Positions 1 through 64,000 of a stretch of DNA of 64,000 bases are shown here, piece by piece. A model generated the notes under the pieces. That model ran no database searches and was not told where the DNA came from. It saw nothing but the letters and a program-made list of their open reading frames with translations. The translations under genes and the position numbers were made by a program. This DNA comes from Dactylellina haptotyla (lineage: Eukaryota; Ascomycota; Orbiliomycetes; Orbiliales; Orbiliaceae). Every line of letters begins with the position of its first letter. The first letter of the stretch is position 1. Location: the NCBI GenBank assembly GCA_031310005.1, contig CM062388.1:372001-436000 (forward strand), in the 5' to 3' direction.

Positions 1-1
1 T

Positions 2-202
2 TTTATCCAGAACGCGGGCCGGATGCTAGATTGGTTCGTGAAGCAGCTGTTATACTATCTCGACGATAGGAAAGAGCGCCGGGTGATGTTCATGTTCCTA
101 GGCGTGGGTCCGGCTGTCTATTTAGGATTGATCTTCTCTAAGACTTTATTTTTCGTCACACCACGTAATCGCTCCGGATACTATCCGAGAGAGCGAAGAT
201 AG
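2..202 (+). CDS. C-terminal end of a membrane protein (partial)
   Basis: An open frame enters from the left edge and stops with TAG at 200-202, giving 66 residues of a C-terminus. The end of the protein holds one hydrophobic stretch (about residues 28-52, from VMFMFLGVG to KTLFF) flanked by charged residues (DDRKERR before, PRNRSGYYPRERR after). This looks like a final transmembrane helix with a basic tail. No family is recognisable from so short a piece. The frame could also be the last exon of a gene that starts well to the left. Confidence 0.45.
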   Translation, partial: FIQNAGRMLDWFVKQLLYYLDDRKERRVMFMFLGVGPAVYLGLIFSKTLFFVTPRNRSGYYPRERR

Positions 203-899
203 AATTCTCGGTTGATGGGAGTATATATCCTATCTTGGCTATCTTGCATGCATACCAAGAAAGCTTCTTTTCGTACATTCGGAATGTTTCAAGTCCCATA
301 ATTGCGACGGTTCAATGATACCGACCCTGTCGATTTCTTCTGATTACTCAAATTCGGGGAAACCTTTTCCCGTTCTGGACATGAACGGAAGCGCATTAAT
401 ATGCGATGATCTGTGTTGTCGACTGTTGGATTGTACGCGTAGCTCGGCCGAACCGAACCGGTCTAACTATTCGACCTGGAAGATAGTTCGCTTGAGCCGA
501 AGGTATTTGGAAGGGTCCAGGATTTCTAACTATATGAATGTTTTCTTGAATTCCTACTGTTGCTGTTGGTGGCGTTTCTGGCCCTGAATTGTCGCCAGAT
601 CTGTCAAGAAGCGCAAAGTAAGGTACAAAAGATCCAATTGCCGTTGACTACCCCGCCAAATATGCAGCTGACGTCTGATTCGGGTTAGATATTTGTCGAG
701 CAAGTGTTGATTATCGAGAAGTTGCCGAGGACTGCTAGGAGCCCATCCAGCTATATCTACCTCCGAGCTTGTCCTTCAAAACTTCTATTGGCATGTCTCC
801 ATCGTGATATTCAGAAGTAAGCATAAAACATTATTGTACCTGATTATTAATATTCATATTCTCAAACTTTTACCCATTTCAGAAGCTCAATTTTAAAAA
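203..899. other. Intergenic region upstream of the methyltransferase gene
   Basis: No convincing gene. A 90-codon open frame at 315-587 has no recognisable features and ends in a Cys/Trp-rich stretch. The last 60 bases before the methyltransferase ATG are A/T-rich and end in an A-run directly before the start codon, as expected of a fungal 5' leader. Confidence 0.5.
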
Positions 900-1718
900 A
901 TGTCTGATCTATTAAACATACCTGCTGCCAACCGCTTCGCCGCGGCAGACGTCTACGAAAAGTTGACTGGCGGCTGGCCGGCTCGTATCGCCAAACGCCT
1001 AGTCTCCTCCCTTCCCGTCCCCATCACGGCGGACTCCGTCATACTCGACAACTGCTGCGGGTCTGGTGCGGTCACCACCGCGATTCTCAATTACTCCAGG
1101 GAGAATGGCTTCATCCCCAAAATCAACACCACGGATATTTCTCCAGGAATGGTGGAACACGTCGCCGGCATGTATAAAGACGTGCCTGAGGTCCAGACAA
1201 AGATTATGGATGCTCAAGCACTTCAATTCCCGGATAATACATTCACTCACGTGATCTGTCAATTCGGAGTCTTCTTCTGCCCGGACTACGAGCTCGGATA
1301 CCGCGAGATGTATCGTGTCGCGGCGCCGGGATCCGCCACCGCTGTCACTTCATGGCAGATCGTTGGTTGGCTTCCCATGGTCAATTACATCATTAAAAGG
1401 GTTCGACCGGAGCAAGAGGAATGGAAATTCCCGGCTCCTGTCGGATTCAAGGATAAGGTCTTTGTGAAGGAGAGGTTCGATGTTGCCGGCTGGAAGGATG
1501 TGAATGTTGTGGAAGTCGAAGATTTCACTGCAGCTAACGACGAAACAGCTGCTGCCTTGCTCCCACTTCTCACGGATGCCGTAGGTGATTGGACCGATGA
1601 GGAGAAAGCACGCTTTTGCGAGCTTTTCCCTGAAGCTGCAGAAGCCTGTGGGGCCGAGAAGACCGCTGAGGGATGGAATATCAAGATGGTTGCGCTGGCA
1701 GTAACCGGGACGAAGTAA
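900..1718 (+). CDS. SAM-dependent class I methyltransferase
   Basis: A single-exon gene of 272 residues with the Rossmann-fold features of a class I (UbiE/Methyltransf_11-like) methyltransferase. Motif I is VILDNCCGSGAV (about 47-58). The acidic end of beta-2 is TTDIS (about 77-81). Motif II/III is MDAQALQFPDNTFTHVIC (about 103-120), followed by a post-motif region rich in aromatic residues. The protein has no signal peptide or membrane segment and should act in the cytosol. The family transfers a methyl group from S-adenosylmethionine to small molecules; the substrate cannot be told from sequence. The ATG follows an A-rich leader, and no other in-frame ATG lies upstream nearby. No biosynthetic backbone gene lies beside it, so it is not clearly part of a metabolite cluster. 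Confidence 0.85.
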   Translation: MSDLLNIPAANRFAAADVYEKLTGGWPARIAKRLVSSLPVPITADSVILDNCCGSGAVTTAILNYSRENGFIPKINTTDISPGMVEHVAGMYKDVPEVQTKIMDAQALQFPDNTFTHVICQFGVFFCPDYELGYREMYRVAAPGSATAVTSWQIVGWLPMVNYIIKRVRPEQEEWKFPAPVGFKDKVFVKERFDVAGWKDVNVVEVEDFTAANDETAAALLPLLTDAVGDWTDEEKARFCELFPEAAEACGAEKTAEGWNIKMVALAVTGTK

Positions 1719-3266
1719 CTAGCGCGAGGAGGTGTCGACGGGGGGGAAATATTTTGACAAGTCATGGATTTCCAATATTTGCCGGGGATGTGGGAAAGAA
1801 TGGAGGCTGGCAAGGAATTTGGAGAAACAGCTTGCGCACTTCATTTGTTTTCAATTACGTACTTTGCTTATCGGTGATATTCGAGACCACCTCTATCTGA
1901 TATTTTAGCATTAGTACTCTGCAAGAGGTTGAATCAATGGAGGTTCAGGTACAGGTACCTTTGAGGTATTGTGGAGAATGTACTTACCAGGGAGCACCCT
2001 AGCGATAGTATTAATCAAGAGAATTTATTATTCTTCTTCTATGCGTCTTTTTTTTTCAACTCGAGTGAATCAAATAAATGTTACTTGATTTTGTGGCTGT
2101 AGTCCCTTAGTTTGCTTTATATGCAGGAGGTGAAAGTCGCATCGCCATGGTCTCGAGCTCCTACGAGAGTGCATCTCGAAGCCGTCGGTTTATCATCGAG
2201 CGGCGGAGGTGTTGGACGTTGCTTCTCCCTTCCCAATCACCTGGCGGGGAGGTGACGTCCGTTCAAGACATCGCAACGCAGAATGGAGCGCATCTCTGTT
2301 GATCAGGCGTTGAAGAAACGAACTCGGTGTCAATGTTGGTTCCAATGTTATCGCCATCATCATCATCATCGACCAGAGACACCGATGGCATGATATCACA
2401 ATTCCTGCGGGCTCCCCCAAAAGAAGGCATCGCAACCACAAGATGCCTGAAAGAACCACCCCTCCTCTGCCTTCCGAAGAAAACTACATGCTGATAACAT
2501 TGATATTCACCCCACCAGCAGGAACTCTGTCGCAAAAGGTCTCACCATCTCATGTTACCTCCCTTCTAGCCGCTCGCGAGAAAGCGGGGTCACCCTTGGC
2601 CAGCTGCACGCCAAGACCACTAGACGGGATGGCTCGCATGAACTTCAAGTCACATGACCACAGGTGTGGATTTCCCTTCCCTGCCGCAAAAACGGGAAGA
2701 TTTAACTCGCTATCTCCAGGCAGAGAGGCACTGGGATAGCGGCTGGAACGAGACCCCTTCCCAGGCTTCGTTGTCGCTCCTTTCCAGCATTCCAGAGGAG
2801 CCGAGGCCTTGGGTCAGCTTCCTCGTAGAAATCATGTTGCGCGCGCGGGAATGACGGACAAATCTCGTGGGCAGCCGTCGGGTTCGGGTGGGCCTCTCCC
2901 AAATTCCTTCTTCCAATCCCAAAGCAAAACAATAAAAAACGAGAATAGATCTGAGCAGCCAGCCAACCACGAAGGAGAGGTCTTGTGATTGGTCTTTTAA
3001 GGATTTTCTCAGTGGTTCAGCCAGCAGTTTGACCTGTGGTGCTTCCAGCTTCCCAGCTTTGGGCTCAAGTGAGACTGTTCGCTTGAACGGCCAATCAAGC
3101 GGTGACAACTCATCGCTGCACCCACCCTTGACTTCTCGACCACCCTCCCAAATTTTCCTCAACGCTCGCCCCGGTTCTCAGGGATCTTTACCAAAAAACT
3201 ATAGGTCCATTATCCCCCCGCCACTAGTGCTAACAATAACCAGCGCATGGCAAAGCAGAGAGGGGT

Positions 3267-3295
3267 GAAGGGAAGGAAGGAAGAAGGAAGGAAGG
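3267..3295. repeat. GGAA/GAAG-type purine microsatellite
   Basis: A short run of imperfect GGAAG/GAAGG units, all purine on the plus strand. It is a simple-sequence tract in the upstream region of the large gene; such tracts vary in length between strains. Confidence 0.8.
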
Positions 3296-4210
3296 CTTCT
3301 CGACACTAAGGCACGAAGAGAGCACACACAGAGAGCGACATAGGCAAGCCCTTTCATTGGGGGATAATGATATGGAGCCTTTCTGAGAGTTTGACGACTC
3401 TGTGTGCATTATTGCAAAATTGTGCATACAGTCGCAGTACCCTCTTCATGCAAGCTTTTTTCACATCTCACCCAAGTTACTCCTCCTTAGCTGCAGCCTG
3501 CTCCTGAGTTTCCAAAAAGCCGCCTGTCGCTGTAGAATCGTCGCTGGTCGCGCAAGTGAAGCTACCTCCCAACCTCGTTAAGCTAGGGCAACCCTCGGAA
3601 CTTTTAGGCTGGGTTACGAAATTCGACTTTTTCTTTGGGGGACCTGCGAGATCGTCAACTCTACGAAACGAGTAGCCTTATAGCCACGACGGCTCCTCTC
3701 CTCCTTCTTTCGGGATCTCTCTGCTGAGCTGTTCACACCTCTGTTTGTTATCCTGTTTTATCTTCGGACAGGCGCGAAAAACAAAATTTGAAGGACTTTC
3801 CGTCGTTATTTTTGCCTTCAGTGACAACAAACCACAGACTTCGATAACCTGAGCAGCGAGCGGATCCGATATATAAGATTTTTTTATTATTACTATCCTG
3901 CCCGTTTTGACAAAGTTACCAAAAGCAGCTGGACAAAGAGCCCCAGAAACTGTGATTTGCCCCACGGACAGCTCACTGGCCCAATCCCGATTCTACACGA
4001 GGTTATCGATTCTCTAAAAGAGCTACCCCATCCGTCGCATTTTCGTCGTCGTACATCTCTCTTACCCTTTGGCCGTATATAGCCAACCAACTGTATCGGT
4101 TCTTGAGATCCCCTCATAAATATCGTCGAATAGGATAATTGCGGTCACGACATCTAAAAGGCTGAATACACACCTAGCCAACAAGAAGAGCAGGAGATTC
4201 CTGCGGCTAG

Positions 4211-4272
4211 GTAAGTCTACAAGGGTAGAGCAACTGATATCTCGGGACCCTACAACACCATCGTCATTCTAG
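4211..4272 (+). other. Putative intron in the 5' untranslated leader
   Basis: A 62-base stretch starts with the perfect fungal donor GTAAGT, holds CTGAT as a possible branch point, and ends in TTCTAG. It lies on the same strand and about 540 bases upstream of the start codon of the large gene at 4808. It would fit a spliced untranslated leader. No coding frame supports it, so this is inference from splice signals alone. Confidence 0.35.
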
Positions 4273-4799
4273 CTTCCCGTAGGGAGGAAAAAGAGAAGAA
4301 AAGACCACGATAAAATAAAAAATAAGAAAATCGAATCATCTGAGAAGTCGCTTTTGATTGGATCACACCCTAGAGCCGGCTCTATCTCCATCCTGTCAAA
4401 TCTAGCTAGTCACTGTGTCGCAAGCTTTCCTTGTCGCAACTCGATACCAAAGAGCGATTCAACGACATCACCGCGCCTTATCACCTCCAAATTTTTTTAT
4501 GTCGAATTTCTTTTAAGAAAATTTGTTTTTTCAATCTCTGGCACCACTATTACGGAATTGTGCATTTTACCAATACTGTCGACGTTCTGACACTTCGAGT
4601 AAGGATTACGATTGTGTTGAAGCTAGCGAAGTTGAACCCTCGAATAGACAATCATATATCTTATCTACACCAAAAAAATTTCTTCCCTAAAAAAAAAAAC
4701 GAAAGTTCGGTTGCAAGCTTCGGCGAGAAAAGGCCGCCATACTGGAGAAATCAAAGAAATCGCAGACTGGTGGGCCGGATCCTATCCGTCAGAAAGCCG

Positions 4800-4811
4800 A
4801 TGGATCGATGA
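4800..4811 (+). promoter_or_regulatory. Three-codon upstream ORF overlapping the main start
   Basis: ATG GAT CGA TGA begins eight bases before the proposed start codon at 4808. Its TGA stop overlaps that start codon (ATGA). A ribosome starting at 4800 would end on top of the main ATG, an arrangement that usually lowers or gates translation of the main frame. This depends on the first-exon model of the large gene. Confidence 0.4.
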
Positions 4812-7800
4812 AAGCGCCAACGACGTCTTCCTCGTCAACTCGTAAGTCCAACCCCGTTATGGCTGTTTGTTTCGCGACTGGTGTACCCGGTGCTCTCCTG
4901 CGATTGCTTTTCTCTGCTGCTGCTGCTGCTACTACCACTACTCCTGCTACTCCTCCCCTTTGCGAGAACGAAAGCCAGATTATCTTTTGGACTGCATGCT
5001 CAGTGGCGATTCGCTCGCTTTTGAATTGAATTGGAAAATCTTGTTTTTGCATGCTCGCTCGTGCCCACGCGGAGCCAGCGTGCATTGGGATCGTTATGCT
5101 AGCTGTCCGTCTGCGAGTCCGTTTGTGTGGATGTCCGGCTGTCTCGCAAGTCACAGCATGAAGAAGGGGATCTCCTCTGGGCGCTATCCCAGACAGACTC
5201 TGCGTGTCAGACCGGACAGGCCTTGCCATGGAGGTGGACCCGAGTCAGGCTTAGGCCAGCGGAGGTGCATGCTGCTTTGCTGGCCGAGGGACTTTCCTCA
5301 CTGGCCAACAGCGCTGCATGATGTGTTGTTCATACGGTCCGGTCTCTGCAGACAGCACACCAGCTGCTCGACGCACACACGCATACATACCTCCCGCATA
5401 TTGGCACTCCTCTCAACCTCCTCCTCAACCTCCTCCTCCCCCAATCTCCAGCTCAGGCAACCCCCCAGTGTTATTACTTTTTGCTGGGAGCGGTGGTTGC
5501 GGTAGTAGTAAAACTGAACGCTGGCCCTCCTCGTCTGATCTTTCTTTCCTCTGTCCATTCCTACGAAACTGTCACTTGCCCGGGCTGTCGTTTTCCTTCG
5601 ATACCCGAAAGAAGGCTGGTATTCTTGGGACCCAGCACATTGAGTCTCTCTGATATTCTGCTCCGGTCACCTGCCATTCCCTTGCCCTTCTTAGACTTCA
5701 TAGAAAGAGTTTTGCTCCCTCTCTATTTTCTCTATTTCTCTCTCGCTTCCCTCGATCACTCGCATTTGGCATCTCAATTTATTTTCTTTTCGGCATCTGG
5801 CTATACATACACATACATATCGCCTGCATGTCCTTGCTGTAGTATACCTCATGTGCTAACTGCTTCTGTTGTCCTGCCTTTACTTGGAAAAGGCCCTCGT
5901 TCGACATCTACCACGGTCCCCTCACCTCCCTCCGTAGTCTCTCAACCTTCTTCTCGAACGTCTTCCCCTTCCTCGCGCCTGCGACGTTCCTCCTCCGCCG
6001 TCTCTCTCTCCCCGAACACTCCTCGTCCGGTCTCATCTGTCAAGCCAGTTGAGCTAGCTCCACCACAATCTACCGCCAAGATGGGTGTTGCACAGGATGA
6101 TTATAACAACCTTAAGCAGGAAAAGGTCAGAGCAAAGTCTCGGACACGGCTAGCAAGGTCCAAGTCGAGGAGCGCTCTTGCTCGTCACAACACCGGCAAC
6201 AGCGACTCCAAGGAGACCAAGGTATCGCGGCATCAAACTGGAAATAGCGAACCCAAGGAAAGCCGGATACGAAAACATGACACTGGTAATAGCGATAGCA
6301 AGGTGCAGAAGCAGAACACTGGCGGAAGCGACAGCCAGACTGCTATCATCGCCCGCGCAGCGACCTACACTAAACCATTGATCAGCTCCGCAACATATCA
6401 CCTACCTCCGCCACCTTCCGGTACCTTTGGAGGCAACACCACTTCCCTGGCGGAACTTGCCCATCTTGTGAGGCTACAATCTTACCAACAGCTCAAGCAC
6501 ACACAATCCAGGATACGGTTGCATCGCCAATTGATATCTACCGGAATATTCGCACGCCTGGAAAGATGTGGAGCCCTTGCCAGGACACATATGGTCGACT
6601 ACTTCAAAGACGACAAGAAGCGGGAGTTTGCCGTTCTGTACAATGCCGTCCATGACCTCAAGGATTCCTGTGAACGCCTTGCCATGCTCCAACCTGAATT
6701 GGATGTCTCGAAAATTTCTTACGGAGACTCTGAATCGGAACGCCCCAAATCCCTACATAATTTCCTCCAAGATATCCCCACACAAACAAGAGATACCATT
6801 CTCTTATTTATCTCTACACTGCGTTCTAATCCAAAATTCCTCGCGGATAGACTCTGCAAGCTCTCTCCTGGCGATCTGGACACAATCGCCAAGTCGAACC
6901 AAATCACTCAAACACAGGAATCCGTGCTCCCATTAAACCGAAAAACCGTTACTCCTAACCCAACAGTACCGGTCCCCACTCTTGCTGTTGACAAGCTCCT
7001 CGCTTTCCATAGACTAGATCCTCTCCACACCCTCATACACACCATCTTCGCCAACTCTAGCGGCCCAGATTCTGATGAGGACCGCCGACGAACCGATGTT
7101 TGGTCGACAGTATGCGCCCGTCTTCTCAATGAGAAGCGCGGCGAGAAGTTCCTTTATGCTGTTATGGATTCATGGTCCTCGATGAGAGAATGGCCTGCCA
7201 GGAACAACATCGAGGTTTGCCTCATGAAGATGCTTCAAGACGGTGCCGCTTTACTACAACTTGACCGCTCCGAGGATACCGCCAACGATAAAGTCCGACA
7301 GGACCTTATCCGAAAGCAGGAAGAAGAGTTCTACGTCAAGGCTACCCGATCTCTTTTCCAGACTCTCGATGACGAGCCATGCGCCGGAGGTATTCCAGAA
7401 GGTATCTTGGAACTTGGTCATGCCATCCTGGAGAAGATTGAGGATCCCAAGAGGAAGAAACTCGCGGAAGTCTTCATCGTCGCCAAATGGTTCTTCGGTA
7501 GATACCTGAATACTGCCATTCAGTACCCTGAGGTAAGCAACTCTCCGACCTAATATGTCTAATCACAATATTAACGGTTTTCATCAGTATCACGGTATTA
7601 TGGTGGGTCATTACATCAGTGAGTACGCTCGTCAAGCAATCTTGCGTCGGGTTATCCAACGGATGTGCACCGACGTTTTCAGCATCTGCTTCGTTGAATT
7701 GTTAGTATATTCCACATCTTCGTCACATTTTCGAGTCTGGTCTAATACATGTTTGCAGGAAGTCGAGTCGTCCCATTGATCCTATCGTTCGTAACCATGT

Positions 7801-10800
7801 TGAGAGTATCATGGCTCGATTCCGTAACCCCCGTCCAAAGGATAGCAACCCCATTCTCCTCCCTGTCAAGGCCATCACCTCGCCTCGCGAGACAGTTGAA
7901 GTTCAACCTTACCTTGTCTTGTGTCCTACCGACGTTGCCACAATCTTCCATGCTCTCTACCCTCAAAGCAGCCAGAGACCTGGTACCTCTTCGTCCGAGA
8001 AGGATTTCGGATCGAAGAAGTTCGGTCGCTCAATGACTTCTGCTCGCCCTGCTGTCTCTCGCCCTCCTAGCATCTTCGAAACCACAAACGGTACTTCCGC
8101 CTCCCTCCTTAGCAAGAGCAGCTCATCCCTCAACAGCGACAGCGGCCTCTCTGCCATGAATGCTCCTCTACTCGATAACCATTATGGTAGCATGGATGAG
8201 AAGTATGCCGGTTCTCTTGTCGGTTCTCCAAACTCCTTCACTATTGCTCCTAATATCAAGTCCTCTACCGCATCCATCTACTCTTTCCAATCTATCACAT
8301 CCGAACCCGATGATGAACTCGAAACCTTTATGATGGATGTCAAGCTTGCCGTCACTGAAATGACTAGAAAGCTCGGTTCCGAGGCTACTTCGGGACGAAC
8401 ACATCCTTGTGCCGAGAAATGGGCTGTACTTTTCGTCTCTTCTGACGGCAAGACAGTCTCTGCTCGCATGAAGACCGACTGGGAGGATGAGGATGAGGAT
8501 GACAGCGACAGCAGCAGTGACAACGATAGCGACGACGACTCTCCAGGCGAAGTTTCTCGGGACTACAACCAAGTCAAGCAAGCCATTATGAAGCTTATTG
8601 AAGAATACGAAGTTCCTGAAGAACTCATCGAAGAGGATGAAAACCAGTCTAAGAAGTTCAGTAACCGAACATCGATCGCGACGAACCGAAAGCATGCGGC
8701 TCCCGTCGCATCAACTGTTACCAGCTACATCCAAGACCAGAACCCGTACTACCAGGGTGGTGGCTTGAGCGCTCTCTTTAACGGAAGCCCGGAACGAGAG
8801 CGCCAGCGCCTTGACCTTCCTCGCGACAGTAATGACCGCTTGCGCCAATCTAGCAAGGAAGGCAATGCCGATGTTCTTCTGACTATGTTGTCTGCCGCTC
8901 AATCTCAATGCATGGCCCGTGGCGACTTTGTCGACGGTCAGGTATTCCATCGCGCCGTCACCATCCTCCTTCGCAAGTTGGAACCATCTCTTACCCGCAA
9001 CGGCTTCGCACCTCTCCTGCACATCCTTTCTCGTGGCTTCCGTGTCTCCATTGAGAAGTCTGCTGCATGCATCGAACACCTTGAGGCTTGGTTCGTTTGG
9101 TTGACCATGGCTCACGAAAGACATGACTCTGCTACATCTGACATGCTTCAGCTCATCAAAGCTCTTCGCGTTAAGATGTGGTATGTGACTGATGTTCGCA
9201 ACTCTGCCGCTTATGATGATGCTCGCAATGTTGCCCTTGCCTTGAAGAAGATGGCGATTCCACCTAAGACCAAGGATGGCCGACCGATCTCCCAGCAGCG
9301 TGTGAAGACTAGTCTTACCCATCGCATGTCTACCAGCAGCTTCTCTCTCCTAAAAGGTGACAGCTTGATCGATACCCTTGCTGCTCCAGTCGACAACGGC
9401 GGCCCCAACAAACTTAGCGACGAACAGGCCGAGATCACCAGTGCTTGGTTGAAGCGTTATGCCATCACTAACTTCTGCACGGGAGAAGAGAGAATCCACC
9501 GTTTCTGCTCTGAAATTGACAAATGTGTTAACAAGCTCGTCGGCAAGGAGATCCTCACTGGTCCTGTCCTTTGGTCCAGCGAGTTGTTTGCTAGAGATGG
9601 AGGGGAGCTTGCCAACATTAGGAAGAAGGGAGAATTCCATCTTGCTGGAGTTGGTGGTCTCAGCATGACGATGGATGACGTTGATGCTGATGGCGACAAG
9701 GTGAAGCTCAGGCCTAAGGCAAGCGCCAGCGAACTCTTTGGACTCAGCATTGCCCGTCCTAGATCGCAAAGTATCGTCAGCACATTGTCTGCTTTGTCCA
9801 CCACACCTAACGCTCGTCCCAGAGCCGCTAGGGGTAGCGTTTCTGAATCCTTCATGGACAAGAATGATCTCTTCAACACTCCAACTCCTAGCCTGTCCAT
9901 GGAATCCACTCCCACTTCGGCTTTCTGGAGCCCATTCGGAAATATGACACCATTGGCTGGATCACCGTCCCGGTCCAAGACAACTTCTACCATTCCAACC
10001 TTGACCACCTCGAGGTCCATGGAAGGCGAGAACCAAGAGAAGAAAGCGTTCCTTACCACTCTTAAGCAGTCTCTCATTGGATTGCTCTTGAGTGATCTTG
10101 GTTTGGATGTCTGGAGCCAAGGCAGTGAAACTGATGCCTGGTTCTCCGGTGGTCTCGCTGATGAGTGTATGCAACGGAAGGAAGACCAAGAACGCGCCCT
10201 TCAAGAACGAAGCGCGTCTTCTAAGAGCTTGAATACTATTGCCTCTAAAAAGATCAACCGCAAGAAGAGCAATAAGTCTCTGCGAAGATCGTCTCATGCC
10301 AATGGCATCTTGGAAGCCCTCGGCCGAGCAGAGAAAGGTGAGCTTGCGGCTCCGGTCGCGACCTACGAAACGGTCGGCCACGAGCCTCATTCCGGTGAAG
10401 ACAACTCATCCAGCAGCGATGCTACCGCTCGCTCTGCAAACACCGCTACCGCTTCTTCGGCAAATAAGAAGGGTTCCTACCAAAGTTTCCCATACGGCGT
10501 TGCCTTCCGCAGACTTCTTACTAAGTTCTCAACCCACCCGAACCCGTTCGACAAGCTCAATGCTCTTTACGAACTCGAGATACTCATCGTCGCTTCGCTC
10601 ACCTCAACCACTGGCAGGACTTTTACCCGTCGTGGAACCTTCCCATCTACTCCATCTCCTGACTTTGAGCCAGTCGCTCGTGAACTAAGCGCTCGTATGA
10701 GCAATCTCATGCTTACTCAGCCCACCAACCTCGACGAGAGCCTCGCACATGCCGATGAGCGCCGCCACGCTGGCCTCTCTGGTTCCCCATTCATGACCCC

Positions 10801-11488
10801 GACAGGTTCTCGCACCCCAGTTGGGAACAGCAATCTTCCTTCCACTGAGATCATCATTGAAGTTTGGCAACAACTCTTCCGCCAAGCCGATATTCGTCCA
10901 CGCACCCTCTTCCGCGATCTGCAATTTGTTGCATCTTTCATCCCAGCTTACCAACTCGACCTTACCGCTCAAGGAAAGGCCTTCTGGGATATGGCCAATG
11001 CCGCTCTCAGACTCAAAGTCGATGTTGTTAGGACCATGGTCGAAGTCGCCGACGAGATTGTGGGCTACCACACCAAGAGACGCACTCCAGAGTCTGCTGC
11101 TTCTCAGCCAGCAATCTCTAAGGAGAAGTTCGCACAGAATCCAGACCTCAAGGCCAAATCTCCACAGCCTGCCGGTGCCGAATGGATTGCTCGCTATTCC
11201 ATGAAGGATGCTGCAAACATGTGGCTCATCACTGCCAAAGAAGGAGATGCGACCGCCCAGCGTGAACTTGCTATCTTCTACCTCACCAATCCCGCTTTGT
11301 TGCCATTGGCTACTATGCCAATGAGCAAGACCAAGGATATCTTCCGCAACGATTCCATGGTTACAAGGGGAGTTGATCCTGAGAAGTGTGATCCACTCAG
11401 ACTATGCGTTTCACATCACTGGATGGAGTTGTCGTCTCGCGAAGACGAGTTGGCAAAGAAGTATCTGAGACAACGAGAGGAGTGGTAA
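4808..11488 (+). CDS. Very large conserved-type protein, Sel1-like C-terminus, unknown function
   Basis: Proposed exons are 4808-4841, 5893-7532, 7588-7700 and 7759-11488, giving 1838 residues. The last three exons are secure because the frame closes exactly. Exon 1 is inferred: its donor is GTAAGT, a GCTAAC branch point lies about 35 bases before the acceptor at 5892, and the phases match, but the intron is 1051 bases. The fallback start is the ATG at 6081 (residue 75). The N-terminus is Ser/Pro/Thr-rich. Residues 110-160 hold four copies of a [HQ]-x-T-G-[NG]-S-[DE] repeat in a basic segment. An acidic Asp/Ser run lies near 837-858. The final ~93 residues resemble Sel1/TPR-type helices (DAANMWLITAKEGDATAQ), ending in LRQREEW. 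No enzyme motif is visible, so the protein is probably a cytoplasmic scaffold. I do not recognise a named family. Confidence 0.75.
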
Positions 11489-13420
11489 ACGTACTTTCCC
11501 TTCCTTACCGATTCTTTTCTTCTACGTTACATAATATTTCATAACCGCTGGTTTTCGAACCCGAGTTAAAATATTTTAACTACATTTTCCTTCGCGTTTA
11601 CCGCTTTTTAACTTTATTTCCTTTAATGATATCCTTATGCCATAGCGTCATGATACTGATAGAATCATATCGTTTTTAAAAAATGCTTTCATGCCCCTTG
11701 TTTATATTGTCTTTTTGGGTTTATTTTCAGCCGTTGGAAGGATATTGGTACTGGTATATACTAATTTATTTACACGCATGAGCATAGCGATTTAGCCTTT
11801 TATTTTTTACAGCGTCCATGAGTTTCTTATCTACTTTTATTTATCTCGCAAAAAACTTGACCAATTCTCAAAATTTAGTAGTCACCTAACGAATTTCATT
11901 AACAGTTTAACAGTTTAACATAAAGCATGCCAAAAACCATAAATTTCCTGAGGTTCTTCGTTCCTGTTTTCACGCTGTCTGGTATTTCTTCTGGACTTTT
12001 TCTATCTTGGATTGTTTCTTCTGGATGCATTTTTTTATTCTGGAAACGCCCTCTGGATATGTCTCCAATTTTTCAACTTGGATTTCTCGCTGGGCTCAAA
12101 GAATCATGTCAATATCCCGGTTTGCTACTACGATTTACTAACATCATCTAATTTACTATGGGTTTGGGATACATTGCTCCATTGCTTTTATCGCGGTATT
12201 TTGTGTGCTACGTCAATGCGGATTCGCATATTTTCATTGGTGAATTTTATTTGCGACGATTCTTTATATTTAGCGATCTTTTCGGCTTACAATCCACCAA
12301 ACATAGCGAAGCGGTTTTTGTGCGTGTGCGATTTGCTGGTTTCTCATTTGACGCTATTATTTACGGCCCAATCGCGACTCTGCAGTGGTAGAAATAATCA
12401 AATACCTTTTCCTTTTTTTTGTCAAAGATACACAAATTCACATATATATTCCACAATAGAAGGGAAATACCGTACCAATTGAATAGAAGATAATCCATCA
12501 GCATTGCGATTTCAGTAAGATAAGGAAAGAGTAATTGCTTCGCTGAGCAGGTCTGGACATCCAGACATCTCCAAATCTTGCATAGAAACTCAAAAAAAAA
12601 TCCATAACCATGTAACCAGATCACCAGATAGACTTCTGCATGGAGAACCCCAGACGGTTTGCACCGGACTTCCCCACTGTGGGAAAAAAAGGGCTGGTGC
12701 ACAAGACAGCGCGCCTGCAGGCACCGACCGGACTCTCGCGTTTTCCGCGTAAGGGAAGGTTATTATGCAATATAACACGCAAAAAGGGATATTTATTTTT
12801 CTGCCACGTCATAAGAACAGACCGTGCTAGCACGGGTTTGTATTTCTCGCTCGCTCTCGGGGTTTGCTTCCTGCAAGCACGGGTTGGAAGCGGAGTGGAG
12901 GGGTGGGAATTATAGTGTGTTCTTTAGCTGGGTTTGATATTTTTCGACCTGGTAATATATCTTCAATGAAGCAGTGTATCTTCGATCGCTTTCGATATGG
13001 TTCCTCTGCATACTGCATATGTGGTCTTTTTTTTCGTGACTTGGTAGCAGAGGGCGAGGGAGCAGCTGTGGAGAAGGGAAAATAGGGAAAGTATGGAGTC
13101 GACGGCGGTGTGCCGATTCTCTCGTGTATGCATGTAGATGCCCTTGCCGTGCATTAAGAAGTTGGAAAGAGATCTAGGCTTACAGGGAGACATCCCAATT
13201 GGTCTTCGGTCGTACACCTGGCAGCGTTAAAGGAGTAAGCGTAATGTATTTCTTACAATGGGTGTTTGTATATCTAAGGCTATATATCCTCGGTTCCGCA
13301 GAGAGGCCTATCAAGATCCTAGGTCTAAATATTCTAGGCCTATCACTTTAGTTCCTTTTGTTTTCTTTCTAAAATTACTCAATTGCTTTTCGATCTTACT
13401 TAAGACATTTTCTCCCTGAA
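11489..13420. other. Intergenic region between convergent genes
   Basis: A/T-rich sequence that must hold the 3' ends of the large gene and of the maleylacetate reductase gene. The open frames at 11927-12482 are rich in Phe, Leu, Cys and Ile from A/T-rich codons and overlap one another, with no domain signal. I see no RNA gene and no repeat longer than a few bases. Confidence 0.5.
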
Positions 13421-14683
13421 TTAAATATCGGCTCTAGCTTCCTCGCCTACCACAGCGCGTCGAATAACCTCTCTGATTTCCTCCTTTTTGATCTCTCTCG
13501 GGTTATAGTACGGATTACTCGTGGCGATTTCAGCCGCTTTATCCACATCTTCCTCCTTCATACCGAAAGCCTTCAAGGCTCTTTTTACGCCGAGGCTATT
13601 TAGTAGCACGTTCAATCCCTTGACGGGGTCGCCATCACTCCCAGGTAGCGCATCAGCCAGTTTTGCTAACACGTCCTTCGGAATCGCCTTTGAGTTGTAC
13701 GCTAAGGCATGAGGTAAGACGATCGTGTGTGTTTCTGCATGAGGGAGGTTAAAGCTGCCGCCTAAAGTATGACAGAGCTTATGATGAAGAGCCATGCCAA
13801 CGGTGCCCAGACAAGAAGCGCACAGCCATGCTCCGTAGAGCGCTTTGGAACGTGTATCTGCGCTCGCAGGATCGCTGACGATCGTGGGGAGGCTCTCGGC
13901 GAGTGATTTGATTCCTTCGAGAGCTAGTAGAGTGGTGATTGGATTCGCCGTGGAGGAATACAATGCCTCGACTGTTATGAATTACGTTATGTTAGTAACC
14001 CGCTCGCCTTGTAAGTGTGATAGTCAACCGAGTTGCATGTTGTATTTTCCTTTTCGGCATATCGTATTTTGTGACGTAGCACGAAAACAAGAGAACAAGT
14101 CACCTTATACTATCTGTCCGCGGGTTTGCTCGTGGGAGCATACAAAGAAAAGGCGCTCCTTACCTGCATGTGCGACTGCATTCACACCGCTGGTAGCACT
14201 CAGTGCCGCGGGTAACGTCATTGTCAAATCAACATCATAGATAACGGTCCCCGGCAGGATTTTCGGATCACTCCGCGTCGTTTTCCTGCCGTCCTGCGTT
14301 TCTCCGAGGATGGGAGTCATTTCGCTGCCAGCGTATGTGGTCGGGATGCAGATATGTGGCAGACCCGTGCGGATGCTAATTGCTTTCCCTAAGCCGATGG
14401 TGGATCCTCCACCAATCGAAATAATGCTGTCGGAGTTTAAGGATTTGGAGAACTCGAGTGCCTTCTCAGTAATGTGCGTCGGCGTATGCATGGTCGCCTC
14501 TGAGAATGTGCCTGAGACGGCTGGTAGGAGAGAAGCGACATGTTTGGCCTGTGTGATCTGCTGTGGAGTGCAGAGGATTAGAGGTGCCTTTAGATTCTGC
14601 CGAGATAGCTCTGGGGCAAGTTTGGAGAGCGTGCCGGAGCCAAATATCACACGGGACGGGTTGGAGGTGTATGTGAAGTTCAT
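13421..14683 (-). CDS. Maleylacetate reductase (iron-type alcohol dehydrogenase family)
   Basis: Two exons, 14683-14164 and 13971-13421, are joined across a 192-base intron (GTAAGG donor, ACAG acceptor) to give 356 residues, the usual length. Family marks are the NAD-binding loop GGGSTIGLGKAIS, PTTYAGSEMTP, the junction-spanning segment VNAVAHAVEALYSS, and HHKLCHTLGGSFNLPHAETH. The enzyme reduces maleylacetate to 3-oxoadipate with NAD(P)H in the cytosol, the last step of hydroxyquinol and resorcinol breakdown, so it may serve the use of plant or lignin aromatics. The splice restores the conserved HAVEALY segment, which strongly supports the join. No hydroxyquinol dioxygenase or phenol hydroxylase gene lies beside it in this window. 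The family is sure; the exact substrate range is less so. Confidence 0.92.
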
Positions 14684-15217
14684 AATGAAGGTGATTGGAG
14701 GAAAAGTAAGAAGAAGACACGACTAAATTTAGGAAGATATGTTCAGGTCTATGCTATAAGTCTAATATCTGAAAGATAGCCAATCGAGAAGCTCATATTT
14801 AATCTGGGCAAAGGCCGAAGCAAATGCTGAAGTGAGACGTTGTGTTGACATGTCGTCGGCTCGGGCCGGACTGGCGAATCCATCGGCAATATGCTTCGGA
14901 TCGCGAAATACCACACGATAGTGTGTTGTGGCGATTGTATAAGTTTCTACATATAAAGTTGGTTATACTAAGTATTGAAGCTACTATTCATAGATTTGAG
15001 CGAGTAAAGGAGACTTGTATTGAGTATATTTTGGCTTAGCTGCTAGCGCTAGCGTTTGGTTTTGATATAGACATAAAACACAGCAAGTTGCTAACACTGT
15101 AAATCATTTATATACAAGCAACTCATATGATCATAACTGAGTAACTTCACATGCTACACGTATATACAAAGGGCAACAGTAGGTAATTATCCCAGAAAAA
15201 CTTATTTAACGAGCGAT
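14684..15217. other. Intergenic region
   Basis: The upstream region of the maleylacetate reductase gene and the 3' region of the rhamnogalacturonan lyase gene. It is A/T-rich, and I see no gene or notable repeat in it. Confidence 0.5.
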
Positions 15218-17149
15218 TTATAGGCATTGCGAGTAGTAATCGTTACTGTAGGTACAGGTGCTGCCGGAGCAGACTGTACACCCCGTGTATCCGATTCCAC
15301 CACACTATTTTATTGTTAGCATTGTCTATTACTTAAGGGTAAAGCAAGATATATGTACCTGTCCGTAGAGAGACTGGGTGCATCCGGAGCCTGAGCCTGT
15401 TGTGGTGGTCTTGGAAGATGTGGTAGTGGTCTTTGTCGAGGTCGTCGAGGTCGCGGAGGTTGTGGTGGTCTTCGTGGTAGTGGTAGTAGTTCCGCCAGTG
15501 CTTCCGGGTCCCTGGAGCTCGACTGCATCGAAGATAAAGTTAGGGCTAAGGTAGTCCGTGCCATCGGATCCAGATGCGACACCAATTGTGAGAGTGTTGG
15601 TTCCAGAGACAAAGGCCGAGGCTGGAACAGTCCAGGTATATTGTTCTCCGTATCCGCGGTATGCACCTCTAGTAACACCTCGAGAATCAATCTTGACTGG
15701 AGCAGCTGGGACTGTGCCAGTCCAGCTGTTGATCGTAACACTTGGGCGAGCACCGGCGAAAGACAGGGTGGTACCGATCTTAAGGGTCATTTGGACAAGC
15801 TGGCTGGAAGTAAGACTGAACTTAACGATAGCACTACCGCCAATGCTCTTCCAGATGGCCATGGGGAATGCACTAGCGGAAGAAGAACCGACGGTGTAGG
15901 TACCTCCCCAAGAAGACATTCTGGAGTCAGATGGATGCATTCGCAAGAAGTTATTTCCGTTCTTGAATTCGAAGGGCTGGCCATCGAAGTTTCCAACTCT
16001 GAAGATGACTGATGGGTTGGCCTCTGTGGAGGCGATGCTCTTGCTTGTGGTGCCACCGGCGGAAACGGAGACGCTAGTGCTTGCAACTTCTAGCTCACCC
16101 TTGTAGAGTTTCATGGTGTAGGTTCCTGGCTTCATGTATGGCGAAGTGAAAGATCCAGTCGATTTAATCCAATATTGGTTATCGTTATTGTACCAGTGGA
16201 CAACTCCTTCGAATCCGCTAGGGATACCGCTGACGGTACCACTGACTCGGCCACGGCCACTCTGGGCGACATAACCGCTAATTGAAAGGGAGCTGAAGAA
16301 TGAGGTATCAATGCTCGAAGATGGCGTAGAGCCAGTGTTGAATGTCATTGCGTATGGCCCCTTAAGTCCCATTCTCCAGGCCTCAGTTCGAACGTGTCCA
16401 GAGTTCATGTACCAGTAAAGTTCTTGTACGTCACCTCCTTGGTTGTTGATATCTCTCATGAAAGGACCGCCAGAGGAGGTCTCATAAGCTTGAGGTGGGA
16501 TGATCATCCAGATGCCAACATTGCTACCCTTGACACCGTGAACGTTGTCCTCGATAAACCTGTCGCTGGAGTAGAACTTGGATCTGGTCTGTCCGCTAAC
16601 AAGATAAACATCGCTACCTTCGATAGCTGTACCGCCTTGGATGTCGGCGCTGGGGTTGTGAACACCGGTGGGAAGAATGCTCTTCTTCAATCTAGCAATG
16701 AATCTAAGTTCGCCAGGGCTCACTTCGCCTGTGATGTAAGTGCCCATGTAGATTGTTGGATCACCACTCTTAGAAACGAGATACTGTGTAACTGGGTTAC
16801 CACTCGATTGTATGGTGATTTTCACATAGCCGCTAACGAGACCACCGCTGACGCTTGATGAGCCAAGGCCGGAATTGATGTGCGTGTTTTTGGCGCTATC
16901 CTGGTACTCGACGCCGTTGTACTTCAAACTAACGATATCACCTGTAGAGCTGGAAAGAAGAAAAAATGTTAAATTATTGCACATGATGGCGAAATAGCGC
17001 TCATACTCTGGTGTTACTCACGTGCTTACAGAGTAGACGAGGCCACCGCCAGTGTCAACTACGTAGTTGCTACCCGAAGTCGTGATTCCAAAGGCCGCGA
17101 ACGAGACTCGGACAAAGGCAGCCCAAACTAATGGCTTGGAGAAATGCAT
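15218..17149 (-). CDS. Rhamnogalacturonan lyase (PL4) with C-terminal CBM1
   Basis: Three exons, 17149-17022, 16949-15359 and 15304-15218, encode 601 residues. Both introns (72 and 54 bases) have GT-AG ends and the phases close. Residues 1-19 ([19 protein letters not shown]) form a signal peptide. The PL4 catalytic domain follows, with [39 protein letters not shown] and the [17 protein letters not shown] region typical of the family, then a fibronectin-type-III-like and a beta-sandwich module. A Thr/Ser-rich linker leads to a CBM1 ([11 protein letters not shown] through YYSQCL, six Cys, residues 566-601). The secreted enzyme cuts rhamnogalacturonan I by beta-elimination; the CBM1 should anchor it to cellulose. 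Stopping at the second intron would lose most of the CBM1. Confidence 0.93.
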
Positions 17150-17244
17150 CTTGTTTTAAGTTGGAAGTTTCAGGCGCTCGTATGAAAGGTGAGGTTCCTG
17201 TCAGTACCTAGGGAGATCCGACAGAAAGGGAACCTCCAGTTAAA

Positions 17245-17250
17245 TTTATA
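17245..17250 (-). promoter_or_regulatory. TATA box of the PL4 gene
   Basis: On the minus strand the sequence reads TATAAATTTA, about 95 bases upstream of the PL4 start codon. The position and form fit a TATA element of an inducible fungal hydrolase gene. This is inferred from motif and spacing only. Confidence 0.4.
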
Positions 17251-20200
17251 TTCTTCGCTTCTGCGACCCCTTTACCATGGTCCATGGAAATTTCTCCGCT
17301 TTGATCTTTAAAATAAACTTCTCGCCATACGAATAGTTTTAGAGACCTGGAGAAATAGCATTGGCGCCCGCCGGGAGATTATCCTATCCAGGCATAGGAT
17401 CGCGGACCCTGGCTGCATCGTATATCGATAGACTCAAAAAGATCTATGAGCGCTTTCCTCACGGGTCTGCCATCCGATTAAAATAGGCAAGGCGGTTTGC
17501 AAAAGGTAAGTAAAGATCGGCTTTGCGGCAGTCCGGCACAAAACGGCAATAGCAAGTCATCTTTTAATATTTCAATCGGCGCAAGGGATGCTTATTCTTT
17601 CGGTTGTTGGCTTGACTCTAGGCGAATGTGATAGGTATGATGGGCTTGAACACGCTGCGCTGGGATCAACTGGTACGCGAGCTTCGGTTACGCCAAGCCG
17701 GGAAGGAACAGTGTTCCTGCCGTTAGCCCCTGGCGCAATGATGTCCAAAACATCAACCATGCCGGGGAACCCCCGCTGCGACATTTGCCTCTTCACAAGC
17801 GATGATGTGTTGGGATGGAAAAACTCCACCATTCAGCAAAGAGGGAAGTCGAAGAAATACGGAGATGACAAGGGATAGCAATACTCATACGTTCATCAAA
17901 ATACCCTTCCTCGGGGTATAGAGGTATACTTTGAGAGGCATCAAAAACTCGAAATTCTATCTCATAGTTTAGTGATATCCTGATAGTTTACGTCAGACGA
18001 TGGCGGTCGGGCGGTCCACTACTCCTAAGTTCCGTGATTCTCGAAAAGGATTGAAATCTCTTCATGGACAGATGGCTTGCGTGCGTGTGGGATATAGGCA
18101 AGGTGGATCCTGGTGCGGAGCTGTGCCTCCGAAAGTGGGTTTGGGCATAGCGTTACCGTGGTTCAGAATATATATTTCCGTAAGTCTCGCCTGAATATAC
18201 TTACCTATAAAACAAAGTATGAAGCTCCATGGTACGCCTATGAAAACTAGATGTTCTTGGATTCCCGAGAACAAAGCCGTTGAGCCTCTGAAATGAATGA
18301 AGGGATCATAGACACCGAGATCGGGAATGACATAAACCGCATCGAGATCCGAAGGTATTCATTTAGGCTGCGTGGTTTTGTTTTTTCTGGGGCGCCAAGG
18401 GACGCGGGCAATGTCAGTGGTGCAATCTCGAAGCGCCACACTTCCTACAGTCTGCACGTTATCCATGGGAAAAAGACAGTATAACCAACTTGGAGTTCAG
18501 GCAATATAGAGATTACGTATTGCGAGAGCTAGTTATTCCGTCTAGGTGAAGGCAGTTAACGCATCTATCTTGTCTTAGTTGTCGTTGCGTAAAAATGCTG
18601 TCGTTCGGCTTCCACTGAATAAGTTCTAGCACTCTAGTCGCGATCGTTCAATTCCTGTGGATTAAATAAGAGATGTCAGTATTTAACGACTCACTTTGTT
18701 TTCTGTAGGTACGGCACGGAGGCTCCTTTGTACTTAAATCTCTAATATGAAAATATGTTCATAAATATTCGCAATGTCCTGGCTAATGCCTAACAAGGTG
18801 TTCGCATCGTAGTTTGTGCCGTCTCTCGACATGAAGACAAATTAACTTATGTCATAATTAGATAAAACATGAAGATCTCGTAAGACTATACTCATACTCT
18901 AAAGCTCTTCCTGATATCCAGACCATGGTTTTTGTACTGCCGCATAACTCGAGATGAGAAGATCGGCGGTGACACAAGCACCCTTGTCGATTTCAACACA
19001 AAAAATACAACATTACACCATTTCACACGAGTACTGCGTAAGGCACAGGGCTTTGTTGTCAACTTGGCATCCTAAATATAAGAGTCTGCTGAAGAGACTA
19101 GGTAACTTATCTTAGAACGATAAGACGCTCTTAGGTGTTGAAGCGGCGTGTAGATTACCTGCTTTGACTAAAATCGGTATTACAAGATAAAATTATAATC
19201 CTAAACATATTTAGACATCACAGAGCTACAAGTCTGACGATCGGGTCAAATAAGTGAGATATCGCAATCGGGGATTTCGTATTTGTACTGTTGTTCGGAC
19301 TGAACTAAGATAATCAAGCCTGGAGCTAAGTTCACGTTCACCTGTCGGTACGGTTCAACGCATTCCCCGTCCACGTCACTCCGCGCCTGCAGAAACAGCC
19401 GACATGACATACTGTTATGACTCTGGTTCTAACGAATTGTACAAGTCAATTATTCGTCGGAGAATTTCTGAAACTTGTTTGACGAGCTCTGTATTTTGAG
19501 GCTCGGAAGAGCTTAAATGGTACAATGGCTCGCTAGCGGAATGCCAGATACGCTCAAAATTACAGTGAATTGTCGTTAGGAATTTGACAACGCAAAAGAC
19601 ACGGCCAGATAGTCCGGTTTCTAAATGTGGGGGTATGCAGTACCCCAGTGCGGGCCACGGCCAGCTAGCGATGCATTAGAGCGGTGACGTTAATTGGAGA
19701 TCAGGGGCTTGCCGAAGTCGGAAATAGGTACCGGCCGGCTCTGTGTAACAGCTTGGATATAAAATTCGCGATTTTGAGGTACCGAAGAGAGAGAAAGGGG
19801 TTGGCAGCTATAGGTATATATACCTGGCTTGAGAATGTCTCTGGGCCAGTTTGTCATTTTCGTTTCAACAGCTAAAGAAAATTGGGGTACCAGACGCCTG
19901 TATTGCTTAAATGCGACCTTCAATTGTTTGAAAACCGGAAGTTCGGCCAATCTTTCATCGCGTCTTGTTTCTTACTTTTATCTACACTTAGGGAGTGCTT
20001 GGCTTTGTATCCACTAAATTACTCCTGAGAAAGGCTCTGAACAGAACTAATTGGAAGATATTGTTGAGATTTGGATTCCGCCATTTCTTGGTTATCATAG
20101 CGTTACGTATATTTATTTCTTCCAAAATTCAGTCTCGTAGGTGTTTTCGACTTCGTGTACCTCTCTAGCAAATACTCGCAGTCCGACCTTAGCATCTTCA

Positions 20201-20269
20201 TTAAATTTTCAATTCAAATATCCCTCCAAGATCATTCCGAGACTACATAATTTCCTAAATCCTCTTTAG
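17251..20269. other. Gene-poor region between PL4 and the tandem paralogues
   Basis: About three kilobases with no supportable gene. Short open frames (17572-17878 on both strands, 18000-18484, 19684-20017) overlap on opposite strands and have no recognisable features. The left part should hold the PL4 promoter. I see no terminal repeats, target-site duplications or transposase fragments. Confidence 0.45.
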
Positions 20270-20512
20270 AGTAAAAGACACGTAAAAATTGATAATGATT
20301 GGCATTACATAGATTTGAGTCACGCAGAACTTACGGCCCGACGGCCTGCCCATGACTACCTTCAGGGTCACCTAAGAGGAGAAGTTGGTGGTGGTTTTGG
20401 TGCGAATTCTACTACAGTTGGTGGTATTTTCTACGAAGACCTGGCATATTTTCGATATCAAGTTGCGAGAGGTGACCGATCTCATTCTCCTTCTCAAATA
20501 TCGGATATCAGT

Positions 20513-21487
20513 ATGAGTTCATCAGGTAGTGGGACTTCTCTGGGGAGCGATCCCAATCCCGAAGAAAAAAAGCTGTGGGCAGTTGATGAAACCCCTCCGC
20601 GGGACTATGCAGCTGAGTATGATGCCTGCGCCGCAAAGGGAGCCAGTCTCATTGCCGCCTACGAGGCTGCTGCGAACGCGGATGCTCCAGATGTCGACCC
20701 AGATCCGGTGCTGTTGTCTGCACCATCTAGTGATTATCTACTCGAGGTACAAACTGATGCATCGGAGGTTGCTACAAATACCGAGCGACTCACAACTAAA
20801 AATAATGGCATGAAGAAAATTCTGGAACAGAACTACTTCGATCGACATCCCAATATAGATGTTGAAAAACTGCCGCCTGAGATGCAGGTTTTAGCGACGG
20901 ACTACCGTCATTTCTCAATCAACAACCCAAACAATCCGCATGCGGAGGTTTCGGACCGCCCCTACGTCGGCTGGGTCTCGCAGAGAGATAAAACTATCGT
21001 TTGGGCTCGAAGGTATAAGGACCAAGATCGAGCAGAAAACAAAGTGTATCCATCAAACATCACCTTCGCGGTGTGGGCTCATATAGCAACGCATCGTTGG
21101 GATATCGCAACTGAGCCCCTCGAAGTTCACGATCTCGAATACATTGCTATGAATGATGTTATCAACCCTAAGACTTCTGCCGTATGCCGGCAGGTCTACA
21201 AGAATGAAGGCATAAACCTGAACAATGATGTCGAAACCAGAGATGGATTATATCTCTATCCAGGGAGTAGGGACTGGGGAGCATTCGCAGGGACGCCCAA
21301 CGCAGGTTCAATATGGCGTATGGTGGCAGACCATCATAATGCGTTTCAGAATAAGAAACCTATCAAAGTCATGGTTAAATTTAGACCTTATAGGTTCAAT
21401 ATAGAGGAAACAGGTTATTCACGCTTGGTGGACAGAAACGACGATATGCTCAAAGGAACTTGGTTTATTGGAGTAACGATGGGATGA
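20513..21487 (+). CDS. Unknown-domain protein, single-copy member of a tandem pair
   Basis: From the first ATG in frame this is 324 residues. The frame stays open back to 20270 but contains no earlier ATG, so an upstream exon may add residues. The region before the ATG (EDLAYFRYQVARGD) could be coding. Residues about 106-306 share an unrecognised domain with both halves of the next gene. Common points are a TIVWARRYK strand, FAVWAHIATHRW, the block DLEYIAMNDVINPKTS, and SIWRMVADHHNAF followed by IKVMVKF. An Asp/Ala/Ser-rich linker lies before the domain. No signal peptide, membrane helix or catalytic motif is visible. It sits 0.6 kb upstream of its relative on the same strand, as expected of a tandem duplication. 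I do not know a function. Confidence 0.7.
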   Translation: MSSSGSGTSLGSDPNPEEKKLWAVDETPPRDYAAEYDACAAKGASLIAAYEAAANADAPDVDPDPVLLSAPSSDYLLEVQTDASEVATNTERLTTKNNGMKKILEQNYFDRHPNIDVEKLPPEMQVLATDYRHFSINNPNNPHAEVSDRPYVGWVSQRDKTIVWARRYKDQDRAENKVYPSNITFAVWAHIATHRWDIATEPLEVHDLEYIAMNDVINPKTSAVCRQVYKNEGINLNNDVETRDGLYLYPGSRDWGAFAGTPNAGSIWRMVADHHNAFQNKKPIKVMVKFRPYRFNIEETGYSRLVDRNDDMLKGTWFIGVTMG

Positions 21488-22101
21488 AGCTCGCTGTAGG
21501 ATAGAAATTTGATTTTTGACAACCATAGATTTGCTTACAGAGTGATTTCGAGAGCTTCAAAATTGAAAAAGTACTACTGTTGGTTCTTTCCAAGGCTCTG
21601 CTACACTTTAAAAATCTTCACCGTGTTTCCAACTGCCAAAATGTTGGTGGTGACTCCACGTGCCCGAATGATTTAGCAATCAGATACGTATTTGCCACAA
21701 ACATAATTGAAGAATAGTATATCTGCGCAACTAACAATAGACAGCCTAATTCACTTATCAAACGAGATAGCAAAGGCGTAATGTTGTGTTCCAGGTCTGG
21801 GTCTGCATTGCAGACAAAGGGGGTAAAACCGGCCTAGAATGTGTATAGTATTAACTTGAAGAACAAGTAATGCTATTTCCCTCCGTTTGCTCCATATTAA
21901 AGTAGTAGTTCCAAACCACCAATCGTCAAAAGTCTCCCATATCCGACAAATATATTCTTCCAAACATCATTGCCGATTCAATATAATTGCTGGCCTTGCA
22001 AATAGAGAGTAAGGCATATATTTTATGATCTACGAGTTCACAGTTTCCAAAAACTTGATTTAGGAATATTTCCATTCGGAATAAGCGGGAACTCACCAAA
22101 T
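21488..22101. other. Intergenic region between the tandem paralogues
   Basis: About 600 A/T-rich bases that must hold the 3' end of the first paralogue and the promoter of the second. No gene is seen. Confidence 0.5.
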
Positions 22102-24597
22102 ATGGCCAGAGCGTCGCCATCATGGAGATCCGTCATAGCGGTACTAATTTTTATTTTGGTCTTCTTCTCATGGTTAAATACGACCATAATTTTTCGATTC
22201 GCGCGGCCGCGTAGTTCCGGAGATACCGGTTCTCTTTCAACCAAGGAAGCAACTCCCCCCACTAGTCCTGCTGACGCTAAAAGTCCATTGAAAAAATGGA
22301 CGCTTGGGTCTTTAACAAATCGAAAGATACACAAACGAAAGCCTGCTGATACCGATAAGGAAGGAAACCCCCTGATAATCCGAGCCAAAGATAGTCCCGG
22401 GGGTGATGATGAAATACAACCAATAATAACTCGACCACCAACAGAGCAGAGATATACTTTCCAATACCCTGATACCAGGGGATGGGAAGATTTGGTCATG
22501 GTTGGGTATGGGGTCCGCGTAACGGAACCACCACCTGAAGATATTTCGAAAGAAGGCTCTGATATAGTGATGGAGCCACAGAACAACTATCACTATGGGG
22601 CTGTGGATGTTGTTTACACAGACCAGTTGTATAACGGTATCGAAATTCTCCGCGCTTTCGGTAAAACGATAAAGGGCAATGTAGTTCGCACTGTTACTGT
22701 TGAAAACCCTGGAGGGGAACAATCCTTAAAATGCGAAGGAACATACGAATTTACCATCGATCCAAAAGAAGGGATCCTCGTAATCCACCGACGCTTCAAG
22801 AATAGGGACCAAGGTATCCCAGTGGAGGAAAAGACTTCAGAAATAATTTGGAGAGTTTGGTACGAAGAGATAACCAAGGCGGCAGCCAATTTTAAAGAAA
22901 AGAAAACTAAAGTTCCGTGGAAGCGAGAGCCTCGAATCAAGGATTTGAAATATATTACAATGGAAAACGTTGTAAATGCAGAAACAAAAGACAATATAGA
23001 TGACGCGTTTGAAAAGATACGCGGTATGGGTTTATTAGAGGAGCTTAAGGAATGGAAGTGGCATTCTCGAGCAGGCCGATTTTATAAAAAGTCGAACGGT
23101 TACCGTTTTCGAGTCAGTGCCGTTAGCAACAATCCCGTCATGCAACAAGTTTTCAACGCAATTATTGGTTCTAGGAATGGCAAAGGACCAGCTCGAATGC
23201 TGCTGGACCACTCTAAAGCTCTTGGTGGCAAACAAATCATCGAAATCGTAGTTTGGAAGAAATTCGAGGCATTCTATCCTTCGATCGCATATAGACTGGG
23301 TAATTTACCTCTTGGTTACAACCCGCCAAAACCAGATTTCGAGAAATCCAACGCGCGAGGAGGGTGGGGGTCAACTCTGAGAAAGCGAACTTCTCTCTCC
23401 TATATTAATCAAATCGGAAAAAGTTCGGCAATTAGCTTCAGTAGGGAAGCTAAAACTGACTTAGATGGGCTACTTGAAAAATTGCAAAACTGGGCTTTCG
23501 TTAGCATTATCAAGGCTCACATTTTGCTAAAATGCTGGCCAGGTAGATCAGACGAGATAGATCATGGAATACAATATAAATTGGGAGGATTAAGTCGCCT
23601 GGCGGATCCTGACACGAAAACACGTCGCTTGCATGCGCGAGCTACTGAGGAACCCTCCTCGGATCCACCATCACGTGACCCTTGGACTCTTAGCTCCTCA
23701 CCGTTCGACAGTGCAATGGAAAGCTCTGAGATAATGGAATATCGCTCATACGAAGAGTTAGCTATTGATGGCGACAAGATTAGAGCTTCTGCACCTCTAG
23801 AAGTAGATGTATCCCTGGCTGGTTCTGACATCATAACCGATACCGAAAATAACTACGCGATAGAGAAAACAGATATTGAAAATCTGGATGTGAATGACTT
23901 TGAATATCTTCGACTTATTTTATTAGTTGGAAAAACAATCCCACAGAATTTTCAAATGTATTTAGTTGAAAACCCTGTGCCACTGCATCCTAAAAGAAAC
24001 AACGGCAAACCATCGACTCCGTACGCTTTCACTCTTTCTGCAGATGACGGCATCTTCGTAGTAAACAGTGCATTCAAAAAGGAAGACGCTGGCTATACGC
24101 AAGAGTATAGGTTCTCGGAAATACTATTTAGAATTTGGTACGAGGCGGTTCAAGGTACTCAAGGCCAAAGAAGTATTGGAGATCTGAAATATATCATAAT
24201 GGATCTCGTGATTAATGCAGAAACACGAATGTTAACTGAACACATTTTCCAGATCTTGGAAAGGCTGGTGATGCCAGTTAAAATAAACAATGGAAGATAC
24301 TCGGTAGCTGGTTATCAAATCAATTTGAGTTTGGCATCTGGAAACAAGGAAGTGCAACGAGCTTTTAGTGCGCTTATTGGTTGTCAGAATGGTAAAGGAA
24401 TTGCTCGGATGCTTCGAGAACATTGGCAGGCATTTGGGCAAAAGGAGGTCATTGAAATAAAAATATTTAAACATCCGAGTCTTCCACATCCATTTATCCT
24501 ATACAAAGTCGCCAGACTGCCGAGAAGGCTTCCAAATGTTCGCCGGAGTCTTCGATTTAGAGTAGGTACTGATAGACCTCGGCTTACTGAAACATAG
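22102..24597 (+). CDS. Membrane-anchored protein with two copies of an unknown domain
   Basis: A single-exon gene of 831 residues. Residues 11-33 (VIAVLIFILVFFSWLNTTII) form one hydrophobic helix near the N-terminus, preceded by Arg residues, so it is a signal anchor or uncleaved signal. A Pro/Ser/Lys-rich region follows to about 150. Two homologous domains lie at about 160-400 and 582-806. They share QNNY/ENNY at the start, GKTI, VENP, GILVIHRRFK versus GIFVVNSAFK, EIIWRVWYE versus EILFRIWYE, DLKYI-M--V-NAET, and NGKG-ARML--H--A followed by IEI. Between them, 450-500 looks like a worn tail of a third copy. The preceding gene carries one copy. No known enzyme or binding motif is visible. Topology predicts the repeats lie in the secretory lumen or outside the cell, or in the cytosol if the anchor is reversed. 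Confidence 0.85.
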   Translation: MARASPSWRSVIAVLIFILVFFSWLNTTIIFRFARPRSSGDTGSLSTKEATPPTSPADAKSPLKKWTLGSLTNRKIHKRKPADTDKEGNPLIIRAKDSPGGDDEIQPIITRPPTEQRYTFQYPDTRGWEDLVMVGYGVRVTEPPPEDISKEGSDIVMEPQNNYHYGAVDVVYTDQLYNGIEILRAFGKTIKGNVVRTVTVENPGGEQSLKCEGTYEFTIDPKEGILVIHRRFKNRDQGIPVEEKTSEIIWRVWYEEITKAAANFKEKKTKVPWKREPRIKDLKYITMENVVNAETKDNIDDAFEKIRGMGLLEELKEWKWHSRAGRFYKKSNGYRFRVSAVSNNPVMQQVFNAIIGSRNGKGPARMLLDHSKALGGKQIIEIVVWKKFEAFYPSIAYRLGNLPLGYNPPKPDFEKSNARGGWGSTLRKRTSLSYINQIGKSSAISFSREAKTDLDGLLEKLQNWAFVSIIKAHILLKCWPGRSDEIDHGIQYKLGGLSRLADPDTKTRRLHARATEEPSSDPPSRDPWTLSSSPFDSAMESSEIMEYRSYEELAIDGDKIRASAPLEVDVSLAGSDIITDTENNYAIEKTDIENLDVNDFEYLRLILLVGKTIPQNFQMYLVENPVPLHPKRNNGKPSTPYAFTLSADDGIFVVNSAFKKEDAGYTQEYRFSEILFRIWYEAVQGTQGQRSIGDLKYIIMDLVINAETRMLTEHIFQILERLVMPVKINNGRYSVAGYQINLSLASGNKEVQRAFSALIGCQNGKGIARMLREHWQAFGQKEVIEIKIFKHPSLPHPFILYKVARLPRRLPNVRRSLRFRVGTDRPRLTET

Positions 24598-25929
24598 ATA
24601 CCGGTGGTCATAGCATTAATTTGAATATAGATTCTGCATGAATGCTAGCATACTGAGCTAACCGAAGATATAAATCTGGGTGTAAATTTGAAGAAGCGTA
24701 TGTGGTGGGATTCTATCATAGTCTAAACCTTACATACGGAAGTTGTATAGTCGTTTCCAAGTTTCGCTCATTTTTTGTTTGGCAAGATCGCCGCACTACC
24801 AGGAACCGAGTTTTTTTGACCTTTCTCAACAGATCGCCATTCGCTTATTCGAGTTTTGGAAACAATGATACACCCTCGTGAGCTTGTGCCAATTCGGTCG
24901 TCCGTTCCGCATAGCACCGTTGTTTTGGGGACTATTCCCAGTTGAAGTAGCGTGCTTTAGATAGCAAACGTGCGTTGCTTGATGACTATCATGTCCCAAA
25001 GATTTCCATTTATTCGTACAAAATGAAACTGTCTCCTTATATATATACAGTTCACCAGCTCTGTTGATCAGTCAATGTTGGTCGTTTTATTCGTATTGAG
25101 TGCGTAATCTCAATGAATTCTATACGATGATGGGCGTCAGTCAGAGGCGGAAATAGAGTATATAAAGATATATTATAAATTATACGATGTATCGTCATCT
25201 CGATGGAATACGACGTAAACAGGGACCACTGGAACCTTTCTCTTCATGTTGCTGCACGGGGTTGGCATGCGCCTCCCCCCGAGGCAATATTTCTTACAGG
25301 CTAGCTCATATTTGGGAGGTATAATTGCCAATTTAGGCAAGTGTCACTTAATAAAACTTCCAAACTGTGATAAAACAACACGGAGACCCCGCCAAGAGCA
25401 GACAGCTACCTATTCAAGGGAATAGATCTAAAACCCGGTTTGAAAGATCTCGGATGATATAATGTCGACTGCTCGTCTTAAGTATTATTATACTCCGGTT
25501 TTCTAGAGACGAGGTGCGTGTAAAACATCTTTGAACCGGGAAAATAGTAAAACACCTTGAATCCGGGTTCTTTCCTGATCCTGGCATTTCGGTTTATCTT
25601 GATGTTTCTGTAAATCCTAATCAAAAATAGTAGAATAGAGGATATGTAATTATAAATAAATAGCGTGGGTTCGCCGTGGAAGAGTCTCTTAGAATTAGTT
25701 CGAGTAACAGTCTTCGTCTCGTCGAAATACAGTTGATTCTCTTCGCTGAGCCAGCTTCCGGAAGCAGGTCCTTCTTCTACCCTCTTTTTCGATTCGCTCA
25801 TTTATCCATCTGCAAAGATTTTCTGCGAAAATCAAATCCAATCCCGAAAACTAGCAGCTAATCAAGAATTAAGATCTAATTCCCTCAATCGAAATACAGG
25901 ATCTTCTTAAGAAGCCCCCAATTTTCAAC
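24598..25929. other. Intergenic region
   Basis: A/T-rich sequence with several TATATA runs (for example near 25037 and 25158-25190). The open frames at 25478-25861 overlap on opposite strands with no features. An in-frame stop at 25909-25911 fixes the start of the next gene near 25930. Confidence 0.45.
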
Positions 25930-26808
25930 ATGTGTTTGGAGGAAATAAGTTCATGCGGTGCTGGTCACTGTAAGCGTCAATACGGTCAAAATCGATGGCG
26001 TGATGGCTACACTTTTCAATACCAACTCAATGGCGTTGTCCCAGGAGTAAACCAACAGGCTATGGAAGCTGCCTTTGAGCGTGCCTTCCAGAAATGGGCC
26101 AAATATGTTCCTTATAGTTTCCAGAAGGCAAACGGAAACGCTAATTTAGTGATCAGCATTGTCGGTGCAAACGATAACTTTTTCAGACAAAATCCCGGAA
26201 CACAGGCGTACGCTAATAACGGACCTAATGGTGCGAGTGGGGGGATAAGCCACATTAATTTCATGGGCCCTGCATTCCCGAGAGGATGGACTGCGGCAGC
26301 TGTACATACTCTGTTTTTGCATGAGTTTGGTCATGTACTTGGCTTAACCCATGCAAATAATTTTAACTCTATTATGAATGCTTCTATTAACAACATGTTC
26401 AGTGAGCGAGAGCTCACGACTGATGATATTCAGAGGATTCAGGCCATTGTTGGAGTGGGCAAAGGACGAAACACCCAGGACAGCTACAATAACAACCAGC
26501 AAAACCCCCAGCAAAACCCACAGCAAAACCCCTATGGCCAACCAAATGTTGGAAACCCAAGGCTTCCGTCTCAGAATTACGGTCAACCAAATCAACGATA
26601 TGGTAACCCCTACCAAACCGGACCTCAACGTGGGCCTGGCCAATTCTATCAGAATGGGTACCAGAATCCGACTCAAAACCGGTATCAGCGTCAGCAAGGC
26701 CAAGGTTATCGTACTTACAGGCGATCGGCAATCGAACCTGGTAGTTCTCAAGATGAGAAAGGGGAGCCCGCAAGACGTTGGAAACGTCATCTGAAATTCG
26801 ACGAATAG
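25930..26808 (+). CDS. Matrixin-like (M10A) zinc metalloprotease, Gln/Asn/Pro-rich tail
   Basis: A 292-residue protein. The catalytic fold begins almost at the start: RWRDGYTFQYQLNG (22-35) and AFERAFQKWAKYVPYSF match the opening of matrixin domains. The zinc site is HEFGHVLGLTH (131-141, HExxHxxGxxH) with Glu132 as the catalytic base. The Met-turn is SIMNAS (147-152). So the active site is complete. There is no propeptide with a cysteine switch. No clear signal peptide precedes the domain, although an in-frame stop just upstream supports this start. Residues 180-292 are low-complexity, rich in Gln, Asn, Pro, Gly and Tyr with repeated QQNPQQNP units, then a basic end. The target and location are unknown; non-classical export, or a missing 5' exon with its own signal, is possible. 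Confidence 0.85.
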   Translation: MCLEEISSCGAGHCKRQYGQNRWRDGYTFQYQLNGVVPGVNQQAMEAAFERAFQKWAKYVPYSFQKANGNANLVISIVGANDNFFRQNPGTQAYANNGPNGASGGISHINFMGPAFPRGWTAAAVHTLFLHEFGHVLGLTHANNFNSIMNASINNMFSERELTTDDIQRIQAIVGVGKGRNTQDSYNNNQQNPQQNPQQNPYGQPNVGNPRLPSQNYGQPNQRYGNPYQTGPQRGPGQFYQNGYQNPTQNRYQRQQGQGYRTYRRSAIEPGSSQDEKGEPARRWKRHLKFDE

Positions 26809-27361
26809 ATATAACTGGAGATAATATATTTAAAGTTTAGATACCTCTGCCTGTACATCCTAGCACACTATGATCTAAATCTCTTTGCTTTATTAAATCC
26901 GAGTAGTTAAATGGCATAGGGGAGGACGGATTCATGCTGTCAGAAAGAATATTAATTTTAAGCTTACCTCTCACCATCAAGATTAACTATTGTAAGACAT
27001 ATGCATGTTATTGCACATTATTAGTTCATCAAAGACGTTACTATTGAGATCTCAATAAATTGGTGCTAGCCGCTCCCTCGGTCTTAAAAGACATTGAACT
27101 TCAATTAGACTTTTCAGTTCCATAAGTTGGCTCTGAGACCAAACCTCAGATTGCTGCGTTATTGTGTTGAAATTTGGCGAGTTGAAATTCGCGTCCCACA
27201 TCGGGCAACAAAGGTAGCTTCAATCGAGCTCGACTACACTTCATCTTCTCACACATTTACCTACCAGTTCATCACCTTGGGACACAATACGAGTACGGTT
27301 ACGGAAAGGTACGAACCTTCGATTTTCAGCTGGGGCATATCGATTTGATTTCTTTCGCGAT
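26809..27361. other. Intergenic region
   Basis: The 3' end of the metalloprotease gene and the promoter of NIF3. No gene is seen. Confidence 0.5.
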
Positions 27362-28288
27362 ATGTCATCCCCCGTTTCTCCGATAATCCGGACCATTCTG
27401 GCATCTCTGCGCCGCTTGTACCCAGAGCATCTGGCAGACAAGGCATGGGATAACACCGGGCTCCTGCTATCGCCGCCTCCACTCTCACTGCCGTCTTCGG
27501 CGCTAAAGACACCCAAGATCCTGCTCACTATCGACCTTACCACCGCGGTAGCTACCGAAGCTATTGGTCTTAATGCGGCAATGGTGGTCACCTATCACCC
27601 CATCATATTCCGACCTTTGAAGTCTCTCACAACCGACAACACTCAGCAGACGACATTGCTTCGCTTAGTGCAAGCGGGAATCAGTGTATACAGTCCGCAC
27701 ACTGCCGTTGATGCTGTCAAAGGGGGTGTGAACGACTGGCTAGCCACCGGCGTGTCTGGTGGGGAGTTATATGAAACTTCTAGGACACCAATACAGCCTT
27801 GCCCTGGTGTTCAGGGAACAGAATATGATGGTTCAGGGTACGGAAGACTGATAACTCTAAAGGAGCCTACAGATATTAGGACGGCTGTTGAGAGGGTCAA
27901 GGGGTTTCTCGAAATGAATCGTCTCCAAGTAGCACTGGCTAAGCGCCATTCTGTTGCAGAACCTGAGAGAGACATCAAAACCATTGCTGTCTGCGCAGGT
28001 TCTGGAGGCAGCGTATTCAAAGACGTCAAGGCTGATTTACTGTTCACCGGCGAGATGAGTCACCATGAGGCTCTCAGTGCCAAAGAAACGGGAACTAGCA
28101 TTATTGCTTGCTTCCATTCTAATACCGAAAGGGGATATCTGCCATTCATGAAGCAGAGGCTTTTGGAAACTCTACCACGTGCCTGGGAGGAATTGATTGA
28201 AGAGGAAGGAAGGGACGAAATGCTGGATTTAGAGGGATGGGATGTGGTGATAAGTCAGAACGACAGAGATCCTTACGAGATCCTGTAA
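27362..28288 (+). CDS. NIF3: NIF3 family protein (GTP cyclohydrolase I type 2/DUF34)
   Basis: A single-exon gene of 308 residues, the normal length of the fungal family. Characteristic metal-site motifs are present: AWDNTGLLL near the start, VVTYHPIIF (His79), SPHTAVDAVKGGVNDWLA (111-128), TGEMSHHEAL (229-238) and CFHSNTERGYL (250-260, His252 and Glu256). The family forms ring-shaped multimers with a two-metal centre. Its biochemical role is not settled; eukaryotic members were first described as binding the transcription co-activator Ngg1, and roles in nucleotide or cofactor repair have been suggested. There is no targeting signal, so cytosolic or nuclear location is likely. The neighbours give no functional hint. 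Confidence 0.95.
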   Translation: MSSPVSPIIRTILASLRRLYPEHLADKAWDNTGLLLSPPPLSLPSSALKTPKILLTIDLTTAVATEAIGLNAAMVVTYHPIIFRPLKSLTTDNTQQTTLLRLVQAGISVYSPHTAVDAVKGGVNDWLATGVSGGELYETSRTPIQPCPGVQGTEYDGSGYGRLITLKEPTDIRTAVERVKGFLEMNRLQVALAKRHSVAEPERDIKTIAVCAGSGGSVFKDVKADLLFTGEMSHHEALSAKETGTSIIACFHSNTERGYLPFMKQRLLETLPRAWEELIEEEGRDEMLDLEGWDVVISQNDRDPYEIL

Positions 28289-28900
28289 ATATGTTCTTTA
28301 TGACATAAGTTGTATCAGTCTTGAATAATTAATTTTTCATCTGCCGTTCAGTTATAATATGAATAATTTGGCTTTGGTCGAAGCATTCCGTCTCCGCTAG
28401 TTTCTCAGAGAATATTGTATTCAACCTTGAAAAAGATCCCATTCTTTACTTGAAGTTTGAAGGGCAATTGGTGGATTTGTGGCTGATAGTCTTTCTCTCG
28501 TAAAGCCACATCCCGTTCTATTGAGCAAAGGTAGATATCATTGAATATTTCAGTTCCGGAATATTCAATATTCGTCGTCAGCGTTTGTTCAATTTCCAGT
28601 TGCTGAGTATGTGACAAGATGTGGCGCTGCGTAAGTGTGGCTGGTGAGCATCTCTCAAATATCAAAATCCATTCATCCAAATTCATAGTGGCCCTCTATT
28701 CAAATCAAAATCATTTTCTTGGTGTAAGTGGCTAAATAATTTGAATTTAAATAGACACGGAGTCACATAACTCACATCCATACTTGATAGAATCAAAAAG
28801 TTCAAAGATCCTCTTTTCCATCTATCATTTACACTTTCACATCAAATTTGAATTGCCATATTGATATCATAAGTTCCACGTCTACAGGAACGAAGACGCA
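28289..28900. other. Intergenic region with a doubtful 93-codon minus-strand frame
   Basis: The 3' end of NIF3 and the promoter of the next gene. An ATG-started minus-strand frame at 28405-28686 would give 93 residues (starting MNLDEWILIFERC). It has no recognisable domain and lies in A/T-rich sequence, so I do not call it a gene. It contains one of three copies of a 12-base word discussed in the findings. Confidence 0.35.
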
Positions 28901-29644
28901 ATGAACTACAACGTTGATCTCGCCAAGGTCGTTTTCACGAATATTGATACACCCACCATCTGGGCTTCAACGACCACTACTGCTGTCGCAACTCAAGGGA
29001 CAGGAACAATGCAAAACTACGGAAAGAAGCACGAGCCTCGATTGATGAGTGATTCAAACTCGGTCATGACCAATTTGCAAATGAGTAGTCTCACTCAAAC
29101 CACTGGTGCAATGACTACATATACCGGTGGGTTCGGTGCGTCAGCCGTCACGTCTATCGATATGTCCGTTACTCGCACTCTGAGCATCGTCTATTCCAAT
29201 ACTGTCATTGCGACCTTTACAGCTGTTGGAACATCGGCCAGCCATCCTCAAACCACTAGTCCATCCCGCGGGTTGAGAGCCGCGAAAGACTATATGCCAA
29301 CTATCCAAGCATTGTTGATGTCAATCCTTGGGGGTATCTTTTGCTTCTGTGTCATCCGAGCATTTATGCATGGTAGAATTTTCGAGCGTCAAGTAGCTAG
29401 AGAAATAGCCATCATGGGTAGGGATGAGGACAGGAACAATCATCATGGCGGTACATCTGATGAAGACACTGGAAATTCTTCTGAGAGCCTTTTCGTTCCA
29501 AATGACTCTGCCCCGACCTCGGTTTCTCGAGCTAGCTCTCGATATACTCCCAGACATCTCTTGCCAATTAGCCAGGCCACGACTGAGGTAGAAGAAGGCG
29601 TCGAGCTTACTACGTTTGCCTCGAATGAAGAAACCCGCCATTGA
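28901..29644 (+). CDS. Single-pass membrane protein, Thr/Ser-rich ectodomain, unknown
   Basis: A 247-residue single-exon frame. Residues 1-125 are rich in Thr, Ser, Ala and Gly (for example WASTTTTAVATQG), as in glycosylated fungal wall and surface proteins, but there is no N-terminal signal peptide. One transmembrane helix lies at about 133-155 (PTIQALLMSILGGIFCFCVI), followed by a basic residue and a hydrophilic, acidic, Ser-rich tail to the end. The likely topology is reverse-signal-anchored with the Thr-rich part outside. I recognise no family. The architecture (outer Thr/Ser-rich region, one helix, cytoplasmic tail) resembles wall-stress-sensor-like proteins, but that is only analogy. 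Confidence 0.6.
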   Translation: MNYNVDLAKVVFTNIDTPTIWASTTTTAVATQGTGTMQNYGKKHEPRLMSDSNSVMTNLQMSSLTQTTGAMTTYTGGFGASAVTSIDMSVTRTLSIVYSNTVIATFTAVGTSASHPQTTSPSRGLRAAKDYMPTIQALLMSILGGIFCFCVIRAFMHGRIFERQVAREIAIMGRDEDRNNHHGGTSDEDTGNSSESLFVPNDSAPTSVSRASSRYTPRHLLPISQATTEVEEGVELTTFASNEETRH

Positions 29645-29934
29645 TCATTATGCATCAACCGGGGTAAGCCAACTGTCTTTATGTAATTTATCTTATAAGA
29701 TATGCTAATCGATAGTAAAAACCTAGTATTCCAACCTATATGCAACTAAACTACACCGTTATCAAGGAACTATCTATCAGTGTTGGCCTTTTATCGAAGA
29801 GGCTTAATATGCAGCTCCTAGGAATGTACCCCCTTCGATAATTACTCTAAATAAAAGCAGTATCTCCCTTTGAGTTAAAATTTTTTTGTGATTATTATCT
29901 CGAAATAATGATCCTAATAATGCAAGAAAAAACA

Positions 29935-30834
29935 TTATAACCGCGATCCTTCACTAAAGGTCGTACCTCGCCTTCCGTCAAGAATATAACTAACAACGGG
30001 TCCTCCACTCCAAATACTCTGACTTGTCTCATCCACTTCAGTCCCAACAATGGCATTGACATCATTATCCCTATCCCCATCAATAAAATTACCTCCTTGT
30101 AGGCCTTCCAGACGCTTTAAAACTCTTCGCTTTCTTCTTCGGTTTCGAATTTTGTGAACAGTCAGGGCCGTAATACAGACCGCCGCCGAGATACCACCAA
30201 TCGTGCCACCGATTATTGCGGCAGCAGGCTTCGGTTGGTTTGGGAATGGCGGCGGTGTAGTTGCGTAATTTGTTGGCATCGTGGTTGTCGAAGTCGGGTT
30301 TGCGGTGTTCGTGCGTGGCGTGGCAAGTTTCGTATCTGAACCCTGGGCGACAGTTTCAGATCTCGTAGTCTCGGAACCCCCTCTTGAGCTACTAGATATA
30401 TCCGTCGCCGGCAAATTCTCTCGGTTGCCATTGGCGGTCTCAGTCAGAATCTGATTTTGCGTATTTCCGCCAATGCTGGCAGTTGTGGTGAGAATCACAA
30501 CTCCAGAGCTGGAAGTTGTGACTGAGTTCAAACTCGAACAGATAAACTGCGAGAAGAAACCACCCCTTTGACCTCCGCCACCCCCAAACCCACCAAACCC
30601 GCCCGTACAATTTGCACCAACACAGTTCTCTAGCAGTGCCAAATTGGTGGAATTGTTACAGTAGCATGGTAGATTACCTGGGTCGCAACCGGTTTGTGGT
30701 GATAGTTGTGACATACAGTCAAAACCGCAGCGCGGCATGCCGGCTGGCTGCGGTGTCGAAACGCATGATGGGAGGAGCAGGAAGCCAACAGGGAGGAGAT
30801 AAAGGAAAGTTGGTATTGTATGATACTGGAACAT
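29935..30834 (-). CDS. CFEM-domain single-pass membrane protein
   Basis: A 299-residue single-exon gene. A signal peptide (about 1-26, FLYLLPVGFLLLPSCVS) is followed by a CFEM domain with all eight cysteines (36, 40, 50, 57, 59, 71, 76, 99) in the pattern PxCxxxC, then CDPGNLPCYC and CVGANC. A Gly-rich insert (GGFGGFGGGGG) separates the seventh and eighth cysteines. A Ser/Thr/Pro-rich stalk runs to about 200, then one transmembrane helix (about 205-227) and a basic tail (KIRNRRRKRR). CFEM proteins act at the fungal surface in haem/iron uptake, host recognition and wall structure. The position three residues before Cys57, usually Asp and the haem-iron ligand in haem-binding members, is Asn54 here. 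A helix instead of a GPI signal suggests a receptor-like role, which is inference. Confidence 0.88.
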   Translation of the reverse strand: MFQYHTIPTFLYLLPVGFLLLPSCVSTPQPAGMPRCGFDCMSQLSPQTGCDPGNLPCYCNNSTNLALLENCVGANCTGGFGGFGGGGGQRGGFFSQFICSSLNSVTTSSSGVVILTTTASIGGNTQNQILTETANGNRENLPATDISSSSRGGSETTRSETVAQGSDTKLATPRTNTANPTSTTTMPTNYATTPPPFPNQPKPAAAIIGGTIGGISAAVCITALTVHKIRNRRRKRRVLKRLEGLQGGNFIDGDRDNDVNAIVGTEVDETSQSIWSGGPVVSYILDGRRGTTFSEGSRL

Positions 30835-31855
30835 TCCGAGGATGGTATTATTCTTGCGAACATCCCTATAAATAAAGGATTAGCTGGAACTGAATCGCAT
30901 CTTATTGTTCTAGTTCATCATCGAAGATCGGAAACAACGGAACTGAACCAAGATATTTGACTGAGCACTTTATTGGAAAAGGGTCATTTGTTATAAGCAC
31001 TCCTATATGCCATAAAGCTTGTGGAACAAGCCTAAAGTTTGCCTACAATTGTTAAGTAGATACTTTTTGCCGCTTGGCTTCGTACGATGTCATCCCCATG
31101 CTCCAGTCTGCTCATGCTTGGCATTTAACCTGTCCTACCGACGATCTTGAAATCTTATATTCATACTTGCCTATGAGATCCTAGATTTGACTGAACCTTT
31201 CTCCTATCTTGAGAGCAAGTTTGTGTAACCTCGGAAGTTTGCAGATACTAAGGACGTAGGGGCACTATATCCATTCGGATGGAGGAATCTCGGCCGAACC
31301 TTACCATATAACAAGGTGCCAGTTATCTACTCGTAGTATATAGAATTTGTGAGACCATAAATCTCACTAAATATGGGATGCTGCACTGCCGTGAGTCAGC
31401 TCAACCTCTGCATGATTTTTGGCATATATTTTTATGAATAAAATGTATCGACGTGGAACTGCTCGATGTTGATTTGTTCAATATACTATTTCAGGGTGGT
31501 TCTTCGCTGCTGCGTACATTACACGAGCTTGCAAGTCTAAAGGCTTACCTCGATATGTAACCACGCAAAGGAATCTCCGACAAAGCTAGCCCATCTCGGC
31601 CGATAAGATTATTATCGCCTGTTCTATTGCGATATAAATTGTAGTTACGATATTTTAGACTTTTTCTAAGCTCTTTTGAGCCCCTTGGTTCATTGTTTTT
31701 TAAATATGAAAATATAACGTGTATTTATCGGATTTTCTAGGTAAACATATATACTTTCTACAAGGCTAAAATACTAGCAGAAAAGAAAACTCATAATTCA
31801 GATACGCCTCCGGAAACGCCTAATATGACTACATGATAGCGTAAATATTTATTTC
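30835..31855. other. Intergenic region
   Basis: About one kilobase of A/T-rich sequence between two minus-strand genes: the promoter of the CFEM gene and the 3' region of the Cys-rich secreted gene. The open frames at 30612-30875 are shadows near the CFEM start. I see no other gene. Confidence 0.45.
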
Positions 31856-32858
31856 CTAGTGAAACGAAAGAAGCACCGCTACCAACAAGGCGAATGTAGC
31901 GACACCCCTCTCCACATTTGGCACATGAGCAGCATTCATCTTGATTGAAGATTCAGTGATATTCCCTCCTTTACCTGCTTCAGCCGGAGCAGCTCCGAGG
32001 TTCGCATTCTCGGCAGTTACTGCTGAGCCGCTCTCGGTTTCATTGGATCCAACTGGCAATTCCGCATCTTTTATTCCTGACTCCCTCTTGGGGAACTTGC
32101 TAGTATCGAGTTTGGGGCAGGCCTGCTTCAATGTGATCAAGGCCTCCTTGGGTGTGCCCTTCTCACCAGTCTTCACGGCTTCCTTCTCATTCTCATCGAC
32201 CTGGATGATGACTTTCTTGGGTCCCCACAGCCATGCATTTTGGGCGCCGCAGGTACTTTCCGTGCAAAATTCCTCCGGTTTCTTGGTAGATATTGTATTT
32301 AGCGTGCCACCGTCTTGGGTGAAAACTTCTTCTTCTTGAAGAATACACCATTTTTTAGTTCCCTTTTTAGGTTTCCTATTTAAATGGTATCAGTACTATA
32401 AATTGCATAAAGCATGATGTAAAATATTATATTGGAGCTTACAGATCAGTGAGACATTTATTCCAGTATACTTCGTTTATAAAGAATTGTTGTAAATCCA
32501 CATCCTTTAACCTTATGGATTTTGTGGTTGCATTCGATCTCCCAATGAATTTCAAAAAATCTGCCGGCGAGCAATTTTCATTACCGCGAATCCAGCCTTC
32601 TAAGCTCTTTAAACAGGTATCCGTGCATATCATTTCCAGCTGTTTCTCGCTGGGCATCTCGGACGGCGTTCCGAGTACGGGTTTCTGCATGATGATCGGA
32701 TGGCAGTTGACATGTTCGGAGTACGCTGCATCACATTTTGGATCCTTGCCAACGGGTTTTGGAACTAAGTTTCCTGCATTTTTCTTCATAAAGAACCCCA
32801 AGTCCGCCGTAACGAGCGTGGAGAATAGCAGGAGTGAAGACACCTTTACCCAAACCAT
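31856..32858 (-). CDS. Secreted cysteine-containing protein, probable GPI anchor
   Basis: Two exons, 32858-32443 and 32375-31856, are joined across a 67-base intron (GTAAGC to AATAG) and give 311 residues. The start is placed at the second ATG of the frame because MVWVKVSSLLLFSTLVTA is a clean signal peptide; the upstream ATG at 32924 would bury it. The mature part has scattered cysteines in pairs (KCDAAYSEHVNC, ICTDTC, ENC, NKC, WC, FCTESTC) suggesting disulphides, then a Glu/Lys/Ser-rich low-complexity region. The C-terminus is a hydrophobic tail (VATFALLVAVLLSFH), as in GPI attachment signals. It should be a wall or membrane surface protein. I recognise no named family. Confidence 0.75.
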
Positions 32859-33913
32859 CTTGAACTTTTGTGTTGAAAGGATCGTGGGAGGAAAGTCGTA
32901 AGGGAGTGAACAGCCCAAAGGCAACAGACGCTATGAGAAAAAAGAGGAAAAAAGAGTGAATAGCTCGAAGAGCGTGAAACCTCGTTTCTACCGACGAAAG
33001 TCTAGAACCATCATCCTCTGAATTGATTCTTTTTCCAATGTGGACAAGATATGGAGTTTATATACGTCTTGGCTCGAAATCCGCATGTGGTGGTTATTGT
33101 TGTTGTTCACCCAAACTCGGCTAAGGCGGCTTGGGCGACCAAATTCGGCTCCCACGAACATCAAGAGTTACTAGAACCGCAACTAGACCCTCCATGGCTG
33201 GATTCCTCTAAATGTGGATCCGTAGAGCCCAGCATTAGATTTGATTCCCATAAAATCTGCACACAGGTGTCCTCAACGGCTCCGCATTGCATTTCAAAAC
33301 TCGGGGTAACAGAAAACAGCTCTGATAGTCGATCTATCGCGATAGTGGTATCGGTATCGTCTGATAGAGTTGGTTAATCGGTCCCGATTTAACGTTTCGG
33401 GGTCGACAGCTAAGGTTCTCTAATTCTCTTAGGTAATGCAAGTACAAGAGATTTTGAAAGCTTGGCCCTTTTAATATATACTATTTCTGGAAATGCGGCC
33501 GTTCGCATCGAGTAGAAAGCCAGAAGGATTGAGTGATCCAGTTCGTTTCCTGAATGCTTATTTCCATCCTAATGTCGACAAGTCTTGGCACGCCGCACCC
33601 TTATCGGCTGCTCTGTCCTGCCAAGATGTCAGGATCGGCCCAAAGTAGATGAATAGAGTCCGGAATATCGGAATAATGGTATTTGAACATTTACAACATT
33701 AGCATACAAATTGGACATTCGCCGCGTACGCGACGGTGTGTGACTAGCCTAAACTATCGTGATATCTAAGGCTTGGGCGAAATGAGAGTACTAAGAAAGG
33801 CTTATATCCTGCCCAGGTATTGATACCAGTCTTTTAGAGAATGCTGGGGCAATTCTGTGCTCATTATCCGGTATATTCTTAGCGAGAACACATTGAATAT
33901 TTCGTTGATACTC
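32859..33913. other. Intergenic region
   Basis: The promoter side of the Cys-containing secreted gene and the 3' side of the repeat protein gene. A 108-codon plus-strand frame at 33051-33377 has no features and I do not call it. Confidence 0.45.
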
Positions 33914-34651
33914 TTAGAAGGAGCTGTCGAGATCGGTGTAAGACCTAGCCATCGGTATATTTCCTAGCGTAAACTTGCTCTTCAATGCAGATGGATAAGT
34001 AGGACTTTTTCCTGAACCCATCATTCGACCAACAGTCAAATCATCATACTGACTCTTCGTTTCCTCCATTGGCATATCATCAAGATTGGTGATAGAGGTC
34101 GCCACTGGGATATCGCCCCAAGCAAGTTTCTTCTTCATAGCATCAGGATAGGTTGCGCCTTGATCCGGATCAAAAATGCGGCCAACGGTAACATCATCAG
34201 CTTGATCTAGTATATCTCCTTCGGGATACCCGTAGACACCGGTATACGAAGTTGCCATAGGGATATTAGCCAGTTTAAAATTTCCACCCATGGCATCTGG
34301 ATAAGTATCTCTTTGGTCGTCTAGGATCAAGCCTGCCGTCATGTCGGTGATATCGTCGAACTGGGCCAGTCCTGCAGCGTTCTGTAGATCCGCATAAGAG
34401 GTGGCTAGTGGTATATCTTCGAAACCGAACTGGTCTCCAAACGCATCCGGGTATGGGTCGGTGTTGTAAGGATAACCGCCTACATGAGTAGTTGCTAGAA
34501 CATCATCCTCAACGAAATCGCCGTCATCTACAGAAGCGTCTAGCTCGAAATCCGATACTGAAGATTCGTCGGGTATATAGCCAAGTTTCAGCGTAGAACA
34601 GCTCACGGAGGCGCAAAAGGCTGTTATCGACAGAATTTTAGATACTTTCAT
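33914..34651 (-). CDS. Secreted protein of four ~51-residue tandem repeats
   Basis: A single-exon gene of 245 residues. The start is placed at 34651 because MKVSKILSITAFCASVSC is a good signal peptide; the frame opens further upstream, at 34717. After an acidic stretch (about 28-50) come four imperfect repeats. Each starts at a Tyr-Pro-Asp/Ser-Ala block (Tyr67, Tyr117, Tyr168, Tyr219; spacing 50, 51, 51). The unit reads T-Y-P-D-A-M, a basic or Gly-rich patch, then I-P-[MLV]-A-[TR]-S-Y, then a linker with DD-[VIL]-T-[VD]-G-R. The fourth unit ends the protein after its ARSY block. There are almost no cysteines after the signal. I see no enzyme motif and no regular dibasic processing sites. It may be a structural, adhesive or effector-type secreted protein. 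I know no named family for the repeat. Confidence 0.8.
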   Translation of the reverse strand: MKVSKILSITAFCASVSCSTLKLGYIPDESSVSDFELDASVDDGDFVEDDVLATTHVGGYPYNTDPYPDAFGDQFGFEDIPLATSYADLQNAAGLAQFDDITDMTAGLILDDQRDTYPDAMGGNFKLANIPMATSYTGVYGYPEGDILDQADDVTVGRIFDPDQGATYPDAMKKKLAWGDIPVATSITNLDDMPMEETKSQYDDLTVGRMMGSGKSPTYPSALKSKFTLGNIPMARSYTDLDSSF

Positions 34652-35592
34652 TTTTCTATATTGATACACGCTGACGCCGATTTTATCTCTGCTTCGGAAT
34701 ATAAAAAATAAGGGCACTGTAAATTTTCAGTGTACGTGTTTTTATCTTGCTAAAAAATAATAAAAATATTTTCGTTCGAATTGTATTAAGAAGCGTGAAA
34801 GCGCAATTGCGGCAGTTTTATATCAACACAGACGTTTGCAAGATACCACGCATTTTCCCACGCCACCAAGTTATACAAGGCTCGTTCTAATCGAGCATCT
34901 TCCCTGGTTTCTCCTAAGCTTGGAATTAAAAGACAAGCCTTCTGAGGCACTTTCAATTTTTGGGAAAGCGTCCAATAGCTCATGATTTCAGGAACTTTGC
35001 GTCTAGTGTTACTTTGTTGCATTTTGGTATACCAACGCAATTCGGTTACTTACAACTTGTAAGATCCTCTTAGCTTATTCATAGAGTGTAAATCGAACTT
35101 ACGAATTGTAAATTTAACGGAATGGGAGGCATGTAGACTATCTCCAAACGAGAGGCAGTTACAGAGATCGACGTAGGGCTACCGTGTAATTCACGGGGAG
35201 ATACTCCCTACGATGCCTTTATGTAGTAGTGCAACTCACCCATCATGAGATCCGATAGCCGATCCATACCGATTAAGTGAATGATGCGTCCAAGCTATCC
35301 AACAATTGGCTGGATGTTGATAAGAGTCGACTACAGATCTTGAGATCACACCTATTCATAGTATCTGACAGCAGTGTCTTTAGTCCCGCGGTCTCTACCG
35401 ACGTCTCACACTCTTCTGTCTTCTTTATTCATTCCGCCTTCTGAAAATTTGCGCCGTAAATATATTGAATCGTGAAGGTCTATATATCATCCTATATAAT
35501 TGATATGCAGCTATAGAAGCTCTTACATCAATACCAAAATGCATCGTATCACCGCAAATAAGTCTTATCAGGCGTAGTAGCCAGCTCTTCGG
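34652..35592. other. Intergenic region between divergent genes
   Basis: The promoters of the repeat protein (-) and the zinc-module gene (+) lie here. An 84-codon minus-strand frame at 34786-35040 has an ATG but no recognisable features. No RNA gene is seen. Confidence 0.45.
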
Positions 35593-36990
35593 ATGTCTCT
35601 TGTTTTGGTGCCCTCTGAATTCGATATGTTCCGAAATTCATTCTCCTCTCGCCCCCAGTGGGCTGCTAATGCCAGCAACTCCAACTACTTCGACCCCGGC
35701 CGTACGAACAACTTCAATCGCTTCTACCAAGAATTCCGCCGTCAGTTCGGCCTAAATAACTCTCAAAACGACTACACAAGCTGGCCTCCCTGGTCTAACT
35801 CTAGCGATCCTCGCGACCCCTTCACAGCGCACAATTGGCAAAACGACGACCGTATGCGCTTCGAATTCCTCGATAGCCTCAGAGGCAACTTTTCCGGTAA
35901 CGGCAATATCTACGACTCCTGGGCCAACTCGAACCGTTTCATTCGCGGCGGCCCTCCCGGAAGATGTAAATACAGATCGAGAAATGGTACCCGCTGTGGA
36001 GAACAGCGGCGTAATCCGCACGCACGCTTCTGCGACTTCCACAGCTTCTCGCTCGAAGACGACGGCGTAGCGTACGATAGCCCCTATGATCGCGACGATA
36101 GGTACACCAGAAAACGGTGGCGTCGGGGATCCGGGAACAGATATTCCCGCTTCACAGATTGGGCGTCGCATGATCCCCGTTCCGCCGCGTACGAAGCCGC
36201 AATGGCCGACCGCGAAGACCGCGAGAATATGCGCAGGCATTGGGAAACCCGGTTCAACCGCTTCTCAAAATACCACGACATCCCATTCGATTATTCCTTC
36301 AACGGGTCCGGTGGCCCCTCTCTTTCGCCACAGCAGGCAGTGTGGATTAGCATCCGCGAAATAGACGCGGATAACTGGCCGTTCTATTTAAAATGCGGTA
36401 TTTGTCGTAAAATCCTCAACGATCCAGTTCATTACACCAACCCGACGACTTCCTCCAACATTGTCGCATGTCGTAGTTGCGTCCCATCCACACCATCCGG
36501 CGGGGAATATAACCCGCAAACCTCTTACTGGCGCGCAGCATTCTTCCCCCAAAGCTACGCCGGCCCCGGGAGCGGAACTAATTCCAACTTCACCCTCGCA
36601 CCAGCAACAGAGGTATCCCTCCTCCGGTCATACTTTGAGCAAAACTTCACGCAGGCAATTCAACAGGAGGCACCCCGCCAGATATGTTACTTCTGCCAAC
36701 GGCCCATGACGAATCCTGTGGTTACTTGCGCAAATGTACCCCCGCAATTCTGGGGACTCACACACGGGAACTTACCACCCATCGGACCTGTGAAGCACGC
36801 GTTCTGTATGGGCTGTCTGGATGACTATAGGTACAAAGGTGCTGCGGTGGACTTTGCAACCTGCCCGTTTAGAGATAACTGCTGGAGCTCCGCGCATCGC
36901 TTCACGCTGGACGGAGAGTATCATCGGGAAGCACAGGCTATCGCCGGACGAGCGTGGGATAAGGCATTGCAGATGGCACAATTTATATAA
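35593..36990 (+). CDS. Multi-zinc-module protein, possible RING/U-box-like E3
   Basis: A single-exon gene of 465 residues. The N-terminal 115 residues are Asn/Ser/Phe-rich. Residues 125-150 hold a C-x9-C-x11-C-x2-H module (CKYRSRNGTRC, then FCDFH), similar in form to the KANSL2/INO80D-type potential DNA-binding zinc module. A basic, Arg-rich region follows. At 268-296 there is CGICRKILNDPV with a later CRSC. At 365-424 there is CYFCQRPMTNPVVTC, HAFCMGCLDDY and a CPF. The last two look like RING or U-box halves (Cys pair, 'DPV/NPV', second Cys pair, CP). A ubiquitin-ligase role is possible but unproven; spacing does not match a textbook RING. There is no signal peptide, and it is likely cytosolic or nuclear. 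It converges on SSL2. Confidence 0.75.
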   Translation: MSLVLVPSEFDMFRNSFSSRPQWAANASNSNYFDPGRTNNFNRFYQEFRRQFGLNNSQNDYTSWPPWSNSSDPRDPFTAHNWQNDDRMRFEFLDSLRGNFSGNGNIYDSWANSNRFIRGGPPGRCKYRSRNGTRCGEQRRNPHARFCDFHSFSLEDDGVAYDSPYDRDDRYTRKRWRRGSGNRYSRFTDWASHDPRSAAYEAAMADREDRENMRRHWETRFNRFSKYHDIPFDYSFNGSGGPSLSPQQAVWISIREIDADNWPFYLKCGICRKILNDPVHYTNPTTSSNIVACRSCVPSTPSGGEYNPQTSYWRAAFFPQSYAGPGSGTNSNFTLAPATEVSLLRSYFEQNFTQAIQQEAPRQICYFCQRPMTNPVVTCANVPPQFWGLTHGNLPPIGPVKHAFCMGCLDDYRYKGAAVDFATCPFRDNCWSSAHRFTLDGEYHREAQAIAGRAWDKALQMAQFI

Positions 36991-37366
36991 AGGCTTCTTC
37001 GTTCAAAATTTAAGGGAAAAAGTGATATTTTGTTTATTATTTTTCGTATAAAACAAGACCCGTGCTAGGCAGTAGTTACCAACGAGCGTCTTCTCTCACC
37101 ACATTTCCTCAAAAAAAAGCAGTAATAATACACATCCCGGTCTATCAGCAAAGACAGAAGAAAGAATAAAACAACTCCACAAATGCATACAATCTAAACC
37201 TACCTACCAAAGTGAACTTGCCTACGACATCGAACGGTCACATATTCCCCCACCCTCTATCACACAATTTCATCCTCCTCGTATCGCCTTTAATTCTATT
37301 CCTCTCCACCTCATCCACTTTCGCAACTGCCTTCGTAAAAGCGGTGGTTTTAAGGTCGCAAGCTTT
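36991..37366. other. 3' region between convergent genes
   Basis: The 3' ends of the zinc-module gene (+) and SSL2 (-) meet here. Sequence is A/T-rich with A-runs; no gene. Confidence 0.6.
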
Positions 37367-40303
37367 CTAGCCTCGCGCCCGCTTAACCATCTCACTCTTC
37401 AATTTCTTCATAAATTTATTCTGTTGGCCGGGCGCAAATTTCATCTTCTTGTTCGCGCTAGCATTCTGCTCAACATACGCCATTGTATCACCACCAGATA
37501 ATCCGGATAGTTTCGCCATATTACGTTTGACAACTGGACCTCGCTTGTAGTCGCTCCGCGTGCGGTCGAAGAACCCGCCGTCGCTTTCCTTTTCTATAGA
37601 GTTGACATCGGCGTTTTGACTGTTCTCAAGCAGTACGGTCTGGAGTAGTTCTCGCCGTTCGGCCGGGGTGTCATACGCTAGACCTGGGAGCTTCTCGATA
37701 CCCTGAAGGTGGGTAATGACTTTGAAAGCGTATCCTTGGTCGACGAGGAAGGCTTGTCGCTTGGATGAGTAGTACATTTCTGCGGTATCCTTGCTCACGA
37801 GAGAATAAAAGAATGCGTTGAAGCCTTCGTCATTTCTGCGCTTGGCTCGTAGAATTCGACCTAATCTCTGTGCTTCCTGTCTTCGAGAACCGTAGTGTGA
37901 GGACACCTGGATTAAACAAGTGGCCTCGGGGAGATCCAAACTGGTGTCACCGATTTTAGATAGGAAAACCGTGTTGATGAGTTCGTTACGTTGGAAATTT
38001 TGCAGAATCTTCAAACGTTCCGACTGTGGGGTACCACCATAAATATATGGTTTGTTCAGCTTACGAGCGTAAGCAGCCAGTGCGAACACGTTATCAGAGA
38101 AAACAATGACCTTGTCGCCACGTTTCTCGTGATAGTCGATGAGGAACTGACATGCTTGGAACCTATAGTTATTATAAAATTAATATTGCTATACGAATTG
38201 ACAGCTGATGAGAGTTCAATGGCATACTTCCGGGGGTTCATAATATAAAACAGTGCGCGCTTCCTTGGAGTTTCGTTGAGATACTCTTGATAGAATTCTG
38301 TAGTCATAGGGCACCAGACTTCCGCGCACTGAACCCTAGCGATATGTCCTTGCTCGGACAGCTCCATCCAGTTCGCCTCGTACAACTTCGGCCCGATTAA
38401 GAAGTTCAAATCTTGAATCTTGTCGTCCTCACGAAGCAATGTCGCAGTGAGACCTAACTTTGCGTGGGTAGCAATGGAATGGATGACTTTTCTGAAAATG
38501 TTGGCTGGGACGACGTGAACCTCGTCTAGTAAGAGAAGTCCCCACTCTCTGCCCATTAAGAAGTCCATCATCTTTTGAGAGTCGTGAGAGCGTGTTCGGG
38601 AGTTGGTGACCATGGAGTATGTGGTAACAATAATACCAGCATCACCGCGGAATCGCTCCTTGTTTTCGGCGGTGAAAATGGCAATTTGATCAGGATTTAT
38701 CGTACTCCACTTCAAGAACTCATTTCTCCACTGAACGACAGACATGCTAGAGTTTTTGTTAACACCACGAATTGCAGGGTGGTGAGTAAATTATACGTAC
38801 GAAGATGTGCAGAGAACGACGACACTCTTCTTGATTGTACAAGCTGCAGTGATCCCCACAAGAGTCTTTCCAGCACCGCACGGCAAGACAATAATACCGC
38901 TTTTAGCTCTACCGTTACCAAACATCTTACTTAAACTCTTCTCTTGATAATGTCGGATCTGAGCCTGTGGTCGTAAATCCATATCAAGGTTCGCGTTTCG
39001 AGAGTCGTTTCGGAAATCGTATTCCTCCAGCAAGGGGTATCCCAATGTCAGACATTGCTTTTGAACCTTCTCTACACCTTCAGCACAGACTTCGAAGGAA
39101 TGGACGGCCTCAGCTTCTTCGTCGTCGTCGTCATCCTCTTCGCCCTCCTTAAGTGCTGTAACGCTGGCGAATAACTCTTCGGCACTGTCCATCTTCGGTT
39201 GTTCCTCTCCCTCGATTCCATTTTGTTGTATAATTTGTTGACCCTGCGCGATTCCGGCGGCAATCTTCGTACCTGGGATGACCAACGCCCCCATCTTGGG
39301 CGCACTTTCTTTCGTGATACCATCGCCATCCGCACCAGAATCGGAATTTATCCTCTGTTCGCTGATAACCTGATCCTTGAGTAGGATCTGTAACATCTTC
39401 ATATCCGAGCTTTCCAAGAAGTACCGATTGTGCTTGAGCACAAGTTTGACTTTGCCGTAGGATCCGGTGCAGCCATTGATGAACTGTACGATTTCGTCGG
39501 GAATTGGGATTTTCGAAAACCGGTCCAATACGGCAACGATATCTTTCGGGTCGAGACCAACGGAGACCTGAGAGCATTTCAAACATAGCGTTAGCCATGC
39601 CTACCCTCCACTTCCAAGAACGTAACAAGGTAGTCCGATAGCGCGTTTTGGGCTTACAGCAGCGTATAGGGAGTGTGGCGTAATTCTATACTCGTGTAGA
39701 TAGGTCGGCCGGGATAACGGTTCGGCGATAGCGGTCAAGAAGTCCTGGGCAGCCGGGGCGAGCGGTGAGAAGCTCTCGAGGATGATCTTGCCGTTTCGCG
39801 GGTTGATCCACATGGGACGGGACTCATGGTCCGGCTTCATCTTGAGGAAGCTCAGCTCATCGCGTTTGAAGAGACGGGTTACGGCATCACCGGTGGGGAT
39901 GGTGGACGATCGCTCGCGGGTGCCGGTGAAGGAGAACTTGTCGAGGACACCTGGAGTGCACGAACACACGCGACAATTCAGTCAGAGACAGGTATTCATC
40001 ACGTATCACGCGGGTGGTCTACGGATATGATATGGATCAGGAGAATGGATGGCACCATACGGGTGATTGCGCCCTGTTCTTCCTCGTCGGGGACGTCCTC
40101 CTCGAGCTCGTCGCCGTCGACAGCGTCTTCATCGCTGGAGACATCGGCTTTGGCCCGCTTGGTTCCCGCCGCTGGCTTGGAGAGTTCAGCTGTAGCACAG
40201 AGTTAGCTTCCAAGATAGCTCCAGAATACAACTGCGAGTTGAAGGAGCTCAGATGGGGCTAATTTGGACGCGTACTGATCGAGCCTTTCCGTTTCGTCGC
40301 CAT
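37367..40303 (-). CDS. SSL2: XPB/Ssl2 DNA helicase subunit of TFIIH
   Basis: Six exons on the minus strand: 40303-40276, 40189-40061, 39950-39658, 39567-38801, 38746-38228 and 38162-37367, closing in frame at 843 residues, the size of the family. The N-terminus starts MATKRKGSI and has an acidic stretch ([10 protein letters not shown]). Motif I is PCGAGKT (379-385). Motif II is DEVH (480-483). [10 protein letters not shown] carries the RED motif of XPB. Motif VI is [11 protein letters not shown] in the last exon. The protein is the 3'-5' ATP-dependent helicase/translocase of TFIIH, opening promoters for RNA polymerase II and acting in nucleotide excision repair in the nucleus. The start codon sits 298 bases from that of a divergent small gene, so they share one promoter region. 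Confidence 0.97.
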
Positions 40304-40601
40304 CGTTGCTGCTTGAAGATGTTGGGAAGCAGAGCGATGGCGATGTTGGAGGAGAGATGGTGATGATGAGGTCGAGCAGGATCTCACCGCCATTTGCCGC
40401 CAATTAGTAACGCGGACTGCACCGCCACCTTTTCGAGATGAATGTGTTGTTGTTAGGTGTGGCTGGTGAGGAAGTGGCCTGACATCACCTTTCTTGTCTT
40501 CCTTTTATCCTTCCGCTCTCTCTCTCTTTGGCACAAAACACTTCTCGGTCCTGCGGTAGAGGGAATGCAGATTTGATGATAACGACCGGACTCGCTTCAA
40601 T
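40304..40601. promoter_or_regulatory. Shared divergent promoter of SSL2 and the small five-exon gene
   Basis: A 298-base gap between two start codons on opposite strands. It holds a CT-rich run (TCTCTCTCT, near 40519) and one copy of the GTGTGGCTGGTG word (40457-40468) that also occurs upstream of ALG1. Transcription in both directions must be directed from here. Confidence 0.55.
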
Positions 40602-41207
40602 ATGAATACTGTGGGTGCTTCTCTATCTCGTTGCGTATCTACCGCTAACTAATTGGGTCTACTAGGTTAAATCTTTCTGGTACGCCGTTTACACTGCGCC
40701 GACAGTTCCCGCCACTGCTCTCTTTCGCTCGAATATATCGCTAATGCGCAACCGCTGCTTTGTAGGATTGGATGGGGCTCCCTGATAGTCGGTATGCTTC
40801 ATATAAGTTGCCACATTCTTCTGTAGCATTGAATGCTAATTGCTGCGGAATAGGTGGTGGAGCGGCATACTACTTTGCCAAACAATCCATTGACGCCGAA
40901 CGACGGGAGAAACACTACCAGCGGATATTAGCCCAGCGACGTCAGTATTCACTATATCGACCCCATTATTGGCTACCCCTCCAGTTATCTAATATATGAA
41001 ACAGGCAACGAAGAACTTGAGGCCCGCGGACACGCTTCAGCCAGTACAGAGTCCGCACGAGATCACCTAGCCGCACAGCTATCCGAAGTACAAGAACCCG
41101 CACCGACAAGACACACCCCGGACGACGAAGAAGAGCGGGTAAGCTCGAAGAGCAAATTCGAAGCATCACAACCTTACAAAGCGCGGCGAGGGGATCGGTT
41201 TAGTTAA
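40602..41207 (+). CDS. Small probable mitochondrial protein (DUF4748-like), five tiny exons
   Basis: Proposed exons are 40602-40610, 40666-40679, 40766-40791, 40854-40940 and 41005-41207. All phases close to give 112 residues. The first exon is only nine bases (Met-Asn-Thr) and the second fourteen. Three of the four introns have GCTAAC/GCTAAT branch points, and all have GT-AG ends. The N-terminus (VKSFWIGWGSLIVGGGAAYYFAKQ, split over exons) is a short hydrophobic Gly-rich segment followed by a basic/acidic helix (SIDAERREKHYQR). This matches the pattern of fungal DUF4748-like small proteins, which look mitochondrial. The C-terminal half is polar and ends KARRGDRFS. Function is unknown. The model is hand-built, but the combined phase match over four introns makes chance unlikely. 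It is transcribed away from SSL2. Confidence 0.8.
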
Positions 41208-41585
41208 GGTTCCGACACATCCACCAGCCAGATCCACGATATGTTTTGTATATAGCGACCAGCTTTTGATTTCGAGCATTAGACATCCCGATAGAGCGCA
41301 AAGCTAAGATTGTACGAGTATGAAGCGAAAAAAGAAACTCCCGATTATAACTTCACTACTTTATTTGAACTATCTGCTCATACCGCCTGATGTTCGGAGA
41401 ATTATGTGCAGTGATGCACTATTGTGATTGATATAATTTCTAAATACACCCGCGCCATTGACGCCATGAAAACCAAAGAAAAAAAACCTGGAGCTATGAT
41501 GCTATTTCCAAACCAGTAACAATGCCTCCAACCGAAAAAAAAGACCCAATAAATTCAAAATATCTCTCAATTCGAATAGAAGCCA
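41208..41585. other. Intergenic region
   Basis: The 3' region of the small five-exon gene. A/T-rich, no gene. Confidence 0.5.
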
Positions 41586-41807
41586 TTATCTTGAACAGCA
41601 GTGTCCTCCCAAAGCACCGAGGGTACTTCCAGCCTCGGGTGCGTCACTCCGGCCCGCAACAGCAGGTGCCACAAACGGGACCGTGAGCCCGCCAAGAAGG
41701 TATCCGTACATTATTATCGTGGAGGTGGACAGTCGGGTGGCGGGTCGGTACCCGTGTGTCGCATACTGCGAGAACTGTCGGACAAGGTGGACGGTTGGGG
41801 AAGTCAT
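41586..41807 (-). CDS. Possible small membrane/mitochondrial protein (73 aa)
   Basis: An ATG-started minus-strand frame of 73 residues. The N-terminal half has Arg, Ser, Thr and His but no acidic residues (MTSPTVHLVRQFSQYATHGY), as in a mitochondrial presequence. A hydrophobic helix follows (IIMYGYLLGGLTVPFVAPA). Codons mostly end in C or G, and the upstream sequence is pyrimidine-rich, as in expressed fungal genes. I recognise no family. The opposite strand is also open over much of the same region (41601-41867), which lowers confidence. Confidence 0.35.
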   Translation of the reverse strand: MTSPTVHLVRQFSQYATHGYRPATRLSTSTIIMYGYLLGGLTVPFVAPAVAGRSDAPEAGSTLGALGGHCCSR

Positions 41808-44800
41808 TTTCGGAATTGTAATATTAGAAGGTTGGTGGTAATGTCGAAAAAAGATGCGAATTGTTGACCCGGGCTTTAAGGCGGGTTTAGTTCGCGGCGA
41901 CTAAAATTGATAATCACTTGGGTATCGAAGCGATTTTGCTTTTGAAACTTTTTTTAATCCGACGAAGGGGTATCTCAAGAGCAACCCTTTTATCTTGCTT
42001 TTTTTTTATCTAGAGGATATCGTGATATGCGCAGGGATGGCCAGCGTTCGTTACTCGAAATGTTCGTAGGATCTAGTGTTGCCGCTTGCTAGCAGTGGCA
42101 GCGAAACCGTTATAGAGAGAAAAAGAACCGAGTGGAGATGTTTTTTGGCTTTGTAGAGTCGTAAGTAAGGAGTAGAGAGGTTCTTCTATGCTATGTACAG
42201 TATCCACAAAAGCCAATAAGAGGAGATTGCAATAAAATACACAAGAAGCTGAGGAAAAGAGGAAAATAATGAACAAAAAAGGGAGTCCTCTCGAGGTGCT
42301 TTATATTCGAGCACCCGAGTTAGCATGACTTGCCATCAGGCTGCATGCAGCTAAGTTAGCCATGCTGCATGTTTAAATGCCCAAAATGCGCCTGAACCCC
42401 TGTCATTCATTGCCCAGCGCTGCCAGCTGCTGGCTCAGGCCATTAACGAATGACTGTGTCCGTTCGTATCCCAACGGACTGTTTTTGCTGCCTGTGATTC
42501 GAACCCTGTACAGCTGTGGAACGGGGGGGAAATATCGTATTAAACGGATTTCCCTGGCAGTTGATTATTGCGCAAGCCGCACCTATCTGCACACCAGATG
42601 CGTCGGATTCGCACAGCATTCGAATTCGGGCTCGCAAAGTGACCTGGATAACGCATCTCGACGTACCAGCGATTTACCAGTAAAGACAAACCAGCAAACT
42701 GGTGCAGTTGCAACTAGTTGTGCCGAAGTCCGATGACTACGATAATGTAATCGATCACATAATTTCGACCTCCTCTGGCGACAACCTTATTCACTTCGAG
42801 AAAGCTGTATTTCTCAGCAACTCTAATACGTTGGAAAACCCACCCGGGAGAAATTCCTGGGGGAAAGGCCAATGACATGACAGCAGCCCCTCGCTCCAAG
42901 GTAGACAGCCAAACAAACCAGGTGGATCAGGCCACAATCAGGAAAATAAGAAATAGTCCGGGAAGCTGGGCACTTTTGCAAGGGTACCAGCATGCCCTGG
43001 ATCCTACTCCCACCCGATTTCCTCATCATTTACACTTGACATCTTGGGGAACTGGTGAGCTTTTAAGCTTTGGCAAGGTCCCGCACGCGACCTGAGCATC
43101 AGGGTGACATGAGGGGACACGCAAAACAGCGGGAGTGCTCTGAGTCAACTTCGTTAGTCCCGGGCGGGCTGACAAACTGGTCCTTTCTCATTGGAAGATT
43201 GGCTTGGATATGCCAGATTATTATCTTTTCCCCTTTGCGCTTCGGACCGATAGCCCTGTTCTCGCATTCGGAAGCTGAAAATCGAGGTCGGAAGTTGGTC
43301 ATCTGGCAAATCAGAGGACGACTAGATACACTCGTTTAGGATATTGAAATTTCGAAATGCCTCCTAATCGAAGTGCGCATGCAAATAACGTTCCCTTCGA
43401 GTCGCAACACATCGATAGGAGGGAACCGTAGTACTCCAACCAAGGATTTTCAACGAGATGTGTCGTAAATATGCCTTTTCTCTTCGTGAGAACTCTAGCA
43501 TTCTAAGATCGAATAGATATACTCGTTTAATCTAATACTTGGTCTCCTTAGAGCGGATTAGTTAGACTTCCTAAATATTCCATTCGCTTTGGAAGACACG
43601 CTAAGTGCTCACTCGGGCCATATATAAAAACAAAAGCCAAAGCCATCCTCACTACCTCGATTGTTTCCATAAAATCCGACCAGCATTCTTCTGTCTGGTG
43701 CAGAGCTCTGTGGGGATGTGTTACACCGGTTTGTGGAACACTTAAAAGATGCCGCGATCTTATATAACTATAGGCTCGGTCGGTCTTAAACGTTGTTTTG
43801 TTTCTTACCCGGTATTGGCTCTGCCTCGCTCCCTGGACCACGCTGTCGAATAACAAGCTCGATTCTATTAACCAGATGGCCCTCCCAATGCGTTGGCAAC
43901 ATCAAGCAACCGTACTTTCAATGTAAGCATGCTCTGAATCTGTTCAATAGAGTGAAATGCCTGAAGATAACCCTTTGTTGAATCCTTCAAAGGTAAAGAT
44001 GCGGAGCCAAATTTTATATCTTCTAAGCCCGTGTCTATGGTCCATTAGATACCAATGAGTAGTGCATGCACCTGTATCCCATTTTGCGTTCGCAATTATT
44101 ACGATTTAAAAGAGGATTCTGAGACTTCGCATGACTTTCGGACTAGGAAATTTTATTTGGTAAAACCAGCCAAACGTCCAAAATTCAACCTTTACTATAT
44201 TTAAGGCAAAATTCTCAGACCTAGTATGCATACATGTGGCGAGGTTTCGTGTGTCTTGTTTGTGATCGGGTTGGCTAACTGGTCCTACAATCGATCGAAC
44301 GCGCTCGTCCTGTAATCTCAAGTTCGCGATATGAGCATTCGCCACCTGGCCACGATATGTGCTCTATTTCCATAATTGTGGTACTATATGTTAGTACTCG
44401 TGCTAGTTAATAGAGTGTTTTCGTCTACCGCTCTGGACTTTATTAGAATATAAACGCCAAGCCTCAACTCATCGACATATAAACTACCCATTCCTCCGTA
44501 TAACAGCTCCAGAAACTTCTAGTCGAACAGATAAGGAGTTTAGTTCAACTGAAAGGTTATTTTAAACCCAAACTAGAATAAAACTTCTTGTTTTGAATGC
44601 ATATCTTTGCTACGAACTTCGGAAGCCTTACTGTGCACATGTCGGCTGACAAATATATAACGAGGCTATAACTTTTCGATCAGCCTTGAATCTAGGCGCT
44701 TTTGAGCGGGTATACGTATCAATGTCGTCGATGGCCACCACAACACCTACCCTTAAAACTAGAACACCCCCATCGTCGTAGACACGTAAGCTACCACCAT

Positions 44801-44877
44801 ATCGGAATATTACTTTCCTACCTCTTGAAAGGCCGAATTTAGTATTTTGAAGTTTTCGAGCATACTCATACAACGAA
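41808..44877. other. Gene-poor region
   Basis: Three kilobases without a supportable gene. Open frames on both strands are short and overlapping. A perfect 12-base palindrome GCTGCATGCAGC lies at 42340-42351. I checked GTTCGAATC-like words (near 42496 on the minus strand) for tRNA structure and found no matching stems. No transposon ends were seen. Confidence 0.45.
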
Positions 44878-47800
44878 ATGGAGCGAAATCCGTGGCGTGA
44901 ACCGAAGGGGGTACTTAGCGGGGATGACGCGGACGGGGAATCTGTATATTCAGTCCTAACACCACCGGAGATTCTCTCAGATGTCGAGGAATCGAACGCC
45001 GACGAAACGGATCTGTACCGTTCAGAGGTTAAAGCCGACATAGACAGCGGAATTCAAAGCATACCCGTTTGTGCCGACTGTAATAAATGGCACTACCGCC
45101 GACGATTAATCCTCTGCGCGGATGGCGAGAACTATGATTTCTCGGATCCAAAAGAGCACGCTTCTGAGGGGTTACAACCCTCTTCTATATACAGAATTTC
45201 GAAGGTGGTCGAAACAGGTTTGGCGTTCGATGGTCTATCCGAGATCATGGTGGAGCAAGTACGTATATAAAATCTGATACGGCCGACTATAGCTTACCTG
45301 TATCTTTAGATCGTAATGTATAAAGGAGGTGTTATTGCCTCGAGTGCACATACACAGTCCAAAGAAGAGGCTGACTTCAACGACATGGACGCACATATAA
45401 ACTGGAGTCAAGAAGAGCAGATCGCTACCGAAAATAGACTAAAGGATACTGTTCGAGAAATATATACTGTAGGTTTTTGATTTCGGATGTAGGAGCTATA
45501 TTATTATATACTAATCATCAGTCTGATAGTCTATTTGTAAAACTCTGGTATGTGCCGGTGATGAATTATTCCTTTTCGGTGAAGGGATGGGAGCGAGTAA
45601 GTAACATCCAAAACAACCCCGTATCCTATTTACTTAGTTTAATGATGCTAATTTACTCTCTAGCTGCGCTTGTGGCGACTGCGAGGTTGTTACATCTTGT
45701 GGGCCGTATAAAATTGGAGACGTACGAGATATCAGATCTTCACTTTCAAAGAGTCTTCGATAGGGCATGGGACTTTTGTAAAACAGCTTCGAATACAGAC
45801 CAGGTATGCATACTTACATAACATCAGTTTCCTATATTTAATGCATAATTTGGAATAGTTACTAATTAAATTTATCTAATCAGGAGATTGTCTTCGAAGA
45901 GAAGTTTTTCTGCCCGGGGCCTAAAATCCATTTTATGGGCTTGATAGAGACGAACAACCTCTCACATGCAGATCTCAAAGATCTCTCGGTAACTATTTTC
46001 GACAACGTAGCGCATACGTATCAGGCCTTGGGTCTAAACCAAAATTTCGGGGAGGTCGGAAGACTGCAACAAGCTTCTGAATCATCGGAAGGAGCGGTTA
46101 CAGAGGCCTGGTTTTTCGGAAATCAGTTGGATCTTGACGGAACCAGACCGAAAAACGGGCTTTCACTTTGGCCATTACAATGGCTAGTCGCTGAGGGTCG
46201 AGGTAAAGGCCTAGTTTTGAACTCTACTTCTTTTGAGTCCTCGGAGGGCTGGGAAGACATGAATGCCTTGGAGTTATTCTTACCGCAAGAAGGCCACGAA
46301 TACCCCTTCTGGTTCTCCAATGGTACATCGGTCAATATTTGGGATATCACAGCAGTCTTCAAAGTCGAGAATCACCAACCTGAATTCCAGACTAGCTGGA
46401 CTAGGTACTTAGGGACTGAAATGTTCAGATCACCTCGTCAAGTCTTTGAAGAGGATGGCGCGCTTCAAGATTACGGGATTGAAAAGAGAAAAAGTATATT
46501 TCTAAACCTCCCCATAGCGTTACCCCCTATTAAACCCTTTCTAACTTTTTTTATTTTTGGAAGAAACAATTATACATCCCTCCGTTTTCTATCACGGAGA
46601 TCAATTCTCGCGTGATAGTAACTGGAGTTCCTATCGCCAGGAAATCGAAGACTTCCGTCAGATAGAAGTCGATTTGAACCGATCTAGATTCTTCTGGACC
46701 TCGAAGAAAGTACTACCGTATAAACTTAGAATCTTGGTATGCGGAAATGAGGGCGTGGGCAAGTCGTCACTTATTAACAGCGTGTTTAACACTGATGAGG
46801 TAAATATATATCCTACGCGGAATAACCATTCCAAATGATGCAACAATCTGACATGATCCACACGAATTTACAGGCCACAGTGACCTTAGAACAGCAAACC
46901 AAGCATAACATTGAAGAAGAGGTGGTGGTTCATAAAGTCGACGGGGAAGATCGTATTATTATACACGATTCGAACGGATTTGAAACGGGCGATATCGGAA
47001 AAAACCAGGAAGCGGAAGATTTCGTCGAGGGACGTTGCTACAAGGCAGACCCTAACGACCAGCTCCATTGTATCTGGTACTGTATCAAGTCCGATAACCC
47101 GAGGAAGGGTGATGCCTCGGTTCAAAGGATTCTGTCGAAGTGTTTCAAAGAGTGGCGAATTCCACTAGTTATCGTCTACACTCAATCACTGCGGCACGAA
47201 GGTGTTATAGAGGCAGACATTAAAGCCAACTACAAAGTTAAGCACGGCAGAAAGGCAAGGATTTCGGAAGACGAATTAGAGCGCGAGATCCATAAAGAAA
47301 CATTAGCGATTCGCTCTTTACAGAACAAGTGGATACATGAAGTCTATAAAGAAACCTTAGGTGAAACCACATTGAGCGATGAAGAGGCGGAAGAGCTTGG
47401 AATATCCGTTTTCCGGATTCAAAGAACAGATAAAAGCAAGTTTTTTAGCCCGATTGTCCCTTAGGTTCTTATGGCAATACAAATCTAACATTTAATCTAG
47501 ATGACCAACAAAGTCTCCAGGAACTAGTCGCACAGACATACGATCTAATCGACCCAAATTTATGGAATTTGTTCATAAAAGCACAGAGAGTTTCATATGA
47601 ACTCAAATCCGAAGAAGCGATAAGACATGGGGTACGAGTCATCGAAGGAAAATCGTTGTGTAGAACACTTATTCGTCACTTCACTAGGGTTAAAGAACTG
47701 AAAGATATGGCAAAAGCTATACTTAGGATGTTCGCGTGGGACATGCCTGCAGAAGAGATTTGGAAGATTGTCGAGCAACCGGGAGACAAAATCCTCGAAG

Positions 47801-48270
47801 ACAGATTTTTCTTTGCCGCAGGAGGGGGTACGCTTTTCGCTACTGGTGCCACCGCGGGCATAATTATTGCGGAGGAAGTTGCACTGGGGGTTATGCTTGG
47901 AGCTGCTGGGGCAGCTGTTACAGGGGTTGCCGGAGCGGGTGTCAGTTACTGGCTACTGAAGAGGCATCAAATCCGAGGTTGGACAAGATTCCTCTGTTGC
48001 TTCACGGTAATATCATACCGAGCAACAGTTCGAGCATTACAGCGACCGTCTGGAGGCGGAGGCCGGAATTTGACAGCGCAAGACTTTTTGGATGAGAAAT
48101 TGTCCGAACATGAATTCAAAGATCTAGGGAAGGAACTAGATGACTTGATCACCATGAAAAGTTGTTTCGTGGTTGACTATTCCGATCTAGAGAAGAAGGT
48201 TATTGCTTTGACTCGGAAATATACTATCGAACGGGAAGCCCAACTAGCATCCGACCCGAAGCTAGCTTAG
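44878..48270 (+). CDS. GTPase-domain protein with Cys-pair N-terminus and hydrophobic Gly/Ala segment
   Basis: Eight exons: 44878-45258, 45310-45468, 45522-45600, 45664-45803, 45884-46493, 46564-46799, 46874-47435 and 47501-48270, closing at 978 residues. The N-terminal part has VCADCNKWHYRRRLILC, a possible metal-binding Cys cluster. The G domain follows: P-loop GNEGVGKSS (517-525), switch region ATVT, and DSNG (567-570) as the DxxG motif. VIVYTQS stands where NKxD would be expected, so guanine recognition is unusual. Residues 825-875 are hydrophobic and Gly/Ala-rich (FFFAAGGGTLFATGATAG onward), enough for one or two membrane passes. A helical tail ends the protein. Intron 3 needs the second of two overlapping donors, and intron 7 needs a GC donor (GCAAGT). 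The order G domain, helices, membrane segment recalls dynamin/IRG-type membrane GTPases, but no family is proved. Confidence 0.7.
47436..47500 (+). other. GC-AG intron in the GTPase gene
   Basis: A 65-base intron with donor GCAAGT, branch point TCTAACA and acceptor ATCTAG. No GT donor nearby brings the frame of the last exon into phase with the preceding exon, while the GC donor does so exactly. GC-AG introns with this donor form are a known minor class handled by the normal spliceosome. Confidence 0.7.
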
Positions 48271-49913
48271 ATGCACTCTTCTGGAGCGTATACTATAGCG
48301 GAAGTAGAACATACAACTTAATACCGATGGATACCTATCTGTCCGGGGTTAAGCTTCCTGCCAGATAATCGATAATCCTGGTATCCAAGACCAAGCACGC
48401 GAAATAATATTCTTACAAATTGGACCCCGATTCAGATTAATCTTCCCGAAATTTTCCTCTTAAGCCTTCAGTGTTCTGGAACCGCCTGTGATATCCTATC
48501 CCGTATGTGCTCACGGGTTTCCGAAGTCCGACATCAGGCCATCATCAGCGACAACACAAAAATATCTTGACATGATTGTCAACAGCTGTCGTGCTCGAGG
48601 AGATATATGCTCAATGTCAGTCCACTTCACGCGATTGTGCAAGCAATAGATCTATAGAATATAAGTTGTAGTATTTCACACCAAATCGTCGCTTTAATTA
48701 CATCCTATCTGGAATCTAGAAACGAGCTTTACGTTACTTTGTAATCGTAACAGTGTATAAATATCGTGCCCATGTTTTCGATGATGCCGTCAACGATTGG
48801 ACGTTGAACACTGGCTACCGCGTTCTGAAAATTAATTTTGTTTATTGCCTATTCTTCTTCTTCTTCTTTTTTGGCGCTTATTACTTAGCAGCTATATTTT
48901 TGTTGCACTCAAGTCAGCATCAAGCCTCATATAATCGTTTTATTTCCACCTACCATATCTTGCATCTCTCGGCTTGCGGTTACACGCTAGAATGAATATC
49001 TTGATATTTTTGGTACTCAGCTTCAGCTTGATAACGTTAGTTCATTTCTATTTTATTACATTTCCGGTTTTCTAGGCGGCTAGTACTTGCAAATCAGAAA
49101 TACATAGCTTCACAGACTCTAGATAACGAATATCTGACTGAGTATAAGACATATTGATTATAGTGCCATATTTGCGGAACCTATTCGACATGTAGCGCGC
49201 GCAAATTGTAGAATACACGTCAAGATTAGAACGACTCAGGGATTCACAAAAACGATATACAGGGAGGTCGTCGGGGTTCCCACTTCTATCAATTGTCGTG
49301 GCTGCCGGATGGTTGTCGAAACGGAGACGATTGGAAAAGTGATTATTTAAACCCATCCAAAGCAAAGTACATAGAAGAATCCGCTCCGCTAACGTTATCA
49401 CGGTTTTGGCTAGGGCCTTCCAATATTCAGGACCGTGACAGTTGCGTCGACCCGGGTCCTTATACCCGTCTGCGCGACAAGCGCAACCTGACAAAAGGCA
49501 AAAGCGATTGGGAATTCTTGTGGCGTTATTTGGATACTGTGTATATATCTGCTGTATCTCTTTCAATCCATAGAATTGACTCAAAAATCTAAACCGCCAT
49601 CTTGTAGACTTCTTGTGTGCATGTGAAGTTGTGATTGGGTGGAAAGGTGGCTTGAATTAATGTGGCAGGTGTGGCTGGTGGCAGAGACCTCACACGACCG
49701 ATGCGGCAACGCACCTGCTTGCTAAGCTCCCACTTCAGACGCCGAAGCCAAAGCAGCCTTGATAAATGCCAGCTCCTCCTTCATTCTGCGAGCTGCGCCA
49801 GTATCAAAACGACACCTCCAAGTCCTCAGCATGACTTACGTATCCCTATCCTATAATATCCGATACTAAGAAGGGAAGACATCATACGCCCCTCCCCGCG
49901 CCTGCCCAACACT
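48271..49913. other. Intergenic region upstream of ALG1
   Basis: The first kilobase is A/T-rich with a TTCTTC run near 48852. A 170-codon minus-strand frame (49072-49584) has no recognisable features and overlaps a 99-codon plus-strand frame. The last 250 bases are the ALG1 leader and hold a GTGTGGCTGGTG word (49669-49680). Confidence 0.45.
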
Positions 49914-51451
49914 GTGGCCATTCCTGTCACGATGGGACTCGTAGACGCGACACTCCTACCATTCGTCACCCTTGTTTCCATTCTCTTAACCGTTGCGGTC
50001 TTGTGCTTGCCTTCGCGATATGTACCACCGGCCGACCAGGACAAGGACAAGAAGGGCCGTGTAGCCCTGCTAGTTCTCGGCGATATCGGCCGCAGCCCTC
50101 GCATGCAATATCATGCTATGTCGCTAGCGAGCCACGGGTGGGGTGTAGATTTGATCGGTTACGATGGTATGCCTTTCTACTAGCCTTTTATATCAGCTTA
50201 TGATCTTGGTGTATTGATAGCTTGCTGTGTGTAGAATCTACTCCCCGCCCCGAAATTCAATCATCTCCGGATATCAGAATATTCCCTCTCCCACCTCCAC
50301 CGCCCATCTTGGCAACATCTTCGAAGGCGCTATTCCCTATAATAGCGCCCTTCAAAGTTCTATTTCAACTATCAGCGCTCTTCTATCTACTGTTTTATAT
50401 CATTCGTGCGCCGTCTTATATTCTCATCCAGAATCCACCCTCAATACCGACACTTATCGTAGCTCGTATCGTCGCTTTTCTACGAAACTCACGCTTGGTA
50501 ATCGACTGGCACAACTTTGGCTACTCCATCCTTGGTATTAAACTCGGAGATAACCATCCGTTAGTTAAAGTTGCCAAGTGGTATGAAACAACGTTTGGAA
50601 ATGGCGCATATGCCAATTTCACGGTCACGGACAAGATGAAGGAGGTCCTGCGGTCAGATTTTGGGATTACGTATGTCTATATCCCATGCTATCTAAAGCC
50701 GAGTACAGCTAAAAAAGATATAAATAGTACACCGATATATCCCCTCCACGACCGCCCACCTCTCCACTTCCGACCATTTACCACATCTGAACGAGATTCT
50801 TTTCTATCCACTCATCCACTCACTGCGGACAACTTTCCTTCCCCATCGACAAAACTCCTGATTTCGTCGACATCCTGGACACCAGACGAAGACTTTTCGA
50901 TTTTACTATCAGCCCTCAACCAATATGCTACAGCTGCCGCTAAATCCTCAAGATCGTCTTCGAAACTACCCAATATCCTCGCCATAATTACTGGTAAAGG
51001 AGCACTACTACCATACTATACCCCTCTGATAGCAACCCTCAACTCCAAATCGTCTCATGTCACGATCAGGACATCCTTCTTACCAGCAGAAGAGTACCCT
51101 AAGATCCTCGCGTGTGCGGATCTAGGCGTATGTCTCCACACTTCGTCGTCAGGTGTCGATCTTCCGATGAAAGTAGTAGACATGTTTGGTGTTGGAGTAC
51201 CTGTTGCAGCGGTTAGGTTTGAAGCGGTGGGAGAATTGGTAGTTGATGGAAAGAACGGCGTCGTCTTCGATGCAGGCAAGGAGGATACTAAGGGAGACGA
51301 ACTAGGCGATGTGTTGGTTAGGTTATTCGGCGATAGTAATGAGTTGGAAATATTGAAAGAAGGAGCAATGAAGGAGGTCGAGAGACGATGGGAAGGCGAG
51401 TGGGATGCAGTGGCGAAGGGTGTATTTGAAGGGAATGCAAAGCCGGAGTGA
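49914..51451 (+). CDS. ALG1: ALG1 beta-1,4-mannosyltransferase
   Basis: Two exons, 49914-50166 and 50235-51451, are joined across a 68-base intron to give 489 residues. A membrane anchor lies near the N-terminus (about 9-33, [20 protein letters not shown]), followed by [19 protein letters not shown], the hallmark of Alg1. Later marks are [25 protein letters not shown], and the C-terminal donor-binding block from [15 protein letters not shown] to [15 protein letters not shown]. The enzyme (GT33) adds the first mannose from GDP-mannose to GlcNAc2-PP-dolichol on the cytosolic face of the ER, an essential step in N-glycan assembly. A second in-frame ATG seven codons on (49932) is an alternative start. 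It lies on the opposite strand from the kinase gene, with the two stop codons 149 bases apart. Confidence 0.96.
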
Positions 51452-51600
51452 TATGTATATCTTGTACTCGGCCGAGAGTGTTTGAGTATTTAATTTCCAA
51501 ATAGCACACACAATATTATTCCATCGTTTGAGATATGTCTTAAGGACTTTATTGAAAGTCGAAATAGACAATAAAATATTGATTAGTAGATACCCAGTCT

Positions 51601-54378
51601 CTATCCCTTGGCCTCTTCATCTAGTTGCTCGTAATTCTTTAAGCGATAAGCAGACAAAAGGGTATCTTGATGCTCGGCACCTTGGGACTCCTCTCTACGA
51701 GCAACGATCTCTGCCTCAATTTCTGCCGCCTCTCGATATCGTTTCTCTTTGAATAGTAGGATCCCAAGCAACTCCATATCCGAAAGCGTAGACAAACTTT
51801 TCGGGCCTAATACTATCTTGTTACATCTCACAATTTCGTATTGCATGTCGATCGCTTTGGCGGTATCTTTAAGTCCGATACATGCATCGACAACTGCCAC
51901 TCTATCCACCTGGACTTTTTCATCATTCGGACCAAGTTTCCTTGTTTTTATGTCTATTACTTTGCTCGCCATACTCAGAACCGATTCCCACTTCTTGCTA
52001 GCTTTATTCACCTTGCAGAGCAAGCTCATTGAGTCTAGCGTATAGTCGTGCTCTTCTCCATAACGAGCTAGCGCCTTCTGATTCAGGTCGATTGCCATTT
52101 CTTCCGCCTTCAGAACAAGCTTTTGCTTGAGATAGTTCGTAACCAGTTTCGACATAACGAGTAGGGTTTGGATATGCGCCTCCCCCATTGCGGTCGTATT
52201 AATCTCCAGTATCCGAAGCTCGAGTTGTTCTGCTTCTTCCCAACGCTTTTGCTTGCGATACGTCGTAGCCAATTTTTGAATCCCTCCGACTTTACTTTGC
52301 AAATTATTCACATCGAACGTGGTGTCCAGGGCCATGCTTTCCTGCTCTAGTTTGGCAGCTAGTTCTAGATTTCCTGTGGACCTGTGAATGTCTGCGATCG
52401 CTCTGGACATTTGAAGAGTGTAAGGATGTTTCACCCCGTAATACTCAGTACACACTTCAAAAAGCCTGTGGTAGATCTCCATCGCCTTACTGACCGCCCC
52501 TTTTCTTCGGTATACCATTGCTCTGATATTCTGTAAATGAATCGATATCGTATGATCTTCTCCGAATAGGCGAAGTGCTGCGTCGGAAGCGGCGGTGTAT
52601 ATCCTCTCGACTTCTTCGATTTCATCGAACTGGCTCGGCTCAATAGAAGTGCTGACATTGGTATCCACGTTTTTAGATTGCATCGGATTCTTATCGTCTT
52701 TGATCAAGTTCGTTAGATGGAGGAGATCTTGTCTCGTTTTATATCCGACCTCAAGATAACGGTCTACTTCGGAAGAGTCCGGTAAGGTCCCGAAGCCAGT
52801 TTCGTAGCAAAAAGCGAGTTGGAAGGCCGCGCTCTGTTTCTCTTCGTCTGGAATACTCTGTTCTTCGACCTGGCCTTTGAGGGCTGTGAATATGAGATTC
52901 CAAATGCGGTGGTCGCCTTCAACAAGCTGATGGAAGCTTTTCCAGATCTAAATAAGAAATATGTTAGATGATATCGTGTATTTTTAGGTCAGACAATATT
53001 AACGTACCAGGAAATCAGAAGGCCTGTAGTTTGAAGCTCCAGAACGACCTAAACTGAATCCTGTTGCAGGGTCAATCCCACGCTGGAGGAGATTGGTCGG
53101 ATGATAAGGGTTATAAGCATCATAAGGGTTTGAATATCCCGACCATGCGTCATAGTAGGACTTCTGAAATGCCTTCACGTCGAAGTTTTTATTGTGCGGC
53201 ACATATTGCAAATATGGTATCCAAGCTAAGTAAGTATTCATCGCATATTTTGCTGGTCTAGTGGCATGTTAGTATGGGTACTGCATTGAGAATAATATAA
53301 GGCCAGGCACGTACGCGACAGCAGTAAATTTCTCCATCAACGGCTTCAGTTCCAACTGCCTGCTAGCTGGGTCAATAGACAGAGTAGCAGTGAAGAAGTC
53401 TTTCAATCCACTTTTCTGATTCGCATCGAATCCTTCTAGGTCGTCTACTACCTTTGAGAATATCCTTTGCAGGTTCTCGCTCTGTTTCCAAGATGGATCA
53501 GGATCCGGCTTTTCAAAATCCACGTCGAGCTCAAGTAGCTGTTTACTAAATAAAAGCCAAAGCGTCATCAACCCGAAGGAAAATATATCCGTCAATTTCG
53601 CCTCTCGAAGACCAAACGACGAAGACCAGCTGGTAACTTCGGGGGCATTCCACGGACGAGATACCGGGACCTGAGCTTCTCCCTCGCCCTCCATTCCCTC
53701 TCCACTAGCCAAAGTTGAGTATCCGAAATCCCCAACTTTAGCAACATACGTACTCGTACCATTAGTCTCCTCAATAAATACCAAAACATTCTGCGGCTTG
53801 ATATCCCCGTGAACCACATCCAAGCCGTGAAGCGCTATTAGCCCAACAGCAGCATTATCGCACAACTTCATCCTCCCATCGAAATCCATCTTCTCGCCAA
53901 TAGTAGATTTCATAAACTGCCTCAAATCCCCCAAATCAGACTTAGGAAACACCAACACCGGCCAAATCGGATCGATCGAAGACATCACATCCCAGCAGAT
54001 ACCCACCAGCCTAACAATATTAGGATGTCGACGGATATCTTTATGCCCTAGAATAGAAACTTCGGAAACCAACGCACGGTAAGCGTAGGGCTCGTCGACG
54101 CCGCGGTGGATCCGTTTGAACGCATAACTTAGGTTGAGGTTCATGAAGCTCTGTTGGATATTCGATGTCCCTCCGCCGCCGATGCCGCCCATTTCGGGCT
54201 GCCAGCTGATCGGGAGGAAGTCGACTTCATTTGATTGCGCGGTTGCAAGAAACGAGAGTAATCCGTGCTCAGTTTGGTTGGCGACTGAGGAACTTCTCGA
54301 AGCAAAGGATGCAGAGCTGGGGTCTGATGCAAACTTTCTTCGAGCGAAGAAGCTGGTTGTTCCACCAAAAGTGGTCAT
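51601..54378 (-). CDS. Protein kinase fused to TPR repeats
   Basis: Three exons, 54378-53315, 53257-53008 and 52947-51601, close in frame at 886 residues. The kinase domain spans roughly 65-350: Gly-rich GGIGGGG, Lys88 (AFKRI), Glu106, HGDIKPQN (190-197, HGD in place of HRD), DFG (217-219) and APE (245-247). All catalytic positions are present, so it is probably active on Ser/Thr. A Tyr/Asn/Pro-rich linker follows (YSNPYDAYNPYHP). The third exon carries an array of TPR units of the kinesin-light-chain/TPR_12 type (repeated blocks such as RIYTAASDAALRLFGEDH and KQKRWEEAEQLELRILEI). Such kinase-TPR fusions are found in filamentous fungi; TPRs usually bind partner proteins. No signal peptide. 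The substrate is unknown. The MYND gene upstream is on the same strand, with separate promoters. Confidence 0.9.
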
Positions 54379-54778
54379 TTTGAGGTTTTGGGGAATTTAA
54401 TACAATCTTCAAACTAAAAGGATATTGACCGAAACTACTTTTTCGACCTGTTCTCAGTACTGAGAGCTATATAATATAGCTGGGACCTAGATGTATCTTG
54501 CCATTCGAGTATTCGAGTTAGTGCGGGGGGGTGTTACACAAAGGAATCGTGCAAATGTGTTGGTCAGCGAATCCCAAGCCACAACGCTCGCCAAAGGATC
54601 CAGCTGAAACAGGAAACCTGAGGAGATATCAACAGTATAATGTTTTCTTAATTTCTTTTGCTAGGTTTTGGTAAGAATGAGATTTTTGGGTTTGCGATGC
54701 AGTATAAAATAAAACGAACATGATTAGAATGGCATTGTGAACCCACAATAAGAGACACGAAAGCTAGGATGTTCCAAA
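54379..54778. other. Intergenic region
   Basis: The promoter of the kinase-TPR gene and the 3' end of the DUF4470-MYND gene, both minus strand. A TATATAATATA run lies near 54470. No gene. Confidence 0.5.
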
Positions 54779-57700
54779 CTAGCCAGTAGCCCTCTCTTTT
54801 ACCAGTATACAGAATATCTTGTGCTTCTTCCAGTCCTGAGTTTGACAAGCTTTGCTACAATATTCCACCTTTTTGCATCTCCCACATTTCATCAACTTCT
54901 GATCTTCGCCTCCTCGACTTTTACAAACGGCGCAAGTTTCTAGATTCCCACCTAAAGCTTGGTTGTCAGAAATATTAAGCTCGTTTCTAATCTTGGACAT
55001 CATATCTTTCAGGCTCTGAGTCCCAGCAGAATAAGGGGGTAAAAAGACTGGCCCTATCGCAGCGCGGGTGGCGTATGGCAGAAATGGTTTCAACAAAGGG
55101 TCATTGGTGAATGACTTTGGGAATATTCCCATTCCGCAATTACACATAGGAGTAGCTCTAGGGTTTTGATCAGATACCGGTAGTGGAACCTTGCCAACCT
55201 TGAAATACTCGCAGTTCTTCTTATGCTTCCAAGTTCGGCATCTTTCTATCGAGTTGATAGAGAAATACCGCCAAGCCTCCGTTTCTCCATCAGTGTTCCT
55301 GACTGGTGCAAGTTTTTTCGCAAGTTCTAATTGCATAAGGTGGGGTTGGATTGCGAGAGGGGGGTTTCCTTCCAGCGGTATTAGGGCGCAATCGACAACG
55401 ATACCGCCTCCGGAAAGATCAAGGCGTATATCTTTGACGAAAACGAGCATATGGCTACCGTGAGTGGCGTTGTGCAATGCGTATATAGAGCATTGACTAC
55501 CTTGTATCCCAAGATGACGAATGATAATAGTATGCAGTGATTCTTTCATCTCGGTCAACGGGTTGCCAGCGTACGCTTCTTTTGTACTGTTTATTTCACG
55601 CCTCTCGTCCGAAGAGAACGCATAAGTCATCACAGTATTAATCCATTCGTAGTTTTGCGGCTTTTGCTTCGTGAAATCAATTAGGACAGGTGGCGATCTG
55701 TCGAGGTTGATTCTATGCACGCTCCACGCTACGATACTGCGTGTGGGAAAATGCAATGATACAATGGGGAAGCGAAGGTGAGCTGGAGTGTTCTTTTTCC
55801 TATGTAGTCGCGCATCAAGCTATAGTGGCAAGGTTAGAAACTTTGACGGATTGTTTTATTTCGTACTACTGTAGCATACCTCAATGTATTTTGATTTTCT
55901 GGCAATTGAAGTCTTTGCGAGTTCCTCAATCGGGTACGGAAATTCGACTTTGTGTGATTCCGAGCCTAGGCAAATACTGTATGTTGACATGCCTAATTTA
56001 GGGGTCGATATCTTGGCTTTGGCCTCCAGCAACTCCAGCGTCTTTGGTTCTATAATATTCCAACGATATATGATACGGTCGATCTTGGGATGAGGACTAG
56101 TGGTCATCACAAGTGTCTGGATATCGTGATTCTTCGAAGTCTCTTGAGAAGATGATGGCTCCAGACTGCTCGGTGCCAATTCGGCATTCCCTTGTTTTCA
56201 TCAAGAGATGTATTATTTGACGGATCGGATATTGGAAACTTCTTAGAAAGCCGTACATGAGTGTTATCGTGAAGATTCGTTTCGAAAAATTCCAACCCGA
56301 GCCCAAATTCTGAGACTAGAGGCGCGGTGAAAGGGCTGGAAACGAGTGTCAGAGATACTTTACAGTCATTTTGTAAGAGGAGTGTCCAAGTGGGCACCAT
56401 GCAGCTATATAAAACGTTCGAGCTTCCCTCCCAACCATCTGGGTCCTGATATATTTTCGGAGCTGTTTCTTGGATATTTAGAATTGCGCTTGATGCTTCT
56501 ATCGCGTCAAGCTTTCCAAAACGGCGTCTCAAGGAACCGAAGTTGTTCAAAAATTGGCCACCGGAAACTACCAACTGGAACGGAATAGATCCTCTTTGCT
56601 CCAGGGGTACCTTTAAGAGTCTTTCAAACCGTTTTATAGGTATAACCAGTGTAATACATGTTACAGGGTCATATTTTCCAGCTTGCGTCGAAAGGGTTTG
56701 TTTACCGTTGTAGAACGGGTGGTTTAGTGCCATAATTGCGGGATCTAGCTTAAGAGGTTCAACGGTATCAACGCCAAAAAGGTGATTCAGAACATGCTGC
56801 TCCTGACTAAAGCAAGAGGCAACTAAAATGCCAGCATTAGCTATCGCAAATTCGAGCTTTGCCATGAAGCCATCCCAATTAACTTCACTCGAAGTTATGC
56901 TTTTGATTTTTTGTAGCAATAGAGAGAACGTCAATCGGGTATTGTGCTGTAGAGCTCGCACAGCAGATCTCGAACCGAGGTCTCCTGTGATTCGCCGCTG
57001 CATCCACAAAAAGTCTTCGGTCTCAAAGAGTTTCCTATAGATTTTGGTTGAGAAATCCAGCATTACATCGACTTCGTAGACGAATAGTGGACGATTTGAA
57101 AATACCGAGGCCTCCCTATGAAATCCTCCGCTGTAGAATGGGGGAATCCATTTCCATATCATGCGGCAATACTGTTGCTTCTTATCACCTAGCATTTCGA
57201 GCAAGTAGTCGCTGACTTGTGACAAACTAGTGTGTGCACACAAGAAATCAGTCGGCGCGATACCGAGCAAAGTAAACATAGAGGTGGGGTCAACCCCCAG
57301 AGCTCTATGCAAGCCTTCTTCGCCGTTTTGAGAATCAAATTGGTCGTCGAGCAAGGTTTCTGTGTGTATATAACTGGCGTAGTGCCTTCGTAAAATTGGA
57401 AGCACAGAAAGGAAGATGTTGTAGAATCCTAGATGATCAATTAGATTCGACATGGCGATAATGTTGAAGTCGCTAGAGTGGTTGAAGAAGTAGCCCTTGG
57501 AAATTGCATCACTCTTGCTCAACTCTGGTATTCCTATGGAACTCCCAGGTGACGCGATTTTCTGACTGAGGGCGGCACAGAGTTCCAAAGCATCGTCCAC
57601 AAAAAAGCATACGGTAAACTTTCCGGCAGCCCGCGCCTTTCGAAATGATTCGCACCACAACATAAATTCTTCTTTAGCACATTTTATAATATTGGTATAG

Positions 57701-58675
57701 TTATCCGAGTTCGGCTTTGGGAGAATTCTTTGAGACGGCTCACAATTTGGCACTGCTGGTACTATTGATGTTGCCAGATGAAAGCCGGCGAGAGGGTTGG
57801 ATCCTAAAATATCGTCAGATGTCAAAAATTGCTGAATGGATATTACCCAAACGAGTACTGACCGTAGTGAAGACTAAACTTGCGTCCGTAATTTGATATG
57901 CCAAAGGTTGGATTAGGCAAATAAGTCTCTGCAGAGCTGTCTTCAGTGGTGCCACTTTTCCAATAATGTTCGAAATGCTTTACAGAAGAACTCATGATAT
58001 TTGTTGCTAGGGGCCCACCCGATCGTGCCACTGAATAAATACCGCCTTTTGGGTGCTTTTTCTTAATTATTGTCGCAAGCCCTTTCTTATACGATATCTT
58101 CAATTGTTTGATGCTCTGTCTGCTACCTATGTAGGTGGTCCAGGCTGTCCAATATCGCCGGACTACTACAAGGGTCTGAGTGCATCCGATATTCAAAGTC
58201 TTTCCAAGATCCGATTGCATCCAGAGTTCAATATCGGTAGATGAAGCAATCAAGTCCTCAAGGTGGCTCTTGAAGATCTTAAGAGAGTTCTTAGGCATAA
58301 AGACATCGTAGTATATGTGCCACATAGCGTTGATATCTTCGTTCTTGATGATCATGGCAAGGAGAAGAATGTTTCGGGCTTATAAATCAGCAAGATGCCA
58401 GACATCAACCACTTTGAAAACTTACCAATGACCGCTCCCTCAATATCACAGCACGTGAATTTGAATGTTCGAAGTTTAGAAGCATCTGTGTCCTTGTGCA
58501 CTGTATCATGGGACTCAGTCCAGAGAGTAAAAAGAATGTTACGAGCATCCCCACAACCCAAAAGGAGGATATCAGCATCAATATCAGGTGGCAGATGATC
58601 AACCAAGTTGATGGCGGGACTGTTACCGATGGGATAGTAGAATCCCTCGGCGTCAAAAACTGATGGATGCGACAT
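54779..58675 (-). CDS. DUF4470 and MYND zinc-finger protein
   Basis: Exons are 58675-58426, 58378-57863, 57803-56222 (or to 56107), 56165-55880 and 55819-54779; with the first option all phases close at 1224 residues. The N-terminus is DUF4470: YYPIGNSPAINLVDHLPP, DILLLGCGDARNILFT, TCCDIEGAVIARNIL (over the splice). The C-terminus is a MYND zinc finger: CAVCKSRGGEDQKLMKCGRC, YCSKACQTQDWKKHKIFC. The pair is a common fungal architecture. MYND fingers bind proline-rich peptides; the function of DUF4470 is unknown. One weak point: between exons 3 and 4 the frame shifts. The natural-looking coding sequence (PNWHRAVWSHHLLKRL) runs on to a stop at 56107, and joining exon 4 needs either a weak 56-base intron (56166-56221) or an indel. 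So the gene may carry a frameshift. Confidence 0.78.
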
Positions 58676-60070
58676 CGTGAAAGTCTTGGTATCGATTGGT
58701 TTTCAAATGAGTAATTCTTGCTTAAGCTAATTGAGTCCAAATAACTTTCATGGTGAGTTTGCGAGGATGGGGTAATGGAAGACGAAAAGCTGGAGAACGC
58801 GTTCACAACTGAAATGGGGAGGAGGGAAAGTCTCAAAAATGACCATCACGACAGTGGAATGAATATTTGTCTGTGCCACCACACAGCACAACACAGTTCA
58901 TACAAAATGCAAGGAGCCATGCAAATGATGCCTGAAAATCAGGTAGACAGTAATTAGTAACGCGATGGCCAAATCTTCGCCAGCTAGGGAGGTAAACGCT
59001 AAAATAACATCATTATATTGAAATTCAGAGCTTCAGGCTTTTAAAACATATATGCATATCTTACCCATTGAATAGGCTTTCAAGGTATTGATTACATGAA
59101 ATCTATGAGATCAAAGGCTAATATAATCTTAGGACCCAACCATCCGTGTCTGGAACGGATACGAGACAACTTAGAATGCTTAGTAGAAAATTCTAACATA
59201 TAACCAGCAACATGTCTCTCGTAGAACCAGGCGTTTAGATTTCTTCGACCTCATTTGCGTTGCCGAAGTACGATTCCAATCACTTCAATCAGGGTAGACA
59301 AGGACCCTGCGCTGAAGGGCCGAGAGAAGGAACTTCATAAATGCACCTTGATGTCATCGCATGCCTCGCAATCCTTGGCCTTGATCACAAGGCGTCTAGG
59401 CGTCAATAAATTTCGTAGCTTAGAATTCTAGAATCCGCCCAGCTGAAAGGTTTTGGGGCGTAGATTCGGGTAGCCTAACGCTTAAATCCTTTAAAGCTTT
59501 AAGATCAAACTCGACAATATAATGACGATTGACACGTTAATAATCGCGGATAGGATCTCGTGCAACATTAACAAGGAGATGTTATTGCATTGAGGCGATC
59601 TATCCCGCAGAAGGATTCAGCTGATACGTGCCGGCAAGCAGGACGCATTGCCATTGTGGCTCAGGTTCTGTACGCCAAACGCACGCCTGATGGCCAGTTC
59701 ACCCTGCTTCTCGCCCCATCAACCCAATTTGTAAGTTTCGCGGGCGTTGTTTCGAGGGCGGTGCGAGGACAACACATCCAACAATGTCGGAGTCCTAAGG
59801 CGATATCCAGCTTACAAGTTATTTCACGAGCCATCTACGGCTGAAAGATCAATATCGGGGGCGCGATTGTCTATAAAAGTCTCCAAGCTCATAGGAGTAT
59901 CTTCCATTTCTTCTCTCATCACCCATATCCCTTACGAGACTCGAACTTAGCAGTTACTGCCAACTCCATCTTCGCAACAACACGATAGTGCTCAATATCG
60001 GGATCTCCACAAACCAGCCTTTTCTATAAGCCTATTACAAAGCCATTGAATCTCTTGTACTTTGAAAAAC
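58676..60070. other. Intergenic region
   Basis: About 1.4 kb. It includes the promoter of the MYND gene. The frames at 58775-58957 and 59590-59950 are short and featureless. No RNA gene or repeat was recognised. Confidence 0.45.
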
Positions 60071-60463
60071 ATGGGCCACTGGGAATATCCTTACGGCCTT
60101 TACGGCGCATACTACGGTTATGAAGTATACGAGCCTAGCACTGGGACCCCCAGAAAGAAAACCACCAACCATCATAATGTGTCAAATCACCGCGGTTCGA
60201 ACCACTACGGTTCCAGCTCAGGTCACCACTCCGGCACCACACATTATGGAGGGAATTACCACACCACCCAACATCAATATAATTCAGGCTCCACTGTACG
60301 ATCCAGTGACTCCGGGAATATTTGCGGGAACTCGCAGTGCGGATCGAGTTTCATTTGCGCCGCCGACTACAATCGTCGCGTCCAACCCCAGGGCGCTCCT
60401 GGTGTCGTTCCTCAGGCTCAACAGCAGCAGAGCTATTCTAGCTGGGGTGGATGCCGCCGATAA
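60071..60463 (+). CDS. Low-complexity His/Gly/Tyr/Ser-rich small protein
   Basis: From the first ATG (60071) the frame gives 130 residues. The start is Tyr-rich (MGHWEYPYGLYGAYYGYEVY). The middle is His/Gly/Ser/Asn/Thr-rich with repeated HYGSSSGHHSG and HYGGNYHTTQHQYNSG units. A four-cysteine patch (ICGNSQCGSSFICAADY and a Cys near the end) and a Gln-rich end follow. The composition is not random, which supports a real gene; such proteins can form disordered or phase-separating assemblies. No signal peptide. Another plus-strand frame (60120-60548) is open across most of the same bases, so the choice rests on composition. Function unknown. Confidence 0.45.
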   Translation: MGHWEYPYGLYGAYYGYEVYEPSTGTPRKKTTNHHNVSNHRGSNHYGSSSGHHSGTTHYGGNYHTTQHQYNSGSTVRSSDSGNICGNSQCGSSFICAADYNRRVQPQGAPGVVPQAQQQQSYSSWGGCRR

Positions 60464-61257
60464 AGCACCACAATTTGCTCACAAACATTTTCTCTTTGAT
60501 TGGATTTATCGCGCATCTTATTATTCTCGCAGAATGCGGTTTAGCTAGGGTTTCGCAGAAACCCGAATTTCATGTATTTGTATCTTGTTGAAGTCTTGGA
60601 ATATCGTATGTTAGTCTATCATCCCTGCGATAACCGCAGCTTGCAGTGTGTATTTCAATCACGTAACTTTATATCTTCTCCGGAGAAATCTCGTCCGTCG
60701 CGTATATTTCAGTTTAGATCTCGATAATTAATTATGTGCTCTCGGGCTGTGCAGGCTCTCTGGGGAAAATATGGCCAAAAAGCAGCTCATCCTATCCCGG
60801 TCCTAGTCAAGCGAACATCTTGGCTCGACGGGCCGAAAACCCCTTGCAGCCTGCACCATGAAACACCATGGTGCGGGGCATTCAATCCATTGTGCTTCAC
60901 CTGCAACACACCAAGCCATCCAAGCGACGCCCCATTACCAATTTTTATCGTGATTTTCGTGACCAGGACCGACCGACCACGGGTTGGAATAAGGTTAATT
61001 CGACGGAGAAATTGTGTAACGAAATAGACCCCTGTCATCGATAGACGGGCCTAGGCTACCTATTCCACGGGATGTAAATATTCCTTTCGTCTCATGTCAA
61101 GTCTTGGCTGATTGGCGGAACCCCGGTTTTCATTTGCGTGATGACCAGGAATATATAACTAGGCGAGATCAGAGTGCGACGTCAGGAAATCGTTTTTGCA
61201 ATCCGCGCCTGTAAATATCTCTCTCTAGGTTGAAAAGATTGATTTTGCTCGTTAATC
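60464..61257. other. Intergenic region and promoter of the pectate lyase gene
   Basis: No gene. It holds the pectate lyase promoter, with a TATA box at 61152-61158 and CreA-type words (CTGGGG near 60762, CCCCGG near 61122) that would fit carbon-catabolite repression. These are short motifs and could be chance. Confidence 0.45.
61152..61158 (+). promoter_or_regulatory. TATA box of the pectate lyase gene
   Basis: TATATAA, 100 bases upstream of the start codon, in the expected place for a strongly inducible secreted hydrolase. Inferred from motif and spacing. Confidence 0.4.
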
Positions 61258-62907
61258 ATGAAGTCCGCTGTATTACTTACCACCGGCGCCCTTGCAGTGT
61301 TGGCTGCTGCCCAGCAAACCGCCTACGGACAATGCGGTGGGCAAGGTTGGACTGGTGCAACAAGCTGTGTGAGCGGCTACACTTGCACGTATAGTAATGG
61401 TAAATATTCTAGCTCTTATACTATATACCAGATTCAGTCGTGCTAATTAAATGTTTAAAATGCAGATTTCTATTCTCAGTGCGTCCCTGGAACGGCTGCA
61501 ACCACGGCGTCGACAAAGACGACGACAACGAAGACCACTACCACCAGCAAAACCACCACCACGAAAACATCGACGACGAAGACATCAACCACAAAAACGT
61601 CTACTAGTTCTACAAAAACCACCACAACTCCGGTTCAGACCACTCTATCAAGGACTACCACCGCCGGACCCACAACCCAGGTGCCATCGGGAAGTTTCAC
61701 AGTTGAAGGTTTCGCACGAAACAATCCGACGGGTACCATCTCCGGTGGTGCTGGTGGTTCTACAACCACTGTCTCGGCTTACGCCGCTTTCACCTCAGCA
61801 GTCAAGAGTAACACTGCCAAGGTTGTGTACGTCAGTGGCATCATCACTCTCACCTCAAAGGTGAAAATTGGCTCGAACACCTCCATTCTCGGGCTTGGCT
61901 CCAACAGTGGAGTTACTGGCAAGACCCTCAGCTTGAGCAGCGTGGACAATGTCATTATCAGAAACATGAAGATTAGTGAGGTTAAAGGAGATGACTTGAT
62001 CACCATTTCCTCGTCGACGAGAGTCTGGATTGACCATAACGAGTTGTTCAGCGGAGGTTTGGGCAATGGGCCGGATTACTACGTGAGTTTCCTCGGACAA
62101 TAGGTTTGTTATAATCTGTGTCTAACAGGTGGGTTAAAATTAGGACGGACAAATTGATATCGTCCACGCTTCGGACTATATCACAGTCTCGTGGAATTAT
62201 TTCCATGACCACTGGAAGGTAATTTTAATCCGGCAGAAATAATTCAATCTATGGCGATGCTAATAATATAATGAATACGCAGTGTTCTCTGGTTGGCAAC
62301 TCTGATAGCAACCGCGCTGAGGACTTCGGTCACCTTCACGTCACCTATCACCACAACTACTGGAAGAACATGGGAACTCGTGGACCAGGTATATATTTCT
62401 CCCGATCACCGAGTCCGCTTCTAAATAACTGAACTAATGGTTTTGATAAGCTGGCCGTTTCGGACACCAACACATCTACAACAACCTCTACGAAGACTAC
62501 CACTACCAGGCCATTCACTCCCGCTCGGACAATCAAGTTCTCGTCGAAGGTAACGTTTTCAGAGGTGACACTCCAGAAGCTCTGAGCACATACGGTCTCG
62601 TTATTCCAATGGACTCGCCAAACACTTGTACTTGCGGAGACCAGGAACTCGACGGATATGCCAACCTTGGTGCTGGTAAGTAGAACACCCTAATGGCGAA
62701 CTGATTTATTTCACTAGCCATTTTAAACTTGTCGCTTTGGTAGCTAACTGGTATTTTTTTCTTCTCGCAGCAAACGACTGGGGTTCGTCGACATACAATA
62801 TCACTCGTACAGGAACCTTTACATCAGCTGGATATTCGTATAATTTGACGCCCTTGTCTAGCGTTGAGTCGATTGTCAAAGCTGGAGTTGGTGTCGGTAA
62901 AATCTAA
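61258..62907 (+). CDS. Pectate lyase (PL1) with N-terminal CBM1
   Basis: Six exons, 61258-61399, 61466-62082, 62144-62218, 62283-62388, 62451-62675 and 62771-62907, close in frame at 433 residues. A signal peptide ([19 protein letters not shown]) is followed by a complete CBM1 ([20 protein letters not shown], then CTYSNDFYSQC, the last part over intron 1). A Thr/Lys-rich linker of repeated KTTTT units leads to the PL1 parallel beta-helix domain. Marks are [47 protein letters not shown], and [20 protein letters not shown] with the catalytic Arg region. The secreted, Ca2+-dependent enzyme cleaves homogalacturonan by beta-elimination. The CBM1 should hold it on cellulose near pectin. It complements the PL4 enzyme 44 kb away. 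Confidence 0.95.
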
Positions 62908-63372
62908 GAGTGGGAAGATTCTGTACATATATACATATAGACACCATTAATTAAAACTAAATCTATATTTTCGTCTTTGAATATACCCTGCCTCGGGCAT
63001 TCTGAAATTTTAGTCATGCGAGAATGAGATTTTCATGATGATGTCGGAGTTAATGTGTTGCTCTGTTGTCCAGGTTTGGCCGACATCCCAGAAGGACTGG
63101 CATTGAGGCTAAAAGTGCAATCGGTTTGTGGGCCAAAGTCGCACCCGCGTTGCACACAAAATAACGTTAGTTATCGCGCTTGCGGGTCGAGTTACGGCCC
63201 CTTCGGCTGTCGAGGTGTCATCTCACATGAGGAGAACCAGCTAGATATATAACCGCCTTGCGCCCTCCGGTCCTTTGGAGGCTGGATCTCATTTTCGCCG
63301 GCTTCAAACTTAGCTAAGAGCAACGAGATCGGTCTTGGTATACCTACGCATTGACAACGACTTGCTACTATT
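62908..63372. other. Intergenic region
   Basis: The 3' region of the pectate lyase gene and the promoter of the last gene. No gene. Confidence 0.5.
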
Positions 63373-64000
63373 ATGGAATCGCTACCCTCCGAAATCTTCC
63401 AACTGGTAATAAATGAGATTGTTGTCACCGAGAGTCTCTGGAACGCGTTGGTTCTCCGAAGAACATGTCGTCTATGGGATACTGCCATCTTACGGGCCAT
63501 TTGTATCGAAGGAGTCCTCGACCCCCTCGTGGATTATGGCCGTGAGACTAAGCAATTCCCGTTCAAAAGTCAACAAGATCCTGTTGCTCCCCCGCGATTC
63601 ATCTCGCATATGTGTCTCCGGCCCCCACATTGGGAGATGGCACCGATAATGCGCACGCTGGCGGAATCGTCGAATCGATATGCGATCAATACCATAAGTC
63701 TTGTGATACGGCGCGCCGCGGACTGGATTGATCAGAATCTCGGTAAAGAGTTACCGGGTCGCACTTTAAACATACAATTGTTAGCCGAAGTTTTTACCTT
63801 GCTGGATAAAACACGGACGTTTTGGGATGCCTTCGAACAGGGCGACCACAACCCCGCTGAAAAACTAGCCCCCGAACATGACGATACCCGCTCACGCGAT
63901 CTCGCGATGGGTATCGCAATCTATAAGGGCAATATGGATGCGTACAGGGCCATCAGAGGGGGCGTTTCGAACCCTTACGATATGTTTTTGTCTGCAACCG
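63373..64000 (+). CDS. F-box-like protein, 5' end only (runs off the window)
   Basis: The frame starts with ATG at 63373 and is open to the last base, giving 209 residues of an unfinished protein. The N-terminus (MESLPSEIFQLVINEIVVTE, then LWNALVLRRTCRLWD) has the form of a fungal F-box: Leu-Pro-x-Glu-Ile followed by a Leu/Val-rich helix and Cys-Arg-x-Trp. The rest is helical and ends with AMGIAIYKGNMDAYRAIRGG, which resembles the start of an ankyrin-type repeat region. F-box proteins bring substrates to SCF ubiquitin ligases. The N-terminal assignment is moderate, and the rest of the gene is outside the window. Confidence 0.65.
   Translation, partial: MESLPSEIFQLVINEIVVTESLWNALVLRRTCRLWDTAILRAICIEGVLDPLVDYGRETKQFPFKSQQDPVAPPRFISHMCLRPPHWEMAPIMRTLAESSNRYAINTISLVIRRAADWIDQNLGKELPGRTLNIQLLAEVFTLLDKTRTFWDAFEQGDHNPAEKLAPEHDDTRSRDLAMGIAIYKGNMDAYRAIRGGVSNPYDMFLSAT

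Follow-up and report, generated by a model that had tools for sequence, protein, structure and literature searches.

What is the domain that two tandem genes of the nematode-trapping fungus Dactylellina haptotyla (older name, Monacrosporium haptotylum) have in common, and what might proteins built from it do? The two genes, designated A and B, lie in the window, a 64,000-nucleotide stretch of the genome (Table 1). The original prediction placed a single unrecognized domain once in A and once in each half of B. The same domain is indeed present in all three segments, whose pairwise similarity is significant (blastp E-values of 9e-43, 8e-10 and 4e-6), and both the internal duplication within B and the high divergence of the copies are borne out. 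Residues 410–545 of B exhibit no significant similarity to the N-terminus of B, and there is thus no evidence that B consists of two fused whole genes. The fusion model was rejected, its score being reached by 325 of 2000 shuffles.

Table 1. Genes A and B and their parts, in coordinates of the window
Feature	Position	Strand	Description
Gene A	20513..21487	+	324-aa protein, one domain copy
Domain copy in A	20633..21460	+	profile envelope
Gene B	22102..24597	+	831-aa protein, two domain copies, single uninterrupted open frame
Hydrophobic segment of B, aa 11-31	22132..22194	+	Kyte-Doolittle ~2.4 over 19
Basic KRKP motif of B, aa 78-81	22333..22344	+	
Domain copy B1	22498..23364	+	profile envelope; alignable with B2 from ~22477
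B1-B2 linker, 133 aa	23365..23763	+	
Domain copy B2	23764..24570	+	profile envelope; alignable with B1 from ~23743

Family size and architecture in the genome

The restriction of the domain to three copies in two tandem genes does not hold, and neither does a genome-wide count limited to five copies, which profile searches overturned. An iterative profile finds 19 open frames that together hold at least 44 copies and correspond to about 13 genes, with no reversed-sequence match at E <= 0.01 in any round. The domain unit spans approximately 220–280 residues and occurs in two architectures. Short proteins, namely A, B and two others, contain one or two copies, whereas nine giants contain three to five copies each and account for 39 of the total. 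Protein lengths counted from the first methionine range from 324 to 1,579 residues in the ten genes that lie wholly or mainly in one frame. A profile grown from the giants alone, and thus blind to the five copies of the window type, recovers all five (E-values of 2e-8 to 2e-15), while its closing round gives no other window frame a value better than 0.07 and no reversed frame one better than 0.8. The copy in A matches this blind profile at 2e-8 and the final family profile, which has A itself among its members, at an independent E-value of 4e-59.

Do the giants still represent intact genes? Four of the nine (on contig C8, at 1.37 Mb and 3.82 Mb on C2, and at 2.83 Mb on C5) are split over frames, as would be expected of a lineage-specific family in decay that now does little. 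We consider such decay very unlikely, given that each of the four short genes and each of the remaining giants, five in number, reads as one open frame, up to 1,599 codons long, that codon position 3 is the most variable position among the short copies, and that the identity of each position in the chain is retained. Moreover, over 8.4 kb the copies on C8 and C2 show just 5 substitutions alongside 26 indels, a pattern that resembles uncorrected long-read errors rather than decay. RIP was also rejected as the source of the divergence. Nine family stretches give TA/AT values of 0.70–0.82 and (CA+TG)/(AC+GT) values of 1.05–1.30, similar to an unrelated window stretch (0.78 and 1.16), and the usual cut-offs are 0.89 and 1.03, respectively.

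The copies of the giants are ordered. Across giants, best matches fall at the same ordinal position in 18 of 24 and 28 of 30 cases, compared with permuted means of 5.9 and 6.1, in a test that covered six of the nine giants and set aside two three-copy giants and one near-duplicate. Because copies match by position, the six giants tested descend from one ordered chain. The phylogenetic tree likewise contains clades by position (99/97 and 98/92). The ancestral chain most simply had four copies, with the first copy duplicated in the five-copy branch. The short-type copies form a clade of their own (99/95), and A and B are members of a separate short subfamily. The proposed tandem origin of A and B stands less securely, because A groups with B1 and B2 in the tree (94/69), but taken singly it matches a gene on contig C7 best.

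N-termini and basic sites

A hydrophobic N-terminus is present in B, where residues 11–31 form a putative signal anchor or signal peptide. By a measure of hydropathy only (a Kyte-Doolittle 11-mer within the first 35 residues), nine of 13 family genes reach 1.89, compared with six of 29 unrelated window ORFs, and five of 13 reach 2.4, compared with one of 29. The hydrophobic group includes B and a 391-aa gene on contig C1, which are two of the four short-type genes. Such an N-terminus was not found by hydropathy in A read from the ATG at 20513, in the C7 gene, or in the C8 and C2 1.37-Mb loci as read. A signal exon upstream of A or of the C7 gene was sought under strict splice rules, which gave none. 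These features raise the alternative that A, the C7 gene and perhaps the ancestral short form function inside the fungus, for example in self/non-self recognition or stress, and that the secreted giants are a later specialization, which would fit the single short-type clade. We regard this scenario as improbable, since half of the short-type genes carry the hydrophobic N-terminus and the short-type genes contain no Pfam domain of any kind above its cut-off.

Two further features speak against secretion: cysteines are scarce (0–1.5%), and the four short-type proteins show no enrichment of sequons, in contrast to many secreted proteins.

KR dipeptides concentrate ahead of the domain copies, with frequencies per residue of 0.0126 before the first copy, 0.0034 in copies and 0.0016 in linkers (16 of the 19 frames). 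The linker of B contains one KR site. A polyprotein that is processed by Kex2 to release each unit was rejected, as the linkers hold 3 KR sites in 1,910 residues, compared with 29 in 8,570 residues of the copies in the same 16 frames. Six family genes besides B, two of them near-duplicates, carry KRP in the stretch that leads from the N-terminus to the first copy; with the KRKP of B, such a motif lies near the N-terminus in seven of 13 genes. The family could accordingly be imagined as host-directed effectors that are secreted, cut at the N-terminal KR and enter prey cells, with a basic KRPG...RKK-like stretch as a nuclear localization signal. A precedent is PefB, a putative effector from Duddingtonia flagrans that reportedly can enter C. 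elegans cell nuclei by import (PMC6453484). However, the basic stretch can equally be read as a pro-peptide cleavage site, and it is missing in six of the 13 genes. In addition, chains of 1,000–1,600 residues are large for translocated effectors, and we deem an effector role of this type unlikely.

Conserved residues and comparison with described proteins

Only one residue is near-invariant across both subfamilies, a tryptophan found in 40 of 43 copies; otherwise the subfamilies have a hydrophobic core in common and differ in their polar signatures. In the giants, a glutamate is conserved (36 of 38 copies), as is a histidine (29 of 37); the two may mark an active or metal site, and neither is found in the five short copies. 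In turn, the short copies retain N, Y, K, D, S and H in five of five at an identity of approximately 20–35%, and these six residues are not retained in the giants. Are the two subfamilies enzymes with separate active sites? The conservation of the two polar sets speaks for such a model. We nonetheless give this model little credence, because neither set is common to the other subfamily and searches of Pfam, NCBIfam and PDB sequences bring up no enzyme family above its cut-off. The short-copy histidine was rejected as a family-wide catalytic residue, given that the giants have Y in 20, F in 7 and H in 5 copies at this position.

As the original prediction held, the domain is nameless, with no described domain above its cut-off in the libraries searched. 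Neither of the two outcomes that would have refuted the original prediction, a strong match to a described domain and a lack of pairwise similarity, came about. Pfam yields nothing above cut-off in 16 of the 19 frames, submitted either entire or in overlapping segments, and 37 of the 44 copies scanned singly yield 12 sub-cut-off families, each matched by one copy at most. NCBIfam gives no match for the two window proteins, and PADLOC gives none for the four short-type proteins, for which the best PHROGs value is 0.063. Against PDB sequences, B reaches 0.75 at best and two profiles reach 1.6 and 0.25, the latter for 37 of the 44 copies. Viral, bacterial and archaeal contigs, collections in which fungal relatives are not expected, gave no confirmed relative. 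The structure models are weak (pLDDT 38 and 50), and as far as they show, the domain appears to be alpha/beta. Short peptide strings retrieved no publication, and among the papers listed, as judged from titles and the opening lines of abstracts, none deals with the family.

DUF3881 (PF12997) is matched weakly by B2 alone, over 55 of 283 profile positions and with 17.5–20.2 bits against a cut-off of 27. With a match in one of five short copies and one of the 37 copies scanned, the domain is not a member of DUF3881 on this evidence. A likeness may exist to an unnamed, widespread single-copy family of Pezizomycotina with the motifs FSDIxWxxW, LKYxxxxxVTNExT, LLGTPNGxG and QHKxxLGxK. Their order and spacing resemble those of the short-type blocks SDIxFxxW, DLxYIxMxxVxNxET, ALIGTPNxxGI and DHxxAxG. 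Should this putative link hold, A and B would represent divergent members of a nameless family that is already in the sequence databases.

Proteins of nematode-trapping fungi offer further comparisons. The small secreted proteins of M. haptotylum, from the same species, likewise lack Pfam domains and form tandem pairs, and some are apparently secreted, as A/B-family proteins may be, but they are shorter than 300 residues and often cysteine-rich (PMC3828140), whereas the A/B family spans 324–1,579 residues and is cysteine-poor. PefB also comes from a nematode-trapping fungus, lacks a conserved domain and has internal repeat structures; compared by description only, it contains 15.3% arginine and is highly positive (PMC6453484), while most A/B-family frames have a net negative charge. 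WSC, GLEYA, CFEM and DUF3129 are large families that are expanded or highly expressed in these fungi, several of them secreted or on the surface (PMC3828140), and no Pfam match to them occurs in the 16 frames or the 37 copies scanned. Many infection-expressed proteins without a homologue or Pfam domain have been classed as orphans in nematode-trapping fungi (PMC3828140, PMC4237727).

Candidate function of the family

We tentatively propose, with a probability of roughly 0.4, that the A and B family comprises extracytoplasmic modular binding proteins of a nematode-trapping fungus. On the basis of hydropathy, the proteins would enter the secretory pathway and might then lose an N-terminal pro-piece at the KR site. 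The chain would reside extracellularly or at the cell surface, with B tethered via its hydrophobic N-terminus, and would act as a multivalent binder, each position contacting a different partner. Our guess is that the partner is the prey nematode, other fungi or microbes. The recognition or effector role that the original prediction gave as an example for such fast-evolving families is accordingly a putative one. A bolder version is rather doubtful. It envisages a family of giant secreted chains, previously undescribed and coded by position, in which each of the four or five positions has stayed distinct since an ordered ancestral chain and has a partner of its own to bind. The giants would be multivalent recognition or effector rods directed toward nematode prey, and A and B a short branch of which B is membrane-tethered.

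Large proteins without a Pfam match resolve here into one domain family, with at least 44 copies in a single genome and an ordered multi-copy ancestor, which provides a profile for searching other fungi and a discrete unit for expression and structure determination. Do the positions of a chain differ in the partners that they engage when prey is captured? If the putative link to the Pezizomycotina family is true, a fold and function determined for this domain would carry over to many fungal proteins that lack a name.

Genes A and B and the domain they share

Gene A encodes one copy of the domain and gene B two (B1 and B2). The original prediction that a single domain is common to these three segments is borne out by blastp (E values of 9e-43 for B1 and B2, 8e-10 for A and B2, and 4e-6 for A and B1), and the pairwise similarity is significant, with none of 500 shuffled sequences reaching the observed score in any pair. 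The predicted motifs recur in the copies with one exception: in B2, SAFK stands in place of the first motif, R-R-[FY]-K. The shared unit in B starts about 35 residues further N-terminal than the predicted boundary.

Features in the window and at other loci of the same genome (G000). C numbers denote contigs and L numbers loci retrieved from the genome.
Feature	Location	Strand	Description
Gene A	window 20513-21487	+	uninterrupted open frame, 324 aa
Gene B	window 22102-24597	+	uninterrupted open frame, 831 aa
Matrixin-like M10 metalloprotease	window 25930-26808	+	adjoins A/B; PF00413, 8e-17; Q/N/P-rich repetitive C-terminal tail; to our knowledge, such enzymes are uncommon in fungi
CFEM protein	window 29935-30834	-	near A/B; secreted type; PF05730, 1.8e-8
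Small open frame	window 32439-32930	-	near A/B; hydrophobic N-terminus, several cysteines, secreted type (by eye)
Repeat protein	window 33914-34717	-	267 aa; hydrophobic N-terminus; about four diverged YPDA...IPxAxSYT repeats (by eye); no Pfam match at 0.01
Helicase gene	window		best PDB-sequence match is yeast Rad25/Ssl2
Adjacent family genes	C2, 3.816-3.824 Mb		pair
Adjacent family genes	C5, 2.826-2.837 Mb		pair
Displaced half-copy	G000:C2:3820315-3820824 (L029:3816-4325)	-	second half of a fourth copy, in a different frame from the upstream 1,031-codon frame; may reflect a real frame break, an intron or a sequencing error
C1 giant	G000:C1:2329542-2333480 (L058)		low-complexity KDPKGKGGGG-type stretch between N-terminus and first copy, absent from the other family N-termini inspected
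C8 segment	G000:C8:13574-21954 (L043)		one giant; about 14 kb from contig end
C2 segment	G000:C2:1369039-1377400 (L044)		one giant

The original prediction could name no matching family, and database searches agree. No Pfam match lies above its cut-off in 16 of the 19 family frames, scanned whole or as overlapping pieces; DUF3881 scores 17.5-20.2 bits on one copy, below its cut-off of 27, other matches fall further under their own cut-offs, and no Pfam family is matched by more than one of the 37 copies scanned. Nothing significant was found in NCBIfam for the two window proteins or in PADLOC and PHROGs for the four short-type proteins. Searches of PDB sequences returned no match, and those of viral and prokaryote contig collections no confirmed relative. 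One lead is a single-copy family, widespread in Pezizomycotina and without a name, whose blocks follow a similar order.

Extent of the family

The genome searched, in which the window occupies C10:372001-436000, spans 39.8 Mb in 11 contigs. A as a query finds a single-copy gene on C7 (326 aa, E 9e-10), and B2 finds a single-copy gene on C1 (391 aa, E 0.07), which the C7 gene reaches at E 3.5e-4. A consensus of these five short-type copies picked up no further match in the genome, and this null search at first suggested a small five-copy family, an idea overturned by the giants, large proteins carrying three to five copies. The core of the C1 391-aa protein matches C2 weakly (E 0.46), where a 1,031-codon frame holds several diverged copies. 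With that protein as a query, more large frames emerge on C8, C2, C5 and C1, and one of these in turn finds a C9 frame and another on C1.

An iterative profile was run on 2,209 six-frame translations, each an open frame of 40 aa or longer, from the window and the retrieved loci. It converged on at least 44 copies in at least 19 frames, and in no round did a reversed sequence reach E <= 0.01. The 44 include one partial copy and five copies from a near-duplicate of the C8 segment; two further profile rows, beyond the 44, repeat one frame in cut form. The count, a lower bound, stands at 13 genes in 10 places on seven contigs. C1 has three of these places and C2 two, one of which holds two genes; C10 contributes A and B, C5 another adjacent pair, and C7, C8 and C9 a single gene each. 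Adjacent pairs, as in the window, occur again on C2 and C5.

The link between short and giant members holds in a blind profile seeded with one copy from the C5 1,599-codon frame and grown without short-type copies. It grew to 38 giant copies from 14 frames before recovering all five short-type copies, at 2e-15 (C1), 2e-13 (C7), 1e-9 and 2e-9 (B) and 2e-8 (A), against 0.07 for the best other window frame and 0.8 for the best reversed frame in the same round; across all rounds, the lowest values were 0.05 and 0.1, respectively.

Giants account for nine of the 13 genes. Five of them occupy one frame each, with lengths from 1,234 to 1,599 codons, and four are split over frames, on C2 (1,031+170), C5 (579+1,159), C8 and C2 at 1.37 Mb. 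The C8 and C2 segments, each of 8.4 kb, are 99.0% identical and differ over 8,410 bp by 26 indels and five substitutions; they probably arose by recent segmental duplication, the indels being uncorrected long-read errors. Given this excess of indels, frame breaks in the assembly may be sequencing errors; all were kept as assembled.

Order and conservation of the copies

The giants compared descend from an ordered chain of copies. In a test of six of the nine giants, which left out two three-copy giants and the near-duplicate and took the pieces of split loci in genomic order, the best match lay at the same ordinal position in 18 of 24 cases for three four-copy loci (permuted mean 5.9; a count reached in 1 of 2,000 permutations) and in 28 of 30 for three five-copy loci (permuted mean 6.1; 2 of 2,000). 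A tree of 38 copies, in which several long branches meet and from which the partial copy and the five near-duplicates were dropped, contains clades for one middle position (99/97) and for the first position (98/92), to which the five-copy branch contributes two copies. Because a copy resembles its counterparts at that position in other giants more than its neighbors within one giant, sequence comparison indicates an old chain whose positions were kept distinct. The five short-type copies form one clade (99/95). Within it, A groups with B1 and B2 at 94/69 only, and the C7 gene is the best single match to A, so a tandem origin of the pair, as predicted, is no more than a possibility.

A core tryptophan is near-invariant across both subfamilies (40/43) and is the sole residue at that level. 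The next most conserved residues are T (31/43), G (30/43) and S (30/41); a proline occupies every row with a residue in its column (31 of 44 rows), and the remaining listed columns are mostly hydrophobic. At the column of B2 residue 763, 36 of 38 giant copies carry a glutamate; a histidine is kept in 29 of 37, and neither residue occurs in any of the five short copies. Conversely, N, Y, K, D, S and H are invariant in the short copies and not retained in giants, where the column of this H holds Y (20), F (7) or H (5). These differences in polar residues argue that no single catalytic site is common to the whole family; the glutamate and histidine may form a giant-specific site. Structure models of the three window copies reach a pLDDT of 50 at best and yield no recognized fold; their C-terminal half, which is better modeled, would run strand-helix-strand-strand-helix-helix-strand-strand, an order taken from weak models.

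N-terminal regions and possible function

What could these proteins do? By the mean Kyte-Doolittle hydropathy of 11 residues within 35 residues of the first Met, nine of the 13 family genes reach 1.89 or more, versus 6 of 29 unrelated window ORFs; at a cut of 2.4, the counts are 5/13 and 1/29. By the same measure, a hydrophobic N-terminus is missing in A, C7, C2 at 1.37 Mb and C8. The region ahead of the first copy is basic, with 0.0126 KR per residue versus 0.0034 in copies and 0.0016 in linkers (16 of 19 frames); seven of the 13 genes carry a KRP or KRKP motif. This pattern would fit removal of an N-terminal pro-piece or a nuclear localization signal, and it makes cleavage between copies unlikely.

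Dactylellina haptotyla, a nematode-trapping fungus, was formerly named Monacrosporium haptotylum. The latter is a knob-forming species (PMC3828140), and infection-upregulated, species-specific secreted proteins of less than 300 aa have been described in D. haptotyla (PMC3828140). The family proteins are larger and cysteine-poor and would not belong to that class. The best-supported view, to which we assign a probability of roughly 40%, is that the family consists of extracytoplasmic modular binding proteins, with secretion suggested by hydropathy and function by pattern. The family has two forms, short one- or two-copy members such as A and B and giant chains, and, judging from the organism alone, its members may act towards nematodes.
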